A DNA stretch of 64,000 nucleotides from Firmicutes bacterium ASF500 (lineage in GTDB: Bacteria; Bacillota; Clostridia; Oscillospirales; Oscillospiraceae): positions 682,001 through 746,000 of the forward strand of contig CP097573.1 of the NCBI GenBank assembly GCA_000492175.2, in the 5' to 3' direction. Of this stretch, positions 1 through 64,000 are shown one piece after another. Below the pieces are notes generated by a model. The model made no database searches and had not been told where the DNA came from. It worked only from the letters and a program-made list of their open reading frames with translations. The translations under genes were made by a program, and so were the position numbers. Positions within the stretch are counted from its first letter, which is position 1. Each line of letters opens with the position of its first letter.

Positions 1-2
1 GT

Positions 3-947
3 TGGCTCATCGCGTCTCTGCGGTATGTCACTGGCTTTGACTATCGCTTTTACGAGTCGGCTTTTCAGACCATTTCCGCCTCCGGCTTAGGCGGGGCAAG
101 CTGGTCAGAACCAGGGTACCTCCTGCTGAATCTGGCTGTTTCATCTCTGCATGGCGATTTTCGCACCTTTCTCCTTGTCTTCCACCTTCTGCTGACTGCG
201 CTGGTCTTTGTCTGGATCGACCGCTATTCACAAGCTCCGTGGTTGAGCGTCTTTCTATTTCTTACCCTTCAGCACTTTGCCTTGAGCATGAATTTCCTGC
301 GTCAGGCCATGGCCGCCGCTATTGTACTGTGGGTCTACCCTTTTTTGACATCCCGCCGGATTCTTCCAAGCTGTGGAGTTATACTGCTGGCTATGTGTTT
401 TCATCGCACCGCTTTGATCATGCTCCCACTCTGTTTTTTGCTGATACAGCCCCCAACTAAACGGCACTATATCCTGGCGCTTCTTGCAGCCGGGGCCGCC
501 TACCTGCTGATTGACCCGTTGATTGATATCGCGCTTTCTGTCCTGCCAAAATATCAGCATTACCTCACAGAAAAATACTGGCAGGGCAACAGCTTTCTAT
601 ATATCCTGATGCCGTTGGGCTGTTTCATTTTTGCGCTTCCGCTGATTCGTCAAACAGACCGTGAAAAATTATCCCCGGTACTGGCAAATAGCGTGTTTTA
701 TACTCTATTGCTCCAGCTTTTTATTACCAGACACTTCATTTTGGAGCGTCTCTCCATATATGTGTCTATGTTTTCCCTCCTTGCCCTTCCCGCCGCCGTC
801 CTTGCCCCCTGCAAACAGCTTTCCTCCAAAGTAAGGACGGGTATTCTGATCGTGGGAGCACTTGCCTACTTTTTGTTTGCTGCCCACCAGGGATTTCACG
901 GTGTGTATCCCTATCACGGGATCTGGGATCGCGCGACTACCCCCTGA
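3..947 (+). CDS. EpsG-family polysaccharide polymerase-like membrane protein (5' partial)
   Basis: The frame is open from the left edge, so the start lies outside the window. It encodes a strongly hydrophobic protein with many predicted membrane spans. An early RYVTGFDY segment followed by NFLRQAMA in a membrane context fits EpsG-type proteins, which are thought to polymerise or assemble exopolysaccharide at the cytoplasmic membrane. The C-terminus (IWDRATTP) looks natural and is followed by a hairpin shared with the convergent operon. The family assignment comes from motif recognition and topology; a Wzy-like polymerase is an equivalent reading. No neighbouring sugar genes are visible because the window begins here. 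Confidence 0.6.
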   Translation, partial: WLIASLRYVTGFDYRFYESAFQTISASGLGGASWSEPGYLLLNLAVSSLHGDFRTFLLVFHLLLTALVFVWIDRYSQAPWLSVFLFLTLQHFALSMNFLRQAMAAAIVLWVYPFLTSRRILPSCGVILLAMCFHRTALIMLPLCFLLIQPPTKRHYILALLAAGAAYLLIDPLIDIALSVLPKYQHYLTEKYWQGNSFLYILMPLGCFIFALPLIRQTDREKLSPVLANSVFYTLLLQLFITRHFILERLSIYVSMFSLLALPAAVLAPCKQLSSKVRTGILIVGALAYFLFAAHQGFHGVYPYHGIWDRATTP

Positions 948-952
948 CCGCA

Positions 953-990
953 AAAAAGCGGCCAGGAGAGACATCTCCCGGCCGCTTACC
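953..990 (-). terminator. Intrinsic terminator for the 2201-1046 operon
   Basis: AAGCGGCC (956-963) pairs with GGCCGCTT (980-987). On the minus strand the stem is followed by six T residues, so it terminates the secreted-protein operon. It may also stop plus-strand transcription of the EpsG-like gene, though less efficiently. Confidence 0.75.
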
Positions 991-1045
991 TACATTCGCA
1001 GATACAGGGGCGGTTTATGTACTTATTCTCTCACTTCGCGGGAAG

Positions 1046-1621
1046 TTACGCTTGGCTTACCACAAAGGTAGGAATCACGGAGAAGGAATTATTCTCCGGG
1101 ACCTCGGCCCCCAGCGTCCCTACGACATACATGCTGCTGTTGCCATAGGGATTCAGCGACATAACGCTGATTTTCTGCTGGTTATCAATTTGGAGCCATG
1201 TGGTCTGATTTAAGGTGGTGGGCATCTGGTTTGCCAGCGTCTCCAACTGAAAACCAATGGCAATCTGGTTGGGGGAGACGTTTGGACCAGCACTCCATGT
1301 CGTGTTTCCAAGCTTGCTCAGATCCACCGATGTATAGGCCACATCCAGGGTCACGGGGACGCTGGAGTTGTTGGTCACAGTAATGCGGGGAGAGATCACC
1401 TTGTTATCCCCCTCGATACTGCGGCCGACGTGGAACGGAACATAAGTGGGCATTGTGACCGACATGACGCTGGGCACCACGGTGCCCACCATCAGCACTT
1501 CATTGGAGGAGCCGATGGGAACATCGCCAGACTGATAGTTGCCTGCGGCATAAGCGGTGGTCGCAATCAGACTGACAACCAGGATCATTGATAGAAATAC
1601 ACCGGAAAACTTATACTTCAT
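1046..1621 (-). CDS. Secreted protein of unknown function
   Basis: The start at 1621 is chosen because the translation then opens with a classic signal peptide (MKYKF, hydrophobic core, cleavage near TTAYAAG) and has AAAGGAG about ten bases upstream; longer frames lack this. The mature part of about 165 residues is rich in Val, Thr, Ser and Asn, as in beta-sandwich surface proteins, and contains a segment reading ITVTNNSSVPVTLDV that resembles surface or appendage subunits. It is the second gene of a two-gene operon with the membrane-anchored protein at 2201-1671. Expression probably depends on the invertible segment upstream. No family is recognised with certainty. Confidence 0.7.
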   Translation of the reverse strand: MKYKFSGVFLSMILVVSLIATTAYAAGNYQSGDVPIGSSNEVLMVGTVVPSVMSVTMPTYVPFHVGRSIEGDNKVISPRITVTNNSSVPVTLDVAYTSVDLSKLGNTTWSAGPNVSPNQIAIGFQLETLANQMPTTLNQTTWLQIDNQQKISVMSLNPYGNSSMYVVGTLGAEVPENNSFSVIPTFVVSQA

Positions 1622-1670
1622 CTGGATACAACTCCTTTTCTGCCCCTGTATCCGCAAAGTATGGCTGTAA

Positions 1671-2201
1671 TCAGCTGAGCACCGTGATCTTGATCGCGGC
1701 ACCCGCCTGCCCGATGAAGGAGTGGTCCCCCTCCCGGTAGGCCTTGAAATAAGCTGTAGCCGAATACTCACCTGGTTCCAGTACCTTGTCTAACCGGACG
1801 TTCTCAATGTAAGCGCCCACGGGGATAGCCTTGGACTGGTAGACCAGCTCCTGGGTATCGTCTATGTAGATTTCTACGACAAGCAGCTTGGCGTTGTTCG
1901 CTGGATTTTCCAGCATCAGGTTCCCTTCAGACCCGCCTGATGCAAACACAGGTGTGCTGTTGATGGAAAAGGCAACCATTCCTTCATCCAACTGCTCCTG
2001 AAGCTGGGCCTGGCGCTGGGCTATGTCGACGCCAGGTAAAACGCCCATTGTGGCGTTGTCGTCCAGTGCCAGCGAGTCGTCCATTTTGCGGGTTCCCCCA
2101 CCGAATATCCAGAAGGCGCCTATTCCTATGACCAATAGGAGTCCAATGGCAACGGCAGAAATAATTTGGGTTTTTCGCTTTTGAAGGGCTTCTTTTTCCA
2201 T
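1671..2201 (-). CDS. Membrane-anchored extracytoplasmic protein, unknown function
   Basis: The 176-residue protein has a short charged N-terminus (MEKEALQKRKTQ), one membrane span at about residues 13-34, then a soluble extracytoplasmic domain. The C-terminal half (for example VPVGAYIENV followed by LEPGEYSATAYF) looks like a beta-sandwich. AAAGGTGG lies nine bases before the ATG. It is first in an operon with the secreted protein at 1621-1046 (49-base gap), which suggests the two act together at the cell surface. The only good promoter nearby lies inside the segment bounded by inverted repeats and currently points away. I do not recognise the family. Confidence 0.7.
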   Translation of the reverse strand: MEKEALQKRKTQIISAVAIGLLLVIGIGAFWIFGGGTRKMDDSLALDDNATMGVLPGVDIAQRQAQLQEQLDEGMVAFSINSTPVFASGGSEGNLMLENPANNAKLLVVEIYIDDTQELVYQSKAIPVGAYIENVRLDKVLEPGEYSATAYFKAYREGDHSFIGQAGAAIKITVLS

Positions 2202-2307
2202 AATAAACCACCTTTATCTTTGTTCATAATATTGCGGGCAGGCCTTAACCTTTGTTCGGCCTGCGAGAGGCTGCGGGGTGGAGATGCCGCTGCGCTTTAT
2301 ACCTTTG

Positions 2308-2581
2308 TCACAAATTCCGCAAATTGTCCTGGTGGCGGCCGGATATCCCGTTACAGGAACGTTTTCATATGCGGAAAAAAACCTCGTTAAGGCCCAAAAG
2401 GGCACATAAAAATAAGCCGGGCAAATTTTTCCATTGTCTGGCTTGGTCAGTCGTGTAAAATTTGTGGTGAAGGTCTTGTGTTTCGTTTGCACCTGTGCTA
2501 TGATGATTCCAGTAAGCGGGAGGTTGACGGGGCGAGCCGCCCCTGCCGCAGGTTCCATGTGACAATTTGCGGATTTTGTGA
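2308..2581. repeat. Inverted-repeat-bounded segment, putative invertible promoter switch
   Basis: TCACAAATTCCGCAAATTGTC at 2308-2328 is the reverse complement, with one mismatch, of the 21 bases at 2561-2581. The repeats enclose 232 bp, lie ten bases from the end of a tyrosine recombinase gene and 107 bases upstream of a surface-protein operon. The enclosed DNA contains no gene but does contain a good promoter (2476-2504). This architecture matches recombinase-controlled phase-variable promoters. Inversion itself is inferred. Confidence 0.75.
2476..2504 (+). promoter_or_regulatory. Extended -10 promoter inside the invertible segment, facing away from the operon
   Basis: TTGTGT (2476-2481), a 17-bp spacer and TGC-TATGAT (2496-2504) form an extended -10 promoter. 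As sequenced it reads rightward, antisense to the recombinase. If the segment flips, it would read leftward into the operon starting at 2201. The window therefore appears to hold the OFF orientation. Confidence 0.6.
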
Positions 2582-2591
2582 TTTGGTTATA

Positions 2592-3437
2592 CTACGAGAT
2601 TAAGCCCAGACGGTTCAGCTGCCGGGCGTGCTCCGCTCCTGTGGAGATCAGATAGATCCGAGTAGTCTCGATAGAACTGTGCCCCAGCACATCCGCCAAT
2701 TTTACCACATCCTGATACATCTTGTAGAATGCCTGTGCGAACAGGTGCCGCAAGTTATGGGGAAACACCTTGGACGCGGCCACTCCCGCCCGTTCGCAAA
2801 TACATTTCATCTCGGCCCAGATCTGCCTGCGCGAAAGCCCCTTTCCGTTTCTGGTGAGGAAAACCTCACCGGAGACGATTTTTTGCTTTTTGGCATACTT
2901 TTTCAGCTTCCGGCACAGTTTTACAGGAATCAAGATCGTGCGTATTTTGCCCTTCAGGCTGATCTCTGCCCTCCCCGCATTCACTGCCTCCACCGTGATA
3001 TATCGGACCTCTGACACCCGTATACCTGTGGCGCAGATGGTTTCCATCAAAAGAGCCAGCCGGGTCTTGCCTAAGCTGTTCGCCGTCTCCAGCAAGCGAA
3101 AATAATCCGGCCTGCTCAACTCTCTTTCTGTCCCGCGGAACAGCCTCCGCTGGATACGCAGATACTTTACGCGGCACTCATCTCTGCCCAAAAATCCGAG
3201 GAATTTATTCAGTGCCGACAGCTTGGAGTTTACGGTTCCTGGGCATAGCCCTTCCGTCTGAAGCTGCTCCTTCCATCTGGTACAGGTTTCTTTTCCCACG
3301 GGCCGCTCGCCCAACCATGCGGCAAAGCTTCGAACATCCCTCAAATATTTGTCAATCGTGCCGGATACTCGTTCCTCAGATTGCAAATAATACTGAAATT
3401 CATTGATTTGACTGCTCGTAATGGTGTTGTGGTCCAT
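2592..3437 (-). CDS. Tyrosine recombinase (putative DNA invertase)
   Basis: The 281-residue protein has an N-terminal SAM-like core-binding domain (about residues 8-90) and a catalytic domain. The expected catalytic set is visible: R140 in TGIRVSE, H227 and R230 in PHNLRH, H253 in LGHSS and nucleophile Y262 in TTRIYL. This length and compactness are typical of XerC/D-like or integron-like recombinases that act on short sites rather than of large phage integrases. AAGGAGG precedes the ATG. The gene ends ten bases from a 21-bp inverted repeat, which suggests the repeat is its substrate. It could instead be an island integrase, but no attachment duplication is seen here. Confidence 0.85.
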   Translation of the reverse strand: MDHNTITSSQINEFQYYLQSEERVSGTIDKYLRDVRSFAAWLGERPVGKETCTRWKEQLQTEGLCPGTVNSKLSALNKFLGFLGRDECRVKYLRIQRRLFRGTERELSRPDYFRLLETANSLGKTRLALLMETICATGIRVSEVRYITVEAVNAGRAEISLKGKIRTILIPVKLCRKLKKYAKKQKIVSGEVFLTRNGKGLSRRQIWAEMKCICERAGVAASKVFPHNLRHLFAQAFYKMYQDVVKLADVLGHSSIETTRIYLISTGAEHARQLNRLGLIS

Positions 3438-3837
3438 GTATGGTGACCTCCTTCGTCATAATAAAGCCCCTACTCGGCAGATCGTATAGATTTGTGTTCA
3501 ACCGCCTCCGCTTCGCCTCACTTCCTTTCAAGCCGCGTTACTGCCAAGCACCCCAGACATACGGGCTGGCATGAAGCGAATATGTGACAAAATAGTGGAA
3601 ATATTTTTGCGGATTATGGTTTCAATTGACAGTATAGAGGAGAACGGCCATTTTTACAATCACAAAACATACTCGCCAGCCCGGCCAACCGAAGTATAAC
3701 AGCCGGTACAACATATTTTCACGAATGATGATGGAGGCCGCTTTCAGTCTTCCAGCCACGGACGGGGCGGAACCTGGGAAAACATCTGCATCATGACGCT
3801 GGTAAGCAGGCAGGCGTTCCCGAATTGACGGCTAATC
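3438..3837. other. Intergenic region, no gene seen
   Basis: Four hundred bases between the recombinase and the dnd promoter. I see no convincing reading frame, RNA gene or repeat. A TTTTTGCGGATTA string near 3605 weakly recalls half of the recombinase repeat but is not a clear copy. Confidence 0.5.
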
Positions 3838-3892
3838 TTGACAAGGCCGCAGGAGCATGCTATACTTAAGTACATACTTAAGTATAGCATGC
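3838..3892 (+). promoter_or_regulatory. dnd operon promoter with palindromic operator
   Basis: TTGACA (3838-3843), a 17-bp spacer and TATACT (3861-3866) form a near-consensus promoter. The -10 lies inside a perfect 18-bp inverted repeat (3855-3872 and 3875-3892, two-base centre). A dimeric repressor bound there would block RNA polymerase. DndB is a known repressor of dnd operons in some bacteria and is the first gene, so autorepression is a reasonable inference. Confidence 0.85.
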
Positions 3893-3910
3893 CTGTTTTA
3901 CGAGGTGCCT

Positions 3911-4975
3911 ATGAATTTTACATATCATTTTCCTGCGGTACGGGGAATCCAAGCTGATAAGGAGTATTATATCTCCATGGTCCCGCTGAAGCTGCTATCC
4001 AGACTGTTTCCCTCAGAGGAGGAAATTATCCTGCCTGAATTTCGGGCTCAACGGCGGATCAATGAAACACGCATTCCTGAAATCAAACGCTATATTCTGC
4101 AAAACCGGGACACTTACGTGTTCTCCGCACTCTCCGCTTCGATTGACGGGAAATTCCAGTTTACGCCCTTTATGGATACGGATGTGGGGATTTTCGAAGT
4201 GGATATGGAGGCTGTCTTCCTGATTAATGATGGACAGCACCGCAAAGCGGCTATCGAGGCGGCAATGCTGGAAGATCCTTCTTTGGAGAAGGAAACGATC
4301 TCTATTGTTTTTTTCAGCGACGAGGGCTTGTCCCGCAGCCAGCAAATGTTTACAGACCTGAACAAACACGCTGTTCGGACGTCCAACTCCCTGTCTACAC
4401 TCTACGATACCCGGGATGAGATCGCGGTAGCCACCAAGAATGTCATTGAGTCGGTTCCTTTCTTCCAAAAATACACAGATAAAGAACGGGATATACTGGG
4501 CAAGAATTCCTCGCATTTGTTCACCCTGAACGTAATCTATAAGGCAAACCAGAAGATTTTACATAAAGACAGCTGCTCCGATGAGGATGTGACATTTCTG
4601 CTCAAATTTTGGAATCTGGTGGCGGACAATATCGTTGAATGGCGGGAGGTATTGGAAAAATCTCTCACAAAGAAAGCCTTACGGGAAAATTATATCGTGA
4701 CATTGGCAATCACCCTTAACGCGTTTGGACGAATCGGCCGCTGTTTCTATGACGATCGGGCTTTGAATATGGAAGATCACCTGGTAAGGCTCCGGAAAAT
4801 CGACTGGCTGCGCTCAAACCGCAAGTGGGTTGGGCGCACTATTCGGGAGAACGGAAAGGTGTTGACCAGCGAAGAGTCCGCTGCCCTGACCTGCGCCCAG
4901 ATCAAGCAGGAGATCGGCCTGCCTCTGTCCAAGGAAGAGCGGCAAAAAGAGAGACAACTAACGGAGAAGGCGTAA
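3911..4975 (+). CDS. dndB: DNA sulfur modification protein DndB
   Basis: The 354-residue protein carries the family's DGQHR motif (residues 107-111, in LINDGQHRKA) and the typical downstream segment with DLNKHAVRTS. DndB is not required for the sulfur-for-oxygen swap but modulates modification and represses the operon in characterised systems. The ATG at 3911 is chosen because it is preceded by GAGGTG and lies after the expected transcription start near 3873; an earlier ATG at 3857 falls within the operator. It is the first gene of a tightly packed dndBCDE operon, with one base between its stop and the next ATG. Confidence 0.92.
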   Translation: MNFTYHFPAVRGIQADKEYYISMVPLKLLSRLFPSEEEIILPEFRAQRRINETRIPEIKRYILQNRDTYVFSALSASIDGKFQFTPFMDTDVGIFEVDMEAVFLINDGQHRKAAIEAAMLEDPSLEKETISIVFFSDEGLSRSQQMFTDLNKHAVRTSNSLSTLYDTRDEIAVATKNVIESVPFFQKYTDKERDILGKNSSHLFTLNVIYKANQKILHKDSCSDEDVTFLLKFWNLVADNIVEWREVLEKSLTKKALRENYIVTLAITLNAFGRIGRCFYDDRALNMEDHLVRLRKIDWLRSNRKWVGRTIRENGKVLTSEESAALTCAQIKQEIGLPLSKEERQKERQLTEKA

Positions 4976-4976
4976 T

Positions 4977-6350
4977 ATGACAGATATGAATGAATTTCAA
5001 GCGTTTGAAGATATTATACAGGAAATGTCCATGGTTTACCAGCATGACCGCCGTCCATGGATGATCGGTTTTAGCGGAGGCAAGGATTCCACCCTGCTTT
5101 GCTGTTTGGTATTTGAGATGCTGAAGCGTCTTTCCCCGGCGCAGCGCTGCAAGACAGTCTACATTGTTTCATCTGATACTATGGTAGAAAACCCCATTGT
5201 GCGGGACTATATGTGCAGAATGTCGGATATGATTGGGGAACAGGGAAAAGAATTGAATGTCAAGTCGGATATCATCTACCCAAAGGTGGAGGATTCGTTT
5301 TGGTGCCGGGTTATTGGGTTGGGTTATCCTACGCCAGAGGCTCCTGGATTTCGCTGGTGTACGGATCGTCTTAAAATCCGCCCTATGAACGCCTATATAT
5401 TAAATACAATAAAAAACAACAACGAAGTAATCTTGCTTTTAGGGGTTCGTAAGGCCGAGAGTACCTATCGTGCGAACAACATCCGCGAACGGGAAATCGA
5501 GGGAAAGGTGCTAGTTCCTCATAGTGATATTGATAACGCCTATGTGTACAATCCGATGACGGAGCTTCCCAACGAGGCTGTTTGGAAATACCTGCTGCGG
5601 GGTGACGCGAAATCTCCTTGGGGATCGGACAACAAGTATCTGTTTTCCCTGTATCAAGGCGAGAACTTGGGTGAGGAACAAAGCGTGTTAGGAGAGCTGG
5701 ACGAGGAAAAAATTCCGGTTACCGGGAATTCCAGATTTGGATGCTGGATATGCACGATGGTCAAGGAGGATAAATCCCTAAACGCTTTCATCAACCGCGG
5801 CGAGACCTGGCTTAAGCCCTTGCGTCAGTATCGCAACTGGCTTTTGGAGCTTCGTACAGTGCCGGGCGCACGGGAATACAAGCGCCGGAACGGTGCGATG
5901 TATCGCAAGCAAAATGGCACTTTGGGGGAAGGCCCTTTTACGCTGGAAAGCAGAAAGAAGATTTTGCGCAAGCTTCTACTGCTGGAGCAGGAGACAAAGC
6001 TGCCTCTTATTACCATGGAAGAGCTGAAGCATATTGATATACTGTGGGATCAGGAGGGCGATTTGAGCCGCAGAAGCCTGGTAGACCTCTATGCCGAGGT
6101 GACAGGCTCCAAGCTCCCGTGGGATACGTATAAAGTCCCTGTCTTTCCGGAAGAAACCATTCGGGAAATCAAGCGGCTGTGCGAGGAGAATCAAATTGAG
6201 TTCGAGCTGATATCCAAGCTGATTATAGAGATCAACGCCAATAAGAATTACACAAAAAGTGCTCTGGTAACAAAAGCCTTTGACCGCATTATGAATCAAG
6301 GATGGCTACACTTTAAGAGCATCGAGAAGGGTTTGCAAAATGAGGATTGA
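4977..6350 (+). CDS. dndC: DNA phosphorothioation protein DndC, PAPS-reductase-like
   Basis: The 457-residue protein has the ATP-pyrophosphatase P-loop SGGKDST (residues 33-39) of the PAPS reductase/DndC group, and a Cys pair (C256, C259 in FGCWICTMVKED) likely to be part of the [4Fe-4S] ligand set known for DndC. It is thought to activate the DNA backbone and deliver sulfur from the DndA or IscS cysteine desulfurase. Its 3' end overlaps dndD by 11 bases, so translation is coupled. The length is slightly below that of some characterised DndC proteins but all key motifs are present. No cysteine desulfurase gene is found in this window. Confidence 0.93.
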   Translation: MTDMNEFQAFEDIIQEMSMVYQHDRRPWMIGFSGGKDSTLLCCLVFEMLKRLSPAQRCKTVYIVSSDTMVENPIVRDYMCRMSDMIGEQGKELNVKSDIIYPKVEDSFWCRVIGLGYPTPEAPGFRWCTDRLKIRPMNAYILNTIKNNNEVILLLGVRKAESTYRANNIREREIEGKVLVPHSDIDNAYVYNPMTELPNEAVWKYLLRGDAKSPWGSDNKYLFSLYQGENLGEEQSVLGELDEEKIPVTGNSRFGCWICTMVKEDKSLNAFINRGETWLKPLRQYRNWLLELRTVPGAREYKRRNGAMYRKQNGTLGEGPFTLESRKKILRKLLLLEQETKLPLITMEELKHIDILWDQEGDLSRRSLVDLYAEVTGSKLPWDTYKVPVFPEETIREIKRLCEENQIEFELISKLIIEINANKNYTKSALVTKAFDRIMNQGWLHFKSIEKGLQNED

Positions 6351-8439
6351 CCAAATTGCCCTGTATAATTTTGGATCATATGAGGGAGAAGCCATATTCG
6401 ACACGCGGACGGATGAAGCAAGGACCATTATTCTTGTGGGCGGGAAGAACGGCGCGGGAAAAACGACTCTCTTTACCGCAATGCGCATCTGCCTTTACGG
6501 CTATATGAGTATGGGCTACAAAAGCCCAAACGCGTACTATATCCGCGCGATTGAAAAGTTTTTGAATCACAGTGCAAAGCTGCAGCGCCCTACCCAGGCA
6601 TATGTCAAAATACATATCTCTCTGAGCAACGGACGAGAACCGGAGCACTATTTGCTGACACGCGCCTGGATGATAGAGGAAGCTCTGTCAGAGACTTTCA
6701 GCGTAGAAAAAAACGGCGTTGGGATGACCGCTGATGAGACGGCTGATTTTGAAAAATATTTGTTCTCTCTCATTCCTCCGGAGCTTTTTGACCTCTACTT
6801 TTTTGATGGTGAGAAAATTGCAGATTTTTTCCTGGATGAGGGTGGCAGTGCTCGAATCAAAAACGCATTTTTAACACTATGCGGCTATGATGTTTTTGAT
6901 ATCATGCTTAAAAACTTCAAGCGGCTCTATTCAGGCAGCAATAAGGCCACACCGGACTTTGACAACTATCTTGAGGCAAAGGAAGCCTCCGAACAAGCTC
7001 ACGCGAAGTTACAGGAACTGTCCGCCCAGCTTCAGGAATGCGACATAGAGCAAGTCGTCTGTGCGGCGGACATCAGCGCACTGGAAAAAAATTATCGTCA
7101 AAAGGGTGGAGTCACGCAAGAGGAGTGGACCCAAAAGCTGCTGCTCCAAAAAGAAGAAGAAAAAAAGCGGGACAATTGGAATGCGCTTCTTAAAAAATGG
7201 GCAAATGAGCTGATTCCTTTTTTAATGATTCAAGATCAAGTCCTGTCTGTGAAGAAACAAATCGAAGAGGAGACCAGCAATCAGAAATACCGGAACTTTT
7301 GCGAAGTTCTGGATACGCCGGAAATCAGCAAACTCCTAAAGCAGCAGCTGCCTGCGCTGCGTGAAATTGTGCAAAAACAGCTCAAGGGCGGAGAACCGCC
7401 GTTGCTGAATCTCTCCTTCGAACAGAGCGCGGTTGTTCTTGGGCAGATTAACCAAATTTTGAATTTTGATGTTGGAAAAGTGGCCAAGTGCAAACAGGCC
7501 ATTAAAGGCTCCCTGGCCTCGAGTGCTGCTGTGCGGCAGGAATTGGAAAACAGCAGTCTTTCCGCCGTACAGGAGTACATGACGAAGCAGGTAAGACTCT
7601 ATGAGCGAAAAACTCAGCTGTTGGAGCAAAAAGCGAACCTGGAAAGACTGATTCCCAAGCAGGATAAGGTGGTCAAGCAAGCGGATGAGATACTGTCCCA
7701 AAAAAAAGCAGTTCTGGAAGAAGAATTAAAAAAGGCCTCTATTCACGATATCTCTGCCCGCGCAGTTATTATGCTGGATCAATTACAGCATAGTCTTTAT
7801 CGCCATCAGGTGGAAAGAGTAGAATCCATTTTCCGGCAGGAAATTAACATATTGATGCGTAAAAAGCGATTTATTGATGATATCCGCATTGACGAACAAT
7901 TTAATATCCATATCTACCGGATAGAGGACCTCAGCACCGCAACCTTGGCGGATGCGCTTTCAGCTAATTCTCCCGACCAAATGCGCGCACTTTTGGGGGA
8001 TGCGGCTATGGAGCAGCTGCAAAAGGTCACCAATACGAACGACCTGGACGGTATGGCGTTTTACTGCCGTTGCTGTAAGCAGGATACGCTGACTTTGCCA
8101 ATCGAAATTGACAAAGCGTCTTTATCAAATGGTGAGAAACAAATTTTCATCATGGCGCTCTACTATTCGCTGGTGCAGTTATGCGGGCACGAAATTCCGT
8201 TTATTATTGATACGCCCTTTGCGCGGATTGATACAGAGCACCGGCGCAATATTTCTCAGCATTTTTTCAGGGAGCTGCGGGGGCAAGTGTTTATCTTGTC
8301 TACAAATGAAGAGATTGACTCCGACCATCTGCAAATTTTGAAAGACCGGATAGCATCGGTCTACCTTTTGGAAAATGTGCAAAATAAACATACGGAGGTC
8401 GTAAAGAACTCCTACTTCGAGGTGCCCAATGGTTTTTAA
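6340..8439 (+). CDS. dndD: DNA sulfur modification ATPase DndD, SMC/Rad50-like
   Basis: The 699-residue ABC/SMC-type ATPase has an N-terminal Walker A GKNGAGKT (35-42), a long coiled-coil middle (about 210-520), then ABC signature LSNGEKQ (595-601) and Walker B FIID (621-624). DndD is proposed to nick or reshape DNA for sulfur insertion together with DndC and DndE. An unusual Cys cluster, CRCC (576-579), precedes the signature and may bind metal. The gene overlaps both dndC and dndE by 11 bases. A Rad50-like repair ATPase is excluded by context. Confidence 0.93.
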   Translation: MRIDQIALYNFGSYEGEAIFDTRTDEARTIILVGGKNGAGKTTLFTAMRICLYGYMSMGYKSPNAYYIRAIEKFLNHSAKLQRPTQAYVKIHISLSNGREPEHYLLTRAWMIEEALSETFSVEKNGVGMTADETADFEKYLFSLIPPELFDLYFFDGEKIADFFLDEGGSARIKNAFLTLCGYDVFDIMLKNFKRLYSGSNKATPDFDNYLEAKEASEQAHAKLQELSAQLQECDIEQVVCAADISALEKNYRQKGGVTQEEWTQKLLLQKEEEKKRDNWNALLKKWANELIPFLMIQDQVLSVKKQIEEETSNQKYRNFCEVLDTPEISKLLKQQLPALREIVQKQLKGGEPPLLNLSFEQSAVVLGQINQILNFDVGKVAKCKQAIKGSLASSAAVRQELENSSLSAVQEYMTKQVRLYERKTQLLEQKANLERLIPKQDKVVKQADEILSQKKAVLEEELKKASIHDISARAVIMLDQLQHSLYRHQVERVESIFRQEINILMRKKRFIDDIRIDEQFNIHIYRIEDLSTATLADALSANSPDQMRALLGDAAMEQLQKVTNTNDLDGMAFYCRCCKQDTLTLPIEIDKASLSNGEKQIFIMALYYSLVQLCGHEIPFIIDTPFARIDTEHRRNISQHFFRELRGQVFILSTNEEIDSDHLQILKDRIASVYLLENVQNKHTEVVKNSYFEVPNGF

Positions 8440-8806
8440 AATCAAAACATCGGAAAAAACAGAGGATATCTTTATCAAAATAGGAGCAAGCATCAACTAC
8501 GCCCCTTTTGTTCTTGCGAAACTGGCAATTTCCATGTCTCTGAAAAGTGAGAAGCCCTTGGAGCCCGCAGATTATAAAACGGATGCCAAGGGCTTGGAGA
8601 TGAATCGTCAGACCATCACCGGCGAGTGGGATACTCTGTACAAATGTCTTATTGAATTGTCTGAGGGACATCCGATTGATGATGATGAATATTTCCAAAA
8701 ATACCTGAAGGCACATTTGGACCGCGGAGCAAAACTGCTCTATAGCGAATTTCAGTATAATGGTGATTTCCTTCTTGCATTACTCAGCAACAAAAAGGGC
8801 TTGTAA
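8429..8806 (+). CDS. dndE: DNA sulfur modification protein DndE
   Basis: The 125-residue protein has the family's conserved C-terminal part around NRQTITGEWDTLYKCLI. DndE from other bacteria is a small tetrameric protein that binds nicked DNA and is essential for phosphorothioation. The length is normal. It closes the operon; the next 50 bases have no clear terminator and lead into a transposase remnant. No dndFGH or other phosphorothioate-sensing restriction genes follow, so the system here appears to be modification-only unless partners lie elsewhere. Confidence 0.88.
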   Translation: MVFKIKTSEKTEDIFIKIGASINYAPFVLAKLAISMSLKSEKPLEPADYKTDAKGLEMNRQTITGEWDTLYKCLIELSEGHPIDDDEYFQKYLKAHLDRGAKLLYSEFQYNGDFLLALLSNKKGL

Positions 8807-8855
8807 ATGAATAGGCTAAAGTCTGTTTTAAAACTTAGATATTGTGTGTAAAGTG

Positions 8856-9089
8856 CTAAGATGGTAAAATAAAGCACATGAAAAGGCATAAAATAATCAA
8901 AAGCATTTTGAACATACTGACAGGGTCAATTGATGGACGGCCAATCGCCGGATAATATGGTGCTAGAAGATCATAGATGAAATCAAAGCAAACTGTCCGA
9001 TCAATCTTCCATAGCAGATGGTTTTCCGGGATCAATGATTCCATATCTACAAAAATCATTGCTGTTTGTCTGCTTTGACGCCCCATCAT
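8856..9089 (-). pseudogene. Truncated transposase, N-terminal remnant (IS1182/IS5-like)
   Basis: The first 65 or so residues match the start of DDE transposases of the IS1182/IS5 type (MESLIPENHLL and then YPAIGRPSIDPVSMFKMLLI). Homology stops abruptly and an unrelated tail of about 13 residues follows, so the catalytic core is missing. It marks an old insertion or deletion just after the dnd operon and supports its island nature. It differs from the full IS1182-type copies at 21719 and 25204. Confidence 0.8.
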
Positions 9090-9267
9090 TCTACATCCCT
9101 CCCTATGGTCATTTTACCACAGATAGAGAGCATACTCTACTTTGTCAACAGGTCCAAATTTTGACACTACCATATATTTCGACGAATTAGAAACCTCTGG
9201 AATCGATTTTCAAGCATTATCAACACGGAGGGTAAAGGGATGAATTATCTGCATTATTTAACTGAAA

Positions 9268-10725
9268 TTAGGATTTTATTGATAAAGCAGTTGGTACGTT
9301 GAGCTTTGAAAATTCGGAAGGAGTTAATCCAATGATTCTTTTAAATAACTTTGAAAAATATCGTTGGTCAGGGATTCCCACCATTGTGGCTACATCTAAA
9401 ATAGTATATTTTGGATCTAATAATAGGATTTTTGCCTGTTCAATCTTGCTTTTATTGATGAAATCTGTCAGACGCTCTCCTGTTTCATCATAAAAAATTT
9501 TTCCTAAATAGTTTGGCGACACATATAATTCCTTTGCGATTATTCCTATTTTCAGAGGCTTATCAAGGTTGTTATGGATATATATGCAGGCTTTCTGCAC
9601 ATAAATATTTTTTTGTTCTTTTTCCAAATTGGATAAATGCAAGGTCTCTTCTGTTAAGCGATCAAAAATACCGATTATATCCAAACTTTCCGATAAAATC
9701 CCAAGGAATATTGGAGATTCGCTGTGCATTGACAGAACTCCGGCAAACCCATAGACGATTCCCCAAAACTCCTGAATGGAGCAGCCATCTAACTGCTGAA
9801 TTACTTCTTTGATATAAGCCGCAGCATCTTTATAGTAGTGCATTTCACATAAGCCGCTGTACTTTTTGATCATGCCTCGTGTTTGAAGCTTGGAATTATT
9901 TTCATACTTTTTCCAGGTTATTTTCCCTTGTCTCTGGCTTAACGTTGCTAATAACGATTCAAAAACAGTGTGCTCTATGTTTTCATGCAAAAAATAATCG
10001 GATGAGACGCCTATCGAAACATGGGAATTGAGGTATCTGGAGAGCATTTTTGTTAACTGCTCCATTAAGCTATCCAAATGCCATGCGATATCTGAAAGAA
10101 AAAACCAAATACGGTATTCTTCTTTCAAATAATATGTAGAAATCTTTTGCTCATAAAAATAGTTGTATACTATTTCCGCAAACAAATCTACACTTGTATC
10201 TGTCAGCTGAAAAACAACCAAATATAAAGGCATCTTCCTGCGTTTACAGGCCAGCATCTGTTCAGTCATTTTAATCTTATGCCAATTGTTAAGAACTTCT
10301 CCCATATTCAAATACGTAGAGCTATTTGGCATACAGTTCTTTTTCTCAAGAAAAAAAGTCTCTTTTAAATGAAGCAATAGGTTTGCAAATTTTTCAACCT
10401 CCAGATCACCTTTAATAAAATAGCCGTCTACTCCTATTTCGATTGCCTGCTGCGCAATAGGGAAATCACTATATGCCGATACGATAATGAAATGAATACG
10501 ATGATGATTCTTTTTCAGCTGCTGCATTAATTCAAGTCCAGTTTGTCCTGGCAAGCGTATATCTGTTACGACCAGATCAGGAAGCTTTTCGTTATATTTC
10601 TCCAATGCTGTCTCGGCACTGTCCGCCTCCGCAACAATTTGATATCCCAAGGTTTCCCAGGGAATACATGTTTTAAGGCCGATCCGAATTAAAAATTCAT
10701 CTTCCACTAACATTACTGGTATCAT
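9268..10725 (-). CDS. Response regulator with AraC-type output, YesN-like
   Basis: Residues 1-120 form a receiver domain with acidic pocket VEDE and phospho-acceptor D55 in VVTDIRLPG. The C-terminal 100 residues are an AraC/XylS double helix-turn-helix (YVSPNYLGKIFYDETG and YFSKLFKRIIGLTPSEF). The middle is the variable region common in YesN regulators. The start at 10725 (MIPVMLVEDE) is chosen for its AAAGGA site and because an earlier frame adds only an atypical leader. It overlaps the kinase gene by 29 bases. It probably activates the divergent ABC transporter/GH172 operon starting at 12874 in response to sugar. Confidence 0.9.
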   Translation of the reverse strand: MIPVMLVEDEFLIRIGLKTCIPWETLGYQIVAEADSAETALEKYNEKLPDLVVTDIRLPGQTGLELMQQLKKNHHRIHFIIVSAYSDFPIAQQAIEIGVDGYFIKGDLEVEKFANLLLHLKETFFLEKKNCMPNSSTYLNMGEVLNNWHKIKMTEQMLACKRRKMPLYLVVFQLTDTSVDLFAEIVYNYFYEQKISTYYLKEEYRIWFFLSDIAWHLDSLMEQLTKMLSRYLNSHVSIGVSSDYFLHENIEHTVFESLLATLSQRQGKITWKKYENNSKLQTRGMIKKYSGLCEMHYYKDAAAYIKEVIQQLDGCSIQEFWGIVYGFAGVLSMHSESPIFLGILSESLDIIGIFDRLTEETLHLSNLEKEQKNIYVQKACIYIHNNLDKPLKIGIIAKELYVSPNYLGKIFYDETGERLTDFINKSKIEQAKILLLDPKYTILDVATMVGIPDQRYFSKLFKRIIGLTPSEFSKLNVPTALSIKS

Positions 10726-12493
10726 GGATGATATTCCTTTCCTCTTGCAGTATGGGCTGAGATACAATGACTCTGGTACCACGTTCTGGAATTGCCTGAA
10801 TCGTAATCCCGTACCGGCTGCCGTATCTTAGTTGAATCCGCCGCTCTATATTATGAAGCCCGATTCCTGCCAGTAGAGAATTGTTGTGTTTAGCCCTGTG
10901 ATTTTTGTCCTTGCTGAACTGAATTCCGCTCCCAATATCTTCAACAATCATAATCAGTTTTTTCTCATGAACGGTACAGCGAATATCAATGGTTGCGTCC
11001 GGTGGTTTGTTTGTAAAAGCATGTATCAGACAATTCTCTACTAAGGGTTGCAAAACCATTTTCAGTGTTAAAAGTCTACCTGCGTTCTCGTCTATAGCAT
11101 AATTTAGCGAGACGTTGTAATTACTGCGAAATATCATAATTTTTAAATATTCTTGGGTAAATATTATTTCCTGCTCAACAGGGATGACCTCTCTTCCTTC
11201 TGACAGTGCGATACGGAGAACACGGCTTAAAGAAGAAATCATGCTTGCAGTTGTTTTATCATTGTTAATTTGGGCAACCCATCTGGTCGCATCTAATGTA
11301 TTGTAAATAAAGTGGGGATTAATTTGGTTTTCAAGAACACGAAATTCCATCTTCTGTTTTTCTTTTTCCTTTTCAGCAATACTACTCAGCAGTTCCTGAA
11401 TCTGATTCGACATGTAATTAAATGTAGAGACTAATTGGTTGATTTCCCAATATTGCCCCTTTTCGTTAAGTAAATAAAAGTTTTGTTTTCCAATATCCTC
11501 CATTCCTTTCATCACTTTTTTTAAAGGTTTATATAAATTCTGTGTCAACGTAATGCTGATGAAAATATCTACTATCAAAACGAGCAGGAGAAGTAAAATC
11601 AATCCATTTTGAATTTTATATACCATAGCGTCATAGGCCGCATGCTTTACGAATCCTCGCAATTCCCATCCTGATGGCAGATTAGTCCGCTGCAACATGA
11701 CAAAATTGGAATCCAACTGCGAAAAGGTTCCAACCTTGGTTCCCCATGATTCTGTTAGCTCATCAAATTCCTTATCCACTCCTCTTTTGTATAATATGCG
11801 TCCCACTTCGGGTGTATAAAGCAAAAAATTGAGGTGATATAGCTCTGACAGCTGCTCAATCCAGCGGTTTCTGTTTAATTGAGATGTTACAACTACAATC
11901 CGGCTCTCTTCAGCACGATTCTGATAATATTTATTGCGAAATTTAGTTGCGCAATAATAATACCCCTCTCCCTCGGAATGCTCAAAAAAGCCCGGATCAG
12001 CGCCAAAAGCCCACTGAATCTCATCGTTTAGTAATTGAGTATACCAAGTCTCTTGGAATATATTTTCGGTAAGCTTGTTATTATCCAGTGAATATCTGCC
12101 AGTTTGCATTATTTGCTCCCCTGAGACCAGCGTAATACTCTCCACACAAAAATTCAAGTCCATAGCCTTGTATAAAATGTAATCAATCATCCGTTTTCCG
12201 TCTACCTTTTTTTGCAGATTGCCACTGTAATAATTTTCTACCGCTTCTCCTAACTGGAAATCCTCCGCCAGGTTTCCGGTTACGTTGTATATTGATTCAA
12301 TCTCTTGGGTCAATACAATATCAATTTGATTTAAGTGGCTGTCCAATTCTTGGGCAGCCACTTCTTCATTAGTTTTGTAAATGGTAAAAAAGAACAAAAG
12401 GCTGATCGATATCGCAACTGCTATCACGATTCCAATTACCGATATATTAAACATTAAAAGAAAAGATTTTTTTCTTGAATTGATTAAATTCAT
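10697..12493 (-). CDS. Sensor histidine kinase, YesM-like
   Basis: The 598-residue protein has an N-terminal membrane span (about 10-38), an extracytoplasmic sensor of about 250 residues (Cache-like), a second span near 290-315, a HAMP region, then the His_kinase motif INPHFIYNTLDATRW near residue 390 and an HATPase domain ending with GIGLHNIERRIQLRYG. This LytS/YesM architecture pairs with AraC-type regulators that control carbohydrate uptake. The gene is transcribed leftward from a promoter at 12573-12601, ahead of its regulator. A sugar or its binding protein is the likely signal, inferred from the neighbouring importer. Confidence 0.9.
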   Translation of the reverse strand: MNLINSRKKSFLLMFNISVIGIVIAVAISISLLFFFTIYKTNEEVAAQELDSHLNQIDIVLTQEIESIYNVTGNLAEDFQLGEAVENYYSGNLQKKVDGKRMIDYILYKAMDLNFCVESITLVSGEQIMQTGRYSLDNNKLTENIFQETWYTQLLNDEIQWAFGADPGFFEHSEGEGYYYCATKFRNKYYQNRAEESRIVVVTSQLNRNRWIEQLSELYHLNFLLYTPEVGRILYKRGVDKEFDELTESWGTKVGTFSQLDSNFVMLQRTNLPSGWELRGFVKHAAYDAMVYKIQNGLILLLLLVLIVDIFISITLTQNLYKPLKKVMKGMEDIGKQNFYLLNEKGQYWEINQLVSTFNYMSNQIQELLSSIAEKEKEKQKMEFRVLENQINPHFIYNTLDATRWVAQINNDKTTASMISSLSRVLRIALSEGREVIPVEQEIIFTQEYLKIMIFRSNYNVSLNYAIDENAGRLLTLKMVLQPLVENCLIHAFTNKPPDATIDIRCTVHEKKLIMIVEDIGSGIQFSKDKNHRAKHNNSLLAGIGLHNIERRIQLRYGSRYGITIQAIPERGTRVIVSQPILQEERNIIHDTSNVSGR

Positions 12494-12572
12494 GCCTAAA
12501 TCCCTTCAAACGTACTGAGCCGAAAATACGGAACAGCTAAACTGTTTCAAATATGCTTCCATTTTTTCATCT

Positions 12573-12601
12573 ATTATAACAAATTATTTTCTTTTTCGCA
12601 A
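12573..12601 (-). promoter_or_regulatory. Promoter of the sensor kinase/response regulator operon
   Basis: On the minus strand TTGCGA, a 17-bp spacer and a perfect TATAAT lead to a start about 70 bases before the kinase ATG. The region is very AT-rich. Confidence 0.65.
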
Positions 12602-12745
12602 TACAATTGCACTTCTTTTGGAAACGGAAAATTTTTGAAAACAGCATTTAGGGCGTTTTATGTTTGATTTTTACACAAATAATTGATTCATGAATGCAGG
12701 AAATACGTTACCTTGAATTTTACACATTCAGTACTCTATTTTATG

Positions 12746-12774
12746 TTTAATATACTGGGCAATTTCGCTATAAT
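12746..12774 (+). promoter_or_regulatory. Possible promoter of the ABC importer/GH172 operon
   Basis: A perfect TATAAT at 12769-12774 has only a poor -35 (TTTAAT, 12746-12751) at 17-bp spacing. A weak -35 is what would be expected of a promoter needing an AraC-type activator such as the one at 9268-10725. The rest of 12494-12873 holds no gene. Confidence 0.45.
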
Positions 12775-12873
12775 TGCGATGAACCAACTTTAGAGCGCTG
12801 AAAACAGGCTGGAGGTGAAAAATATCTGGAGCGTTTGGTCAGTTCGTATAAGGATATGTTAGGAGGAAAAGTA

Positions 12874-14256
12874 ATGAAGAAAATTCTTTTGTCCGCTGTG
12901 TTGATTGTATCGCTTATATGTTCATTGTCCTCGTGTGGCAAAAGTGCAGAGACTGATTCGTCAAAAAAGGCGCCTACGGCTTCCAGCCCAGTCGAACTTC
13001 GCTTCATGGATGTCAGTCCGAATCCTGAGCGTGAGGCAACATTTCAAGAGCTGATTGCGGCGTTTAATGCAGAAAATAATGACGTAAAGGTCACATATGA
13101 GTCGGTTCCATGGGATGAGGCCCACAATAAATTGATTACTCAAGGCAGTGCAAAGGCTATGCCTGATATTTTTGTTATGCCGCAGCAGTGGAACGCGGAA
13201 TTTACCAGCGCAGGGTGGGTTACGCCTCTGGACGATTATATAGCGAATTGGAAAGGTGCCAGCGATTTGCTTCCCTATGTCCGAAATGTGTTGATGGATT
13301 ATGATCAAAAGTATGTCTATGGGTATACATTCGGCATTCCAGACGGGCTTACCACATACGGGATGTATGTCAGGACAGATTGGTTGAATGAGGCAGGTAT
13401 GAGCATAGACAGCTTGTCAACCTGGGACGGTATTTTTGAAGCGGCTCAGAATCTGACCGACCTTGAAAAAAATCAATATGGATTTGCATTCCGGGGGGCC
13501 CGTCTGGGGGCTGACCAGATGGGAATGTATATGCTGGCGGAGTTGGGCGGACGCCTATACGAGGACGATGGAACCTGTCGAATTAACTCGCCAGAAGGAA
13601 TTGAAGCGTTTAAACGCTATTGTTCTCTGTATCTGGACGGATATGCTCCTGCCGATTCTATAAACTGGGGTTATACAGAGATGGTTCAGGGCTTTAATTC
13701 AGGGCTGACTGGTATTCTGAACCAGTCCACCGAGGTGATTGCTGTCTGTGAAGAGACGCTGGACGACGGTACCTGGACTGTTGTGCCGTTTCCCAGAGCG
13801 TCTGACGGCTGCATCTACAGCAAAGCCGACAGCTATTGTTTGGCCATCGGCGGAAGTAGTCAGCATCCGGATAAGGCCTGGCAGTTTATTGAGTTCCTGC
13901 TGAGACCGGAAAACAATATGACTTATTGTGAGACAAATCTGTATATTCCAGTAATGCAAAGTGCGGGAAATTCCCCCAGGTTCAGTGAAGGTCCTATGGC
14001 CGCATTTGTTAAGACTATGAATGATGAAAACTTCATCAGGAATCCTTTCTATGGATATTTCCCTGAGCAGGCAGAATTTATGGAGTCAATCTATGACGTG
14101 GAAATGCAGAAATATTTGCTTGGCCAGCAGTCTGCAGAGGACTCTATTGCAAATATTTCCAACTATTTGACAGAGATGCAGACAAAATTTATGGAGTCCA
14201 GCCCCAATACTCCTTTGCCATACGCAGTTCGGGCGGATGGCAGCGAGGTAAAATAA
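12874..14256 (+). CDS. Extracellular solute-binding lipoprotein of sugar ABC transporter (family 1)
   Basis: The start at 12874 follows AGGAGG and gives a lipoprotein signal (MKKILLSAVL, lipobox ending at C21 in LSSC). The mature protein of about 440 residues shows family-1 features: LIAAFNAENNDVKVTYESVPW near the N-terminus and a GIPDGLTTYGMYVRTDWL segment. It captures an oligosaccharide for the two permeases that follow. No ATPase is encoded; such CUT1 systems usually borrow a shared MsmK/MalK-type ATPase. A UUCG-capped hairpin follows the stop and may protect this part of the mRNA. Confidence 0.9.
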   Translation: MKKILLSAVLIVSLICSLSSCGKSAETDSSKKAPTASSPVELRFMDVSPNPEREATFQELIAAFNAENNDVKVTYESVPWDEAHNKLITQGSAKAMPDIFVMPQQWNAEFTSAGWVTPLDDYIANWKGASDLLPYVRNVLMDYDQKYVYGYTFGIPDGLTTYGMYVRTDWLNEAGMSIDSLSTWDGIFEAAQNLTDLEKNQYGFAFRGARLGADQMGMYMLAELGGRLYEDDGTCRINSPEGIEAFKRYCSLYLDGYAPADSINWGYTEMVQGFNSGLTGILNQSTEVIAVCEETLDDGTWTVVPFPRASDGCIYSKADSYCLAIGGSSQHPDKAWQFIEFLLRPENNMTYCETNLYIPVMQSAGNSPRFSEGPMAAFVKTMNDENFIRNPFYGYFPEQAEFMESIYDVEMQKYLLGQQSAEDSIANISNYLTEMQTKFMESSPNTPLPYAVRADGSEVK

Positions 14257-14272
14257 GGACAAAAAACCGAGG

Positions 14273-14290
14273 GCGGCGCTTCGGCGCCGC
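14273..14290 (+). promoter_or_regulatory. UUCG-capped mRNA hairpin between binding-protein and permease genes
   Basis: GCGGCGC (14273-14279) and GCGCCGC (14284-14290) flank a TTCG loop. There is no T run, so it is more likely a stabilising or partial-termination element that raises binding-protein levels over permeases. Confidence 0.55.
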
Positions 14291-14328
14291 TCTGTCGCTT
14301 GAGGCTGCCGCGATAAAATGAGGAAAAT

Positions 14329-15210
14329 ATGAAAAAGAAGAAATTTTGGGAGCCATATCGATTTATGCTTCCGAGTTATATCGTTTTAGCCCTTTTTATG
14401 GGGTATCCTTTGATAAACTGCGTTCGGTTGGCTTTTTCGAATTATAAGCTGACGCAGTTGGATCACATATCTTTTGCCGGACTCAGTAATTTCAGAAGAA
14501 TATTTACGGATCCTGAGATCAAGATGATTGCGGCAAATACGGTGAAATTTGTTGTTATTACCCTGACCTTGCAGTTATTGCTGGGATTTATACTGGCTAT
14601 GGCCTTAAGGCGTCCTTTTCGGGGACGTGGATTCTATCAGGGGATCGTGTTTCTTCCCTGGGCGTTTTCCGGATTTGTGGTAGGACTGATATTTCAATGG
14701 ATGTTCAACGCAGAATTTGGTCCTATTGTTGACGTGTTGATGAGAACGGGAATCCTAAATCATAAGATGTCATTTTTAGGAAACCCACAACTGTCAATAT
14801 ATACCGTAATCCTAGCCCTTACATGGCAGGGAATACCTTTTTTGGGAATTATGATTTTGGCGGCACTGCAATCAGTATCAGAGGAATTGATCGAAGCCGC
14901 CAAGTTGGACGGAGCTACTGCAGTTCAGAGATTCTATCATATTATTATACCGTCCATCAAGCCAACGCTGGTTGTAACTACGATGCTTAGAACTATTTGG
15001 ATTTTTAACAGTTCGGATCTAATTTACATTATGACAAAGGGGGGACCGGTTAATTCTTCCCACACACTTTCTTCATACATGTTTGTGAAAGCTTATAACA
15101 CGCTGGACTTTGGCTTTGCAAGCGCACTGGGAACTCTCTTTATGTTTGGGTTATCTATTTACGCATTTGTCTATATCAAGGTTTCAAGATTCAACGAGGA
15201 GAATGGGTAA
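14329..15210 (+). CDS. Sugar ABC transporter permease, MalF/UgpA type
   Basis: The 293-residue protein has about six membrane spans and the binding-protein-dependent permease EAA loop, seen as ELIEAAKLDGATAVQRF near residues 186-202. It forms the channel with the permease encoded next and takes substrate from the lipoprotein at 12874-14256. The ATG is 72 bases after the binding-protein stop, with GAGGAAAAT just upstream. It ends one base before the next ATG, so the two permeases are translated together. Confidence 0.9.
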   Translation: MKKKKFWEPYRFMLPSYIVLALFMGYPLINCVRLAFSNYKLTQLDHISFAGLSNFRRIFTDPEIKMIAANTVKFVVITLTLQLLLGFILAMALRRPFRGRGFYQGIVFLPWAFSGFVVGLIFQWMFNAEFGPIVDVLMRTGILNHKMSFLGNPQLSIYTVILALTWQGIPFLGIMILAALQSVSEELIEAAKLDGATAVQRFYHIIIPSIKPTLVVTTMLRTIWIFNSSDLIYIMTKGGPVNSSHTLSSYMFVKAYNTLDFGFASALGTLFMFGLSIYAFVYIKVSRFNEENG

Positions 15211-15211
15211 T

Positions 15212-16057
15212 ATGACAGTGAGCAAAACAGGTAAGAAAAACATATATCGGGCCGGAAGATTTCTTATTTTAGCGTTTTTTCTGTTGTTGGTTCTGATCCC
15301 GCTTTATTGGATGCTGATTACGTCGCTTAAAACGCCCCAGGCGATTAATACGCTTCAAATCCAATACATACCCAAAGAACCTACACTGAAAAACTACATT
15401 TCCGTGCTTACCACAACGGACTTTTTGTTATATGTCAAAAATAGTTTGTTTGTGTCAGCGGTTACTGCATTCCTTGTATTATTTGTCGCAATATTTGGGG
15501 GCTACGGGCTGGCAAGGTACCGTTTTGCGGGGAAATCTGGAACAATCTTATGTTTTTTAATTACACAAATGATTCCATTTACTTTAGTGGCGATTCCCCT
15601 GTATATTATTTTTAACAGAATTGGGTTGGGGGATAATTTATTCGGCCTTTCCATTTTATATGTGGCGTTAAACGTTCCATTTTGCGTAATTACAATGCAG
15701 GGATTTTGTGCTAATATTCCAGCTGCCATTGAGGAAGCGGCGGTTATTGACGGATGTACAAAGATACAGCTACTGAAACGGATTGTATTACCAATTATGA
15801 TTCCTGGAATCATCGCTGTATTTATTTTTGCATTCATCGGAGCGTGGAATGATCTGCTGGGTGCCGTTATGTTTATCAGTTCCAACACAAAAAAGACAAT
15901 TCCAGTTGGGCTAAGCACTTATGTTGGCCAGTTTGCAGTAAATTGGGGCGAAATGTGCGCCGGTTGCATGCTAGCCCTGATTCCCTCAGCGGTTTTATTT
16001 GCATTCGCCCAGAAGTATATCGTAGATGGAATGACTGCCGGAGCAGTTAAGGAGTAA
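15212..16057 (+). CDS. Sugar ABC transporter permease, MalG/UgpE type
   Basis: The 281-residue protein has an N-terminal span preceded by basic residues, about six spans overall and the EAA loop AAVIDGCTKIQLLKRIVLP. The start at 15212 (MTVSKTG) directly abuts the upstream stop and has GAGGAG nearby; a longer frame overlapping the previous gene by 100 bases is unlikely. With the upstream permease it completes a CUT1-type importer dedicated to the GH172 substrate. It is followed four bases later by the glycosidase gene. Confidence 0.9.
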   Translation: MTVSKTGKKNIYRAGRFLILAFFLLLVLIPLYWMLITSLKTPQAINTLQIQYIPKEPTLKNYISVLTTTDFLLYVKNSLFVSAVTAFLVLFVAIFGGYGLARYRFAGKSGTILCFLITQMIPFTLVAIPLYIIFNRIGLGDNLFGLSILYVALNVPFCVITMQGFCANIPAAIEEAAVIDGCTKIQLLKRIVLPIMIPGIIAVFIFAFIGAWNDLLGAVMFISSNTKKTIPVGLSTYVGQFAVNWGEMCAGCMLALIPSAVLFAFAQKYIVDGMTAGAVKE

Positions 16058-16061
16058 GAAA

Positions 16062-17117
16062 ATGAGGACAGATTTATTGAGTATCGCAAAAAAACACAAC
16101 ATGGAAACAGTAGCCTTTTCTCCGGAAAATGCGGAGGGAAAACGTGCCGGTGGGTCACGGGGTGCGGATCACGAGAAAATATGCCCATGTATTGGGATAT
16201 CACCCGGAGAAACTGCTGTATTGATTGACACAAACGGTCCTGGTATTATAAGAAGTATGTGGTTTACCGGAGATATATGTCAAAGCCTTATTTTGCGGAT
16301 TTTTTGGGATGATCTTTCATATCCATCTGTAGAAGCGCCAATCGGGTCTTTTTTTGGCTATGGATTTCCAGGTATAACGGAGGATCGTAGCCAAACGTTT
16401 CCAGTTCTTAATTCGGCAATGATTCTTGTAGCGCCATGCCGGGGAATGAACTGTTACTGGCCAATGCCATTTCACAGGCATTGCAGATTGACAATTACCA
16501 ACCGTCACCCAAATCGTGTGTGTACCATGTACTACATGATAACAATGGACAAAGGAGAGATTGATGAAGAGTCCATGTACTTTCATGCATCTTACAGGCA
16601 GGAACTGCCAGTAAAAGCAAACAGAGCGTACACAATTATAGACGGAGTATGCGGTACCGGGCATTTTGCCGGAGTATCTCTGGCTGTTGGGACAAATGCA
16701 CCCAACGGCTGCTGGGTTGAGGGGGAGGCCAAGATGTACATTGACGGCGACCGCTATCCAACCATCAATTATACCGGCACAGAGGACTATTTCTGCGGGG
16801 CCTATGCATTTGGATATGATCGGGGTGCAAGGCTCGAATATAAGCCTTATTCTGGATTGTATGCTGGCATGTATGCAGTTTTAGGAAGTGAACGGCAGCA
16901 TTACTGTTATCAGCCGCGTTTTATGTTGTACAGGCAGCATATTCCTGATCCCATATGTTTTAAAGAAAATTTTTGTATGACACTTCAGAATATAGGGACA
17001 ACACCCTATGGCAGCCGTAGTCGGAGAGACGATTTTTCGTCATGCGCCTATTGGTATCAGACCACTGCCTCTGGCCTTCAGGCTGTACTGCCCCCAGATG
17101 AAGATATTTTTATTTAG
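16062..17117 (+). CDS. GH172 (DUF2961) family glycoside hydrolase
   Basis: The 351-residue protein has DUF2961/GH172 hallmarks: IIRSMWFTGD, RIFWDDLSYPSVEAPIGSFFG and NYTGTEDYFCGAYAFG. Two glutamates, E220 (WVEGE) and E241 (GTEDY), lie 21 residues apart, matching the spacing I recall for the family's catalytic pair. Known GH172 enzymes act on alpha-D-fructofuranosides, difructose dianhydride or alpha-D-arabinofuranosides. There is no signal peptide, so it probably acts in the cytoplasm on an imported oligosaccharide. AAGGAG lies before the ATG. The exact substrate cannot be read from the sequence. Confidence 0.88.
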   Translation: MRTDLLSIAKKHNMETVAFSPENAEGKRAGGSRGADHEKICPCIGISPGETAVLIDTNGPGIIRSMWFTGDICQSLILRIFWDDLSYPSVEAPIGSFFGYGFPGITEDRSQTFPVLNSAMILVAPCRGMNCYWPMPFHRHCRLTITNRHPNRVCTMYYMITMDKGEIDEESMYFHASYRQELPVKANRAYTIIDGVCGTGHFAGVSLAVGTNAPNGCWVEGEAKMYIDGDRYPTINYTGTEDYFCGAYAFGYDRGARLEYKPYSGLYAGMYAVLGSERQHYCYQPRFMLYRQHIPDPICFKENFCMTLQNIGTTPYGSRSRRDDFSSCAYWYQTTASGLQAVLPPDEDIFI

Positions 17118-17136
17118 GGCTTACTAGGAAATTGAA

Positions 17137-17214
17137 CAAGTCTCGCTTTTCGAACAATTTTATCGAAAAGCGGGACTTGTCATATCCGGAAAGCCTTGCA
17201 ATGCAGGGCTTTCC
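17137..17214. repeat. Two consecutive hairpins after the GH172 gene
   Basis: A 17-bp stem with one wobble (17137-17153 and 17163-17179) is followed by an 8-bp stem (17188-17195 and 17207-17214). The pair lies between the GH172 stop and the left end of the IS3-family element. Termination of the sugar operon is plausible although no T run follows. Confidence 0.5.
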
Positions 17215-17217
17215 ACT

Positions 17218-18442
17218 TGAACCGCCCCAGTAAAAACGGACAATAGACAAAAGCCCCCTGATGTAGGAAAATAGAACTACATCAGAGGGTGTACTATATG
17301 TCAAGGAGATACACGCAAGTACAGGAGCTATTACCAGAAATAAAGGCAATGTTGTCAGAAGGAAGAAGCCAACGGGAAATAGCGGAGCTTAAGCTGCGCC
17401 CGAAAGGAAGGCCACGGAAAAGAGCGGAACTAGTGGATATCGTGGCAGAGCAGGCGTATGAAATCAAACGACTGAAAATGGAGAATGAATTGTTGCGGGA
17501 TTTTCTGCGGTTCACAGAAAGGAAGTGCGGGCAAAGGTAAAGTACATGGTAATATACCGGCACAAGGAGCGGTATCCCATATCGGTCATGTGTCAATTCT
17601 TTGGAGTGTCCAGGAGCGGATATTACGGTTTCTGCAAGCGAATTGGCAATCCGGAACCGGATGCGGAGCTGGCAGAGCTTCTTCAATCACAGCAAGAGAG
17701 GTGCAGGCAAACCTATGGTTACCGAAGGATGTGGCTGTGGTTAGAGAAGCAGGGGATCCACCTCAACCCCAAAACAGTGCTGTGAGTGATGAAGAAGTAT
17801 AACACCCTGGCTGAAATCCGCAGGCCAAGGAAGTGGGTACAGATGGGGCAGCAGATGCACAAGTATGAGAATCTCCTCAACAGAGACTTTCACGCAGATG
17901 CTCCCAACCAAAAATGGGTAACGGATATTTCTTATATCCATACCAGCGAAGGGAGCCTCTACCTGCCCATGATCCGAGATCTCTATGACAACAGCATTGT
18001 GGCCTACAAAACCGCTGTTCAGCAGACGGTAAGCCTGGTTCTGGACACGATACGGCTTGCCATGAAAGCGGAGAAAAAGGAGGGACGCTGCGGAGTTGCA
18101 GCTCCACAGCGTCCAGGGGTTCCAGTACACTTCACAGGGGTACTTCAACCTGACACAAGAATACGGTATTACTCCGTCCATGTCAAGATGTGGAAACTGC
18201 TATGATAACGCTATGGCTGAAAATTTCTTCTCTATCCTCAAAACTGAGTGCATTTACCGGCATAAAATCGGGACTTTTCAGCAAGCCAAAGAACTGATTG
18301 ACGATTTTATTTATTTCTATAACCACGAGCGCATCCAGTTGAAAACGGGAGAGTCGCCGCTTGCGCAACGCCTCTCCGCATAATTCTAAATATTTCCTAC
18401 CAGAGGCCTTTTTGTCCTGTCCGCACATTCTGGGGCGGTTCA
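17218..18442 (+). mobile_element. IS3-family (IS150-like) insertion sequence, inactive
   Basis: Perfect 13-bp terminal repeats (TGAACCGCCCCAG at 17218-17230, its complement at 18430-18442) bound 1,225 bp with orfA/orfB organisation. Just inside the left end, CTGATGTAG pairs with CTACATCAG, a hairpin that commonly shields the transposase from outside transcription. No matching target duplication is obvious. A shorter deleted relative lies at 40700-41075. Confidence 0.85.
17298..18383 (+). pseudogene. IS3-family transposase orfA/orfB, disrupted
   Basis: OrfA (17298-17540) has an N-terminal helix-turn-helix and a C-terminal leucine-rich coil (IKRLKMENELLRDFL). OrfB begins in the overlapping frame at about 17525, has an in-frame TGA at 17783-17785, resumes with MKKYNTLAEI, then shifts frame near 18100 before the last catalytic part (LHSVQGFQYTSQGYF and MAENFFSILKTECI). 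The DDE residues are thus spread over three frames, so no active transposase is made without several recoding events. The normal -1 frameshift between orfA and orfB is expected; the stop and second shift are damage. Confidence 0.85.
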
Positions 18443-18444
18443 CG

Positions 18445-18896
18445 TCACACTGAGTATTTTAACATTCTTTTGAGGTTCAGGGCCGTGGCAGAAAGGAGGC
18501 AGTGGTCCTCCGCTGCCTCTAAGCCTCGCCGCAAGAGACATGTCAGGTTGTGACCCCATTTCTGCGCGGCAAACGTGCCCTCGCACCAGATCTGCCGCTG
18601 CTTCAGCCCCGCCCGGTACTCCGATTCCCACCGCCTGGAGAAATGTTTTTGAACAACCGTCTTGAAATAACTGTCCTGGAGCTTTCTGGCGCCAGCCTTG
18701 TCCGTTTCATTCAAACACTTCTGCCGCAAAGGACAACTGCCGCAGTCTTTCTTTTCCGCCCAGTATTCCCAGAACAGCCCGCTGTCGCTGTGATACAGCC
18801 GCTTGCGCCGCAGTTCTTTTCCGTTGGGGCACAAGTATACGTCTCGCTGTTCATTATAAGCAAATGCATCCCGTTTCAATTCAGCTTTCGTCATGT
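18445..18896 (-). pseudogene. IS1182-type transposase, C-terminal remnant
   Basis: About 150 residues match the C-terminal part of IS1182-type transposases, with the cysteine cluster CGSCPLRQKCL and the final segment ALNLKRMLKYSV. The N-terminal two thirds are missing; the similarity ends where a parM-like fragment begins on the other strand. It diverges clearly from the two intact IS1182-type copies downstream, so it comes from another element. Confidence 0.75.
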
Positions 18897-19309
18897 ATAT
18901 CAATGACTGCCGCCCCCAGGAGAAAAAGTGCTTCACCAAAAAATATGGGACGCATCAATGTATGCTGGCGGTCCGGGAGAATTTGCTGAAGCTCTACGGC
19001 TCCGCCGCTGACGAGACGATCATCGAGCAGGTGCTCCGGCATGGGACGGCGAGTATCAGTGAACGCTACCTGTCCGCGATTCAAGCGACTGCCAAGGACT
19101 ATGTGGCAGGTATTTCCCGCCGTCTGCGGGAGCATGAGTATGACCCGGAACTGATGAAGCTGTATGTAGTGGGCGGCGGTGGCTGTCTGATTAAGAATTT
19201 CGGAGCGTTTGACGCTGACCGGGTGGTTGTCAACGAGGACATCTGCGCCACCGCCAAAGGGTATGAATATCTGGCTCGCCTCCGCGCCAAGAAGGGCGGC
19301 ATGGTATGA
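18893..19309 (+). pseudogene. ParM-like actin-type segregation ATPase, 5'-truncated
   Basis: From about residue 20 the translation resembles the C-terminal third of plasmid or ICE-type ParM/StbA ATPases, including LYVVGGGGCLIKNF and NEDICATAKGYEYLA. The N-terminal nucleotide-binding part is absent, cut at the junction with a transposase remnant. It overlaps the start of a parR-like fragment by four bases, preserving the usual parM-parR order. The remnant shows that a plasmid or conjugative element once inserted here. Function is lost. Confidence 0.65.
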
Positions 19310-19560
19310 ACAGGCAGATCGTCAGCACCAACATCCGCTTCAATTTGGAAAAGAAAGTGGATCGTGCCGCATGGGAGTATTTGCAGCAACGCGACAAGCG
19401 GCAGTGTCACTCTTACAGCAAGGCGGTGATTGCCGCCGTCAACGACTATTTTGAGCGCCGGGGGCGGTTGGATGCCGACCCGTATCTGGAAACCCGCAAG
19501 AAGGAGGACGCTTTCCTTCTGCGGGTGCTGGAAACCATCCGGGCCGGGTTCAATCATGCC
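19306..19560 (+). pseudogene. ParR-like centromere-binding protein, 3'-truncated
   Basis: The first 80 residues (MNRQIVSTNIRFNLEKKVD, then SYSKAVIAAVNDYFERRG) fit a ribbon-helix-helix protein of the kind encoded after parM. Beyond about 19555 the frame runs antisense through the NhaC-family gene, so the natural C-terminus is lost. The junction coincides with the 3' end of that gene. Intact ParR would bind centromere repeats and nucleate ParM filaments. Confidence 0.6.
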
Positions 19561-21308
19561 GCACCTGTCAATCCAGACTTCATGTTCCTCGCAACGAACA
19601 GGAAGGCAATCATAATCGCCAGGCCGATGGGCAGGGCGATTATGCCGGGCAGAGCCATCCGGACCAGCACGCCGGCAATCAGGTAGGTGACGCCGGAGAC
19701 CACCGCGCAGGAGATGGCGTAGGGCAGCTGGGTGGACACATGGTTCACGTGGTCGCACTGGGCGCCGGCGGAGGCCATGATGGTGGTGTCGGAGATAGGG
19801 GAGCAGTGGTCGCCGCAGACGGCGCCGGCCATACAGGCGGAGATGCAGATGATGGCCATGGGGTTGTCCATCTCAAACACGCTCTGAACAATGGGGATCA
19901 GGATGCCGAAGGTGCCCCAGCTGGTGCCGGTGGCGAAGGCCAGGAAGCAGCCCACCACGAACACGATCACAGGCAGGAACATCTGCAAACCGGAGGCGGA
20001 GCGCACAAAATCCCGGACAAAGAATTTCGCGCCCAGGGAGTCGGTCATGCCCTTGAGGGACCAGGCGAAGGTGAGGATCAGGATGGCGGGGACCATGGCC
20101 TTGAATCCCTCGGGGATACAGCCCATCATCTCCTTGAAGGACATGGACTTGCGGATAAAATAGTAGTCAAAGGCGAAGAGCAGGCCGAAAGCGGAGCCCA
20201 GCATCAGGCCCACAGAGGCGTCGGAGTTGGAGAAGGCGGTGACAAAATCAGCCCCGGAGAAGAAGCCGCCGGAGTAGATCATACCGATGACGCAGGCCAC
20301 GACCAGCACCAGAATGGGCAGTACCAGGTCCAGTACAGAGCCCTTGGACTCGTCCACGTCGTCGTCCAGCATGGCGTAGGGGTTCGCGCCGGAGAACAGG
20401 TCGCCCTTCTCAACGGCGTTCCTCTCATACCGGGCCATGGAGCCGAACTCCACCTTCATCAGCACCATGCCGATCATCATGGCGATGGTGAACAAGGCGT
20501 AGAAGTTATAGGGGATGGCGCGGATGAACAGGTTGAGGCCCTGGCCGTCCTCGGCGAAGCCGGCCACGGCGGCGGCCCAGGAGGAGATGGGGGCGATGAT
20601 GCAGATGGGGGCGGCGGTGGCGTCGATGAGGTAGGCCAGCTTGGCCCGGGAGACATTCTGTTTGTCGGTGATGGGCCGCATGACGGAGCCCACGGTGAGG
20701 CAGTTAAAATAGTCGTCAATGAAGATCAGACAGCCCAGCAGGATGGTGGCCAGCTGAGCCCCGGCCCGGGATTTGATGTTCTTCTTGGCCCAGCGGCCGA
20801 AGGCGGCGGAGCCGCCCGCCTTGTTCATCAGGCACACCATGGTGCCCAGAATGACCAGGAAGACCAGGATTCCCACGTTGTAGCCGTCGGACAGAGAGGC
20901 CACGATACCGTCGCTGAAGGCGTGGAGTACGGTGCCCTCAAAGGAGAAGTTGGAGTAGAGCAGTCCGCCCACCAGAATACCGATGAACAGGGAGGAATAA
21001 ACCTCCTTGGTAATCAGGGCCAGGGCGATGGCGATCACCGGGGGCAGCAGGGACATGGGGGTGTTGTAAAAATTACTGGGGGACACAATATATCCCACAT
21101 ACTCGCTGTCGCCGCAGGTCTCGCAGGGGACGGCCTCGCCCTCGTCGGACAGAACCACACCCATAGTGGCGCAGTCGGGGCACTCGATGTACTTGGTGCC
21201 GCTGAGCTCGGTGGGGTCCTCCACGCTGGCAAAGGCGGTGCCGATCATGGCCAGCAGCAGCATCGCCAGAAGGACGATCCGCAGGCCTGAGTTTCTTCTT
21301 GTTCTCAT
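19554..21308 (-). CDS. NhaC-family transporter under lysine riboswitch control, probable lysine/cation exchanger
   Basis: The 584-residue protein has an N-terminal signal-like segment (to about residue 28), an extracytoplasmic stretch with two Cys pairs (CPDC and CETC, zinc-ribbon-like), then about eleven membrane spans with NhaC-type motifs (GCLIFIDDYFNCLTVG; AVCGDHCSPISDTTIM). NhaC proteins are usually Na+/H+ antiporters, but members behind lysine riboswitches are predicted lysine transporters. The start at 21308 follows AGGAGGG. The C-terminal few residues reach the parR junction, so the tail may be altered. It is transcribed alone from the promoter at 21607-21635. Confidence 0.85.
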   Translation of the reverse strand: MRTRRNSGLRIVLLAMLLLAMIGTAFASVEDPTELSGTKYIECPDCATMGVVLSDEGEAVPCETCGDSEYVGYIVSPSNFYNTPMSLLPPVIAIALALITKEVYSSLFIGILVGGLLYSNFSFEGTVLHAFSDGIVASLSDGYNVGILVFLVILGTMVCLMNKAGGSAAFGRWAKKNIKSRAGAQLATILLGCLIFIDDYFNCLTVGSVMRPITDKQNVSRAKLAYLIDATAAPICIIAPISSWAAAVAGFAEDGQGLNLFIRAIPYNFYALFTIAMMIGMVLMKVEFGSMARYERNAVEKGDLFSGANPYAMLDDDVDESKGSVLDLVLPILVLVVACVIGMIYSGGFFSGADFVTAFSNSDASVGLMLGSAFGLLFAFDYYFIRKSMSFKEMMGCIPEGFKAMVPAILILTFAWSLKGMTDSLGAKFFVRDFVRSASGLQMFLPVIVFVVGCFLAFATGTSWGTFGILIPIVQSVFEMDNPMAIICISACMAGAVCGDHCSPISDTTIMASAGAQCDHVNHVSTQLPYAISCAVVSGVTYLIAGVLVRMALPGIIALPIGLAIMIAFLFVARNMKSGLTGAA

Positions 21309-21361
21309 ATTTTTCCCTCCTGTGTAATTTGGGGCCGCGCGGACCCCCCGTTCGCGCAAAT

Positions 21362-21394
21362 AAAAAACCATGGTACGCAAAGCGCGCCCCATGG
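21362..21394 (-). terminator. Riboswitch-controlled intrinsic terminator
   Basis: On the minus strand a CCATGG...CCATGG stem with inner GCGC/GCGT pairing (21368-21394) is followed by TTTTTTATTT. It lies between the lysine riboswitch and the NhaC-family gene, the position expected for an expression platform that stops transcription when lysine is bound. Confidence 0.85.
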
Positions 21395-21427
21395 CAAAAC
21401 CGGAAGCCCCCAATCGGAACCGGGGAC

Positions 21428-21592
21428 CTCTGGATAGCGCTCCACTCTCGTGACAGTCCGTGGGATCTTCTCCCACGGCCCAGGACCGGCGGCCCAGGCA
21501 GGCCGTCCTTCCTTCGGCGGCGCACCCTCTCCCCCGGGACGGCTGCCTGGCCTTGTCCCGCAGTACGCATGAGCGCCGCGCCTCTATCCACT
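21428..21592 (-). promoter_or_regulatory. Lysine riboswitch (L box)
   Basis: Read on the minus strand the leader contains the L-box core in order: GATAGAGGCGCGGC, a GGGTGCGCCGCCGAAG block, ACTGTCAC and GTGGAGCGCTATCC, which closes the outer helix. These are the conserved junction elements of lysine riboswitches. The aptamer starts about 15 bases after the promoter and precedes a terminator and the NhaC-family gene. High lysine would therefore lower transporter expression. Confidence 0.9.
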
Positions 21593-21606
21593 ATGAAATT
21601 GCAACT

Positions 21607-21635
21607 ATCCTATCACGGGCGTTAAGAATTGTCAA
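21607..21635 (-). promoter_or_regulatory. Promoter of riboswitch-NhaC transcript
   Basis: On the minus strand TTGACA (21635-21630), a 17-bp spacer and TAGGAT (21612-21607) lie just upstream of the aptamer. Confidence 0.85.
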
Positions 21636-21718
21636 GGCCAAATCCGTCAAATTCCCGGGTAATTGAATGAACAGATAAATTGTGCGCAGACCAAAAGCCT
21701 CCATCTTAGAGGGAGGTG

Positions 21719-23308
21719 CAGCTTGTCGAAAAAGTCTGCCTTTTGGCAGACATTTTCATGTAAAGATGATAAAATGGGGAGTAAGGGGTGAGGGAAATGT
21801 TGGAGCGAGGGAAAAATGAGCGAGGGGTCATAGAAATAGTGGACACAGAAAGCCTGGTGCCGCCCGAACATCTATTGCGGCAGGTGGATGCAGCGGTAGA
21901 TTTCGAGAAATTGTACAAAATCGTGGAGGCGTCGTACAGCAAAGAAGAGGGCCGGCGGAGCATCGACCCAGTGGTGCTGTTCAAAATCGTATTGCTGCAG
22001 CATTTGGATGGGAATACCTCTTTGCGGGGAACGCTGCGCAGAGCGCAGACAGATGTAGCATACCGGTGGTTTCTGCGATACACGCTGAGTGAGGAGCTGC
22101 CCCATTTTTCCACGGTGAGCTACAACTTCCGGCACCGGTACACTCCGGAAACGATAGAGTTGGTGTTTCAGTGGATATTGGAGGAGGCGGGCAGTGCGGG
22201 AGCACTGACCCCGGCGGCGGTATTTATAGATGGGACACACATCAAAGCCAGCGCAAATCTGAAGAAGAAAATGAAGCAGGAGGTACCAGCAGCGGCAAAA
22301 CGATACCAGGAAGAACTGCTGGCGGAAGTGAACGCGGACCGGGAGGCTCATGGAAAAAAGCCACTGGATGATGAAGAAGAACCACCCAAAGCTGGAGGGA
22401 AGAAACAGGACAACACCTCAAAAAAGAAGCAGAGCCGGAGGAAGAAAGAGGCGAAAAAGCAGAAAACAATAACGGTATCCACCACAGACCCGGAGAGTGG
22501 AATGTTCCACAAAGGGGAGCACGAGCGGTGCTTTGCTTATGAGGCCCATACCGCCTGTGACAAGAGCGGTTACGTATTGGAAACAGTGGTCACCCCCGGA
22601 AATGTCCATGACAGCGTGGCGTTTGACGATGTTTACGACAAATTGATTCAATCGTTTCCAGAGGTGGAAACAGTGGTGGCAGATGCCGCCTACAAGACCC
22701 CGCATATTTGCAAAAAGGTATTTCGAGATGGCCGGGTATTGTCTACAGCCTACAAGCGGCCCACGACGATGAAGGGTGGACATCCCTGGTGGTCTTACGT
22801 CTACGATGAATATTATGACTGCGTGATCTGCCCAGAATACCACATCCTGTCCTACCGCACCACCAACCGGGATGGATACCGTGAATACCGCAGCGATCCG
22901 AAAATTTGTGCCCAGTGCCCCACCCGGCATTTATGTACAAAATCCAAAAGCTTCGTAAAGACTGTCCTGCGGCACATCTGGAAGGGCTATGAAGAACTGG
23001 CCGATGATGCCAGGTACACCCCGGAGTACAAGCAGCTCTATGCAAGGCGCAAAGAGACCATTGAGCGAGTTTTTGCCGATGCAAAAGAAAAACACGCCAT
23101 GCGCTATACCGTTTACCGTGGTCTGGCCCAGGTTTCCAACTGGGTGAGGCTTAAATTTGCTGCCATGAACCTCAAAAAGTTGGCAAGATGGAAAGCCAGA
23201 AAGCGCTTTGCTCCGCCTTCCTCCACACCCTCCTCCTACATTTTATTCCTCATTAACGTTGTGGCCTGTCTGGCTTCATTACCAGACAAGCCATTTTTCG
23301 ACAAGCTG
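21719..23308 (+). mobile_element. IS1182-type insertion sequence, copy 1
   Basis: The 1,590-bp element starts CAGCTTGTCGAAAAA (21719-21733) and ends with the exact complement (23294-23308). It carries one transposase gene. A second copy of the same length lies inverted at 25204-26793. Its right end abuts a 9-bp hairpin (23310-23330) and its left end a weaker CCTCC/GGAGG hairpin. No target duplication is evident. Confidence 0.9.
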
Positions 23309-23320
23309 AGGCAGGGGTAG
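21788..23320 (+). CDS. IS1182-type transposase, copy 1
   Basis: The 510-residue DDE transposase has the IS1182 N-terminal block ([32 protein letters not shown]), a central Lys/Arg-rich insertion (about 200-235), a Cys cluster ([13 protein letters not shown]) and the final [20 protein letters not shown] segment with catalytic glutamate. Translation starts at GTG 21788 or ATG 21797. It has no stop within the element: the frame runs through the terminal repeat (FFDKL) and ends at a TAG three codons into flanking DNA. It looks intact and differs at five or six residues from copy 2. Confidence 0.9.
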   Translation: MREMLERGKNERGVIEIVDTESLVPPEHLLRQVDAAVDFEKLYKIVEASYSKEEGRRSIDPVVLFKIVLLQHLDGNTSLRGTLRRAQTDVAYRWFLRYTLSEELPHFSTVSYNFRHRYTPETIELVFQWILEEAGSAGALTPAAVFIDGTHIKASANLKKKMKQEVPAAAKRYQEELLAEVNADREAHGKKPLDDEEEPPKAGGKKQDNTSKKKQSRRKKEAKKQKTITVSTTDPESGMFHKGEHERCFAYEAHTACDKSGYVLETVVTPGNVHDSVAFDDVYDKLIQSFPEVETVVADAAYKTPHICKKVFRDGRVLSTAYKRPTTMKGGHPWWSYVYDEYYDCVICPEYHILSYRTTNRDGYREYRSDPKICAQCPTRHLCTKSKSFVKTVLRHIWKGYEELADDARYTPEYKQLYARRKETIERVFADAKEKHAMRYTVYRGLAQVSNWVRLKFAAMNLKKLARWKARKRFAPPSSTPSSYILFLINVVACLASLPDKPFFDKLRQG

Positions 23321-23338
23321 AACCCCTGCCCTACGGTC

Positions 23339-23548
23339 CTACAATATGTTTTCACTTTCCCGACCTACAATATAATCAATCGTTGTTTGATAATAATCTG
23401 CCAGTACGATCAGAAAATGTACCGGAATTTCTCTTTTTCCAGTCTCATAATTGCTATATGTCCGCTGGTCAATACCTAATAGTGCCGCAATTTCCTTTTG
23501 AGTTTTGTCTGCGTCCTCTCGAAGGTTTAGTAATCTGGGAAAATACAC
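23339..23548 (-). CDS. Small XRE-family helix-turn-helix regulator
   Basis: The 69-residue protein is almost entirely a Cro/C1-type helix-turn-helix (QKEIAALLGIDQRTYSNYETG) followed by the conserved LADYYQTTIDYIVGR helix. The GTG at 23548 is preferred because GAGGTG lies about eight bases upstream; a GTG at 23557 is an alternative. It is divergent from an 80-residue protein gene, with an 11-bp inverted repeat between them that is probably its operator. It lies between the two inverted IS1182-type copies. Confidence 0.8.
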   Translation of the reverse strand: MYFPRLLNLREDADKTQKEIAALLGIDQRTYSNYETGKREIPVHFLIVLADYYQTTIDYIVGRESENIL

Positions 23549-23573
23549 AAAAATCACCTCAAACCCATTATAG

Positions 23574-23624
23574 TTACTATCAAATAATAGTGTTGATTTT
23601 ACTAACGTTTGATAGTAATATAAT
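23574..23624. promoter_or_regulatory. Operator and promoter between divergent small genes
   Basis: TTACTATCAAA (23574-23584) and its exact complement (23608-23618) form an 11-bp inverted repeat. A perfect TATAAT (23619-23624) follows directly and faces the 80-residue protein gene. The helix-turn-helix protein encoded on the other side is the likely ligand. Confidence 0.65.
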
Positions 23625-23641
23625 GGTTGAGGTAATTGCTT

Positions 23642-23878
23642 ATGTTTAAGTTAAAGGAAACAAGCTGGCTGGAAGGTTTTTCCGAGACCCAACAGGATAT
23701 TATGGAGGATGCGTTTCTTTTGGAGGCGCTGGCTTGGTATGCGGTCAATAATGGAAACTTTATGCGCGGGGAGAGGGGGGAATATTTTCCTCTGGTTTTC
23801 AAACGGCTCTGCGATTATCTTTCCCAGCACGCGCTTGAACTGCATCACCTGCGGGAGCGGATGGGTGGTCAGCCCTGA
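23642..23878 (+). CDS. Small acidic helical protein, unknown function
   Basis: The 78-residue protein (MFKLKETSWLEGFSETQQD) is predicted to be mainly alpha-helical, with no signal, membrane span or recognised domain. The ATG at 23642 is preferred to a TTG two codons earlier. It is divergent from a helix-turn-helix gene and shares its operator region, so the two probably form a regulated pair. A toxin/antitoxin or accessory regulator role is possible but unproven. Its 3' end overlaps a convergent thioesterase remnant by ten bases. Confidence 0.6.
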   Translation: MFKLKETSWLEGFSETQQDIMEDAFLLEALAWYAVNNGNFMRGERGEYFPLVFKRLCDYLSQHALELHHLRERMGGQP

Positions 23879-24260
23879 CTGTCAGGGGCTTCTCCAGGCT
23901 GGGTCATAAAAAAGGTAAAGGTGCCGGTGGCTACGGTTTTGTCCTCGGTGTTCACGATGACCACCTGGATGACAGACAGCTTCCGGCCCAGTTTTTTGGG
24001 GGTAGCCTCGCAGAAGAGGTCGCCCTGGGCGGGGCGCAGGTATTCCAGGGAGCTGGAGGAGGTAACGCAGTCCCCTCCGGTGGAGCAGGCGCAGCAGCCG
24101 GCCACGGTGTCGGCCAGGGTGGCGATGGCTCCGCCGTGGACAAGGCCCTCCGGATTCAGGGAGGTCGGGCCGGCCCACAGGACGCCTTGAGCCAGGCCGG
24201 GCTCCACATGGGTGAGCTCTATACCGTTTTCAAAGTTGAACTGCCCCGGGGCGTTGACGA
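23869..24260 (-). pseudogene. Hotdog-fold (PaaI-type) thioesterase, N-terminally truncated
   Basis: The translation (FENGIELTHVEPGLAQGVLW and then GLVHGGAIATLADTVAG) is a typical PaaI/hotdog thioesterase, hydrolysing acyl- or aryl-CoA. The HGGA motif is intact. The first 15-20 residues of the family are missing because the upstream side joins an ABC permease fragment near 24265. A GTG at 24207 could start a shortened protein of 112 residues, which may or may not fold. The GC-rich codon use differs from the AT-rich small genes to its left. Confidence 0.65.
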
Positions 24261-24267
24261 TGGCTAA

Positions 24268-24462
24268 AAGCGAGTCTCTGTCCTGGTCTCCGCCATTGGC
24301 GGGGCCGAGCTGATCTACTACGCCAAAGCCGTGGGCTCCAAGACCTTTGAGGTCATGTTCCCCTATCTGGGCGTCGCCGTGATCTATCTGACGGCGGTTT
24401 TAATACTTACCTGGCTCCAGGGCAAGCTGGAAAGGAGGCTGCGTCAAAGTGATCGACGTTAA
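24268..24462 (+). pseudogene. Amino-acid ABC transporter permease, C-terminal fragment
   Basis: From a stop at 24265 the frame reads VSVLVSAIGGAELIYYAKAV, then a last membrane span and KLERRLRQ, which matches the end of HisM/GlnP-type permeases. About three quarters of the gene is missing. Its stop overlaps the ATPase start by 14 bases, preserving the original operon junction. The break coincides with the truncated thioesterase gene, so one rearrangement removed both gene starts. Confidence 0.8.
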
Positions 24463-25171
24463 AAACCTGTCCAAGTCCTTCGGGGACCACCTGGTTCTGG
24501 ACAACATCTCCGAGCACATCGCTCCAGGGGAAAAGGTGGTGGTGATCGGCCCCTCCGGGTCGGGCAAATCCACCTTCCTGCGCTGCCTCAACCTGCTGGA
24601 GACCCCCACGGCGGGGACTATCACCTTTGAAAACACGGTCATCACCGACCCCAAGGTAAAGATCGACAAGGTCCGCCAGCAGATGGGCATGGTGTTTCAG
24701 CACTTCAATCTCTTCCCCAACATGACCATCCGGCGGAACATCACCCTGGCTCCGGTGCGCACCGGCCTGATGAAGCAGGGCGAGGCCGACGAGCTGGCCT
24801 CCCAGCTGCTTCAGCGGGTGGACCTGTCCGACAAGGCGGACGCCTACCCCAATCAGCTGTCCGGCGGACAGAAGCAGCGCATCGCCATCGTCCGGGCTCT
24901 GGCTATGAAGCCCAAAGTCATGCTCTTTGACGAGCCCACCTCCGCCCTGGACCCCGAGATGGTGGGCGAGGTGCTGGACGTGATGAAGGAGCTGGCTCAG
25001 GAGGGCATGACCATGGTGGTGGTCACCCACGAGATGGGCTTCGCCCGGGAGGTGGGGAGCCGTGTCCTCTTCATGGACGGTGGCCATATCCTGGAGCAGA
25101 ACACCCCCAAGGAGTTCTTTGACCACCCCCAAAACCCCCGAACTCAGCTGTTTTTGTCTAAGGTTTTATAA
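24449..25171 (+). CDS. glnQ: Polar amino-acid ABC transporter ATP-binding protein, GlnQ-like
   Basis: The 240-residue ATPase is complete: Walker [10 protein letters not shown] (34-42), Q-loop VFQHFN, signature LSGGQKQR, Walker [13 protein letters not shown] and H-loop VTHEMG. These features and its length fit GlnQ/HisP ATPases of amino-acid importers. Translation begins with GTG at 24449 inside the permease fragment. The permease is truncated and no binding protein is nearby, so this transporter is probably non-functional unless the ATPase serves another permease. A terminator hairpin follows at 25180-25201, against which an IS copy has inserted. Confidence 0.9.
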
Positions 25172-26724
25172 AAACCCCGGGACCCGCTCAAAAGCGGGTC
25201 CTGCAGCTTGTCGAAAAATGGCCTGTCTGGTAATGAAGCCAGACAGGGCACAACGTTAATGAGGAATAAAATGTAGGAGGAGGGTGTGGAGGAAGGCGGA
25301 GCAAAGCGCTTTCTGGCTTTCCATCTTGCCAACTTTTTGAGGTTCATGGCAGCAAATTTAAGCCTCACCCAGTTGGAAACCTGGGCCAGACCACGGTAAA
25401 CGGTATAGCGCATGGCGTGTTTTTCTTTTGCATCGGCAAAAACTCGCTCAATGGTCTCTTTGCGCCTTGCATAGAGCTGCTTGTACTCCGAGGTGTACCT
25501 GGCATCATCGGCCAATTCCTCATAGCCCTTCCAGATGTGCCGCAGGACAGTCTTTACGAAGCTTTTGGATTTTGTACATAAATGCCGGGTGGGGCACTGG
25601 GCGCAAATTTTCGGATCGCTGCGGTATTCACGGTATCCATCCCGGTTGGTGGTGCGGTAGGACAGGATGTGGTATTCTGGGCAGATCACGCAGTCATAAT
25701 ATTCATCATAGACGTAAGACCACCAGGGATGTCCACCCTTCATCGTCATGGGCCGCTTGTAGGCTGTAGACAATACCCGGCCATCTCGAAATACCTTTTT
25801 GCAGATATGCGGGGTCTTGTAGGCAGCGTCCGCCACCACTGTTTCCACCTCTGGAAACGATTGAATCAATTTGTCGTAAACATCGTCAAACGCCACGCTG
25901 TCATGGACATTTCCGGGGGTGACCACTGTTTCCAATACGTAACCGCTCTTGTCACAGGCGGTATGGGCCTCATAAGCGAAGCACCGCTCGTGCTCCCCTT
26001 TGTGGAACATTCCACTCTCCGGGTCTGTGGTGGATACCGTTATTGTTTTCTGCTTTTTTGCCGCTTTCTTCCTCCGGCTCTGCTTTTTTTTTGAGGTGTT
26101 GTCCTGTTTCTTCCCTCCAGCTTTGGGTGGTTCTTCTTCATCATCCAGTGGCTTTTTTCCATGAGCCTCCCGGTCCGCGTTCACTTCCGCCAGCAGTTCT
26201 TCCTGGTATCGTTTTGCCGCTGCTGGTACCTCCTGCTTCATTTTCTTCTTCAGATTTGCGCTGGCTTTGATGTGTGTCCCATCTATAAATACCGCCGCCG
26301 GGGTCAGTGCTCCCGCACTGCCCGCCTCCTCCAATATCCACTGAAACACCAACTCTATCGTTTCCGGAGTGTACCGGTGCCGGAAGTTGTAGCTCACCGT
26401 GGAAAAATGGGGCAGCTCCTCACTCAGCGTGTATCGCAGAAACCACCGGTATGCTACATCTGTCTGCGCCCTGCGCAGCGTTCCCCGCAAAGAGGTATTC
26501 CCATCCAAATGCTGCAGCAATACAATTTTGAACAGCACCACTGGGTCGATGCTCCGCCGGCCCTCTTCTTTGCTGTACGACGCCTCCACGATTTTGTACA
26601 ATTTCTCGAAATCTACCGCTGCATCCACCTGCCGCAATAGATGTTCGGGCGGCACCAGGCTTTCTGTGTCCACCATTTCTATGACCCCTCGCTCATTTTT
26701 CCCTCGCTCCAACATTTCCCTCAC
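25144..26724 (-). CDS. IS1182-type transposase, copy 2
   Basis: It is nearly identical to the transposase at 21788-23320 up to the FFDKL encoded by the terminal repeat, with differences such as M for I near residue 17 and P for A in the last hydrophobic segment. Here the frame reads 19 codons beyond the element, antisense to the glnQ-like 3' end, before a stop at 25144. All core blocks are intact, so it may be active. It lies in opposite orientation to copy 1. Confidence 0.9.
25180..25201 (+). terminator. Hairpin after the GlnQ-like gene, tail lost to IS insertion
   Basis: GGACCCGCT and AGCGGGTCC flank a CAAA loop. The expected T run is absent because IS1182-type copy 2 begins three bases later. 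Confidence 0.7.
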
Positions 26725-26793
26725 CCCTTACTCCCTATTTTATCATCTTTACATGAAAATGTCTGCCAAAAGGCAGACTTTTTCGACAGGCTG
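25204..26793 (-). mobile_element. IS1182-type insertion sequence, copy 2
   Basis: The 1,590-bp copy begins CAGCTTGTCGAAAAA (25204-25218) and ends at 26793, where one base of the terminal repeat differs (CGACAGGCTG). It lies between two hairpins: the glnQ terminator on the left and a 9-bp stem with T run on the right (26794-26817). With copy 1 it bounds 23309-25203, which could invert by recombination between copies. Confidence 0.9.
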
Positions 26794-26818
26794 ACCACGG
26801 GCATAGCCCGTGGTTTTC
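26794..26818 (+). terminator. Terminator-like hairpin at the right edge of IS copy 2
   Basis: ACCACGGGC (26794-26802) and GCCCGTGGT (26806-26814) flank ATA, followed by TTTC. Its original gene is not identifiable because the IS has inserted directly before it. Confidence 0.6.
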
Positions 26819-26951
26819 ATATTCACAAAAATAATGCAGAAAAAGGTTGAAAAACCTTTTCTGCATTTAACTTACTACATCAGCTACCGTGACTTTCCCT
26901 CAGTTTATCGTTGACAGCTGACCCATCTTAGGCTAAAATAATAAAGTATCC

Positions 26952-26990
26952 GCCCCGGGAGCTCAGATGGATGGATCGACTGCCTCCTAA
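26952..26990 (+). pseudogene. Degenerate tRNA-Arg 5' fragment
   Basis: GCCCCGGGAGCTCAGATGG followed by TGCCTCCTAAA matches, with changes, the acceptor, D-arm and anticodon loop of the intact tRNA-Arg at 27160. The 3' half is missing. It looks like a scar of site-specific integration. Confidence 0.6.
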
Positions 26991-27065
26991 ACACACATGG
27001 ATTCACCCACCTTTCCGTCCGATGCAGATGACAGGTCGTTCAAGTAAACTCGAACAAGTCAATAA

Positions 27066-27110
27066 GCCCCGATAGCTCAGCAGGATAGAGCGACCGCCTC
27101 CTAAGCGGGC
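27066..27110 (+). pseudogene. tRNA-Arg 5' fragment, nearly identical to the intact gene
   Basis: The first 45 bases match tRNA-Arg (27160-27204) with only a few differences, then the sequence diverges before the variable and T arms. This partial duplicate next to an intact tRNA and an integrase remnant is typical of an att-type duplication. Confidence 0.75.
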
Positions 27111-27159
27111 GCAGGAACGCTTCCCCAAAACCGCATATCAAGCGCATACAAGTGAATAG

Positions 27160-27236
27160 GCCCCGATAGCTCAGCAGGATAGAGCGGTCGCCTCCTAAGC
27201 GACAGGCCGCTGGTTCGAATCCAGTTCGGGGTGCCA
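27160..27236 (+). tRNA. tRNA-Arg (CCT anticodon)
   Basis: It folds into a full cloverleaf: acceptor GCCCCGA/TCGGGGT (first pair G-T), D arm AGCTCAG, anticodon stem GTCGC/GCGAC around CTCCTAA with anticodon CCT, T arm with GGTTCGAATCC, discriminator G and encoded CCA. It decodes AGG. Two partial copies lie upstream. Confidence 0.93.
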
Positions 27237-27240
27237 AAAC

Positions 27241-27271
27241 GCCGGGTATAGTAAAATATCCGGCGTTTTTA
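27241..27271 (+). terminator. Terminator after tRNA-Arg
   Basis: GCCGG and CCGGC with an inner TA-rich stem are followed by TTTTTAT, four bases after the tRNA end. Confidence 0.75.
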
Positions 27272-27290
27272 TAACTTTTTTCGGACAATC

Positions 27291-27398
27291 TTGCCTACAA
27301 GCTCATTCTTCTTTTTATTTACTCGCTCTGAATATGTTGCCTACAAATTCTCGGCGTTTTGGGGCTGAAAATCGCTGTTTTGCCTACACTTGCCTACA
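27291..27398. repeat. Four TTGCCTACA direct repeats, likely integrase arm sites
   Basis: TTGCCTACA occurs at 27291, 27337, 27380 and 27390, all in the same orientation, between the tRNA terminator and the integrase remnant. Spacing is irregular (46, 43 and 10 bases), as for arm-type binding sites of tyrosine integrases, and unlike CRISPR. Confidence 0.6.
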
Positions 27399-27417
27399 TT
27401 TATCCAATTTTACCCCT

Positions 27418-27738
27418 TCACTTTCGCTCTCCGTTGGCCTCTTTCAGCAATTCAGTCAATAACTCCGGGTGCTGTCGTACCAACTGCTTCAGGAGGTCTA
27501 CGGTGGCGCTGTCGGCCTCTGCTGGCTTCTGGTCGGCTCCGACCTTGGAGAAGAACCCGCTGTCCATCTCCTGGGCAATCAGCTTGCGGTCAGCGTCAAA
27601 ACCGTGAGCGTAGGTATCCGTGACCATCCGGGCCTCGGCGTGGCCTGTGCCACCTTGGACAGCCTTGATATTGCCCTTGCTCAGTTTCAGCTTCAAGGAT
27701 GTGCTGCTGTGCCGCAGACTGTGAAAGACCAGTCCAGC
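27418..27738 (-). pseudogene. Tyrosine integrase, C-terminal remnant
   Basis: The reading frame contains FHSLRHSSTSLKLKLSKGN and then GHAEARMVTDTYAHGFD, the last catalytic motifs of a Tn916/ICE-type integrase, with H-x-L-R-H and the Y nucleophile in DTYAHG. Upstream of about 27740 the frame is lost, so the N-terminal arm-binding and core domains are gone. A hydrophilic C-terminal tail is intact. Together with the tRNA-Arg fragments it marks the end of a decayed integrated element. Confidence 0.8.
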
Positions 27739-27877
27739 TTATCTTAGGCCAGCGCTAAAAATTTTCAATGGCGGTGGCTTGCTTTGCTATACTCTTTTTA
27801 CAATCCACAAAAAACTTTGTGTTTCTTCCATTTTGAGCTTGACTTTTATTAGCAGGTCTTTTCCGGTGAAACGAAAA

Positions 27878-27922
27878 GAAGCCCCCAGAGCATCCCAATC
27901 ACCGGGATGCTCTGGGGGCTTC
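27878..27922 (-). terminator. Strong hairpin, terminator for the 28416-27961 gene
   Basis: A perfect 19-bp stem (27878-27896 and 27904-27922, seven-base loop). On the minus strand it is followed by TTTTCGTTT. Confidence 0.8.
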
Positions 27923-27960
27923 TCATCTGCTGTTCGATTGTTGTGGCCTCACACGGTTCG

Positions 27961-28416
27961 TTACGTGCCCCACACGGCGGGTTCGCCATCCTCCTGGGGC
28001 TGGGTGTCGCCGCCCTCCGGCTGGGCCTCACAGGGGCTGACACTGGCGTCCTCGCTGGGCTGTTCTTCCTCCGGCTCCGGGATATCCTCCACGGCTTGCC
28101 GCTCCGCTGCCTCCAGGGCCTCCTCGATCAGCCCCAGCACGAACTCCCGCTGGGTCAGCTTCCGGCCAGTGCGCTGGGTCTCACGCTCCAGGTGGGCTTT
28201 GATCCGCTGGAAGAGGTCCTCCGGGATCTGGAATGCCATCGTTCTGCTGTTGTTAGCTATAGTCGTTTTACCTCCATTTTCCTTCATTTCGTAGTATTCC
28301 AGTAACAGGTTGGTGATGTACTGTGCGGTGGTCAGGCCCGATTCTTCTCTGGCGATGCATATGCGCTGATGCAGGTCTAAGGGGAGCTGGGCACATAAGT
28401 TTCTTGTCTCCGGCAT
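27961..28416 (-). CDS. Protein with two ribbon-helix-helix-like segments, mobile-element accessory
   Basis: The 151-residue protein starts at ATG 28416, preceded by AAAGGAGAG. Residues 4-40 (LCAQLPLDLHQRICIARE, then YITNLLLEYYE) and 54-100 (MAFQIPEDLFQRIKAHLE, then FVLGLIEEALEAAE) each look like a ribbon-helix-helix unit: a short strand, two helices. The C-terminal 45 residues are acidic, rich in Glu, Pro and Gln. Its position by an integrase remnant suggests a DNA-binding accessory of the former element, for example in transfer or maintenance. No close family is recognised. A strong hairpin ends the gene. Confidence 0.65.
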   Translation of the reverse strand: MPETRNLCAQLPLDLHQRICIAREESGLTTAQYITNLLLEYYEMKENGGKTTIANNSRTMAFQIPEDLFQRIKAHLERETQRTGRKLTQREFVLGLIEEALEAAERQAVEDIPEPEEEQPSEDASVSPCEAQPEGGDTQPQEDGEPAVWGT

Positions 28417-28756
28417 GGTGTTCTCTCCTTTCCACTGATTGCAACGCAAGTATACTCGAAAGGCATGGCGAAAGCTATTACCACTACCAACAAAGAATGA
28501 GAGACAAACGAAGCATATCTACCAATGTGAACACGTCAGAGAATAAAATACCGCCCACAGCTGCCTGAGTAAGCGGCAAACAGTGGACGGCGGATTTCTT
28601 TTTTTTGAATGATGGGGGGTTCGAGTCATGGGTGTTTCCAAAAAACTCCAAATCCAAGAAATTTGCATCTCCGGTGCGTTATTTTTATTTTACGGACCCA
28701 AAATTTTGAAATGTCCGAAAATTATTTCTTCTTTTCTGTGCTATCGCTGTTTTAAT
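28417..28756. other. Intergenic region, no gene seen
   Basis: This 340-base stretch separates the mobile-element gene from the tRNA cluster terminator. An imperfect GC-rich stem near 28550-28595 is followed by a T-rich run on the plus strand. I see no convincing frame, and the right part is AT-rich. Confidence 0.45.
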
Positions 28757-28790
28757 GCAAAAATCCCACACCGAAGTGCGGGATTTTTGC
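28757..28790 (-). terminator. Terminator of the Met-Glu-Val tRNA operon
   Basis: GCAAAAATCCC pairs with GGGATTTTTGC around a CGAA loop; on the minus strand the stem ends in TTTTTG, 25 bases after tRNA-Val. Confidence 0.85.
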
Positions 28791-28815
28791 CTGCATCTTT
28801 TTTGTCAATGCAACT

Positions 28816-28891
28816 TGGTGGAGACAACAGAACTCGAATCTGTGACCTCTCGCGTGTGAGGCGAGCGCTCTACCGGCTGAGCTATGCCTCC
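28816..28891 (-). tRNA. tRNA-Val (CAC anticodon)
   Basis: On the minus strand a full cloverleaf: acceptor GGAGGCA/TGTCTCC, D arm AGCTCAGCCGG, anticodon stem CTCGC/GCGAG with CAC, T arm with ATTCGAGT and encoded ACCA. It reads GTG. It is third in a three-tRNA operon. Confidence 0.93.
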
Positions 28892-28904
28892 ATAGGAGAA
28901 ACGG

Positions 28905-28979
28905 TGGTGACCCGGACGGGACTCGAACCCGTGTTGCCGCCGTGAAAGGGCGGAGTCTTAACCGCTTGACCACCGGGCC
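28905..28979 (-). tRNA. tRNA-Glu (TTC anticodon)
   Basis: On the minus strand a full cloverleaf: acceptor GGCCCGG, anticodon stem CCGCC/GGCGG around CTTTCAC (anticodon TTC), T arm GGTTCGAGTCC and CCA end. It reads GAA and GAG. Confidence 0.93.
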
Positions 28980-29017
28980 GTTTTCTATGGAAACGGACGG
29001 AACGTCCGCTGTTTTTA

Positions 29018-29094
29018 TGGTAGCGGCACCTGGATTTGAACCGGGGACACTACGGGTATGAACCGTATGCTCTAGCCAACTGAGCTATGCCGCC
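29018..29094 (-). tRNA. tRNA-Met (CAT anticodon)
   Basis: On the minus strand a full cloverleaf: acceptor GGCGGCA, D arm AGCTCAGTTGG, anticodon loop TTCATAC (CAT), T arm GGTTCAAATCC and encoded CCA. The A-containing acceptor and D-arm suggest elongator Met; an Ile type read with lysidine cannot be ruled out. Confidence 0.9.
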
Positions 29095-29127
29095 ATAATC
29101 GTCGCCCTCTCGCACAGGGCAAGGGAT

Positions 29128-29156
29128 AGTATAGCGGATTTGATCTGAAATGTCAA
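29128..29156 (-). promoter_or_regulatory. Promoter of the tRNA operon
   Basis: On the minus strand TTGACA (29156-29151), a 17-bp spacer and TATACT (29133-29128) lie about 35 bases before tRNA-Met. The rest of 29095-29327 is AT-rich and holds no gene. Confidence 0.85.
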
Positions 29157-29327
29157 CCATTATTTTTCAAATTTTTTATTTTCTTGGCTGGCGGAATAGA
29201 TGAAAAAATCTTGACATTTACAGAACTGTGTGATATTTTTAACAATAGGACAAGAAAAGATATATAATTAGTAATATTGTTTGTCACTCTTGACAAACGT
29301 CCGCAGGAGCGGGACGGAGGAGAAGAT

Positions 29328-32300
29328 ATGGGAGAACTGCAAGCTGCGAGTCTTACTGACCTAAATCCAGAGCATTTGGTAAAAAATTCTTTAACTGGCC
29401 TGTATTCCCCCAGGGGATTTATAGAGGAAGCCAGGCTCTTTATCCCGCGAACGGCCCCAAATGAATATTGCCTGATCGCCATGGATATCATGCACTTCCG
29501 GCTGTTCAACAAGTTCCACGGGCGGAGCGCGGGCGACCAGCTGCTGATCCAGATTGCGGACTGCCTGGAACAGGTCCGGAATCAGTACGGCGGTGTGACC
29601 GGATACTTTGAAGGGGATAACTTCTGCGTTGTTATGCCCTGGCGGGTGGACCTGGTGGAGGAGCTGTGGGGCCGTATCGGGAAGGCCATCACCCAAATGG
29701 GCGGCGCCACCGGCGTCATCCCTCTGTTTGGCATCAGCCCCATTGATGATATCGAGCTTCCGCCGGAGGTTTACTACGACCGGGCGACCCTGGCCCTGTC
29801 CAGGGCTTCCGCCCGGGATCATACCGTCCCGTATGATCCCGGGATGGAGAGCTTCTTAGAGGAGGAGATCCGTCTGCTCATGGAGGTCACCGAGGCCCTG
29901 GAGCACGAGGAATTTACCTTCTTTGCCCAGCCCCAGTGCGACATCTTCACCGGCAAGGTGGTGGGAGCGGAGTCGCTGGTGCGCTGGCGGCACAAGACCA
30001 GAGGCATGATCCCGCCCGCCCGGTTTGTCCCTGTTCTGGAGCGCAGCGGTATGATCTGTCTGCTGGATAAGCAGGTTTGGGAGAAGGTATGCCAGTGGCT
30101 GCGCAGCTGGCTGGACCGGGGGTATCAGCCGGTGCCCATCTCCATCAACATCTCCCGCATCGACATCATGTCCATGGATGTGCCTGCCTATCTCAAGGGC
30201 CTTTTGGAAAAATACGACCTGCCCGCCAAGTACATCAAGGCGGAGATTACCGAGAGCGCCTACGCTGAGGAGGACGACACCATCAACAACACGGTGGACC
30301 GCCTGCGGGAGGCCGGCTTCCTGGTGATGATGGACGACTTTGGCAGCGGCTACTCCTCGCTGAACATGCTGAAAAGCGTGGCGGTGGACGTAATCAAGAT
30401 TGACATGCGCTTCCTGGAGATCAACGAGGAGGAGGAGCAGAAGGGCATCGGGATTCTGGAGTCCATTGTCAATATGGCCCGGCTGATGGGCCTGCCCATC
30501 ATTGTAGAAGGGGTGGAGACTCTCCAGCAGGAAAATGTCCTGCGGAGCATGGGCTGCCGCTACACCCAGGGCTATTACTACTATAAACCCTTGCCCATCG
30601 AGCAGTTCGAGGCCGCCCTGGCCGACAAGCGGCGGCTGGACTTCACCGGCCTGCACTGCAAGCAGGTGGAGGCTTTCCACGTCCGGGAGCTGATGGACGG
30701 AAACCTGTTTACCGACACCGCCGTCAACAACATCCTGGGCCCCTGCGCCATCTATGAGATCTGCGGCAATCAGGTCGAGATTACCCGGGTCAACGAGCAG
30801 GCCTACCGCCTGGCCGGCCTGGAGGTCCCGGACAACAAGGACCTGACCAAGAAAATTTGGAGCAACGTCCGGGACGACGACCGGGCGGAGCTGATGTCTC
30901 TGTTTGAGTGGGCCTATGAGCGCCGTCCCGAGGTGGCCGAGGGGAGCATCCACTATCTGCGGGTGGACGGCAGGGTGCTCTGGGTCCTGGTCCGGGTGTT
31001 TTTCCTCCGGGAGAAGGAGGGGCGCAGGATCTATTTCGTCTCCCTCACCGACATGACCGCCCTGCGGAACCTGCGGGAGGAGAAGGTCCGGACCAAACAG
31101 CCTGTCACAGATCTGGGACAGGAGGACCGCGACCAGCTGGACCAGTTTTATGGCGCGCTGCCTTGCGGCCTGGGCGTGGCCAAGATTCTTCTGAATGAGG
31201 AGCAGAAGGCGGACGACTATGACATCGTATACATCAACCGGGAGATGGAGCGGATGTGCGGCCGGGACATTGGCCGTATCCGGCACCTGATTCTGAAGGC
31301 CTTCGGCGACGACTTCGGGCGGGTGCTCCAAAAGGCCTATCAGGCTGCCTTCCTGGGGGAAAATCTGGTCCATTACGCCTACAGCGCACTCTCCAACCAC
31401 TACCTCCAGCTGACCCTGTATCAATATGAATACGGCTATGCCGGCTGTCTGCTTCAGGACATCACCCAGCGTCAGCTCCACGAGGAGGCCTTCCGCAGCA
31501 TGGTGCTGTCCTACCAGGAGGTATATTACCTCAATCTCCAGGAAAACTACTGCCGTATGCTCTATCCCGACGGGACCCTGCTCACCGAGCGGGGCAACTA
31601 CGAGGCCATGATCGAGCGGCACTTCGGCACGGGCCGTATCCTGAAATTCGGCGAAGCGGCGACCCGGCAGTTCCTGTCCCTGGGCAACCTGCGCACCGCC
31701 CTGATGAGCCAGGACACGGTGGAGCACCGCTACCGCCGGTGCAGCAAAGGAAATCCGGACGAGTGGTGCCTGACCACCATCACCATCAACGAGCGGGAGC
31801 GGGGGAGGCCCAAGACCGCCGTCGTCACCATCCGCAGCATCGACAAAATCATCAAGGAGGACGAGGAGCGCCGCCAGGGGTATATGGCAAAGACGCTGGC
31901 CAACATGTCGGACGCCTTCTTTATCTACCGGGCGATGAAGGACGAGAACATTCTCTACGCCAACCCTGCGGTCATGGAGCTGTACGGCTGCCAGAGCATG
32001 ACGGAATTTATGGACCTGGTGGGTCACTCCTTCCGGGGGATGGTCCATCCCGACGACCTGAACCGGGTGGAGTGGGAGATCGAGGAGCAGATCAGGGACT
32101 CCGACGAGAATATGGACTATGTCCAGTACCGGATCATCCGCCAGGACGGCGAGGTCCGCTGGGTGGAGGACTACGGCCACCTGGAGACCTCCAAGTGGGG
32201 CGAGGAGCACCGGCTGTTCTACGTGTTCCTCAAGGATATCACCGATATGATCACCCAGCCCCAGCAGCAAAAGCTTTTGGATACCAACCGTTTTTACGCG

Positions 32301-32339
32301 GACCGAGACCCCTTTGTTTATGACGGGCCCCAGGACTGA
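29328..32339 (+). CDS. GGDEF-like/EAL/PAS signalling protein, probable c-di-GMP phosphodiesterase
   Basis: The 1,003-residue protein lacks membrane spans. A degenerate GGDEF domain (about 45-165) has EGDNF (95-99) instead of GG[DE]EF, so cyclase activity is unlikely. The EAL domain (about 180-430) keeps key residues: ESL (215-217), N274, E309, DD (336-337), K357, E394 and Q414, consistent with c-di-GMP hydrolysis. Two or three PAS-like domains follow (about 480-600, 610-720 and 850-990, the last with DITDMIT). This domain order, PAS at the C-terminus, is less usual. The ATG at 29328 follows GGAGGAG. It is a single-gene unit ended by a hairpin. Confidence 0.88.
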   Translation: MGELQAASLTDLNPEHLVKNSLTGLYSPRGFIEEARLFIPRTAPNEYCLIAMDIMHFRLFNKFHGRSAGDQLLIQIADCLEQVRNQYGGVTGYFEGDNFCVVMPWRVDLVEELWGRIGKAITQMGGATGVIPLFGISPIDDIELPPEVYYDRATLALSRASARDHTVPYDPGMESFLEEEIRLLMEVTEALEHEEFTFFAQPQCDIFTGKVVGAESLVRWRHKTRGMIPPARFVPVLERSGMICLLDKQVWEKVCQWLRSWLDRGYQPVPISINISRIDIMSMDVPAYLKGLLEKYDLPAKYIKAEITESAYAEEDDTINNTVDRLREAGFLVMMDDFGSGYSSLNMLKSVAVDVIKIDMRFLEINEEEEQKGIGILESIVNMARLMGLPIIVEGVETLQQENVLRSMGCRYTQGYYYYKPLPIEQFEAALADKRRLDFTGLHCKQVEAFHVRELMDGNLFTDTAVNNILGPCAIYEICGNQVEITRVNEQAYRLAGLEVPDNKDLTKKIWSNVRDDDRAELMSLFEWAYERRPEVAEGSIHYLRVDGRVLWVLVRVFFLREKEGRRIYFVSLTDMTALRNLREEKVRTKQPVTDLGQEDRDQLDQFYGALPCGLGVAKILLNEEQKADDYDIVYINREMERMCGRDIGRIRHLILKAFGDDFGRVLQKAYQAAFLGENLVHYAYSALSNHYLQLTLYQYEYGYAGCLLQDITQRQLHEEAFRSMVLSYQEVYYLNLQENYCRMLYPDGTLLTERGNYEAMIERHFGTGRILKFGEAATRQFLSLGNLRTALMSQDTVEHRYRRCSKGNPDEWCLTTITINERERGRPKTAVVTIRSIDKIIKEDEERRQGYMAKTLANMSDAFFIYRAMKDENILYANPAVMELYGCQSMTEFMDLVGHSFRGMVHPDDLNRVEWEIEEQIRDSDENMDYVQYRIIRQDGEVRWVEDYGHLETSKWGEEHRLFYVFLKDITDMITQPQQQKLLDTNRFYADRDPFVYDGPQD

Positions 32340-32349
32340 GCACAGATTT

Positions 32350-32380
32350 GGATACCGCGGGCCGAGGGCCCGCGGTATCC
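32350..32380 (+). terminator. Hairpin after the EAL-domain gene
   Basis: A perfect 14-bp stem (32350-32363 and 32367-32380) with GAG loop begins ten bases after the stop. The following GTTCCTTTCC is only moderately T-rich. Confidence 0.6.
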
Positions 32381-32484
32381 GTTCCTTTCCCGTAATACAG
32401 CAAAAAAACGGAAAAACCGCAAAATGCAGGGGAAATTTTATTGATAACATATACAGCACGAGGCCGGGAAAAGGCAAATATAGG

Positions 32485-32514
32485 TTGACAAATCTGTGAA
32501 TTTTTTGTTAAAAT
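32485..32514 (+). promoter_or_regulatory. Promoter of the DUF3798 transporter operon
   Basis: TTGACA (32485-32490), an 18-bp spacer and TAAAAT (32509-32514) lie about 100 bases before the lipoprotein start. Confidence 0.75.
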
Positions 32515-32526
32515 AGAGGACAGTCG

Positions 32527-32568
32527 AAAAAGGCGTCCGCCTTTTTCCTGCTTTGTCCGCAAAGCAGG
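32527..32568 (+). promoter_or_regulatory. Two tandem hairpins in the transporter leader
   Basis: AAAAAGGCG/CGCCTTTTT (32527-32546) ends in T residues and resembles an intrinsic terminator; CCTGCTTTG/CAAAGCAGG (32547-32568, TCCG loop) follows directly. They start about six bases after the expected transcription start. Attenuation or mRNA protection is possible. Confidence 0.5.
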
Positions 32569-32615
32569 GGAGAGGATGTCTTGTCGGCAGAAGCATATTA
32601 TTTAGGAGGTATACC

Positions 32616-33908
32616 ATGAAAAAGAGGATCAGCATGCTGCTGGCCTGCGCCATGATGTTCACCCTGGTGAGCTGCGGCGGTGGCGGCGGCAACGGAAGCC
32701 AGGGCACCACTCCCCCCGCCGCCTCCAGCCAGCCCGCTGGCAGCAGCGAGCCCGCTGGAAGCCAGCCCGCCGGCAGCGGCGACACCACCGCTGAGGATTG
32801 GCACATCGGCATCATCACCGGCACCGTCTCTCAGTCTGAGGACGATCTGCGCGGCGCTGAGGCCATCCAGGCCAAGTACGGCAAGGAGAAGGTCAAGCTG
32901 GCCACCTACCCCGACAACTTCACCGAGGAGACTGAGACCACCATCCAGAGCATCGTCAACATGTCTGACGACCCCCAGATGAAGGCCATCATCGTCAACC
33001 AGTCCGTCCCCGGCACCGCCGAGGCCTTCCGTCAGATCAAGGAGCGCCGTCCCGACATCCTGTGCATCGCCGGCGAGGCCCATGAGGACCTGCCCGTGGT
33101 GGGCGCTACCGCCGACCTGGTCTGCAACAACGACTTCGTCTCCCGCGGCTACCTGATTATCCGCACCGCTCACGAGCTGGGCTGCGACACCTTTGTTCAC
33201 ATCTCCTTCCCCCGGCACCTGTCCTATGAGACCATGAGCCGCCGTGTGGCCGTCATGGAGGAGGCCTGCAAGGAGTTCAACATGACCTTCGTGCAGGAGA
33301 CCGCTCCCGACCCCACCACCGACGTGGGCGTGCCCGGCGCTCAGGCCTACGTTCTGGAGAAGGCTCCCGAGTGGATTCAGAAGTACGGCAAGAATTCCGC
33401 CTACTTCTGCACCAACGACGCCCACACCGCTCCTCTGCTGCAGCGGCTGCTGGAGCTGGGCGGCTACTTCATCGAGGCCGACCTGCCCTCTCCTCTGATG
33501 GGCTACCCCAACGCTCTGGGCGACCTGGACCTGACCGCCGAGGCCGGCGACTTTGACGCCATCCTGGCCAAGGTCGAGAAGGCCGTTGTGGACGCCGGCG
33601 GCGAGGGCCGCTTCGGCACCTGGGCTTACTCCTATGGCTACTGCCTGTCTGCCGGTCTGGCTCAGCACGCCATCAACGTGATTGAGGGCAAGAGCGAGAT
33701 CAACGACATGGACGACGTGGCCGAAGCGCTCCAGGAGTACTCCCCCAAGGCCACCTGGAACGGCTCCGGTTACACCAACGCCGACACCGGCGTGAAGGAG
33801 GACAACGTCTTCCTGATCTACCAGGACACCTATGTCATGGGCAACCCCGGCAAGTTCATGGGCGCCACCGAGGTCGAGGTGCCTGAGAAGTACTACACCG
33901 TGAAGTAA
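32616..33908 (+). CDS. DUF3798-family substrate-binding lipoprotein
   Basis: The ATG at 32616 follows AGGAGGT. Residues 1-20 are a lipoprotein signal with the modified Cys in LVSC (C20), followed by a Gly/Ser/Pro/Ala linker to about residue 60. The mature domain (WHIGIITGTVSQSEDDLRGA, later GYPNALGDLDLTAEAG) fits DUF3798, a periplasmic-binding-protein-like fold found with sugar-type ABC transporters. It is the first gene of a transporter operon that continues with an RbsA-like ATPase and two RbsC-like permeases. The ligand is unknown; nearby deoC hints at a nucleoside or deoxy sugar, which is only inference. Confidence 0.85.
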   Translation: MKKRISMLLACAMMFTLVSCGGGGGNGSQGTTPPAASSQPAGSSEPAGSQPAGSGDTTAEDWHIGIITGTVSQSEDDLRGAEAIQAKYGKEKVKLATYPDNFTEETETTIQSIVNMSDDPQMKAIIVNQSVPGTAEAFRQIKERRPDILCIAGEAHEDLPVVGATADLVCNNDFVSRGYLIIRTAHELGCDTFVHISFPRHLSYETMSRRVAVMEEACKEFNMTFVQETAPDPTTDVGVPGAQAYVLEKAPEWIQKYGKNSAYFCTNDAHTAPLLQRLLELGGYFIEADLPSPLMGYPNALGDLDLTAEAGDFDAILAKVEKAVVDAGGEGRFGTWAYSYGYCLSAGLAQHAINVIEGKSEINDMDDVAEALQEYSPKATWNGSGYTNADTGVKEDNVFLIYQDTYVMGNPGKFMGATEVEVPEKYYTVK

Positions 33909-33992
33909 GAGACTCCGCGTTTTACGGCAAACAGATGATGAAAACAGGGGGGAGGTTCGTCCTCTCCCCTGTTTCCTTAAATAATTAAGGGT

Positions 33993-35597
33993 GTGATTTC
34001 GATAGCTACTTCAACTGCTCCTCTGCTGGAAATGCGGGGAATCAAAAAGGATTTTTTCGGAAACCAGGTCCTCACCGATATCAATTTCACCCTGGGCGCG
34101 GGCCAGGTCCTGGGCCTGTGCGGTGAAAACGGCGCGGGCAAGTCTACGCTCATGAAGATTCTCTTCGGTATGGACGTCATCCGGGAGACCGGCGGCTACG
34201 GCGGCGACGTCCTCATCAACGGCGAAAAAGTGACCTTTAATACCCCCTTTGACGCGCTGGCGGCGGGCATCGGCATGGTACACCAGGAGTTCTCCCTGGT
34301 CCCCGGCTTTACCGCCACAGAAAATATCCTCCTGAATCGGGAGCCCCAAAAGAAGAATGTGATTTCAGAGGTGTTCGGCGAGCGGCTGAATACTCTGGAT
34401 TATAAGGAGATGGACCGGCGGGCCTCCGCCGCCATCGAGAAGATGGGCGTGGAGATCGACGCCAAAATGGTTATCAGCAGCATGCCCGTGGGCCACAAGC
34501 AGTTTACCGAGATCGCCCGGGAGCTGAGCAAGGACCAGCTGAAGCTGCTGATTCTGGACGAGCCCACCGCCGTCCTGACGGAGAAAGAGGCCGAGGCCCT
34601 TCTGAGCTCCATCCGCGGCATGGCCGCCCGGGGCATCTCCGTCATTTTCATCACCCACCGCCTCCACGAGATTCTGGCCGTCTGCGACCAGGTGGTGGTC
34701 ATGCGGGACGGACACGTAGTCCGGGATGTCCCCGCCAAGGAGACCAGCGTGGACGACATCACCCGCTGGATGGTGGGCCGCGATGTGAAGAGTGGCGCGG
34801 CCCCCGCTGAGGCCAAGGCGGAGGATACCTCCGCCAGAACCATCATGTCCATCAAGAATCTCTGGGTGGACATGCCCGGCGAGACGGTGCGGGATGTCTC
34901 CCTGGACGTGCGCGAGGGCGAGATCCTGGGCATCGGCGGTCTGGCCGGACAGGGCAAGCTGGGCATCCCCAACGGGATCATGGGCCTGTATGAGGCCGGC
35001 GGCGCTGTGGAGTTTGACGGCAAAAAAATCGAGCTGAACAACCCCCGGAAGTGCCTGGACGCCTCCCTGGCCTTCGTGTCGGAGGACCGGCGGGAGGTGG
35101 GCCTGCTCCTGGACGAGAGCTTGGAGTGGAACGTGGCCTTCCCGGCGATGCAGATCCAGGACAAGTTCCTCAAGCTGCTCATGGGCGGCATGGTCAAGTG
35201 GCGGGACGAGAAGGCCATCCGCAAGGTGACCCAGAAGTATATCGACCAGCTTCAGATCAAGTGTACCAGCTCCAAGCAGAAGGCCAAGGAGCTGTCGGGC
35301 GGCAACCAGCAGAAGATCTGCCTGGCTAAAGCCTTTGCGCTGGAGCCCAAATTCCTGTTTGTGTCGGAGCCCACCCGGGGCATCGACGTGGGCGCCAAGT
35401 CCCTGGTGCTGAACGCGCTGAAGCAGTTCAACCGGGAGAGCGGCGTCACGGTGGTGATGATCTCCTCCGAGCTGGAGGAGCTGCGCCAGACCTGTGACCG
35501 CATCGCCATCGTCTCCGGCGGCCGGGTGGCGGGCATCCGGCCGGCTTCCGACTCCTCTGAGTCCTTCGGCGCGCTGATGGTCAGCCAGGTTGTGTAA
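33993..35597 (+). CDS. Sugar-type ABC transporter ATP-binding protein, RbsA/MglA-like
   Basis: The 534-residue protein has two fused ATPase domains. The first has Walker A GENGAGKS (44-51) and Walker B LLILDEPTAVL. The second has a degenerate Walker A (GLAGQGKLG) but a full signature LSGGNQQK and FVSEPTRGIDVG, the usual arrangement in RbsA/MglA/nucleoside-type ATPases. Start is GTG 33993 with AAGGG close before it. It lies 84 bases after the lipoprotein and 14 before the first permease. It powers the DUF3798-dependent importer. Confidence 0.9.
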   Translation: MISIATSTAPLLEMRGIKKDFFGNQVLTDINFTLGAGQVLGLCGENGAGKSTLMKILFGMDVIRETGGYGGDVLINGEKVTFNTPFDALAAGIGMVHQEFSLVPGFTATENILLNREPQKKNVISEVFGERLNTLDYKEMDRRASAAIEKMGVEIDAKMVISSMPVGHKQFTEIARELSKDQLKLLILDEPTAVLTEKEAEALLSSIRGMAARGISVIFITHRLHEILAVCDQVVVMRDGHVVRDVPAKETSVDDITRWMVGRDVKSGAAPAEAKAEDTSARTIMSIKNLWVDMPGETVRDVSLDVREGEILGIGGLAGQGKLGIPNGIMGLYEAGGAVEFDGKKIELNNPRKCLDASLAFVSEDRREVGLLLDESLEWNVAFPAMQIQDKFLKLLMGGMVKWRDEKAIRKVTQKYIDQLQIKCTSSKQKAKELSGGNQQKICLAKAFALEPKFLFVSEPTRGIDVGAKSLVLNALKQFNRESGVTVVMISSELEELRQTCDRIAIVSGGRVAGIRPASDSSESFGALMVSQVV

Positions 35598-35611
35598 GGA
35601 GGGTATGTGAT

Positions 35612-36688
35612 ATGGATAAATCAGAACGACTTCAGCAGACCCGGCTGAATCAGCTTGTCAATACCTACGGCCTGCCCAGACTCATCATCACGGGATTTTT
35701 GATCTTCCTCTTCATTATGGCTCCCGTCGCCGGGGCGGACTTCCCGACCCAGATCACCAACGTGCTCAACCGCTTCGGCTGGAACGCCGTCCTGGTGCTG
35801 GCTATGGTGCCCATGGTACACTCCGGCTGCGGCCTGAACTTCGGTATCCCCCTTGGAATCCTGGCCGGACTGCTGGGCGCTACCCTGTCCATCCAGTTTG
35901 GCTTCACCGGAGCCCTCAGCTTTGTGATGGCGATTGTGATCTCCACCCCCTTCGCCGTTCTCTTCGGCGGCGGCTACGGCGCACTGCTGAACAAGATCAA
36001 GGGCGGCGAGATGATGGTAGCCACCTATGTGGGCTTCTCCTCTGTGTCCTTCATGTGCATCATGTGGCTGATGATCCCCTATACCCATCCCTCCATCGTA
36101 ATGGCGTATACCGGCGTTGGCCTGCGTAATATGTTTTCCCTGGATAATTTTTACGCCAATGTGCTCTCCGATTTCCTAAAGATCGACCTGAACCCCATCG
36201 GCATCAATCTGGTGATCCCCACCGGCTCTCTGCTCTTCATCGCTCTGCTCTGCTTCTTGATGTGGGCCTTTCTCCACACCAAGACAGGCACCGCTATGAC
36301 GGCCGTGGGCTCCAACCCCACCTTCGCCAAGGCTTCGGGCATCAATGTGGACCGTATCCGGATGCTGTCCGTGATTCTGTCCACCTGGCTGGGCGCTGTG
36401 GGCATTCTGGTCTATCAGCAGGGCTTCGGCTTTGTTCAGCTCTATATGGCGCCCTTTAATATGGCCATTCCTGCGGTGGCGGCCATCCTCATCGGCGGCG
36501 CGTCGGTGAATAAGGCGTCCATCGGCAATGTTGTCATCGGCACCATTTTGTTCCAGGGCCTCGTGACTATGACCCCCACCGTGATAAACTCCCTGATCCA
36601 TATCGACATCAGCGAGGTTATCCGCGTCATCGTTTCCAACGGTATGGTGGTCTATGCTCTGACAAGAAAGACGGAGGGAGGGAAATGA
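35612..36688 (+). CDS. ABC transporter permease, RbsC/YufP-like (first)
   Basis: The 358-residue hydrophobic protein of the BPD_transp_2 class has about nine or ten membrane spans and the segment KASGINVDRIRMLSVILSTWLGA typical of ribose/nucleoside-type permeases (only part is quoted as the match extends further). GGAGGG precedes the ATG. It overlaps the second permease by four bases (ATGA). With that gene it forms the membrane channel of the DUF3798 transporter. Confidence 0.88.
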   Translation: MDKSERLQQTRLNQLVNTYGLPRLIITGFLIFLFIMAPVAGADFPTQITNVLNRFGWNAVLVLAMVPMVHSGCGLNFGIPLGILAGLLGATLSIQFGFTGALSFVMAIVISTPFAVLFGGGYGALLNKIKGGEMMVATYVGFSSVSFMCIMWLMIPYTHPSIVMAYTGVGLRNMFSLDNFYANVLSDFLKIDLNPIGINLVIPTGSLLFIALLCFLMWAFLHTKTGTAMTAVGSNPTFAKASGINVDRIRMLSVILSTWLGAVGILVYQQGFGFVQLYMAPFNMAIPAVAAILIGGASVNKASIGNVVIGTILFQGLVTMTPTVINSLIHIDISEVIRVIVSNGMVVYALTRKTEGGK

Positions 36689-37809
36689 AGATGAAAAAGA
36701 ATTTGTTGGGCCAGAGCTCCGACTTCCTCCAGAACAACCTGGTCCCCATTATGTTTATCATCATCTGCACCATCTGCTACCCCCTGGCCGGATTCTCTCC
36801 CAGTTATCTTTTGAACGAGATTGTCACCCGCATGGGCCGGAATATTTTCCTGATTCTCAGTCTTTTGATTCCCATTATGGCCGGCATGGGCCTGAACTTC
36901 GGCATGACCCTGGGGGCTATGGCCGGACAGATCGCCCTGATCTTTGTCACCGACTGGCAGATCTGGGGCATTCCCGGCGTCGTGCTGGCTATGCTGCTCT
37001 CCATCCCCTTCTCTGTCCTTCTGGGGATGATGTGCGGCAAGCTGATGAATATGGCAAAGGGCCGGGAGATGATCCTGGGCTATATGATGAACTACTTTGT
37101 GGGCGGCCTCTATCAGCTGGTGGTGCTCTTTATCATGGGCCCCATCATTCCTATCAAGCACGCCTCCATCCGCCTGCCCAGAGGCTACGGCATCCGTACC
37201 ACCGTGAACCTGACCAGCCTGCGCCAGTGTCTGGACAATGAGTTTGCCATTCTCTATAAGGGCGTCAAGATTCCTGTGCTGACCTTCATCATCATTGGGG
37301 CGCTGTGCCTGTTCATCCTCTGGTTCCGCCGTACCAAGCTGGGCCAGGACATGCGGGCGGTGGGCCAGGACATGGAGGTGGCCCGGGCCGCTGGCATCAA
37401 GGTGGAGCGCACCCGCATTATCGCAATCATCATGTCCACTGTCTTTGCCGGCTTCGGACAGATCATCTATCTCCAGAATATCGGCAACTTCCCCACCTGT
37501 ACCGCCCACACTCAGATCGGTATGTTCTGCATCGCCGCCCTGCTGGTAGGCGGGGCCAGCGTGGAGAAGGCCTCCATCGGCAACGTGTTCCTGGGCGTGA
37601 TTCTGTTCCACACCATGTTCATTATGGCCCCCAGAGCGGGTGCGGCCATCACCGGAGACGCCATGATTGGCGAGTATTTCCGCGTGTTCGTCTCCTACGG
37701 CGTCATTACCCTGGCCCTCATCATGTATGAGACCAAGAAGCGCCGTGCTAAGAGCCAGGGCGGACAGCTGCTGGCCCGGGCCCAGAGGGAAGGGGGCGTC
37801 CAGTCGTGA
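36685..37809 (+). CDS. ABC transporter permease, RbsC/YufQ-like (second)
   Basis: The 374-residue permease resembles its neighbour, with AGIKVERTRIIAIIMSTVFAG near residue 235 and about ten spans. The cytoplasmic C-terminus is basic (KKRRAKSQGG). Two different permeases plus a fused ATPase is the arrangement of nucleoside-type (BmpA-like) importers. Its stop overlaps the GTG start of the next gene, so that gene belongs to the operon. Confidence 0.88.
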   Translation: MKMKKNLLGQSSDFLQNNLVPIMFIIICTICYPLAGFSPSYLLNEIVTRMGRNIFLILSLLIPIMAGMGLNFGMTLGAMAGQIALIFVTDWQIWGIPGVVLAMLLSIPFSVLLGMMCGKLMNMAKGREMILGYMMNYFVGGLYQLVVLFIMGPIIPIKHASIRLPRGYGIRTTVNLTSLRQCLDNEFAILYKGVKIPVLTFIIIGALCLFILWFRRTKLGQDMRAVGQDMEVARAAGIKVERTRIIAIIMSTVFAGFGQIIYLQNIGNFPTCTAHTQIGMFCIAALLVGGASVEKASIGNVFLGVILFHTMFIMAPRAGAAITGDAMIGEYFRVFVSYGVITLALIMYETKKRRAKSQGGQLLARAQREGGVQS

Positions 37810-38312
37810 AGAAAAGACAGCTTTTGATGCAGCTGGCCGCTCTGGCCGTCTGTATCGCCCTGGGTGCGGTCATGATGGTGATCGGCCGGGGCCATACGGT
37901 GTATTTGGACAACAAAACCCTGGAAGACTATCAGGGGCAGACCTACAAGGCCGCTCACAAGATCGTGGTCACCGTGGACGGCAAGGAGCTCACCAAGCTG
38001 GGCCCCCGGGAGAGAGGAATGTCCCCCTGCATTGGCCAGAGCTTTGAGATGAGCCTGGAGATCACCCAGGAGAAGGGCGGAGAGCCCGAGACCAAGGTGA
38101 TTCAGCTGGACCTGCCCTACAGCATTGACGGCATCATCGTCAACCTGCCCGCCCTGCTGGCCGGACTGCCCGAGGAGGCCTGGATGAGCGAGTTCATCCC
38201 CGCCCCCGAGCCCGAGGAGCCCGAAGAGGAGACCCCCGGCGAGGGCGATGAGTTCGACATCGGCGGCGACCTGGGCCTGGATGAGGGCCTGGACATGGGC
38301 GGCGAGATGTAA
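37806..38312 (+). CDS. Membrane-anchored acidic-tail protein of the DUF3798 operon, unknown function
   Basis: The 168-residue protein starts at GTG 37806, overlapping the permease stop. Residues 8-27 form one membrane span; the rest is extracytoplasmic, with a compact middle (SFEMSLEITQEKGGEPETK) and a tail from about 132 onward made almost only of Glu, Pro, Asp and Gly, ending DMGGEM. The coupling with the transporter suggests an accessory subunit of the import complex. I do not recognise a named domain with confidence. Confidence 0.65.
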   Translation: MKKRQLLMQLAALAVCIALGAVMMVIGRGHTVYLDNKTLEDYQGQTYKAAHKIVVTVDGKELTKLGPRERGMSPCIGQSFEMSLEITQEKGGEPETKVIQLDLPYSIDGIIVNLPALLAGLPEEAWMSEFIPAPEPEEPEEETPGEGDEFDIGGDLGLDEGLDMGGEM

Positions 38313-38329
38313 GGACCTTGAAGAAAGCC

Positions 38330-38405
38330 TAAGCGACGGCCCCGTGAGGGTGCGGAGCCCTACAACGTGAGTTTCTGTAGGGTCCCGCGCCCTGGCGGGG
38401 CCGCC
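38330..38405. repeat. Imperfect palindromic intergenic element with TGTAGGG
   Basis: GGCCCCG near 38339 and CGGGGCC near 38396 enclose CCCTACA and TGTAGGG in a long imperfect hairpin. It shares the TGTAGGG/CCCTACA core with elements at 44297 and 56235. It sits between the transporter operon and the dipeptidase gene and may also act as a terminator. Confidence 0.5.
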
Positions 38406-38432
38406 CTCTATTTATTGAAGGAGGAATTTGTT

Positions 38433-39884
38433 ATGGCAGTATTGTCCGGGCTGGAGCCCAAGAAGGTATTTGAGTATTTTGAAAAGCTGTGCGCCGTCCC
38501 CCACGGCAGTCACAACACCAAGCAGATCAGTGATCTGTGCGTCTCCTTTGCCCAGGAGCTGGGCCTGCGCTGGAGGCAGGACGAGGTAAACAACGTGGTC
38601 ATCTGGAAGGAGGCCGCCCCCGGCTATGAGGGAGCCGCCCCTGTAATCCTCCAGGGCCACATCGACATGGTGTGCGTCAAGACGGAGGACTGCCCCAAGG
38701 ATATGGCCAAGGAGGGCCTGGACCTGATGACCGACGGGGAGTGGGTCTGGGCGGACAGGACCTCCCTGGGCGGGGACAACGGCATCGCCGTGGCGATGAT
38801 TCTGGCGATCCTGGCCGACGACACCCTGCCCCATCCCCCCCTGGAGGCAGTATTCACTGTGGACGAGGAGGTGGGCATGGACGGGGCCTTCGCCCTGGAC
38901 TGCTCCGACTTGAAGGGGAAGAAGCTGGTCAACCTGGACTCGGAGGAGGAGGGGGTCTTTACCGTCTCCTGCGCCGGCGGGGTGCGGCTGGACTGCCTCC
39001 TGCCCGGTACCCAGGAGCCCCTGGAGGGGGAGACGGGCTACGCCGTCACCCTGTCCGGCCTGCTGGGGGGCCACTCCGGGGCCGATATCCATCGGGGCCG
39101 GGCCTCCGCCAACCAGACCATGGGCCGGGTGCTGTACAGCGCTATGGAGCGGGTCCCCGGCCTGCGCCTCAGCGATATCCGGGGCGGCAAATTTGATAAC
39201 GTGATCTGCTCCAAAAACCAGGCCCTGGCGGCGGTGCCCGCCGGTCAGGAGGAGGCCTTTGAGGCCTTCATCCGGGAGTTCGACGGGATTTTGAAAAACG
39301 AATACGCCGGCTGTGACGACGGCATCACCCTGACCTGCGGGCGGGCGGAGGTGGACGGCGCTCTGTCCAGGGAGGCGACCTCCCACATCCTCCGCACCCT
39401 GCTGGCCGTCCCCCAGGGCGTCCAGGCTATGAATGTGGACTTCCACGGCCTGGTGCAGACCTCCCTGAACCTGGGCATTATGGGGATGGAGGCCGACGGC
39501 CTGCATTTCAGCATTTCAGTGCGGTCCTGCATCGCCTCCCAGAAAGCCATGATGGTCCAGCGGCTGCGGGCTCTGCTGGAGCTGTCCGGCGGGACCATGT
39601 CCCTGCGCAGCGACTACCCCGGCTGGCAGTACGCCCGGCAGTCCGAGCTGCGTGAGGACGTGCTGGCGGCCTGGCAGGCGGTGAGCGGCCAGAAGGGCAA
39701 AATCGAGGCCACCCACGGCGGTCTGGAGTGCGGCCTGTTTATCGAAAAAATTCCCGGCCTGGACGCCGTCTCTCTGGGCCCTGAGCTCCACGATGTCCAC
39801 TCCGTCAAGGAGCGGCTGAGCGTTCCCTCTACCCGGCGGGCCTATGAGCTGGTTCTGGAGCTTTTGAAGCGCTCCAACCACTGA
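38433..39884 (+). CDS. pepD: Aminoacyl-histidine dipeptidase, PepD-like (M20)
   Basis: The 483-residue M20 metallopeptidase has the metal ligands in order: H76 and D78 (QGHIDMV), D115 (GGDNG), E145-E146 (DEEVGMD) and a later HDVHSVKE near the C-terminus. The length and these motifs fit PepD, which cleaves Xaa-His dipeptides such as carnosine in the cytoplasm using two zinc ions. The ATG at 38433 follows GAAGGAGG; a longer frame overlaps the hairpin repeat. It lies after the transporter operon but has its own leader, so co-transcription is uncertain. Confidence 0.9.
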   Translation: MAVLSGLEPKKVFEYFEKLCAVPHGSHNTKQISDLCVSFAQELGLRWRQDEVNNVVIWKEAAPGYEGAAPVILQGHIDMVCVKTEDCPKDMAKEGLDLMTDGEWVWADRTSLGGDNGIAVAMILAILADDTLPHPPLEAVFTVDEEVGMDGAFALDCSDLKGKKLVNLDSEEEGVFTVSCAGGVRLDCLLPGTQEPLEGETGYAVTLSGLLGGHSGADIHRGRASANQTMGRVLYSAMERVPGLRLSDIRGGKFDNVICSKNQALAAVPAGQEEAFEAFIREFDGILKNEYAGCDDGITLTCGRAEVDGALSREATSHILRTLLAVPQGVQAMNVDFHGLVQTSLNLGIMGMEADGLHFSISVRSCIASQKAMMVQRLRALLELSGGTMSLRSDYPGWQYARQSELREDVLAAWQAVSGQKGKIEATHGGLECGLFIEKIPGLDAVSLGPELHDVHSVKERLSVPSTRRAYELVLELLKRSNH

Positions 39885-40042
39885 GCGGGCTGGGTCTGGG
39901 GCAAAGGGCCGTCGAAAAACCCAAAAGGCACTTTTTTCCGGCCTTAAATTTCCACATTCAGGGACTGGACAAGGCCCCTGCGGGAGCGTAAAATATTCCA
40001 TGAAACAGACCCGTCGGTTTTTGTCGGGGAAAGGAGCGAAAT

Positions 40043-40687
40043 ATGGATAAAAAGGAAATTTTGAGTAAGGTGGAGCACACATTGCTGTCGCCCACGGCCA
40101 CCTGGGAGCAGGTGCAGGCCATCTGTGACGAGGGAAGAGAGTTCGAGGTCGCCACGGTGTGTATCCCGCCCCGGTTTGTGAAGCGGGCCAACAGCTACGT
40201 GGGCGGCAGCTTGAAGATATGCACCGTCATCGGCTTCCCCACTGGCTACTCCACTCCCGAGGTGAAGGTCTTTGAGGCGGAGGACGCCATCCGCAACGGC
40301 GCGGACGAGATCGACATGGTGATCAACCAGGGCATGGCCAAGGCCGGCGACTGGGAGGGCGTGCTCCAGGAGATCAAGGGCGTGAAGGTCTCCTGCAAGG
40401 GGCACATTTTGAAGGTCATCATCGAGGCGTGCAACTTCACCGAGGAGGAGAAGGTGGCCCTGTGCCGGGTGGTGTCTATGGCCGGCGCGGACTTCATCAA
40501 GACCTCCACCGGCTTTGCCGCCTCCGGGGCCACTGTGGAGGATGTCCGCCTCTTCCGGGCGAACATCAGCCCCGACACCCGCATCAAGGCCGCCGGAGGT
40601 ATCCGCACCTTCGAACAGGCGCAGGCCATGATCGAGGCTGGAGCCGACCGCTTGGGCGCCAGCGCCCTCATCGCGCTGGCCCGATAA
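40043..40687 (+). CDS. deoC: Deoxyribose-phosphate aldolase
   Basis: The 214-residue class I aldolase has the Schiff-base lysine K153 in DFIKTSTGF, D91 in DEIDMVINQG and the IGFPTGY loop. It splits 2-deoxyribose-5-phosphate into glyceraldehyde-3-phosphate and acetaldehyde in nucleoside catabolism. AAAGGAGCG precedes the ATG. The length is typical. It lies downstream of the DUF3798 transporter and a dipeptidase, which may point to nucleoside or nucleic acid salvage, but no other deo genes are here. An IS3 remnant begins 13 bases after the stop. Confidence 0.94.
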   Translation: MDKKEILSKVEHTLLSPTATWEQVQAICDEGREFEVATVCIPPRFVKRANSYVGGSLKICTVIGFPTGYSTPEVKVFEAEDAIRNGADEIDMVINQGMAKAGDWEGVLQEIKGVKVSCKGHILKVIIEACNFTEEEKVALCRVVSMAGADFIKTSTGFAASGATVEDVRLFRANISPDTRIKAAGGIRTFEQAQAMIEAGADRLGASALIALAR

Positions 40688-40699
40688 GGAATTACAAAA

Positions 40700-41075
40700 T
40701 GACCTGCTTCAGTAAAACCGGACAATAGAGGAAAGCCCCCTGATGTAGGAAAAGAGAAGTACTACATCAGGGGGTAATAATATGGAGAAACGGAAATGGA
40801 CAAATATCAAGGCAGTGGAAATAGAGATCATAAAAATGTGTGAAGAGGGACGGACACGGCAGGAGATAGCAGATACGTTAGGGTTTGAAAAGTGCATTAT
40901 GAAGAAATATGACCTGCTGGTAGAAATCCGCCGCCCCAGGAAGTGGGTCAATATGGGGCAGGAGGTCCATAGATATGAAAACCTGCTCAGCCGGGATTTC
41001 CACGCAGACAAGCCAAACCCCAAACCAGCCAAGGTGTCCTCTATTTGCGCATGATCCGGGACCTTTTCCTCCTGG
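40700..41075 (+). mobile_element. Deleted IS3-family remnant
   Basis: The left part matches the left end of the IS3 element at 17218, including CAGTAAAA, GGACAATAG and the CTGATGTAG/CTACATCAG hairpin. A reading frame from 40782 fuses the orfA N-terminus (MEKRKWTNIKAVEIEIIK) to an internal orfB stretch (MKKYDLLVEIRRPRKWVNMG); another deletion follows PNPK, before YLRMIRDL. No functional transposase remains. Confidence 0.8.
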
Positions 41076-41104
41076 CCTGTTTCATACTGATTTCATCCGC
41101 TATT

Positions 41105-41251
41105 TCAGCGTGGTTTTTTCCCATACTTTCGTTCCACATAACGGCGGCCGCCAAAGAAGATCAGCAGGCCAACCGCAATAAGGACCATCGGGATCAGGGC
41201 ATAGAGCCCCAGCAGCAGAAACATTCGGGATATTCCTGAACCGATCATCAT
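41105..41251 (-). CDS. Small 48-residue membrane protein downstream of a helix-turn-helix gene
   Basis: The frame starts at ATG 41251 with GAGGAGG eight bases upstream, and ends TGA at 41105. It encodes a short N-terminus, one long hydrophobic span (about residues 10-33) and a basic tail ending RKYGKKPR. It follows the HTH-membrane protein gene by 19 bases on the same strand, so the two are probably co-transcribed. Such regulator/small-membrane-protein pairs are common but their role is generally unknown. It is below usual annotation cut-offs. Confidence 0.65.
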   Translation of the reverse strand: MMIGSGISRMFLLLGLYALIPMVLIAVGLLIFFGGRRYVERKYGKKPR

Positions 41252-41270
41252 AATAGAATCCTCCTCTCGT

Positions 41271-41627
41271 TCAAAGCATCAAAATTCCCAATATCATAAT
41301 AATCAGCTGAAGCAGCAGATAGCCGCCCCAGGCCACCAGAACCAGTCCCAGCCAGTACCAGTGGGTGGCGAACCATCCGGGTTTATTGGGCAGCATGGGT
41401 CCTGCTTCTCCCGATTCCTTCTGCTCCTCTGGAACATTGCCCAGCAGCTCATCAGTGGTGATGCCCAGCCCGCAGGCCAGAGGGACCAGCTTGTCCGTGT
41501 CGGGTACCGCGTCGCCCACCTCCCACTTGCTCACCGCCTGACGGGACACCCCCACCAGCTCGGCCAGCTTCTCTTGGGACAGGCCCCGCTTGGCCCGCCC
41601 GGTCTGAATAATTTCGCCCATTGTCAT
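41271..41627 (-). CDS. XRE-family regulator with C-terminal membrane segment
   Basis: Residues 5-60 are a Cro/C1 helix-turn-helix (LSQEKLAELVGVSRQAVSKWE, quoted in part). After a linker, residues 88-118 form one long hydrophobic segment (WYWLGLVLVAWGGYLLLQL), so it is probably anchored in the cytoplasmic membrane. This class occurs widely in Clostridia and often regulates its own operon in response to membrane signals. AAAGGAGGT lies before the ATG. It is followed by the small membrane protein at 41251-41105. Confidence 0.85.
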   Translation of the reverse strand: MTMGEIIQTGRAKRGLSQEKLAELVGVSRQAVSKWEVGDAVPDTDKLVPLACGLGITTDELLGNVPEEQKESGEAGPMLPNKPGWFATHWYWLGLVLVAWGGYLLLQLIIMILGILML

Positions 41628-41742
41628 GGATCAGACCTCCTTTCCCCTCCATTCTGACAAAAATGCGGTTGCAGTTCCACCAGTTCCGCCTTGCAATTGC
41701 GCGAACGGGAGTTGCTGCGGACTGTTTCCTCCGTTTTTATAG

Positions 41743-41771
41743 AAAAAGTCCGCCTTTCGGCGGACTTTTTT
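41743..41771 (-). terminator. Bidirectional terminator
   Basis: AAAAAGTCCGCC/GGCGGACTTTTTT with TTTC loop lies 13 bases after the zinc-ribbon gene. T runs exist on both strands. Confidence 0.85.
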
Positions 41772-41783
41772 CCTGGCTTTTAA

Positions 41784-42062
41784 TTAGCCCTGCTCACGCA
41801 TCTTGGCGAAGCAGTCGCTGCAATAGACGGGACGGTCAGACTTGGGCTCGAAGGGAACCTTCGCCTCACCGCCGCAGGAGGCGCAGACGGCCGTGAAGTA
41901 CTCACGGGGGCCGCGGGCGGCGTTCTTGCGGGCGTCACGGCAGGGCTTGCAGCGCTGGGGCTCGTTCTGGAAGCCGCGCTCAGCGTAGAACTCCTGCTCA
42001 CCGGCGGTAAAGGTAAACTCGTTACCGCACTCTTTGCATACCAGGATTTTGTCTTCGTACAT
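41784..42062 (-). CDS. Small multi-zinc-ribbon protein (zinc-ribbon/CxxCx(n) type)
   Basis: The 92-residue protein has four CxxC motifs: CKEC (9-12), CKPC (38-41), CASC and CSDC. The first pair with FTAGEQEFYAERGF matches the zinc-ribbon domain common in Firmicutes proteins of this size; the last two form a second ribbon often followed by KPICSDC-like sequence. It may bind nucleic acid or RNA polymerase-related partners, but its job is not known. GAGGGAAAAA precedes the ATG. It is a single-gene unit with a bidirectional terminator. Confidence 0.85.
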   Translation of the reverse strand: MYEDKILVCKECGNEFTFTAGEQEFYAERGFQNEPQRCKPCRDARKNAARGPREYFTAVCASCGGEAKVPFEPKSDRPVYCSDCFAKMREQG

Positions 42063-42121
42063 GGATTTTTCCCTCTCTTTGACTTTTGCCCGGCGCTTGG
42101 CCTGGGCGTGTGATATTGCGA

Positions 42122-42733
42122 TCAGCTCTCGCTGGATACGCCAGAAATTTGCAGGGCCGTTTTGCGGCGGATACGCTGAATGGCGTTGTCCACCGACTTC
42201 TGTGAGCGGCCCACCCGCTGGGCGATCTCTCCGCAGGAGAGCCCGCTCAGGTAGGGGGGTAAAATTTGTGCTTCAAACTTGGATAACCGGCCCTTGAGCG
42301 CCTCCAGGCGTTCTCTCAGTTCCTCTCTGCCGATGACCACATCCTCGGGGCTCTCGGCGCTGGAAAACAAATATGCGTTAGTTCCGTCAAAAAGAGGGGG
42401 CTCGTAGGAAACACTGTGATTTAACGGGGCGTGCTTGCCGCCCTGGGCCGCCCGGATGGCGGTCAGCATACGGCTTCGGACACACACCTCCGCGAAGGTA
42501 CGGAACGCGGCGTCCCGCCCGGGGTCAAAGCTCCGGATGGCGGTGAGCAGTCCAAGCATTCCCTCTTGGATCAGGTCCTCGCTGTCTCCGCCCGCCAGAA
42601 ACAGGGGACGGGCGCAGGCACGGACCAGGCGGCTGTATCGCCGCACCAGCTCTGTCTCCGCCTGAGAATCACCCTGTGCCACACTCTGGCAAAGCGCCTC
42701 GTCCGAAGGAGATGAATAAGAGGTCTGTTCCAT
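42122..42733 (-). CDS. sigH: RNA polymerase sigma factor, SigH/Spo0H-like
   Basis: The 203-residue sigma-70 protein has region 2 (SEDLIQEGMLGLLTAIRSFD, then FRTFAEVCVRSRMLTAIR) and a region 4 helix-turn-helix (SGLSCGEIAQRVGRSQKSVD). The compact form and FDPGRDAAFRTFA segment are typical of SigH, which directs the transition to sporulation and competence. The start at 42733 follows GAGGT; longer upstream frames lack a site. It supports a spore-forming host. The nearby glmM gene points the same way but has a separate start and 120-base gap. Confidence 0.88.
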   Translation of the reverse strand: MEQTSYSSPSDEALCQSVAQGDSQAETELVRRYSRLVRACARPLFLAGGDSEDLIQEGMLGLLTAIRSFDPGRDAAFRTFAEVCVRSRMLTAIRAAQGGKHAPLNHSVSYEPPLFDGTNAYLFSSAESPEDVVIGREELRERLEALKGRLSKFEAQILPPYLSGLSCGEIAQRVGRSQKSVDNAIQRIRRKTALQISGVSSES

Positions 42734-42857
42734 TTTATTACCTCTGTCCTTTATCATAGTAATCAATATATTCAGATTTGTCAAGGCTTTTCGGGAAAAA
42801 CTTTGTTGCGTTTTCCATTTTTCCAATTTCTGGATACTTTCCCAACCCTCCATTTGG

Positions 42858-44210
42858 TCACAGCTGGCGAATCAGATCGGCCAGGCGCTGGCCGGCCTGC
42901 CGGGCCTGTTCCTCTGTTTTCGCCTCCACCATGACCCGCATCAGCGCCTCGGTCCCCGAGGGGCGGACCAGCACCCGCCCCTCGCCGGACAGGGCCTCCT
43001 CCTCCCGCTGAACCGCCTGCGCCAGAAGGGGGCTGGCCATATTGGCCTTCTTCACGTCGTTGTCCGCCACCGGGATGTTGATGAGCACCTGGGGGTACCG
43101 GGGGCAGGCCCCGAAGACCTCCGAGGCCTTCCGGCCGCTCTCCTTCATCAGGGCCAGGATTTTCAGGGCGGTGAGCTGTCCGTCGCCGGTGGTGGCGTGG
43201 TCCAGGAAAATCATGTGCCCCGACTGCTCCCCTCCCAGACGGTAGCCCTTGGCTACCATCCGCTCCAGCACATTCCGGTCCCCCACGTCGGTACACTCCA
43301 GAGAAATGCCGTTCTCCTTGGCGTGGACGTGGAAGCCCAGGTTGGACATGACGGTGGCTACCACTGTGTCCCCAGGCAGCTCCCCCTTGCTCTTCATGTC
43401 CAGGCCGCAGGCCGCCATGATCTGGTCGCCGTCGATGAGATTGCCCAGCTCATCCACCGCCAGGCACCGGTCGGCGTCCCCGTCGAAGGCGATGCCGATA
43501 TCGTAGCCCCCCGCCCTCACCATAGCGGCCAGGGCATCCATATGGGTGGAGCCGCACCGGTCGTTGATGTTCACCCCGTCGGGGTCGGCGTTGATTACGT
43601 CGGTGCGCAGCTTGGAGAACCGGTCAAAGAGCCGGGCGGCGGTGGCGGAGGCGGCGCCGTTGGCGCAGTCCACCAGAATATGCAGACCGCCCAGGGTGGA
43701 GTCAATGGTAGATTCCAGGTGGTCAATATAGTCCTCGCTGGCCTTGGGGGCCACGTAGCTCACCTTGCCGATGTCCGCCCCCGTCTTCATGGGCACGTTG
43801 TTGGAGCCGAAGAGGACGATGTCCTCAATCTTCTCCTCCAGCTCGTCGGACAGCTTGAAGCCCTGGCCGTTGAAAATCTTGATGCCGTTGTGCTCAAAGG
43901 GGTTGTGGCTGGCCGAGATGACGATGCCGGCGTCGGCCTCCTCGTCCACCGTCACCCAGGCCACCCCCGGCGTGGGCAGGGTGCCCAGGTCCAGCACGTC
44001 CGCCCCGGCGGTACACAGCCCGGAGATCAGCGAGCCCTTGAGCAGGTCCCCCGAAATGCGGGTGTCCTTGCCGATGGTCACCAGGGGCTTCCCCCCCTTC
44101 TTCTTCGCCAGCACCGTAGCCGCCGCCAGCCCCACCTTGTAGGCCAGGTCCGCGTCCAGCCCGGCGTTTACCACGCCTCGGATGCCGTCCGTCCCAAATA
44201 ATTTGCCCAT
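42858..44210 (-). CDS. glmM: Phosphoglucosamine mutase
   Basis: The 450-residue phosphohexomutase has the phosphoserine loop ISASHNP (S101), the metal-binding DGDADR segment and the C-terminal phosphate-binding RPSGTEALMRVM. It converts glucosamine-6-phosphate to glucosamine-1-phosphate for UDP-GlcNAc, feeding peptidoglycan and the TagO/WecB pathway encoded at 52454-54704. The start at 44210 (MGKLFGTDGIRG) matches the family; GAGGTG lies upstream. Confidence 0.96.
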   Translation of the reverse strand: MGKLFGTDGIRGVVNAGLDADLAYKVGLAAATVLAKKKGGKPLVTIGKDTRISGDLLKGSLISGLCTAGADVLDLGTLPTPGVAWVTVDEEADAGIVISASHNPFEHNGIKIFNGQGFKLSDELEEKIEDIVLFGSNNVPMKTGADIGKVSYVAPKASEDYIDHLESTIDSTLGGLHILVDCANGAASATAARLFDRFSKLRTDVINADPDGVNINDRCGSTHMDALAAMVRAGGYDIGIAFDGDADRCLAVDELGNLIDGDQIMAACGLDMKSKGELPGDTVVATVMSNLGFHVHAKENGISLECTDVGDRNVLERMVAKGYRLGGEQSGHMIFLDHATTGDGQLTALKILALMKESGRKASEVFGACPRYPQVLINIPVADNDVKKANMASPLLAQAVQREEEALSGEGRVLVRPSGTEALMRVMVEAKTEEQARQAGQRLADLIRQL

Positions 44211-44296
44211 GTTAATACACCTCAACTTTCCATTTAGATAGTGCGGCCACAGGCCGCTATAAGCCTCCTTCCCCGCAAGGGGGACGCGATATCCGT

Positions 44297-44380
44297 TGTA
44301 GGGCGGGACGACTCGGCCCGCCGTCCACGGAGAGTAGGTGCCCTCGGGAGAACGGCGCGCCGAGGTCGCCGCGCCCTACA
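44297..44380. repeat. Dispersed palindromic element, TGTAGGGCG type
   Basis: TGTAGGGCG (44297-44305) and CGCCCTACA (44372-44380) bound an 84-bp GC-rich palindromic unit with internal GGCGCGCCG. Its complement begins TGTAGGGCGCGGC, as does the complement of the 81-bp element at 56235-56315 and a partial copy at 57117. It is a REP or MITE-like family. Confidence 0.7.
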
Positions 44381-44399
44381 CCCTACGTCCCCCGCAGGG

Positions 44400-44585
44400 C
44401 CAGCCTCCTTTTGAAAGGAGGTGCCCCAGTTCGCAAACTGGGGCGGAGGATTGCATTTTGCGAAGCAAAATATACGAAGTATACGAGATTTCTGCAAATT
44501 TTGTTTACTTCGTATGTTCGGCTTCGCCGAACGCAATCCTCAGTCAGCCTTCGGCTGACAGCCCCTTTCAAAAGGGGCCTTTTGG
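44400..44585. repeat. Cluster of six or seven short hairpins
   Basis: Consecutive small stem-loops fill the gap: CCTCC...GGAGG, GCCCCAG/CTGGGGC, ATTTTGC/GCAAAAT, ATACGAAGTAT, GTTCGGC/GCCGAAC, GTCAGCC/GGCTGAC and GCCCC/GGGGC. Related text recurs around the DUF559 gene (47025-47157). No reading frame is convincing. It looks like a short non-coding mobile repeat. Confidence 0.6.
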
Positions 44586-44589
44586 GTGC

Positions 44590-44811
44590 TCACCTGTTCA
44601 CTTCCCGTCTATCAGTCCGGCCCAGGAGGTAGTCGACGCTGACGTTGAAATATTCCGCCAGTGCGTACAGGCGAGGCACGTCCGGGTAGCCCTTTCCCTG
44701 TTCATAGAGCCGGTATCCACCGGCTGAGAGCCCTAAATCCCTCGCTACTTCTTCCTGATTCAGCCCAAATTCTTTACGAATTGCTTTTAAGCGTTTTGGA
44801 AATTCCTCCAT
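44590..44811 (-). CDS. Small XRE-family regulator
   Basis: The 73-residue protein is a single Cro/C1 helix-turn-helix (NQEEVARDLGLSAGGYRLYE) followed by YALAEYFNVSVDYLLGRTD. The ATG at 44811 follows AAAGGAG. It is divergent from an 87-residue protein and shares a palindromic operator with it (44862-44878), as for the pair at 23339-23878. Confidence 0.85.
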   Translation of the reverse strand: MEEFPKRLKAIRKEFGLNQEEVARDLGLSAGGYRLYEQGKGYPDVPRLYALAEYFNVSVDYLLGRTDRREVNR

Positions 44812-44828
44812 AAATATCTCCTTTCCCC

Positions 44829-44878
44829 TTGACAAAGGAGAAAATAGGGCCTACAATAAATTACAAGTAATACTTGTA
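44829..44878 (+). promoter_or_regulatory. Promoter and palindromic operator for the 87-residue protein
   Basis: TTGACA (44829-44834), 17-bp spacer and TACAAT (44852-44857) face rightward. The perfect TACAAGTA-A-TACTTGTA palindrome (44862-44878) covers the expected start of transcription, so a dimer of the adjacent regulator would block it. Confidence 0.8.
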
Positions 44879-44911
44879 CAATAATCACTTTTAATTCGGA
44901 GGTCTCATTTT

Positions 44912-45175
44912 ATGAACTCACTGCCATCTCTGTTCCTCAACGACACCATCGACGCTGAAATTGAGGCGTTCTGCGCCAGCGACCCGGAATTTACAAAAGC
45001 GAAACAGGAATTCTACAAAGTCTCAAGTCAAATTGCAGAGCTGGTCGGCTGCGACCTGTATAACGCTTTTGAAACAAGCCTCAGCGCATATTGGCTCCGC
45101 GCCTCCGACCTCTATTATCTCTACGGACTGGGCCTGCGTCAAGAGATTTTGCAAACAATCGGCACGGGTGGATAA
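44912..45175 (+). CDS. Small helical protein, unknown function
   Basis: The 87-residue protein (MNSLPSLFLNDTIDAEIEAF) is acidic at the N-terminus and predicted alpha-helical throughout, without signal or membrane span. GGAGGT lies nine bases before the ATG. It is controlled by a strong promoter with operator next to a divergent regulator gene. A partner or antitoxin-like role is possible but nothing in the sequence proves it. No family is recognised. Confidence 0.7.
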   Translation: MNSLPSLFLNDTIDAEIEAFCASDPEFTKAKQEFYKVSSQIAELVGCDLYNAFETSLSAYWLRASDLYYLYGLGLRQEILQTIGTGG

Positions 45176-45184
45176 TATCCGCCC

Positions 45185-45565
45185 CTACCGCTTCCCCGCC
45201 GCAAAGTCGTAAGCCTCCCGCACCCAGGCCATCAGCTCGCCGTCGATCTCCTCCACGGAGCCAATCACTATGTGGTGAGTCCACCGGCCCGGGTAGGGCT
45301 CAGAGGCCTGGTCAACGCGCGGGGAGCCCTCCCGCCGGTTCAGGCCCAGGGTGATGGTGATGTAGGGGTCGGGCCGGTCCTTGGCCTTCCGGGCGGCGAG
45401 AAAGGACACCGCCCCGAACACCCGCCGGTTTTTCAGGGTGATCTGGCTCTTCTGCGGCTGGATGACCACCCCCTCCAGCTCGGCCAGCAGACGGGCCTCA
45501 AAAGCCTCGTACAGTGGGATAGCCTCCGGGTGCTCATTGAAAAAGAACAGTGTATTTTGTTCCAT
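45185..45565 (-). CDS. DUF5655-like protein
   Basis: The 126-residue soluble protein opens with FFNEHPEAIPLYEAFEARLL and contains VVIQPQKSQITLKNRRVFGA and DPYITITLGL, a pattern I associate with DUF5655 proteins of unknown function. It lies nine bases downstream of ruvB on the same strand, with AGGAGG near the ruvB side, so it may be the last gene of the ruv cluster. The reading frame shows strong codon bias like its neighbours. Confidence 0.65.
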   Translation of the reverse strand: MEQNTLFFFNEHPEAIPLYEAFEARLLAELEGVVIQPQKSQITLKNRRVFGAVSFLAARKAKDRPDPYITITLGLNRREGSPRVDQASEPYPGRWTHHIVIGSVEEIDGELMAWVREAYDFAAGKR

Positions 45566-45574
45566 AAGGACCTC

Positions 45575-46639
45575 CTAAAAGCTCAGCTGATCCAGCCCCG
45601 CCTGTCCGCCGGGGACGGGCAGACCCAAATGCTGGTAGGCCTTGGGCGTGACGCACCGGCCCCGGGGGGTGCGGGTGAGGAAGCCCAACTGCATCAGGTA
45701 GGGTTCGTACACGTCCTCCAGGGTGATCGCCTCCTCGTTGATGGTGGCGGCCAGGGTCTCCAGCCCCACCGGCCCGCCCCGGTAATTTTCCACGATAGAC
45801 CGGAGCATCCGGTGGTCGATGGAGTCCAGTCCAAGGTGGTCGATCTCCAGGGCGGTAAGGGCCTCGTCAGCCACCCTTTTGGTGATAACGCCCCCCGCCC
45901 GCACCTGGGCGAAGTCCCGCACCCGCCGGAGCATCCGGTTGGCGATACGGGGCGTCCCCCGGGACCGCCTGGCAATCTCCATGGCGCCGTCGGGTTCAAT
46001 GGGCACCTCCAGAATCCCGGCGGACCGGGTGACGATCCAGGACAACTCCTCTGGCGAATACAGCTCCAGCCGCAGGGTCACCCCGAATCGGTCCCGGAGA
46101 GGGGCGGACAGCTGTCCCGCCCTTGTGGTGGCTCCGATCAGGGTGAACTTGGGCAGGTCCAGCCGGATGGAGTTGGCCGACGGCCCCTTGCCGATGATGA
46201 TGTCAATGGCGTAGTCCTCCATGGCGGGGTAGAGAATCTCCTCCACCGCCCGGTTGAGGCGGTGAATCTCGTCCACAAAGAGGATGTCGTTTTCGTTCAG
46301 GTTGGTCAGCAGCGCGGCCAGGTCCCCCGCCTTCTCAATGGCCGGGCCGGAGGTAATCCGTACGTTGACCCCCATCTCGTTGGCGATGATGCCGGACAGG
46401 GTGGTCTTGCCCAGCCCCGGCGGGCCGTGGAGCAAGACGTGGTCCAACGGCTCGCTGCGCATCTTGGCCGCCTGGATGAAAACCTCCAGGTTGCCCTTGG
46501 CCTTTTCCTGGCCGATGTACTCCTTCAAGGTCTTGGGTCGCAGGGAAAATTCCCCCTCGTCCTCACGGGTCAGCGAGGTGGTCACCAGAGGCTCCAGCTC
46601 CTCAGCGTCCAGCCCCCCGCCGGAAAAATCAATGCTCAC
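45575..46639 (-). CDS. ruvB: Holliday junction branch migration helicase RuvB
   Basis: The 354-residue AAA+ ATPase has Walker A GPPGLGKT (72-79), Walker [11 protein letters not shown], sensor motif IGATTRAG, arginine finger region SAPLRDRFG and the C-terminal winged helix with LGLPVPGG. It drives Holliday junction migration with RuvA. The start is GTG at 46639. ruvA and ruvC lie upstream (49194-48059) but are separated from ruvB by two unknown genes and a DUF559 gene. Confidence 0.97.
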
Positions 46640-46643
46640 AATG

Positions 46644-47018
46644 TCACTTCCTATTTGTGGATGTTATTTTTGATGCAACTATCCGGTCAATATATCTGCA
46701 AGTATCTGCAAATCTATCTCTCACCGCACCATTTGGAAAACGAATGACCTCTATTCCCCACGCCCGAAGCAGTTTGTCCCGTTCTTCATCATATTCAGCT
46801 CCGGCCTGTGTGTAATGCTGGGAACCGTCCAGTTCAATGGCAATTTTGGCGCTGGCACAGTAGAAATCCACAATGTATCCATCAATCACCTTTTGCCGCA
46901 AAAAACGAACGGGATAATCCTTTAGAAAATCGTACCACAGGTGCCGCTCCTCCGGTGTCATATTTTTGCGCAGTTCCTTTGCCCTTGGTGTCAGTGTTGG
47001 TACATGTTTACGTTTCAT
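46644..47018 (-). CDS. DUF559-family (Vsr-like) endonuclease-fold protein
   Basis: The 124-residue protein has the DUF559 pattern: [37 protein letters not shown] and [11 protein letters not shown], with catalytic-type D/E residues of the PD-(D/E)XK fold. The ATG at 47018 is preferred over a longer frame that starts inside a hairpin repeat. It sits four bases before ruvB in an array of stem-loops, suggesting arrival as part of a small mobile unit. Activity is not established for most members of the family. Confidence 0.85.
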
Positions 47019-47024
47019 GGAATC

Positions 47025-47157
47025 CCCCCGCCACTTCGTGGCCCTCCCCCCTTTTGCAAGGGGGGCTTTTTTATGCTGAATACCTCTGTTCTCCTCCAAA
47101 GGCCCCCTTGCTAAAGGGGGCTGGCACGGCGAAGCCGTGACTGGGGGATTCCGCCCC
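47025..47157. repeat. Hairpin-rich element beside the DUF559 gene
   Basis: Stem-loops include GCCCCCCTT/AAGGGGGG with T run, GCCCCCTT/AAGGGGGC and CACGGC/GCCGTG, with GGAATCCCCC near both edges (about 47030 and complement near 47145). This flanks the DUF559 gene on its upstream side and resembles the multi-hairpin cluster at 44400-44585. Confidence 0.55.
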
Positions 47158-47490
47158 CTACCATCTCCGCGCCAATTCCCGGAGGGTATCCAAAAAGGCC
47201 TCCTCGCCGAAGGTGTTGAACTTAAAGATCATTCCCTGACTGCCCCCGGCGGTAATGCCGGACAGATAAATTTTCTCCTCATCCCCCACCAGGGTGAGGG
47301 TCATAGACAGGCGGTTTCCGCCGGTCATGCTGTACCGCTCGTAGACCCGAACGGTGACCCGCACGCCGAAGGTCTGAAAATAGCTCTCCTCCTCAAAGCT
47401 AGCCGACATACTGCCGTTGAGGATGCCGTCGTGAAAATATCGCAGGGCCTGATCGTAGTCGCCCTGTAAGGTACACTCAAATTTCGCCAT
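47158..47490 (-). CDS. Small protein, possibly DUF6054-like
   Basis: The 110-residue protein (MAKFECTLQGDYDQALRYFH) contains VRVYERYSMTGGNRLSMTLT and a GGSQGMIFKFNT segment. This fits my memory of DUF6054, but I would not insist on it. GGAGAGGAG precedes the ATG at 47490. It starts two bases from the end of the upstream membrane protein gene, so the two belong to one transcript with ruvCA. No catalytic motif is visible. Confidence 0.6.
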   Translation of the reverse strand: MAKFECTLQGDYDQALRYFHDGILNGSMSASFEEESYFQTFGVRVTVRVYERYSMTGGNRLSMTLTLVGDEEKIYLSGITAGGSQGMIFKFNTFGEEAFLDTLRELARRW

Positions 47491-47491
47491 A

Positions 47492-48049
47492 TTAACTCCT
47501 CTCCGCTTCGACCAGCTGAAGCTCATCGGGCAGATGGTCAATGCCGTCCACAATATAGAGGTCCAAAATGTAGTCGCTTTCCAGGTCCTCCCGGCGGACC
47601 TCGGGCGCGTCGGCCATGTAGTAGCCGGTCACTCTGCCGTTCCGGTTGTCGCCGTAGACCGCCGCTTCACACCGGCTGCGGCTCCAGCTTCCGGAGTGGT
47701 ACAGCTCCCCCTCTTTCCAATCGCTCATTCCGACCTGCCGCAAACGCAGGCCAAACAGCTGCCGCTCAAAGAAAATCACATAACCATATTTCCAGTCCGG
47801 GTCGCTGTCCCGGTACTCCTCATACAGGATTGCCTGCATCCGGCCCTTGCGGGCAGTTTTTCGCACCGCGATTTTCAGGTCATAAACTCCTTTTTCTTCC
47901 ACCCTCTGTTCCACGTACCAGGTCATGTCCTCCTCACCGGTGCCGCAGGTCATGGGGCCGTAATACTGAACGCGGATGTACCAGATGGTGACGCTCAGCA
48001 GCAATATCCCAGCCAGCACCCAGGGCCAGCGCCGTCTCTTTTTGTCCAT
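47492..48049 (-). CDS. Membrane-anchored protein of unknown function
   Basis: The 185-residue protein has a basic N-terminus (MDKKRRRWPW), one membrane span (about 9-27) and an extracytoplasmic domain with many Tyr, Asp and Arg residues (EEYRDSDPDWKYGYVIFFE). It starts nine bases after ruvA. No known domain is seen. Its position between ruvA and ruvB is conserved-looking in spacing but unusual for a repair operon. Confidence 0.65.
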   Translation of the reverse strand: MDKKRRRWPWVLAGILLLSVTIWYIRVQYYGPMTCGTGEEDMTWYVEQRVEEKGVYDLKIAVRKTARKGRMQAILYEEYRDSDPDWKYGYVIFFERQLFGLRLRQVGMSDWKEGELYHSGSWSRSRCEAAVYGDNRNGRVTGYYMADAPEVRREDLESDYILDLYIVDGIDHLPDELQLVEAERS

Positions 48050-48058
48050 ACTTCCCCC

Positions 48059-48667
48059 TTATCCCTTCACCATCTTTTTCAGCGCCTGTTTGATAACCTG
48101 CTCCAGACTTTGCCCGTCCAGGTCGATGCCCTTGAGGGCCAGGTTGATCTCCCCCTGGGAGTAGCCCAGGACGGCCAGGGCGGCGGTGGCCTCGGACAGC
48201 TTGTTTTCCGGGATGACGGTGACGCCGGTGCCGGCGTAGGTCTCCCCGGCGGCGTTGATGGACTGGCCCTTAGCCAGCTTGTCCTTCAGCTCCAGAATGA
48301 CCCGCTGGGCGATTTTTTTCCCGATGCCCTGAGCACAGGTGAGGGCCTTTTCGTCCCCGGTAATGATGGACAGCGCCAGGTTGGCCGGGGTGCTGGCCGA
48401 CAGGATGGACAGCGCCGCCTTGGGGCCCACGCCGGAGACGGAAATAAGCTGCTGGAACAGCCGCAGCTCCTCCGCCGTGGAGAAGCCGTACAGCTCCATA
48501 GCGTCCTCCCGGACGTTGAGATGTGTAAAGAGCTTTCCCTTGTCACCCTTTTTCAATGCGGACAGGGTGTAACTGGTGGTGCGGCAGGCGTAGCCCACCC
48601 CGCCGCAGTCAATGACGGCCAGAAAGGGCTCGATGTGGGCCACGGTACCGTTGAGATAATAAAACAT
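48059..48667 (-). CDS. ruvA: Holliday junction DNA-binding protein RuvA
   Basis: The 202-residue protein has the N-terminal OB fold (MFYYLNGTVAHIEPFLAVID), two helix-hairpin-helix motifs (ISVSGVGPKAALSILS and AQGIGKKIAQRVILELKDKL) and the C-terminal RuvB-binding three-helix part. It binds Holliday junctions and recruits RuvB. It follows ruvC by five bases. Length is standard. Confidence 0.96.
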   Translation of the reverse strand: MFYYLNGTVAHIEPFLAVIDCGGVGYACRTTSYTLSALKKGDKGKLFTHLNVREDAMELYGFSTAEELRLFQQLISVSGVGPKAALSILSASTPANLALSIITGDEKALTCAQGIGKKIAQRVILELKDKLAKGQSINAAGETYAGTGVTVIPENKLSEATAALAVLGYSQGEINLALKGIDLDGQSLEQVIKQALKKMVKG

Positions 48668-48672
48668 ATGCG

Positions 48673-49194
48673 TTACCTCGTATCATATTTTTCCGGGTCA
48701 AAGACCCGTTCGGTGTTGAGCAGACTGGTGGCTGACCGGGCGTGACAGATGGCAATTGCCAGAGCGTCGGCGGCGTCGTCGGGGCGGGGGACCTCCCGCA
48801 TGGACAACAGCCGCTGGGTCATCAACATGACCTGCCGCTTATCCGCCCCGCCGTACCCGGCCACGGCCTGCTTCACCTGCATGGGGGTGTACTCAAAGAT
48901 GGGCACCCCCAGCTTTTCCGCCGCCAGGAGGATCACCCCCCGGCCATGGGCCACGGCGATTCCGGTGGTAATGTTTTTGGAGAAAAACAGCTCCTCCACC
49001 GCCATCTCGTCGGGGTGAAAGGTGTGAATCAGCTCCTCCATATCGTCAGAAATCTGGAGGAGGCGGCGGGACAGGGGGATGCCCGGCGGGGTTGTGATCA
49101 CCCCGTAGCGCAGGAGGGTATTTTTCTGCCGCTCCGCCCGGACGACCCCGAAGCCGATGGTGGCTACTCCCGGGTCGATGCCCAGAATAATCAT
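48673..49194 (-). CDS. ruvC: Crossover junction endodeoxyribonuclease RuvC
   Basis: The 173-residue resolvase begins MIILGIDPGVATIGFGVV with the first catalytic Asp (D7), has the second acidic residue in VEELFF and ends with the Asp cluster RPDDAADALAIAICHA. It cleaves Holliday junctions. The ATG at 49194 is the family start; a longer frame adds six residues. GGGGGAG lies upstream. It is the first gene of the ruv cluster. Confidence 0.96.
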   Translation of the reverse strand: MIILGIDPGVATIGFGVVRAERQKNTLLRYGVITTPPGIPLSRRLLQISDDMEELIHTFHPDEMAVEELFFSKNITTGIAVAHGRGVILLAAEKLGVPIFEYTPMQVKQAVAGYGGADKRQVMLMTQRLLSMREVPRPDDAADALAIAICHARSATSLLNTERVFDPEKYDTR

Positions 49195-49326
49195 ACGCTC
49201 CCCCCTGCCCATAATAATACATGGTAATTATAGCACAGGAATGGTAAAATGGGAAAGAAAAATTTTCAGCGCTCTGTGACAATTCCCGCCTCTTCTTTGA
49301 GTTACAGGTGAAAGGAGGTCTTGCAT

Positions 49327-49830
49327 ATGGAAGCTCTGCCGCTGCGCGCGGGCGGTGAGATGGACTCAGTGATAGACCGCTATCAGGATATGGTGTACGG
49401 CCTGGCCCTGACCCGGACGGGCAACCGGGCCGACGCCGACGACGTGTTTCAGGAGGTATTCCTGGCCTACTGCCAGTGCGGCAAGACATTTCGGGACGAG
49501 GAGCACCGGAAAGCCTGGCTGCTGCGCACCACCGTCAACCAGGCCCGGCGGGTGACTGCCTCCAGCTGGAGGAAAAAGACCGTCCCCCTGTCGGAGCGGG
49601 AGGACGCCCCGGTCCAGTTCCGGGAGCCCGAGGAAAACCAGGTGTGGGAGGCCCTCCAGGGCCTGACCGAGGACTACCGCCTGCCCATCTATCTGTTTTA
49701 CTTCCAGGAGCTGTCCACCCAGGAGATCGCCAAAGCCCTGGCGATCCGCCCCGGAGCCGTCCGGATGCGGCTCACCCGGGGCCGGGAACAGCTCCGTGAA
49801 AAGCTGAAAGGAGCGTATTTTGATGAATAA
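49327..49830 (+). CDS. ECF-type RNA polymerase sigma factor
   Basis: The 167-residue sigma-70 protein has region 2 (IDRYQDMVYGLALTRTGN, DADDVFQEVFLAYCQ) and region 4 (LSTQEIAKALAIRPGAVRMRLTR, quoted in part). AAAGGAGGT is seven bases before ATG 49327. It overlaps the next gene, which encodes a membrane protein likely to be its anti-sigma factor. ECF sigmas of this type respond to envelope stress, inferred here from the partner. Confidence 0.9.
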   Translation: MEALPLRAGGEMDSVIDRYQDMVYGLALTRTGNRADADDVFQEVFLAYCQCGKTFRDEEHRKAWLLRTTVNQARRVTASSWRKKTVPLSEREDAPVQFREPEENQVWEALQGLTEDYRLPIYLFYFQELSTQEIAKALAIRPGAVRMRLTRGREQLREKLKGAYFDE

Positions 49831-50836
49831 GGAATTGCTTGATTCCATGCGGAAGCAGATGAGCCCCTCCCCCGAGGCCCGGGCGGCGCTCACTGAAAAG
49901 CTGGCCCAGCCGGTGAAGAAGCGGCCCATCCCCTGGATGAGGTACGGGGCTGTCGCCGCCTGCGCGGCACTGGTGGTCGGAGTGTTTACCATCTATCAGG
50001 TCGGAAAGCCTAGAGACTACCCCCTCATCAGCAAGGTCCCGATCCACAGCTATGTGACAGTGGAGGGCCTGACCGGCACCATCCAGGAAAACGCCACTAC
50101 CACCGAAACCGGGGGTGGGGACACAGGTGCTCCCAACACCGGGGCGCTGCCCGCTCCCAACACCGGTGACCTGCCCGGCGGGACCTATATCGGCGACGCC
50201 CCCTCCCAGGAGGAGGCGGTGAACGCCTATGAAAAGCTGATGGACCGCTTTGACGGCCAGTACCCCGACTGGTACGGCGGGGCCTATATCGACCACTCCG
50301 GCTGGCTGGTGGTCCAGCTGGTGGAGGACAAGGACCCGGCGGACAAGTCCCTGGAGCTCCAGGTGCTGGACTGGACGGACGACGGTCACATCATGTTCAG
50401 CTCCTGTAAATACTCCCTGAGCTATTTACGTGATTTGCAGGATAAGGTCTGTGACGCCATGATAGAACTGGGTCTGTTCAGCTCCTGCGGCGCCGACGAG
50501 GAGCGCAACCGGCTGGACCTGACCCTCACCTCCGTCACCGACGAGGCCCTGATTCTCCTGGCAAAGCTGGACCCCAACGACGATGCCATCTATGTCCAGG
50601 TGGGCCAGCGGGCCGTCGCCGATGTGGGGACCGAGGACCCGGTAAGCCACGATATCATGCCCGGCGGGACCACCGTTCCGAATGACGAGGACCTCATCGC
50701 CGAGGAGCCCCAGGTGGACAGCCTGGACGGAGCCCATTACGACATCCGGGACCTGCCCGAGGAGAAAAAGCCCGCCGCCACGGATTTCGCCCCCGAGGAG
50801 GATGTTTCCACCTCCAGCTGGTTCCCGCAGGATTGA
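49823..50836 (+). CDS. Membrane-anchored protein, probable anti-sigma factor or sensor
   Basis: The 337-residue protein has a cytoplasmic N-terminus of about 40 residues (MNKELLDSMRKQMSPSPEAR), one membrane span (about 42-62) and a large extracytoplasmic domain with a Thr/Gly/Asn/Pro linker (about 90-125). The start at 49823 overlaps the sigma gene by eight bases, and AAAGGAGCG precedes it. This topology and coupling fit a transmembrane anti-sigma factor. No zinc-type HxxxCxxC anti-sigma motif is visible, so the inhibitory mechanism is unclear. A hairpin with T run lies at 50961. Confidence 0.75.
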   Translation: MNKELLDSMRKQMSPSPEARAALTEKLAQPVKKRPIPWMRYGAVAACAALVVGVFTIYQVGKPRDYPLISKVPIHSYVTVEGLTGTIQENATTTETGGGDTGAPNTGALPAPNTGDLPGGTYIGDAPSQEEAVNAYEKLMDRFDGQYPDWYGGAYIDHSGWLVVQLVEDKDPADKSLELQVLDWTDDGHIMFSSCKYSLSYLRDLQDKVCDAMIELGLFSSCGADEERNRLDLTLTSVTDEALILLAKLDPNDDAIYVQVGQRAVADVGTEDPVSHDIMPGGTTVPNDEDLIAEEPQVDSLDGAHYDIRDLPEEKKPAATDFAPEEDVSTSSWFPQD

Positions 50837-50960
50837 TCTCCCAAGCCCTTTCAGAGAGAGTTTCGGGACTCCCTTCGTCACGGCTGCGCCGCCCTGCTTT
50901 TTTACTGTACAGCGGCTCTGAGCTTTTCTCACCCCTGCACAGTTTTACTACACTTATTCA

Positions 50961-50988
50961 AAAAAGTCTGCCTTTTGGCAGACTTTTT
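50961..50988 (+). terminator. Bidirectional terminator
   Basis: AAAAAGTCTGCC/GGCAGACTTTTT with TTTT loop, between the anti-sigma-like gene and the convergent GIY-YIG gene. The stem is the same as one inside the IS1182-type left end. Confidence 0.85.
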
Positions 50989-51025
50989 CTCCAGGCTGGG
51001 ATAAGGGCAGAGCCCTTGCCATACA

Positions 51026-51280
51026 TTATGTCACATTCTGCGATTTTATCAGCCTTTCTTTCTCCGTCCGCTTGAAACGTTTGATTTCAATTTCCCTCCG
51101 CAGGGCGGCCGGCTTGTCTGGGGCCTCCTCCTGATAGACCAGCTCCAGGGGGCCCCTCCCCCGGGTATATTTTGCCCCCCTGCCCGCTTGGTGGGCGGCC
51201 AGGCGGCGGGGAATATTATCTGTGATGCCAGTGTATAAGGTCCCGTCTCCGCAGCGGAGGATATAGACATACCAGGACAC
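51026..51280 (-). CDS. GIY-YIG nuclease-domain protein, YhbQ-like
   Basis: The 84-residue protein is one GIY-YIG domain: YVYILRCGDGTLYTGITDN, then R at RRLAAHQAGRGAKYTRGRGP and E at the end of REIEIKRFKR. Catalytic residues (Y, G-I-T variant, R and E) are present. Start is GTG 51280 after a GGGGGG-rich site. Members such as YhbQ/UPF0213 are small cytoplasmic proteins of unclear role, perhaps DNA repair. It is a single gene. Confidence 0.88.
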   Translation of the reverse strand: MSWYVYILRCGDGTLYTGITDNIPRRLAAHQAGRGAKYTRGRGPLELVYQEEAPDKPAALRREIEIKRFKRTEKERLIKSQNVT

Positions 51281-51338
51281 AGGAATCCCCCCTTTTTTCC
51301 ATCATAGCACACCCGGTTCATTTTTTAAAGCCAAACAG

Positions 51339-51367
51339 TTGCCTTTCTCTTCTAATAGTGGTACAAT
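51339..51367 (+). promoter_or_regulatory. Promoter of the trpS operon
   Basis: TTGCCT (51339-51344), 17-bp spacer and TACAAT (51362-51367). The leader of about 50 bases has one GC-rich hairpin and is too short for a T-box. Confidence 0.65.
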
Positions 51368-51427
51368 ATACCGATATTATACGGGCGCTCCCCCGGGGCG
51401 CTCTGAAAATAAAGGAGCAACGACACC

Positions 51428-52426
51428 ATGGACGAAAAGAAAGTAATGCTCTCCGGCATCCAGCCCAGCGGGGAGCTGCACCTGGGCAACTACCTGGGCG
51501 CAGTTCGCAACTGGCCGGAGATGATTGAGGAATTTGACTGCTATTTCTTCATGGCCGACCTACACACCATCACGGTGCGCCAGGACCCGGCCCAGCTGCG
51601 CCGCCGGGTGCTCACCCAGGTGGCCCAGTATATCGCCTGCGGCCTGGACCCGGAAAAGTGCACCATCTTCATTCAGTCCCACGTCCCCGCCCACTCCCAG
51701 CTGGGCTGGGTGCTGGACTGCTACACCATGTTCGGCGAGCTGAGCCGCATGACCCAGTTCAAGGACAAGTCCGCCAAGCACAAGGACAACATCAATGCCG
51801 GCCTGTTCACCTACCCCGCCCTGATGGCGGCGGATATCCTGCTGTATCAGCCCGACTTCGTCCCCGTGGGAGAGGACCAGAAGCAGCACGTGGAGATCTG
51901 CCGGGACATCGCCGAGCGGTTCAACGGCATTTATGGCGACGTGTTCAAGATTCCCGCCCCCCACATCCCCAAGGTGGGAGCCCGGGTCATGAGCCTGAAC
52001 GACCCCACCTCCAAAATGAGCAAGTCCAACCTGGAGGGCTGTGTGATTCTGATGGACAAGCCCGAGGACATCATGCGGAAATTCAAGCGGGCGGTCACCG
52101 ACAGCGACACCGAGCGCTGCGTCCGCTTCGCCCCCCAGGAGAAGCCCGGCGTGTCCAACATGATGCAGATCTACGCCTCCGTCACCGGCAAAACCTTCGC
52201 GGAGATTGAGGCGGAGTTCGACGGCAAGGGCTACGGCGCCTTCAAGCCCGCCGTGGGCGAGGCGGTAGTGGAGGCCCTGCGCCCCATCCGGGAGGAGACC
52301 GAGCGCCTGCTGGCCGACAAGGCCTATCTGGAGGGCGTCTACAAGGCCGGAGCCAACAAGGCCGAGTACGTGGCCAACAAGACCCTGCGCAAGGTATACA
52401 AGAAGGTGGGCTTTGTGGCCCGGTAA
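51428..52426 (+). CDS. trpS: Tryptophan--tRNA ligase
   Basis: The 332-residue class I synthetase has the HIGH-type HLGN (18-21) and KMSKS (196-200) motifs, both with the usual spacing, and the GEDQKQHVEICRDIA segment near residue 145. It charges tRNA-Trp. AAAGGAG precedes the ATG. It lies 27 bases before the tagO-like gene, so the two may be co-transcribed. Confidence 0.96.
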   Translation: MDEKKVMLSGIQPSGELHLGNYLGAVRNWPEMIEEFDCYFFMADLHTITVRQDPAQLRRRVLTQVAQYIACGLDPEKCTIFIQSHVPAHSQLGWVLDCYTMFGELSRMTQFKDKSAKHKDNINAGLFTYPALMAADILLYQPDFVPVGEDQKQHVEICRDIAERFNGIYGDVFKIPAPHIPKVGARVMSLNDPTSKMSKSNLEGCVILMDKPEDIMRKFKRAVTDSDTERCVRFAPQEKPGVSNMMQIYASVTGKTFAEIEAEFDGKGYGAFKPAVGEAVVEALRPIREETERLLADKAYLEGVYKAGANKAEYVANKTLRKVYKKVGFVAR

Positions 52427-52453
52427 CCCATAGACAAAAAGAGGACGATTGCT

Positions 52454-53563
52454 ATGCCGATTCAACTTCCCTCCGTAGGCCAGTCCCTTGCCGCCCTGCT
52501 GGCCGCCGCCCTGCTGGCGCTGATCTCCACGCCGGTGGTTCGCTCCCTGGCCTTCCGGGTGGGGGCGGTGGACGTCCCCAAGGACAGCCGGCGGATGCAC
52601 AACCACCCCATCCCCCGCATGGGCGGTTTGGGCATCTATCTGGGCTTTATCCTCAGCGTGCTGCTCTTTCTCCCCCTCACCTCCGAGCTGCGGGGGATGC
52701 TGCTGGGCAGCACCATCATCGCCGTGCTGGGCATCTTTGACGACATCTACGCTCTGCCCGCCCTGCCCAAGTTCTTCATTCAGATTGGAGCGGCCCTGGT
52801 GGCCGTGCTGGGGGGCAACCGGATTGTGTTCCTGTCCAACCCCAACATTTTCAGCAAGGAGCTCTTTTGGGAGCTGGGCTGGCTGTCCATCCCCATCACG
52901 GTGCTGTGGATCGTGGGCATCACCAACGCCGTCAACCTCATCGACGGCCTGGACGGCCTGGCCTGCGGGGTGTCCACCATCAGCTCCATGACCCTGCTTG
53001 TGATTGCCCTCGTTGTGAAAGAGCCCGACGTGGCCATCCTCATGGCCGCCCTGTCCGGGGCCTGCCTGGGCTTTCTGCCCTACAACCTGAATCCGGCCCG
53101 GATTTTTATGGGGGACACCGGCTCCACCTTCCTGGGCTTTATCCTGGCGGTGGTGTCTATCCAGGGGCTGTTCAAGTTCTACACTATCATCTCCTTCGCC
53201 GTCCCCTTCCTCATGCTGGGCCTGCCTATTTTCGACACCTGCTTCGCCATCCTGCGACGGGTGTCCCACGGCCAGTCCCCCATGAAGCCCGACCGGGGCC
53301 ACATCCACCACCGGCTCATCGACATGGGCTTCTCCCAGAAGCAGGCGGTGGCGGTGCTTTATATCATCAGCGCCATCCTGGGCCTGTCCGCCGTGGTGCT
53401 CACCACCATCGGCGTGGTGCGAGCCATGCTGTTCCTCATCGCCCTGTGCGTGGCCGGGGCGGTGGCGGGCAAGCTGTATCTGGACCACAACGGGACGGGA
53501 AAGCCGCCTCTCCCCCCTCCCCCGGAGGAAAAACGGTTCAAGAAGGAGCATCCCTATGAATAA
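52454..53563 (+). CDS. tagO: Undecaprenyl-phosphate GlcNAc-1-phosphate transferase, TagO/WecA-like
   Basis: The 369-residue integral membrane protein (about eleven spans) has the family's conserved loops: GIFDDIYALP, ITNAVNLIDGLDGLACG and the histidine-rich loop PDRGHIHHRL. It transfers GlcNAc-1-phosphate to undecaprenyl phosphate on the cytoplasmic face, starting wall teichoic acid or other surface glycopolymers. The C-terminus is proline-rich. It overlaps the UDP-GlcNAc 2-epimerase gene by eight bases. A MraY-type transferase is ruled out by HIHHR. Confidence 0.92.
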   Translation: MPIQLPSVGQSLAALLAAALLALISTPVVRSLAFRVGAVDVPKDSRRMHNHPIPRMGGLGIYLGFILSVLLFLPLTSELRGMLLGSTIIAVLGIFDDIYALPALPKFFIQIGAALVAVLGGNRIVFLSNPNIFSKELFWELGWLSIPITVLWIVGITNAVNLIDGLDGLACGVSTISSMTLLVIALVVKEPDVAILMAALSGACLGFLPYNLNPARIFMGDTGSTFLGFILAVVSIQGLFKFYTIISFAVPFLMLGLPIFDTCFAILRRVSHGQSPMKPDRGHIHHRLIDMGFSQKQAVAVLYIISAILGLSAVVLTTIGVVRAMLFLIALCVAGAVAGKLYLDHNGTGKPPLPPPPEEKRFKKEHPYE

Positions 53564-54704
53564 AATTAAGGTTATGACCGTTTTCGGCACCCGGCCCGAG
53601 GCCATCAAAATGGCCCCCCTGGCCCTGGAGCTGGCAAAGCGCCCGGAGCTGGAGGCCCTGTGCTGTGTCACCGCTCAGCACAGGGAGATGCTGGACTCCG
53701 TGCTGGACATCTTCGGGCTGAAGCCCGATTTCGACCTGGACGTGATGGAGCCCCGGCAGACCCTGTCCACCATCACCTCCAAATGCCTCACCGGCATGGA
53801 CCGGGTACTGGAGGAGGCCAAGCCCGACCTGGTGCTGGTCCACGGCGACACCTCCACCACCTTTGCCGGGGCGCTGGCCGCCTTCTACCACAAGATTCCG
53901 GTGGGCCACGTGGAGGCCGGCCTGCGAACCTATGACAAGTGGTCCCCCTACCCCGAGGAGATGAACCGGAAGATGGTGGGGGCCATCGCCGACCTGCACT
54001 TCTGCCCCACCCCCGCCAACCGGGACAATCTGGCCCGGGAGAACATCACCAAGGGGGTCTTTCTGACAGGCAACACCGTCATTGACGCCCTCCAGACCAC
54101 CGTTTTAAAGGAGTTCACCTTTGGGGAAACTATCCTGAACGGCCTGGATTATGTGAACAGAAAAGTAATTCTGGTCACTTGTCACCGGCGGGAGAACTAC
54201 GGCCAGCCTATGACCGCCATCATGACCGCCCTGCGCCGGGTGGCCGACGCCTTCCCGGACACCGAGCTGGTCTACCCCGTCCATCTGTCCCCGGTGGTCC
54301 AGGAGGCGGCCCATCAATACCTGGACGGCCACCCCCGCATTCACCTCATCGCCCCTCTGGACGTGCGGGAGATGCACAACCTCATGGCCCGGTGCCACCT
54401 GGTCATGACCGACTCCGGCGGCCTCCAGGAGGAGGCCCCCGCCCTGGGCAAGCCGGTGCTTGTCCTCCGCCGGGAGACCGAGCGCCCCGAGGCGGTGGAG
54501 GCGGGCACCGTACGCCTGGCCGGTGTGGAGGAGGAGGCCATCTTCCAAATGGCCTCCCAGCTGCTGTCCGACCGGGGAGAATACGACAAAATGGCCCACG
54601 CCGCCAACCCCTACGGGGACGGCCAGGCCTGCCGCCGCATTGCCGGCACCATTTGCTGGCACTTCGGCCTGCGGGAAACTCCGCCGGAGGCATTTGGAGG
54701 GTAA
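53556..54704 (+). CDS. wecB: UDP-N-acetylglucosamine 2-epimerase, non-hydrolysing
   Basis: The 382-residue enzyme has the N-terminal MTVFGTRPEAIKMAPL signature, HGDTSTTFAGALAAFY, GHVEAGLRT and the C-terminal TDSGGLQEEAPALGKPVLVLR (quoted in part) typical of WecB/MnaA. It interconverts UDP-GlcNAc and UDP-ManNAc for linkage-unit or teichoic acid synthesis with TagO. Overlap with tagO indicates translational coupling; the following gene starts four bases after its stop. Confidence 0.95.
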   Translation: MNKIKVMTVFGTRPEAIKMAPLALELAKRPELEALCCVTAQHREMLDSVLDIFGLKPDFDLDVMEPRQTLSTITSKCLTGMDRVLEEAKPDLVLVHGDTSTTFAGALAAFYHKIPVGHVEAGLRTYDKWSPYPEEMNRKMVGAIADLHFCPTPANRDNLARENITKGVFLTGNTVIDALQTTVLKEFTFGETILNGLDYVNRKVILVTCHRRENYGQPMTAIMTALRRVADAFPDTELVYPVHLSPVVQEAAHQYLDGHPRIHLIAPLDVREMHNLMARCHLVMTDSGGLQEEAPALGKPVLVLRRETERPEAVEAGTVRLAGVEEEAIFQMASQLLSDRGEYDKMAHAANPYGDGQACRRIAGTICWHFGLRETPPEAFGG

Positions 54705-54707
54705 GGC

Positions 54708-55463
54708 ATGACCTCAAAGAACCGTCTGTTCATCGTCGCCGCCATCATTCTGCTGATGGGGGTGGCTATGTTTGCCAGCCTTGGCCGGAGCCTCTTCACC
54801 CTGCGCACCCCCGAGGTGGTGCTCCCCTCCTCCAGCGCGGGGACGGGAGACAGTTCGGGCTCCGGCGACCCGGGGCAGAACTACCAGCGGGTGGAGGTCA
54901 CCACCGAGACTGTGGTCGGGGTGGTGTCCACCCTGTCCCGCCCCGCCAGCTACTACCGGGAGCTGACGGTGGAGACCTTCTGGAGCGGGGGCTCCGCCGC
55001 CTCTCAGGTCCAGGTCTGGGCCGACGGCGGCTGGTCCCACAGCCGCCAGCTCATGCCCTCCGGCGTGGTCCGCCACGACCTCACCGGCGAGGGGACGCTC
55101 TACTACTGGTATGACGGCTCCTCTCTGTACAAGCAGGCTCCCGCCGACGAGCGCTCCTCCGACCTGGCCCAGCACATCCCCACCTACGAGGCCGTGCTGG
55201 AGCTGGACCCGAAGGAGATTGCCGCCGCCGGTTATGAAAACCGGGGGGAGCTGCCCTGCGTCTATGTGGAGGTGCGCCGCTCCCGGCAGATTCAGCGCTT
55301 CTGGGTCAGCGTGGACAGCGGCCTTCTGGTGTCCGCCGAGGCGGAGGAAAACGGCCAGCTTGTCTACCGCATGACCGCCTACACTCCCCCGCAGACCCCC
55401 TGTCCCGCCGACGGCAGGTTTGCCCTGCCCGACGGGACTGTGCTCCACAGAATCGGAGAATAG
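54708..55463 (+). CDS. Membrane-anchored extracytoplasmic protein, unknown function
   Basis: The 251-residue protein has an N-terminal membrane span (about 6-24), a Ser/Gly-rich linker and a soluble domain with repeated beta-strand-like segments (ASQVQVWADGGWSHSRQLMP; LYYWYDGSSLYKQAP) that vaguely recall LolA-type folds. It follows wecB by four bases in the trpS-tagO-wecB operon, which suggests an envelope role. No family is assigned. Its stop lies one base from the end of a convergent gene. Confidence 0.65.
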   Translation: MTSKNRLFIVAAIILLMGVAMFASLGRSLFTLRTPEVVLPSSSAGTGDSSGSGDPGQNYQRVEVTTETVVGVVSTLSRPASYYRELTVETFWSGGSAASQVQVWADGGWSHSRQLMPSGVVRHDLTGEGTLYYWYDGSSLYKQAPADERSSDLAQHIPTYEAVLELDPKEIAAAGYENRGELPCVYVEVRRSRQIQRFWVSVDSGLLVSAEAEENGQLVYRMTAYTPPQTPCPADGRFALPDGTVLHRIGE

Positions 55464-55464
55464 A

Positions 55465-55776
55465 CTAGCCCTCCATCAGCCCCAGGAGAACGGTCAATCC
55501 CAGGGCCAGGGCAAGCTCCAGGTCGTCCCCCTCCACCAGGAGGTACAGGGCGATGAGCAGGAGCAGAATGTCCCCGCTGTCGATCCTGTCCAGATGGACC
55601 CCTTTCAGAAGGCTGGACAGTCCCCCCTCCCCCCCGCCGAGAAGGTCGGGCAGGCGGAAGGGCTTCTGACGGGGCCGGTCCGCCGGCCTGGGACGGCTCC
55701 GGGGCGGCTCCGGCTGGAGGGAGGGCCGGTCCACCGGCGTATAGGATACGTCCTCCGGGATATAACGGTTATACAC
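55465..55776 (-). CDS. Small proline-rich protein with C-terminal hydrophobic segment
   Basis: The 103-residue protein has an N-terminal half rich in Pro and Arg (TPVDRPSLQPEPPRSRPRP) and a C-terminal half with GDILLLLIALYLLVEGDDLE and another Leu-rich helix. It overlaps the upstream gene (56197-55769) by eight bases. The hydrophobic part is like that of small spore or envelope proteins in Clostridia, but I do not recognise it. It is the last gene of a three-gene group. Confidence 0.6.
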   Translation of the reverse strand: MYNRYIPEDVSYTPVDRPSLQPEPPRSRPRPADRPRQKPFRLPDLLGGGEGGLSSLLKGVHLDRIDSGDILLLLIALYLLVEGDDLELALALGLTVLLGLMEG

Positions 55777-56197
55777 GCTCCTCCTCCTTCCCGCCCATCA
55801 CGCTCAGCGCCGCCCGCACCAGCTTCGCGGTCCGGGCCAGCTGAAGAGCCCGGTCCAGCCGGGACTGGCGGTCCTCCCGGAGGAAGGGCCGCAGGGCGCT
55901 GACCAGGGCGGTGTTCCGGTCCTGCGCGCCCTGGGTCTGGCGGAGGACCTCCATGCCCGCCTGAATCAGCTTGGGGTCCACCTGCCCCATCAGGGCGGAC
56001 AGGTCGGGCGGCGGAGGAGGGGCCGGCTCCTCCCCCGCCGGTATGTATTCCTCCCCCGAAGCCTCCGGCGGAGGAAGTGCCTCCCCCTGTCCGTCGGGAG
56101 GCTGCTCCCCGGACAGCGAGCGGGCCAGCGCCATGATCTGGCTCATGGCCTCCTGGTTGCCCAGGATGGAATTCAGTTGTTCCTCAAAGCCCGCCAC
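55769..56197 (-). CDS. Acidic/proline-rich coil protein, unknown function
   Basis: The 142-residue protein begins AGFEEQLNSILGNQEAMSQI, then an acidic Pro/Glu-rich linker (about 45-75), then Leu/Arg helices (LRPFLREDRQSRLDRALQLA). Start is GTG 56197, seven bases after AGGGGAGG. The first segment resembles the DPGQLMTIMNQLMHS helix of the 56598-56335 protein, so the two may be related. It is second in a three-gene group with no recognised domain. Confidence 0.6.
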   Translation of the reverse strand: MAGFEEQLNSILGNQEAMSQIMALARSLSGEQPPDGQGEALPPPEASGEEYIPAGEEPAPPPPPDLSALMGQVDPKLIQAGMEVLRQTQGAQDRNTALVSALRPFLREDRQSRLDRALQLARTAKLVRAALSVMGGKEEERV

Positions 56198-56234
56198 GGG
56201 ACGCACCTCCCCTCAACGCTTGTTTTCTGTCCCC

Positions 56235-56315
56235 TGTAGGGGGCGGCGGCCCCGGCGCCCCGTTCGATACGACCGCTCTCCCGGGACGCGGCGCGCCCAA
56301 TGGCCGCGCCCTACA
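56235..56315. repeat. Dispersed palindromic element, TGTAGGGCG type
   Basis: TGTAGGGGGCGGC at 56235 and GCCGCGCCCTACA ending at 56315 bound 81 bp of GC-rich palindrome. The complement strand shares the left part of the element at 44297-44380. It lies between two genes of the same strand. Confidence 0.7.
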
Positions 56316-56334
56316 GGGGGTATCCGCTGAACGA

Positions 56335-56598
56335 CTACTTCAGCCCCGCCTGCTTGGCCTGGGCCCCGATGCGGTCCACCAGCTCCGCGCCCTCCTTGCT
56401 GTGCATCAGCTGGTTCATAATGGTCATCAGCTGGCCGGGGTCTCCCGCCGCCGCCTGACGCGCCGCCTCCTGGACGCCGCCGCTCTGCTGTTTTAACAGC
56501 GCCATCAGCCTCTGTGCGTCGCTGGACTGGGCCAGCTGGGCGAGGGCCTCCCGATTTTTCATCAGCTCCGCCACCCGTCCCTTTTCCATCGCTTCCAT
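56335..56598 (-). CDS. Small helical protein, unknown function
   Basis: The 87-residue protein (MEAMEKGRVAELMKNREAL) is Gln/Ala/Leu-rich, with predicted helices throughout and a MALLKQQSGGVQEAARQAA stretch. The ATG at 56598 is preferred because GGGGAG lies nine bases upstream. Its helices are similar in style to those of the next gene, from which it is separated by a palindromic repeat. No family is recognised. Confidence 0.6.
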   Translation of the reverse strand: MEAMEKGRVAELMKNREALAQLAQSSDAQRLMALLKQQSGGVQEAARQAAAGDPGQLMTIMNQLMHSKEGAELVDRIGAQAKQAGLK

Positions 56599-56662
56599 CG
56601 CTTTTATCACTCCCCACGGGTTTTACTCCAGTATATGCAAAGAAAGGTCCAGGTGACACAGC

Positions 56663-57121
56663 TTGAAGATCTTGGTTTTTTCCGACTCCCACCGCTCCCG
56701 CTCCGGGATGTACGCCGCCATCGACCGGCACCAGCCCCAGCAGGTCATCCACCTGGGCGACATCATGCCCGACGCAGAGGAGATGGCTGAGCACTACCCC
56801 CAGCTGCCCTTCTGCATGGTCCCCGGCAACTGCGACGGCTGGGTGCTGTCCACCCCGGTGAAGAAGCAGATCACCCTGGGGGGAAAATCCATCCTCCTCT
56901 CCCACGGGCACCGCTGGGGAGTGAAGAGCGGATACGACGCCGCCATCGCCGACGCCCGGGCCGTGGGGGCGGATATCCTCCTCTTTGGCCACACCCACAT
57001 CCCCCTTCTGGAGCAGCTGGAGGACGGCCTGTGGATGATGAACCCCGGCCCCGCCAGCTCCAGCTATGGACTGATCGAGATCGAGGACGGGCGCATCTCC
57101 TGTACCCTTCTGAACGTGTAG
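56663..57121 (+). CDS. YfcE/MJ0936-type metallophosphodiesterase
   Basis: The 152-residue calcineurin-like phosphoesterase has all metal motifs: FSDSHRS (D8, H10), LGDIMPD (D33), PGNCDG (N56, D58 region), LLSHGHRWG and FGHTHIP. It likely hydrolyses phosphodiesters in the cytoplasm with Mn2+ or similar. Translation starts at TTG 56663, with AGGTGA eight bases upstream. Its stop codon TAG is supplied by the TGTAGGGCG palindromic repeat that begins at 57117. Confidence 0.9.
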   Translation: MKILVFSDSHRSRSGMYAAIDRHQPQQVIHLGDIMPDAEEMAEHYPQLPFCMVPGNCDGWVLSTPVKKQITLGGKSILLSHGHRWGVKSGYDAAIADARAVGADILLFGHTHIPLLEQLEDGLWMMNPGPASSSYGLIEIEDGRISCTLLNV

Positions 57122-57163
57122 GGCGCGGCGGCGCTCTGCCCCGTGCACCGCAGAGGACCTGTC

Positions 57164-58690
57164 ATGAAGAAATTTCTCTATATCCTGTTTCACCGCTCGG
57201 TATTTGTGACCCTGGCTCTGGTAGCCCAGATCGCCACCCTGGCCGTCATGGTGTCCATCTTTTCTGAATACACCGAGACCTTCTACTGGTGCTGCATCGC
57301 CCTGAGCGTAATGGCCGCTCTGGCCATCGTGGGCAGCCGGATGGAGCCGGGCTATAAGATCGCCTGGCTCATCCTTGTCCTGCCCTTCCCCGTCTTTGGA
57401 GGGCTCTTCTATCTGCTGATCGGGGGCGGCTACGTCTCCAAACGGACCCAGCGGCGGATGCAGGGCGTTTTGGAAAAATCCGCCGCCACCCTGAAGGACG
57501 ACTTCAAGTCCGACGACCTGCTCCCCCTGGGGGGAGACGCCGCCGGACAGGCCAGCTATCTGGAGCGCCGGGCCGCCTGCCCCGCCTACACCAACACCGA
57601 GACGGAGTACTTCCCCCTGGGGGACGACGCCTTTCCCCGGATGCTGGACGAGCTGAAAAAGGCAGAGCGGTACATCTTCCTGGAGTACTTCATCATCCAG
57701 CCCGGCGTCTTTTGGAACAGCATCCTGGCCGTCCTGGAGGAGAAGGCCGCTCAGGGGGTGGAGGTCCGGGTACTCTACGACGATTTCGGCTGTATGTTCA
57801 CCCTGCCCCGGGACTACAACGAGACGCTGACCAAAAAGGGCATCCAGTGCCGGGTGTTCAACCGGCTGATGCCGGTGATGTCCCTGCGGCTGAACAACCG
57901 GGATCACCGGAAGCTGCTCATCATCGACGGGAAAACCGGCTTCACCGGCGGGATGAACCTGGCCGACGAATACATCAACGTCCGGGAGCGGTTCGGCCAC
58001 TGGAAGGACAGCGCCATCCTGCTGGAGGGGGACGCTGTCTGGTCCATGACGGTGATGTTCCTCACCATGTGGGACAACATCGCCAACTGGAACGAGGACT
58101 TTGAGCGGTTCCGTCCCCCCGCCGCCCCGGTGCGGCCCTGGACGGGCTATGTCCAGCCCTACACCGACACCCCCCTGGACCGGGAGGCGGTGGGTCAGGC
58201 GGTCTACCTCAACCTGATCGCCAAGGCCAAGAACTATATCTATATCACCACCCCCTACCTCATTATCGACGTGGCTACCAACACCGCCCTGTGCAACGCG
58301 GCAAAGTCCGGTGTGGACGTGCGGATCATCACCCCCCACATCCCGGACAAGCGCTATGTCTTTGAGGTCACCCGGGCCCACTACCCGCCCCTGCTGGAGG
58401 CGGGGGTCAAAATTTATGAGTACACCCCCGGCTTTATTCACGCCAAAAATTTCGTGGTGGATGACCGCTTCGCCGTGGTGGGCACCGTCAACCTGGATTA
58501 CCGCAGCCTGTTCCTCCACTTTGAGGACGGCGTCTGGCTGTGCGAGGCCCCCTGCATTCGGGATATCCGCAGGGATTTTGAGGAAACCTTCACGCGCTCC
58601 GAGCCCTGCTCTCTGCGGCAGTTCAAGCATTTGAATATCCTGCTCCAGCTCTACCGCAGTATCCTGCGGGTCTTCGCGCCCCTGATGTAG
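57164..58690 (+). CDS. cls: Cardiolipin synthase
   Basis: The 508-residue phospholipase-D-superfamily enzyme has three N-terminal membrane spans and two HKD motifs: H248-K250-D255 (HRKLLIIDGK) and H426-K428-D433 (IHAKNFVVDD). It condenses phosphatidylglycerol molecules to cardiolipin. The start at 57164 (MKKFLYILFH) has AGAGG upstream; a GTG at 57143 is an alternative that adds seven residues. A terminator follows at 58701. Length is typical. Confidence 0.94.
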   Translation: MKKFLYILFHRSVFVTLALVAQIATLAVMVSIFSEYTETFYWCCIALSVMAALAIVGSRMEPGYKIAWLILVLPFPVFGGLFYLLIGGGYVSKRTQRRMQGVLEKSAATLKDDFKSDDLLPLGGDAAGQASYLERRAACPAYTNTETEYFPLGDDAFPRMLDELKKAERYIFLEYFIIQPGVFWNSILAVLEEKAAQGVEVRVLYDDFGCMFTLPRDYNETLTKKGIQCRVFNRLMPVMSLRLNNRDHRKLLIIDGKTGFTGGMNLADEYINVRERFGHWKDSAILLEGDAVWSMTVMFLTMWDNIANWNEDFERFRPPAAPVRPWTGYVQPYTDTPLDREAVGQAVYLNLIAKAKNYIYITTPYLIIDVATNTALCNAAKSGVDVRIITPHIPDKRYVFEVTRAHYPPLLEAGVKIYEYTPGFIHAKNFVVDDRFAVVGTVNLDYRSLFLHFEDGVWLCEAPCIRDIRRDFEETFTRSEPCSLRQFKHLNILLQLYRSILRVFAPLM

Positions 58691-58700
58691 CAAGTACGGT

Positions 58701-58735
58701 ATCCGGCGGTTCCTCGGGGCCGCCGGATTATTTTT
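58701..58735 (+). terminator. Terminator of cardiolipin synthase gene
   Basis: ATCCGGCGG/CCGCCGGAT stem followed by TATTTTTCG. Confidence 0.8.
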
Positions 58736-58830
58736 CGAATTTTTGCGTACAATGTGATAACGTCACGGAAGCCGCCTCGAAAAACGGCTAAGATAGGCTC
58801 ATCTCAAAAGAAAGCAAGGAGGAACTTACC

Positions 58831-59136
58831 ATGAGTACCATCAATATCAACAAAAACAACTTCCAAGAGGAAGTAATGCAGTCCGACAAACCCGTTCTCC
58901 TGGATTTCTGGGCCCCCTGGTGCGGCCCCTGCCGCATGGTCGGCCCTATTCTGGAGGACATCGCCCAGGAGCGCAGTGACATCAAGGTGGGCAAGGTCAA
59001 CGTGGACGAACAGCCCGAGCTGGCCGGCCAATTCGGCGTTATGAGCATCCCCGCCCTGGTGGTGATGAAGGAGGGCAAAATCACCAACCAGACCGTAGGC
59101 GCCCGGCCCAAGGGGCAGATCCTCGACCTTCTGTGA
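58831..59136 (+). CDS. trxA: Thioredoxin
   Basis: The 101-residue protein has the thioredoxin fold order and the WCGPC active site (C31, C34). It is cytoplasmic and reduces protein disulfides. AAGGAGGAA precedes the ATG. It starts a three-gene group with a rhodanese and a CoA-disulfide reductase-rhodanese fusion, which suggests persulfide or disulfide handling. Confidence 0.95.
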   Translation: MSTININKNNFQEEVMQSDKPVLLDFWAPWCGPCRMVGPILEDIAQERSDIKVGKVNVDEQPELAGQFGVMSIPALVVMKEGKITNQTVGARPKGQILDLL

Positions 59137-59146
59137 GGGCGGCGCC

Positions 59147-59467
59147 ATGGGATTTTTGGATTTTTTAAAGGGCCCGGACATTAACCAGGGGGTGGAGGAA
59201 TGCGGCCAGACCCCCGGCGCCATCCTGCTGGATGTCCGCACCCCCCAGGAGTATCAGGGGGGGCACATCCCCGGCAGCAAAAATGTCCCCCTCCAGACCC
59301 TGGGCGGCGGCGACCCCGTCTCCGCCGGGAAGGACGCCCCCCTCTTCGTCTACTGCTACAGCGGCGGACGGAGCCGTCAGGCGGCGGGGCTTCTGGCCCG
59401 GATGGGTTATGTCAACGTAAAGAATATCGGCGGCATTGCCGCCTACACAGGAAGGGTGGAGCACTGA
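59147..59467 (+). CDS. Single-domain rhodanese
   Basis: The 106-residue protein has one rhodanese domain with ILLDVRTPQEYQGGHIPGS and active-site loop C70-YSGGRS. It transfers sulfane sulfur to a thiol acceptor. It lies ten bases after trxA and one base before the CoA-disulfide reductase-type gene. GGGCGGC-rich sequence precedes the ATG. Confidence 0.92.
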   Translation: MGFLDFLKGPDINQGVEECGQTPGAILLDVRTPQEYQGGHIPGSKNVPLQTLGGGDPVSAGKDAPLFVYCYSGGRSRQAAGLLARMGYVNVKNIGGIAAYTGRVEH

Positions 59468-59468
59468 T

Positions 59469-61160
59469 ATGAAGGTCGTAATCATCGGCGGCGTGGCCGG
59501 AGGGGCGACGGCGGCGGCCCGCATCCGCCGTCTGGACGAGCAGGCGGAAATCGTTGTCTTTGAGCGGTCGGGCTATATCTCCTACGCCAACTGCGGACTG
59601 CCCTATTTCATCGGCGATGTCATCACCCAGCGGTCCGCCCTGACCCTCCAGACCCCGGAGAGCTTCTTCTCCCACTTCCGGGTGGACATGCGGGTGCGCC
59701 ACGAGGTCACCGCCATCCACCCCGACCGAAAGGCCGTCTCTGTCAAAAATCTGGAGACCGGGGAGGAGTTTGAGGAGCGCTACGACAAACTGATCCTCTC
59801 CCCCGGGGCCAAGCCCACCCAGCCCCGCCTGCCCGGCACGGGCCTGCGCAGGCTGTTCACCCTGCGCACGGTGGAGGACACCTTCCGTATCAAGAGCTAT
59901 ATCCAGGCCAACCATCCCAGGTCCGCCGTGCTGGCGGGGGGCGGCTTCATCAGCCTGGAGCTGGCGGAAAACCTGCGGGAGCTGGGGATGGAGGTCACCA
60001 TCGTCCAGCAGCCCCGTCAGCTGATGAACCCCTTCGACCCGGACATGGCTGCCTTTATCCACAGTGAAATGCGGCGGAACAGCGTCCGGCTGGCCCTGGG
60101 CCACACGGTGGAGGGCTTTGAGGAGCGGGACGGCGGCGTGGATGTCCTGCTGAAGGACGAGGCCCCCCTCCACGCCGACATGGTGGTGCTGGCCATTGGC
60201 GTCACCCCGGACACCGCCCTGGCCAAGGACGCGGGGCTGGAGCTGGGCCTCAAGGGGAGCATTGTGGTCAACGACCGGATGGAGACCTCCGCCCCCCACA
60301 TCTACGCCGTGGGCGACGCCGTCCAGGTGAAGCACTACGTCACCGGGAACGACGCGGTGATCTCCCTGGCCGGGCCCGCCAACAAGCAGGGCCGGATCGC
60401 CGCGGACAACATCTGCGGCGGCGACAGCCGGTATTTGGGCAGTCAAGGCAGCTCGGTCATCAAGGTGTTCTCCATGACCGCCGCCTCCACCGGCATCAAC
60501 GAGACCAACGCCAAAAAGGCCGGGCTGTCTGTAGACAAAGTGATCCTCTCCCCCATGAGCCATGCGGGCTATTACCCCGGCGGCAAGGTCATGACCATGA
60601 AGGTGGTCTTTGAGAAGGAGACCTGCCGCCTCCTGGGCGCGCAGATCGTGGGCTACGAGGGGGTAGACAAGCGCATCGACGTGCTGGCTACCGCCATTCA
60701 CGCCGGAATGAAGGCCAACCAGCTCAAGGATCTGGACCTGGCATACGCGCCCCCCTTCTCCTCCGCCAAGGACCCGGTGAATATGGCCGGCTTCATGATC
60801 GACAACATCTCCAAGGGCGTTTTGAAGCAGTGGTTCCTGGAGGATGTCCCCGCCCTCCCCCGGGACGGCAGCGTCACTCTGCTGGACGCCAGAACTCCCG
60901 CTGAGTTCAGCCATGGGCACATTGAGGATTTTGTAAATATCCCCGTGGACGAGCTGCGGGAGCGGCTGGACGAGCTGGAACGGGGCAAGCCGGTTTATGT
61001 CATCTGTCAAAGCGGTCTGCGCAGCTACATCGCCGCCCGTATTTTGGAGGGCTCCGGCTTTGAGGCCTACAACTTCGCCGGCGGCTTCCGCTTCTACGAC
61101 GCGGTCACCAACGACCGAGGCCTGATCGAGCAGGCCACCGCCTGCGGAATGGACCAATAA
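59469..61160 (+). CDS. CoA-disulfide reductase/NADH oxidase fused to rhodanese
   Basis: The 563-residue protein is an FAD/NAD(P)-dependent disulfide reductase (IIGGVAGGATAAARIRRLD, then ALAIGVTPDTALAKDAGLE-like FAD motif) with the catalytic cysteine C42 in SYANCGLPYF, typical of CoADR/Nox. A C-terminal rhodanese domain (about 460-563) has active-site C513 in VICQSGLRSY. Such fusions reduce CoA-persulfide or polysulfide in some bacteria. The start at 59469 is one base after the rhodanese stop. A GC-rich hairpin lies after the gene at 61167-61208. Confidence 0.92.
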   Translation: MKVVIIGGVAGGATAAARIRRLDEQAEIVVFERSGYISYANCGLPYFIGDVITQRSALTLQTPESFFSHFRVDMRVRHEVTAIHPDRKAVSVKNLETGEEFEERYDKLILSPGAKPTQPRLPGTGLRRLFTLRTVEDTFRIKSYIQANHPRSAVLAGGGFISLELAENLRELGMEVTIVQQPRQLMNPFDPDMAAFIHSEMRRNSVRLALGHTVEGFEERDGGVDVLLKDEAPLHADMVVLAIGVTPDTALAKDAGLELGLKGSIVVNDRMETSAPHIYAVGDAVQVKHYVTGNDAVISLAGPANKQGRIAADNICGGDSRYLGSQGSSVIKVFSMTAASTGINETNAKKAGLSVDKVILSPMSHAGYYPGGKVMTMKVVFEKETCRLLGAQIVGYEGVDKRIDVLATAIHAGMKANQLKDLDLAYAPPFSSAKDPVNMAGFMIDNISKGVLKQWFLEDVPALPRDGSVTLLDARTPAEFSHGHIEDFVNIPVDELRERLDELERGKPVYVICQSGLRSYIAARILEGSGFEAYNFAGGFRFYDAVTNDRGLIEQATACGMDQ

Positions 61161-61166
61161 ACAGAC

Positions 61167-61208
61167 GCCTCCCCCCAAGCTTCCGTTTTGGAATGCCTGG
61201 GGGGAGGC
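61167..61208. terminator. Hairpin between convergent genes
   Basis: GCCTCCCCCCA pairs with TGGGGGGAGGC. It lies between the CoADR-rhodanese gene and the convergent nitroreductase gene. There is no long T run. Confidence 0.5.
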
Positions 61209-61213
61209 CTCGT

Positions 61214-61849
61214 CTATCGCAGAGACACTGTGCCGGAATTGTGAAACGGGAGCTCCCGATGGTTATCCAGCCAGATCCGCCCATCCTTTCTAGGCAGCGG
61301 CTGGGAGGGCCTCTGCTTCGCGAACCCTATGGAAATACTCCCAAAAATTGCCTCATCCTCTCTCAGTCCGCACTGCCGAAACAGGCCCCGTACCTCCGGC
61401 TCTCCACAAAGCCAATGGGGCTGATTGCTCCAACACGCGCCCAGGCCCAGCGCCCAGGCCGCAAGCAGCATGTTTTCCAGCGCAGCAGCACAGTCCGCCA
61501 TACTATTTGGGTGCTCCCGTGGGGCGGCCGCACTGATTAAGGTGGGGGCGTGATAGATAAAGTGATAGCCCTCCTGCCTCGCGCGAATAATCCCCCGGTT
61601 GATCCACTGCCCTTCCGCCAATTCCCGGCCAGCCAGATTGTCCCGAATCAACCGGTTCAGCTCCGCCAGCCGGGCCGGCTCCTGAATCACCAGGAACCGG
61701 CTGGACTGGCAGTTTCCGCCAGAGGGGGCGTACAGCCCGCATTCCAGGATTCTGCTCAGCTGCTCATCTGTAATCTGCCTGTCCTCGTAGCTCCGCACAC
61801 TCCGGCGTGTGAGCATATTGGAGAGCACCTGATCCGCACCACGGTCCAT
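61214..61849 (-). CDS. Nitroreductase-family protein
   Basis: The 211-residue FMN-dependent protein has RRSVRSYEDRQITDEQLSRIL, CGLYAPSGGNCQSSRFLVI and AAALENMLLAAWALGLGACW, hallmarks of the family. It likely reduces nitro compounds, quinones or enones with NAD(P)H. Its ATG overlaps the stop of the molybdenum-hydroxylase gene (ATGA), so the two are translationally coupled; a joint redox job on a heteroaromatic substrate is inferred. Confidence 0.92.
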   Translation of the reverse strand: MDRGADQVLSNMLTRRSVRSYEDRQITDEQLSRILECGLYAPSGGNCQSSRFLVIQEPARLAELNRLIRDNLAGRELAEGQWINRGIIRARQEGYHFIYHAPTLISAAAPREHPNSMADCAAALENMLLAAWALGLGACWSNQPHWLCGEPEVRGLFRQCGLREDEAIFGSISIGFAKQRPSQPLPRKDGRIWLDNHRELPFHNSGTVSLR

Positions 61850-64000
61850 CAGGTCGCCTCCTGGGGGCGCAGCCGCCCGAGGGCCTCCACGCGCTCATAG
61901 AGGTCACACCCCAGGTTAAATTTTTGAGGTGCCTCCTCCCGGCCTTCGGCTTTCCTCTCCATCGCCTGCTTCACCTTTTCCGGAAGGGCGGGCAGGGAAT
62001 AGATACGAACCCCAACCGCATTATAGATTGCATTCAGGACCGCCACATGCCCGGAGCTTTGGAAGGACTCCGCACAGCCCACCGAATTCTGCGGTCCCTC
62101 CTCACGGGGATCGTGGAAAAATTCCACATAAAAATCGTCAGGCGTCTCATTGCAGGTGGGGATGCCCGCCCGAGCCATATGCACATGCTTGTCCAAATCA
62201 CTGAACTGCTCCGTCAGCGCAAAGCCGATGGAGTGGGACGCCCCGCCGTAAAACTGTCCCTCCACAGCCAGCTCGCTTCCCACCTCGCCGATGTCAGTCA
62301 GCCCCCTGTAAGAGAGTACGGTCGTCTTCCCGGTGGCTGTCTCCACCTCTACCTCACAAAGATTCAGAATGAAGTTCTGGGCAGGCGAGCCGTAGCCGTG
62401 GCCGTCATAGGGGTCAATATCCGAAGTCTCGGGCCCAACCTTAAACCGCCCCTCGTATTTAGTTGGGATGCCCTCCTCCGCCATCTCCTGGTAGGTGCGG
62501 TAGGTCCCGTCCGGCTTGCGCATGGCCTCCATCAGGCGGTTGGCCGCATCCTGAATCGCCCAGCCCGCCATGTAGTGTGAGCGACTGGCGGAAGCTGAAC
62601 CGGTATCCGGACAGATTCCCGTATCGTTCTGGACCAGCTTGATCTGTTCCGGCCTGAGCTTCAGCGGCGCCAAACAGCGGTGGGTGTGGACCAGCGCGCC
62701 GATGTCCGCCCCCTGCCCCATCTCCTCCCAGGTGTTGTAGTTGGTGACGGAGCCGTCCGGGTTCAGCTCCAGGGCGACCGCGGCGACATCCTTCGCTTTG
62801 CTCACATGGTAACCGCCCCAGCTGATGCCCACTCCCCGCCTCCGTTCTGGAGTGCTGAATCTCTTGGCATCTTCCAGCGCGGCCCGATAGTAGGGCCGCA
62901 TTTGGTCCATCATTTCGCCCATGGGATAGTGCATATACGGAACGCTGTTGGGGTTGAGGTCCCCCTCCCTGGCAATATTCAGATAGCGGAACTCAAAGGG
63001 GTCCATGCCAATTTTTTCCGCCATCATGTCCATCAGCGCCTCGCTGCAGGTGTAGGCCTGGGGGGAGCCAAAGGCGCGGTAAGCCACGCCATAGGCATTG
63101 TTGGTATAACAGACCTGGCTAAGCCCCGTGATGTTCGGCACCTGATAAGGATATCCAAAAAACCGCACCGTCTTGGTAATTTTAGTCGAGGCAGTATCAC
63201 CATAAGCTCCGTTATCAATACCCATGTGGAACTCCATACCTGTAATTCTGCCTGTCTGATCGCAGGCCAGCCGCCCGTTAATCAGGCTGACCGCCCGTTT
63301 TCCGGTAAACAGCTGCTGTTCCGCATAGCTCAGGGTCAGAGAGACTGGGCGGTCCAGCTTCATACAACAGACCGCCGCCACCGCAGAGGGAGCCACCGCC
63401 ATGCTGTAACCAAAGCTGCCTCCCACCGGGTTCTGCATCATCCTGAGCTTCTCCTTGGGCAGTCCCACTGCTTTCGCCATACCTCCGATGTTGCCGTAGA
63501 GATTCTGGCTCTTGTTCTGGATACACAGAACTCCTTCATCGTTCCAATAAGCCTGGAGCACATCCGGCTCAACCGGCATATGGGACTGACGGGTGGTCTC
63601 AAAGCTGCCCTCCACCACATAGGCGGCCTGTTCAAACACCTTCCGGGTATCCTCTCCCTTGGTCAGCGGCTGTTCAATATACACGTTGGGCGTACCCGAA
63701 TGGATCTGCATCGCGTCGGCCGAGGCGGCCTCCACAAAATCGTGGTAAACCGGCAGCTCCCGATAGGACACCTCCATCAGTTCCGCCCCCCGGCGGGCCT
63801 GCTCTCTGTCCCGCGCCGCCACTGCCGCAATCACATCCCCCCGGTAGCGCACGGCGTCCCTGCAGAAAATGGGGTGATCCATCCCGGAGCTGTAGTTGAG
63901 CGAGGATGCCTTCGGAGTAGACAGCATATTGGTTCCCTGGACATCCGCCGCGGTGATCACATCAATCACACCCGGAACCTCCATGGCCTTAGAGATATCA
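61849..64000 (-). CDS. Xanthine dehydrogenase-type molybdenum-binding subunit (5' partial)
   Basis: The frame is open to the right edge (residues before MEVPGVIDV read DISKA), so the start lies outside. The 716 residues in the window match the MoCo-binding large subunit of the xanthine dehydrogenase family: GVIDVITAADV, GGSFGYSMAVAPSAVAAVCC, RAFGSPQAYTCSEALMD, TNTGxCP-type QNDTGICPDTGSASASRSHY, and C-terminal GCAESFQSSGHVAVLNAIYNA. Catalytic Glu in GCAES is present. Substrate could be a purine, nicotinate or other N-heterocycle; the sequence does not settle it. Iron-sulfur and FAD subunits are probably upstream, outside the window. Confidence 0.92.
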   Translation of the reverse strand, partial: DISKAMEVPGVIDVITAADVQGTNMLSTPKASSLNYSSGMDHPIFCRDAVRYRGDVIAAVAARDREQARRGAELMEVSYRELPVYHDFVEAASADAMQIHSGTPNVYIEQPLTKGEDTRKVFEQAAYVVEGSFETTRQSHMPVEPDVLQAYWNDEGVLCIQNKSQNLYGNIGGMAKAVGLPKEKLRMMQNPVGGSFGYSMAVAPSAVAAVCCMKLDRPVSLTLSYAEQQLFTGKRAVSLINGRLACDQTGRITGMEFHMGIDNGAYGDTASTKITKTVRFFGYPYQVPNITGLSQVCYTNNAYGVAYRAFGSPQAYTCSEALMDMMAEKIGMDPFEFRYLNIAREGDLNPNSVPYMHYPMGEMMDQMRPYYRAALEDAKRFSTPERRRGVGISWGGYHVSKAKDVAAVALELNPDGSVTNYNTWEEMGQGADIGALVHTHRCLAPLKLRPEQIKLVQNDTGICPDTGSASASRSHYMAGWAIQDAANRLMEAMRKPDGTYRTYQEMAEEGIPTKYEGRFKVGPETSDIDPYDGHGYGSPAQNFILNLCEVEVETATGKTTVLSYRGLTDIGEVGSELAVEGQFYGGASHSIGFALTEQFSDLDKHVHMARAGIPTCNETPDDFYVEFFHDPREEGPQNSVGCAESFQSSGHVAVLNAIYNAVGVRIYSLPALPEKVKQAMERKAEGREEAPQKFNLGCDLYERVEALGRLRPQEAT

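Follow-up and report, generated by a model that had tools for sequence, protein, structure and literature searches.

The region between positions 2308 and 2581 of the window (the whole stretch of 64,000 nucleotides that was analysed) appears to be a phase-variation switch. We consider it highly probable (about 0.92) that its promoter-bearing segment is flipped by the tyrosine recombinase encoded at 2592-3437, with the transcript of the OFF state probably being stopped inside the reading frame of that recombinase. The original prediction of an invertible promoter is strongly supported, since relatives of the recombinase share the arms, the identity of the core between the arms, the promoter and both orientations, and since a paralogous switch shows an exact inversion. 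The features of the locus are as follows.

1046-1621, minus strand: second putatively switched gene, 191 aa; signal peptide by eye; predicted beta-sandwich
1671-2201, minus strand: first putatively switched gene (176 aa), with a membrane helix at the N-terminus by eye and, below cut-off, a weak similarity to DUF6550
2202-2307, minus strand: operon leader, from the arm to the first start codon; AAAGGTGG as ribosome-binding site by eye; no promoter listed
2308-2328, plus strand: operon-side arm; putative recombination site ACAAATT-CCGC-AAATTGT
2329-2560, no strand: putative invertible segment, 232 bp, between the arms; its paralogous counterpart occurs in this genome in two copies that are exact inversions of each other
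2413-2445, no strand: hairpin of the segment, behind the promoter; many relatives have a terminator-like element here, between recombinase and operon
2476-2504, plus strand: promoter TTGTGT-N17-(TGc)TATGAT, pointing at the recombinase in the sequenced copy (OFF)
2511-2885, plus strand: predicted OFF-state antisense RNA, about 370 nt, from promoter and terminator
2561-2581, minus strand: recombinase-side arm; putative recombination site ACAAAAT-CCGC-AAATTGT, with the core CCGC of the other arm in inverted sense
2592-3437, minus strand: tyrosine recombinase, 281 aa, presumed invertase; R140, K164, H227, R230, H253 and Y262 all present
2846-2884, plus strand: element within the recombinase reading frame that resembles an antisense terminator, with a 14-bp stem and a 4-nt loop ahead of ATTTTTT

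The arms were found as predicted: two 21-nt inverted repeats with one mismatch (95% complementary) enclose 232 nt, and ten bases (2582-2591) separate the recombinase stop codon from the nearer arm. The distance from the other arm to the ATG of the operon is 106 bases (2202-2307), not 107 as had been given. When the 64-kb window was searched with an 18-mer of the arm at up to three mismatches, the two matches were the arms themselves, and 0.07 were expected from 100 dinucleotide shuffles. Across the 3.67-Mb genome, the 13-mer GACAATTTGCGGA occurs exactly only at the two arms, and with one mismatch at four further places. In their layout the arms look like sites of tyrosine recombinases, with half-sites like ACARAAT/ATTYTGT flanking a 4-bp core.

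Relatives were gathered by protein similarity of the recombinase alone, not through the repeats. The sources were 64 genomes of the genus, its own genome included (30 loci taken), and a collection of 84,980 species genomes (the best 80 of 155 loci). Many of the relatives belong to Oscillospiraceae or related gut Clostridia. Identical recombinases were merged (L048, L057, L095, L109, L038, L040, L041), and the arm survey did not include L039 and L042-L047, which had less than 45% identity or no match. The set comprised 107 distinct recombinases, that of the window included, which were 50-100% identical. Ninety-three of them had at least 400 bp downstream; the other 14 had less and stand outside the arm test.

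Inverted arms lie just 3' of the recombinase gene in 80 of the 93 testable distinct members (window included), and no scored inverted repeat was present in the remaining 13; shuffles gave 0.05 for all 93 loci together. In the 80 loci, the arms enclose 186-380 bp, and the distance from the last matched codon of the recombinase to the arm is 0-117 nt, with 73 of the 80 at 0-22 nt. When pairs of half-sites were sought with the core ignored, they were found in 87 of the 93 loci and absent in six, compared with 1/93 in mononucleotide-shuffled sequence. The cores played no part in choosing these sites. The 4-bp core was nevertheless identical in inverted sense in 86 of the 87 pairs, the window among them, with L099 as the exception. 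There are 42 distinct cores, and dealing them among the loci gave an expectation of 3.8 such identities, with a maximum of 11 in 1000 trials. Strand exchange between two inverted sites needs such an identity. Judged from these sequence comparisons, the repeats are taken to be sites of the recombinase that share a crossover core. This core rule may also explain why every recombinase acts at its own locus. More than one scored arm pair was seen beside the recombinase in ten loci (L028, L029, L031, L032, L062, L081, L089, L102, L106, L111), where the extra pairs suggest a third recombination site and alternative segments.

The recombinase has a SAM-like N-terminus and a Phage_integrase domain. 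All 106 family members in the alignment, that of the window among them, keep the catalytic K, H, R, H and Y; the first R is kept in 105, L080 having Q instead. Two known classes were considered for this enzyme and rejected. As a housekeeping XerC/XerD recombinase, it scored 120.3 bits with the NCBIfam XerD model (cut-off 329.6) and 108.2 bits with the XerC model (cut-off 335.15). As a short tyrosine-type DNA invertase of the fim type, it scored 33.7 and 28.9 bits with PRK09870 and PRK09871, which we take to be the FimB/FimE-like NCBIfam models (cut-offs 221 and 222).

The extended -10 promoter of the original prediction lies within the segment on the plus strand, with TTGTGT at 2476-2481, a 17-nt spacer and TGc-TATGAT, the hexamer being at 2499-2504. 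The -35 box is weak (3/6), and the promoter was not listed by the generic scan at its threshold. In a separate promoter scan, the element at 2476-2504 had the top score of the segment, and relatives show the same arrangement; the consensus across the aligned segments of the family is TTG, 17 nt, TGnTATAAT. The segment is an inverton in the sense of a short promoter-bearing stretch between inverted repeats. A mechanically called ORF of 114 aa (2214-2558, minus strand) crosses it, and nothing came to light that would speak for its being a gene. The generic scan listed no promoter on the minus strand of 2202-2307, in agreement with the earlier statement that the operon has no other good promoter. 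The sequenced copy had also been called OFF. This call is supported by promoter direction only, the promoter facing the recombinase.

Both orientations occur in the family. In an all-against-all comparison of the inner segments of the 80 loci, 60 were oriented like the window and 20 were opposite; the enclosed promoter faces the recombinase in 60 loci and the operon in 20. One ON copy (L038) is absent from this count because its recombinase was merged as identical. Promoter direction, found without this comparison, matched the alignment-based orientation in 71 of the 74 decisive loci, with six ties. The two disagreed in L083, L105 and L127, and alignment support is thin for several orientations (L115, L127, L106). 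On the recombinase tree, the minority orientation amounts to 19 changes for 20 tips and is not clustered (shuffled mean about 18), and at least eight changes are forced by well-supported branches. The 19 changes for 20 minority tips indicate that orientation changes faster than the genes diverge.

An exact inversion was found in the same genome. Two paralogous switches lie on G000:C1 at about 537 kb and 1,329 kb. Their recombinases are identical to each other and 69% identical to the focal recombinase. On the recombinase side, the two loci match without a difference for 960 bp, as they do on the operon side for the 1251 bp compared. The segment between their arms is identical at 218 of 218 positions as the reverse complement and at 28% in the forward sense; only one of the two copies faces its operon. 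The pair thus represents an inversion that runs exactly from arm to arm, next to a recombinase closely related to the focal one. Inversion of the focal segment itself, with the adjacent recombinase as the responsible enzyme, is inferred. The paralogous switches sit in a duplicated region of about 99% identity, with further pieces of 12.0 and 4.3 kb. By eye, this region (L181-L184; G000:C1 about 519-538 kb and 1.329-1.348 Mb) carries sugar-biosynthesis-like genes.

The segment also contains a hairpin. In the window, its folding energy is -19.9 kcal/mol on the plus strand (z -3.89) and -9.2 kcal/mol on the minus strand (z -0.62). The latter is no better than shuffles, yet the T-rich tail is on this side. 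Among the 80 segments, the best internal hairpin beats its own shuffles in 69. A scan with a fixed score, which has no shuffle control of its own, passed 78 of the 80, and T-rich tails accompany these 78 hairpins on one side in 51, on the other side in 36 and on both in 30. The hairpin may be a terminator that separates recombinase transcription from operon transcription, a reading that is weak for the copy in the window.

The proposed mechanism is as follows. The tyrosine recombinase would join the two inverted arms at their common 4-bp core, and the 232-bp segment would flip. In the ON state, the promoter would fire out across the arm on the operon side and transcribe the two operon genes (2201 to 1046); after inversion the start would lie near 2378, giving the mRNA a predicted leader of about 177 nt. 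Transcription leaking from the recombinase into the operon would probably be stopped by the segment hairpin. In the OFF state, which is the sequenced one, the segment promoter would fire toward the recombinase from a predicted start about 80 bases from the recombinase stop. The transcript would enter the recombinase gene in the antisense direction and would probably be halted at 2846-2884. Since it would end inside the reading frame, one promoter would have two outputs, operon mRNA in the ON state and a short antisense RNA of the recombinase in the OFF state. OFF cells are accordingly predicted, from promoter and terminator, to make an antisense RNA of about 370 nt over the 3' end of the recombinase gene; the switch promoter, as oriented in these cells, would be its natural source.

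The position of the antisense element is nearly fixed in the family. A strict terminator scan of 80 recombinase genes found terminators on the antisense strand in 21 genes and on the sense strand in one, elsewhere in the gene. Nineteen of the 21 antisense terminators are 244-251 nt from the gene end, one is at 261 and one at 548. Antisense regulation of the recombinase and head-on insulation are both possible roles. There is close to an even chance that the switch is real and that the terminator serves insulation only, shielding the recombinase promoter and the remainder of the gene from head-on transcription, with the RNA having no regulatory role. What is conserved is a hairpin of the antisense RNA, as insulation would have it, and the distance of 0-22 nt from the last matched codon to the arm in 73 of the 80 loci leaves little intergenic space for a terminator. 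However, a stop near the 3' end would serve insulation better, and the hairpin starts some 250 nt into the gene. Its nearly fixed site in 19 of the 21 strict loci, moreover, leaves a defined overlap with the recombinase mRNA. The regulatory proposal, which we put forward tentatively and at less than even odds, is that throughout the family an OFF antisense RNA of fixed length lowers the recombinase and slows exit from the OFF state, so that orientation would be sensed via RNA; in sister loci, an apparently dead recombinase paralog, which as the first switched gene would be made only in the ON state, may oppose this. If this is true, the in-frame antisense terminator would be a built-in, orientation-dependent control of switching.

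It is also conceivable, though unlikely, that the focal copy is a locked switch, descended from a working one and no longer flipping in this species. OFF, with the promoter facing the recombinase, is the state of the window and of all five nearest relatives (L008, L009, L049, L050, L051), and the inverted orientation was seen in none of these six members of the focal subclade. This uniform orientation, the mismatch between the arms and the weak -35 box are in line with a locked copy. The catalytic residues, however, are kept throughout the subclade, the sole exception among the 106 members (L080) being outside it. The core identity is also kept in each member although the letters differ (CCGC, TCAT, TCGC). 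In addition, given the 3:1 bias of the family, six of six in the OFF orientation is unremarkable (about 0.18). A switch that still flips is therefore the reading that we prefer.

The antisense hairpin might be a by-product of constraints on protein and codons, since its codons encode the conserved motif SGEIFLTR. This was compared with nulls in which the codons were shuffled. Against synonymous-codon shuffles, the antisense fold has z < -2 in 83 of 106 genes (mean -3.13), and the sense strand folds less well under the same null (39/106, mean -1.59); L102 was excluded from the antisense tests because of an internal stop. Among the non-redundant members (<65% mutual identity), 14 of 22 have z < -2 (mean -2.62). 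None of 23 control recombinases does (mean -0.25); 20 of these controls are from the genus at about 30-33% identity, and three others are from the same genome as the window. A sliding scan along the gene in 36 members showed no other stretch that stands out. The pairs of the stem form in 1295 of 1484 cells, compared with 1045 +/- 15 in the codon null that keeps the amino acids. Among the mispairs, G-U is above the null (254 and 228, respectively) and A-C is below it (41 and 85), as expected if an antisense RNA folds.

A simple terminator rule gave a less one-sided picture. It is satisfied by 87 of the 106 genes, against 43.8 (maximum 54) in a null that draws on the codons of the region, and the 43.8 null calls mean that the amino acids and the codons usual for them account for part of the hairpin signal. 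The T-tract has 7 T in 10 in the window. Across the family, its T content exceeds a null from the codons of the gene itself (9.92 and 8.52 T in 18, respectively), and there is no excess over the region-codon null (7.14 and 7.03). L031-L036 have weaker stems at this site. Since the pairing and folding exceed what the encoded protein and codons provide, and since the signal is confined to one stretch and is stronger on the antisense strand, we regard a mere by-product as very improbable and favour a conserved antisense hairpin. As for the recombinase being the integrase of a mobile element and the repeats being relics of its attachment sites, the Phage_integrase and SAM-like domains are present and integrases often adjoin their sites, but the repeats are inverted, not direct, lie 186-380 bp apart with a conserved promoter between them and enclose a segment that is inverted between two paralogous copies, so that this idea is hardly credible.

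The operon had been described as encoding surface proteins. One membrane segment and one signal peptide were recognized by eye, and some sister loci carry S-layer or cell-wall cargo; this much of the description stood, and the surface role itself is likely only. In the model of the 191-aa protein, a helix at 5-26 coincides with the signal peptide seen by eye, and the matches of its predicted beta-sandwich are too weak to name a family. The first mechanically chosen ORF past the far arm reads away from the arm in 59 of the 73 loci with at least 1200 bp available. In 86 operon proteins chosen from 100 (two of the 86 being those of the window), Pfam identified Listeria-Bacteroides repeats in 11, S-layer homology domains in 10, DUF4379 treble-clef domains in 10, recombinase-like N-termini in 10, and Response_reg and GGDEF in two each. 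Among the 64 genus genomes and a 400-genome sample of the family, both cargo genes and the recombinase occur together in all five genomes found to have a copy of at least 70% identity. Near distant cargo copies (32-44% identity, L133-L158), no recombinase of the focal family was present within the stretch examined; secreted-looking ORFs (by eye) lie beside them in L133, L138 and L146.

The first switched gene differs among the relatives. It is recombinase-like in L014, L015, L026, L037, L054, L061, L066, L068, L070, L071 and L098. Nine of these proteins are longer than 270 aa, and all nine are without the catalytic lysine, both histidines and the tyrosine. Such a protein is perhaps a feedback regulator made only in the ON state. 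A DUF4379-like first switched gene or an AP2-like region (by eye) was noted in L011, L065, L072, L087, L090, L097, L101 and others, and in L028, L080 and L124; several of these genes precede one for a large secreted protein. In L031-L035, a distant subclade of the recombinase, the switched gene opens with a response-regulator-like domain, and the switch may control a signalling enzyme there.

Beyond the recombinase, an operon for phosphorothioation (DndB-DndC-DndD-DndE, 3857-8806, plus strand) starts beside the recombinase gene. A perfect palindrome of 18 bp at 3855-3892 shares bases with the consensus promoter of the Dnd operon (3838-3866) and is possibly the operator of that operon.

The locus lies in class Clostridia and has an adjacent tyrosine recombinase, as do the loci of hCom2 inverton group 139 and invertase group 35. 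According to PMC11892184 (2025), inverton group 139 is linked to tyrosine-type recombinase invertase group 35, 32 of its 33 invertons are in Clostridia, and flipping is supported by reads, including in Intestinimonas butyriciproducens DSM 26588 and Clostridium sp. D5. As described there, group 139 is also a short inverton whose neighbouring tyrosine recombinase is not positioned for transcription from it, and another strain of I. butyriciproducens, An565, carries members of the focal recombinase family. It is likely that the focal family is that of group 139. In our judgement, which recombinase flips which switch and what sets the ON/OFF bias are pending questions for many gut invertons; this family offers recombinase, site, core and promoter side by side in dozens of genomes.

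The switch itself is ordinary, since invertible promoters are known, and the antisense element is provisionally the new part. In the main text of PMC11892184, the words 'antisense', 'crossover' and 'core sequence' are absent, and 'terminator' appears once, as future work. Antisense passages in PMC8777976 and PMC7446863 concern gene silencing methods and general Rho effects. No paper on an antisense terminator inside an inverton recombinase was found by title or opening of the abstract in a search that most subscription journals lay beyond. Since literature on fim antisense exists and the search had this scope, the novelty of the antisense element is provisional.

Among the known systems, the cwpV and flagellar switches of Clostridium difficile (RecV) resemble the focal switch in being clostridial surface phase variation with an Xer-like tyrosine recombinase. 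As given in PMC2784873, cwpV has imperfect 21-bp repeats 195 bp apart, its promoter is outside the inverted region, and a terminator was proposed in the OFF transcript. A switch of the RecV/cwpV type was rejected here, since the focal promoter is inside the segment. RecV, moreover, acts on several sites (PMC5903667), whereas the 13-mer of the focal arms is unique to the two arms in the genome. The fim switch of Escherichia coli (fimS with FimB/FimE) is similar in its invertible promoter, short inverted repeats and recombinase genes alongside. FimB and FimE are short recombinases; the focal recombinase, in contrast, has 281 aa with a SAM-like domain. The 3' end of the fimE transcript depends on orientation, and a Rho-dependent terminator lies downstream of fimE (PMC2784873). 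At the focal locus, the terminator-like element lies instead in the antisense direction inside the recombinase gene.
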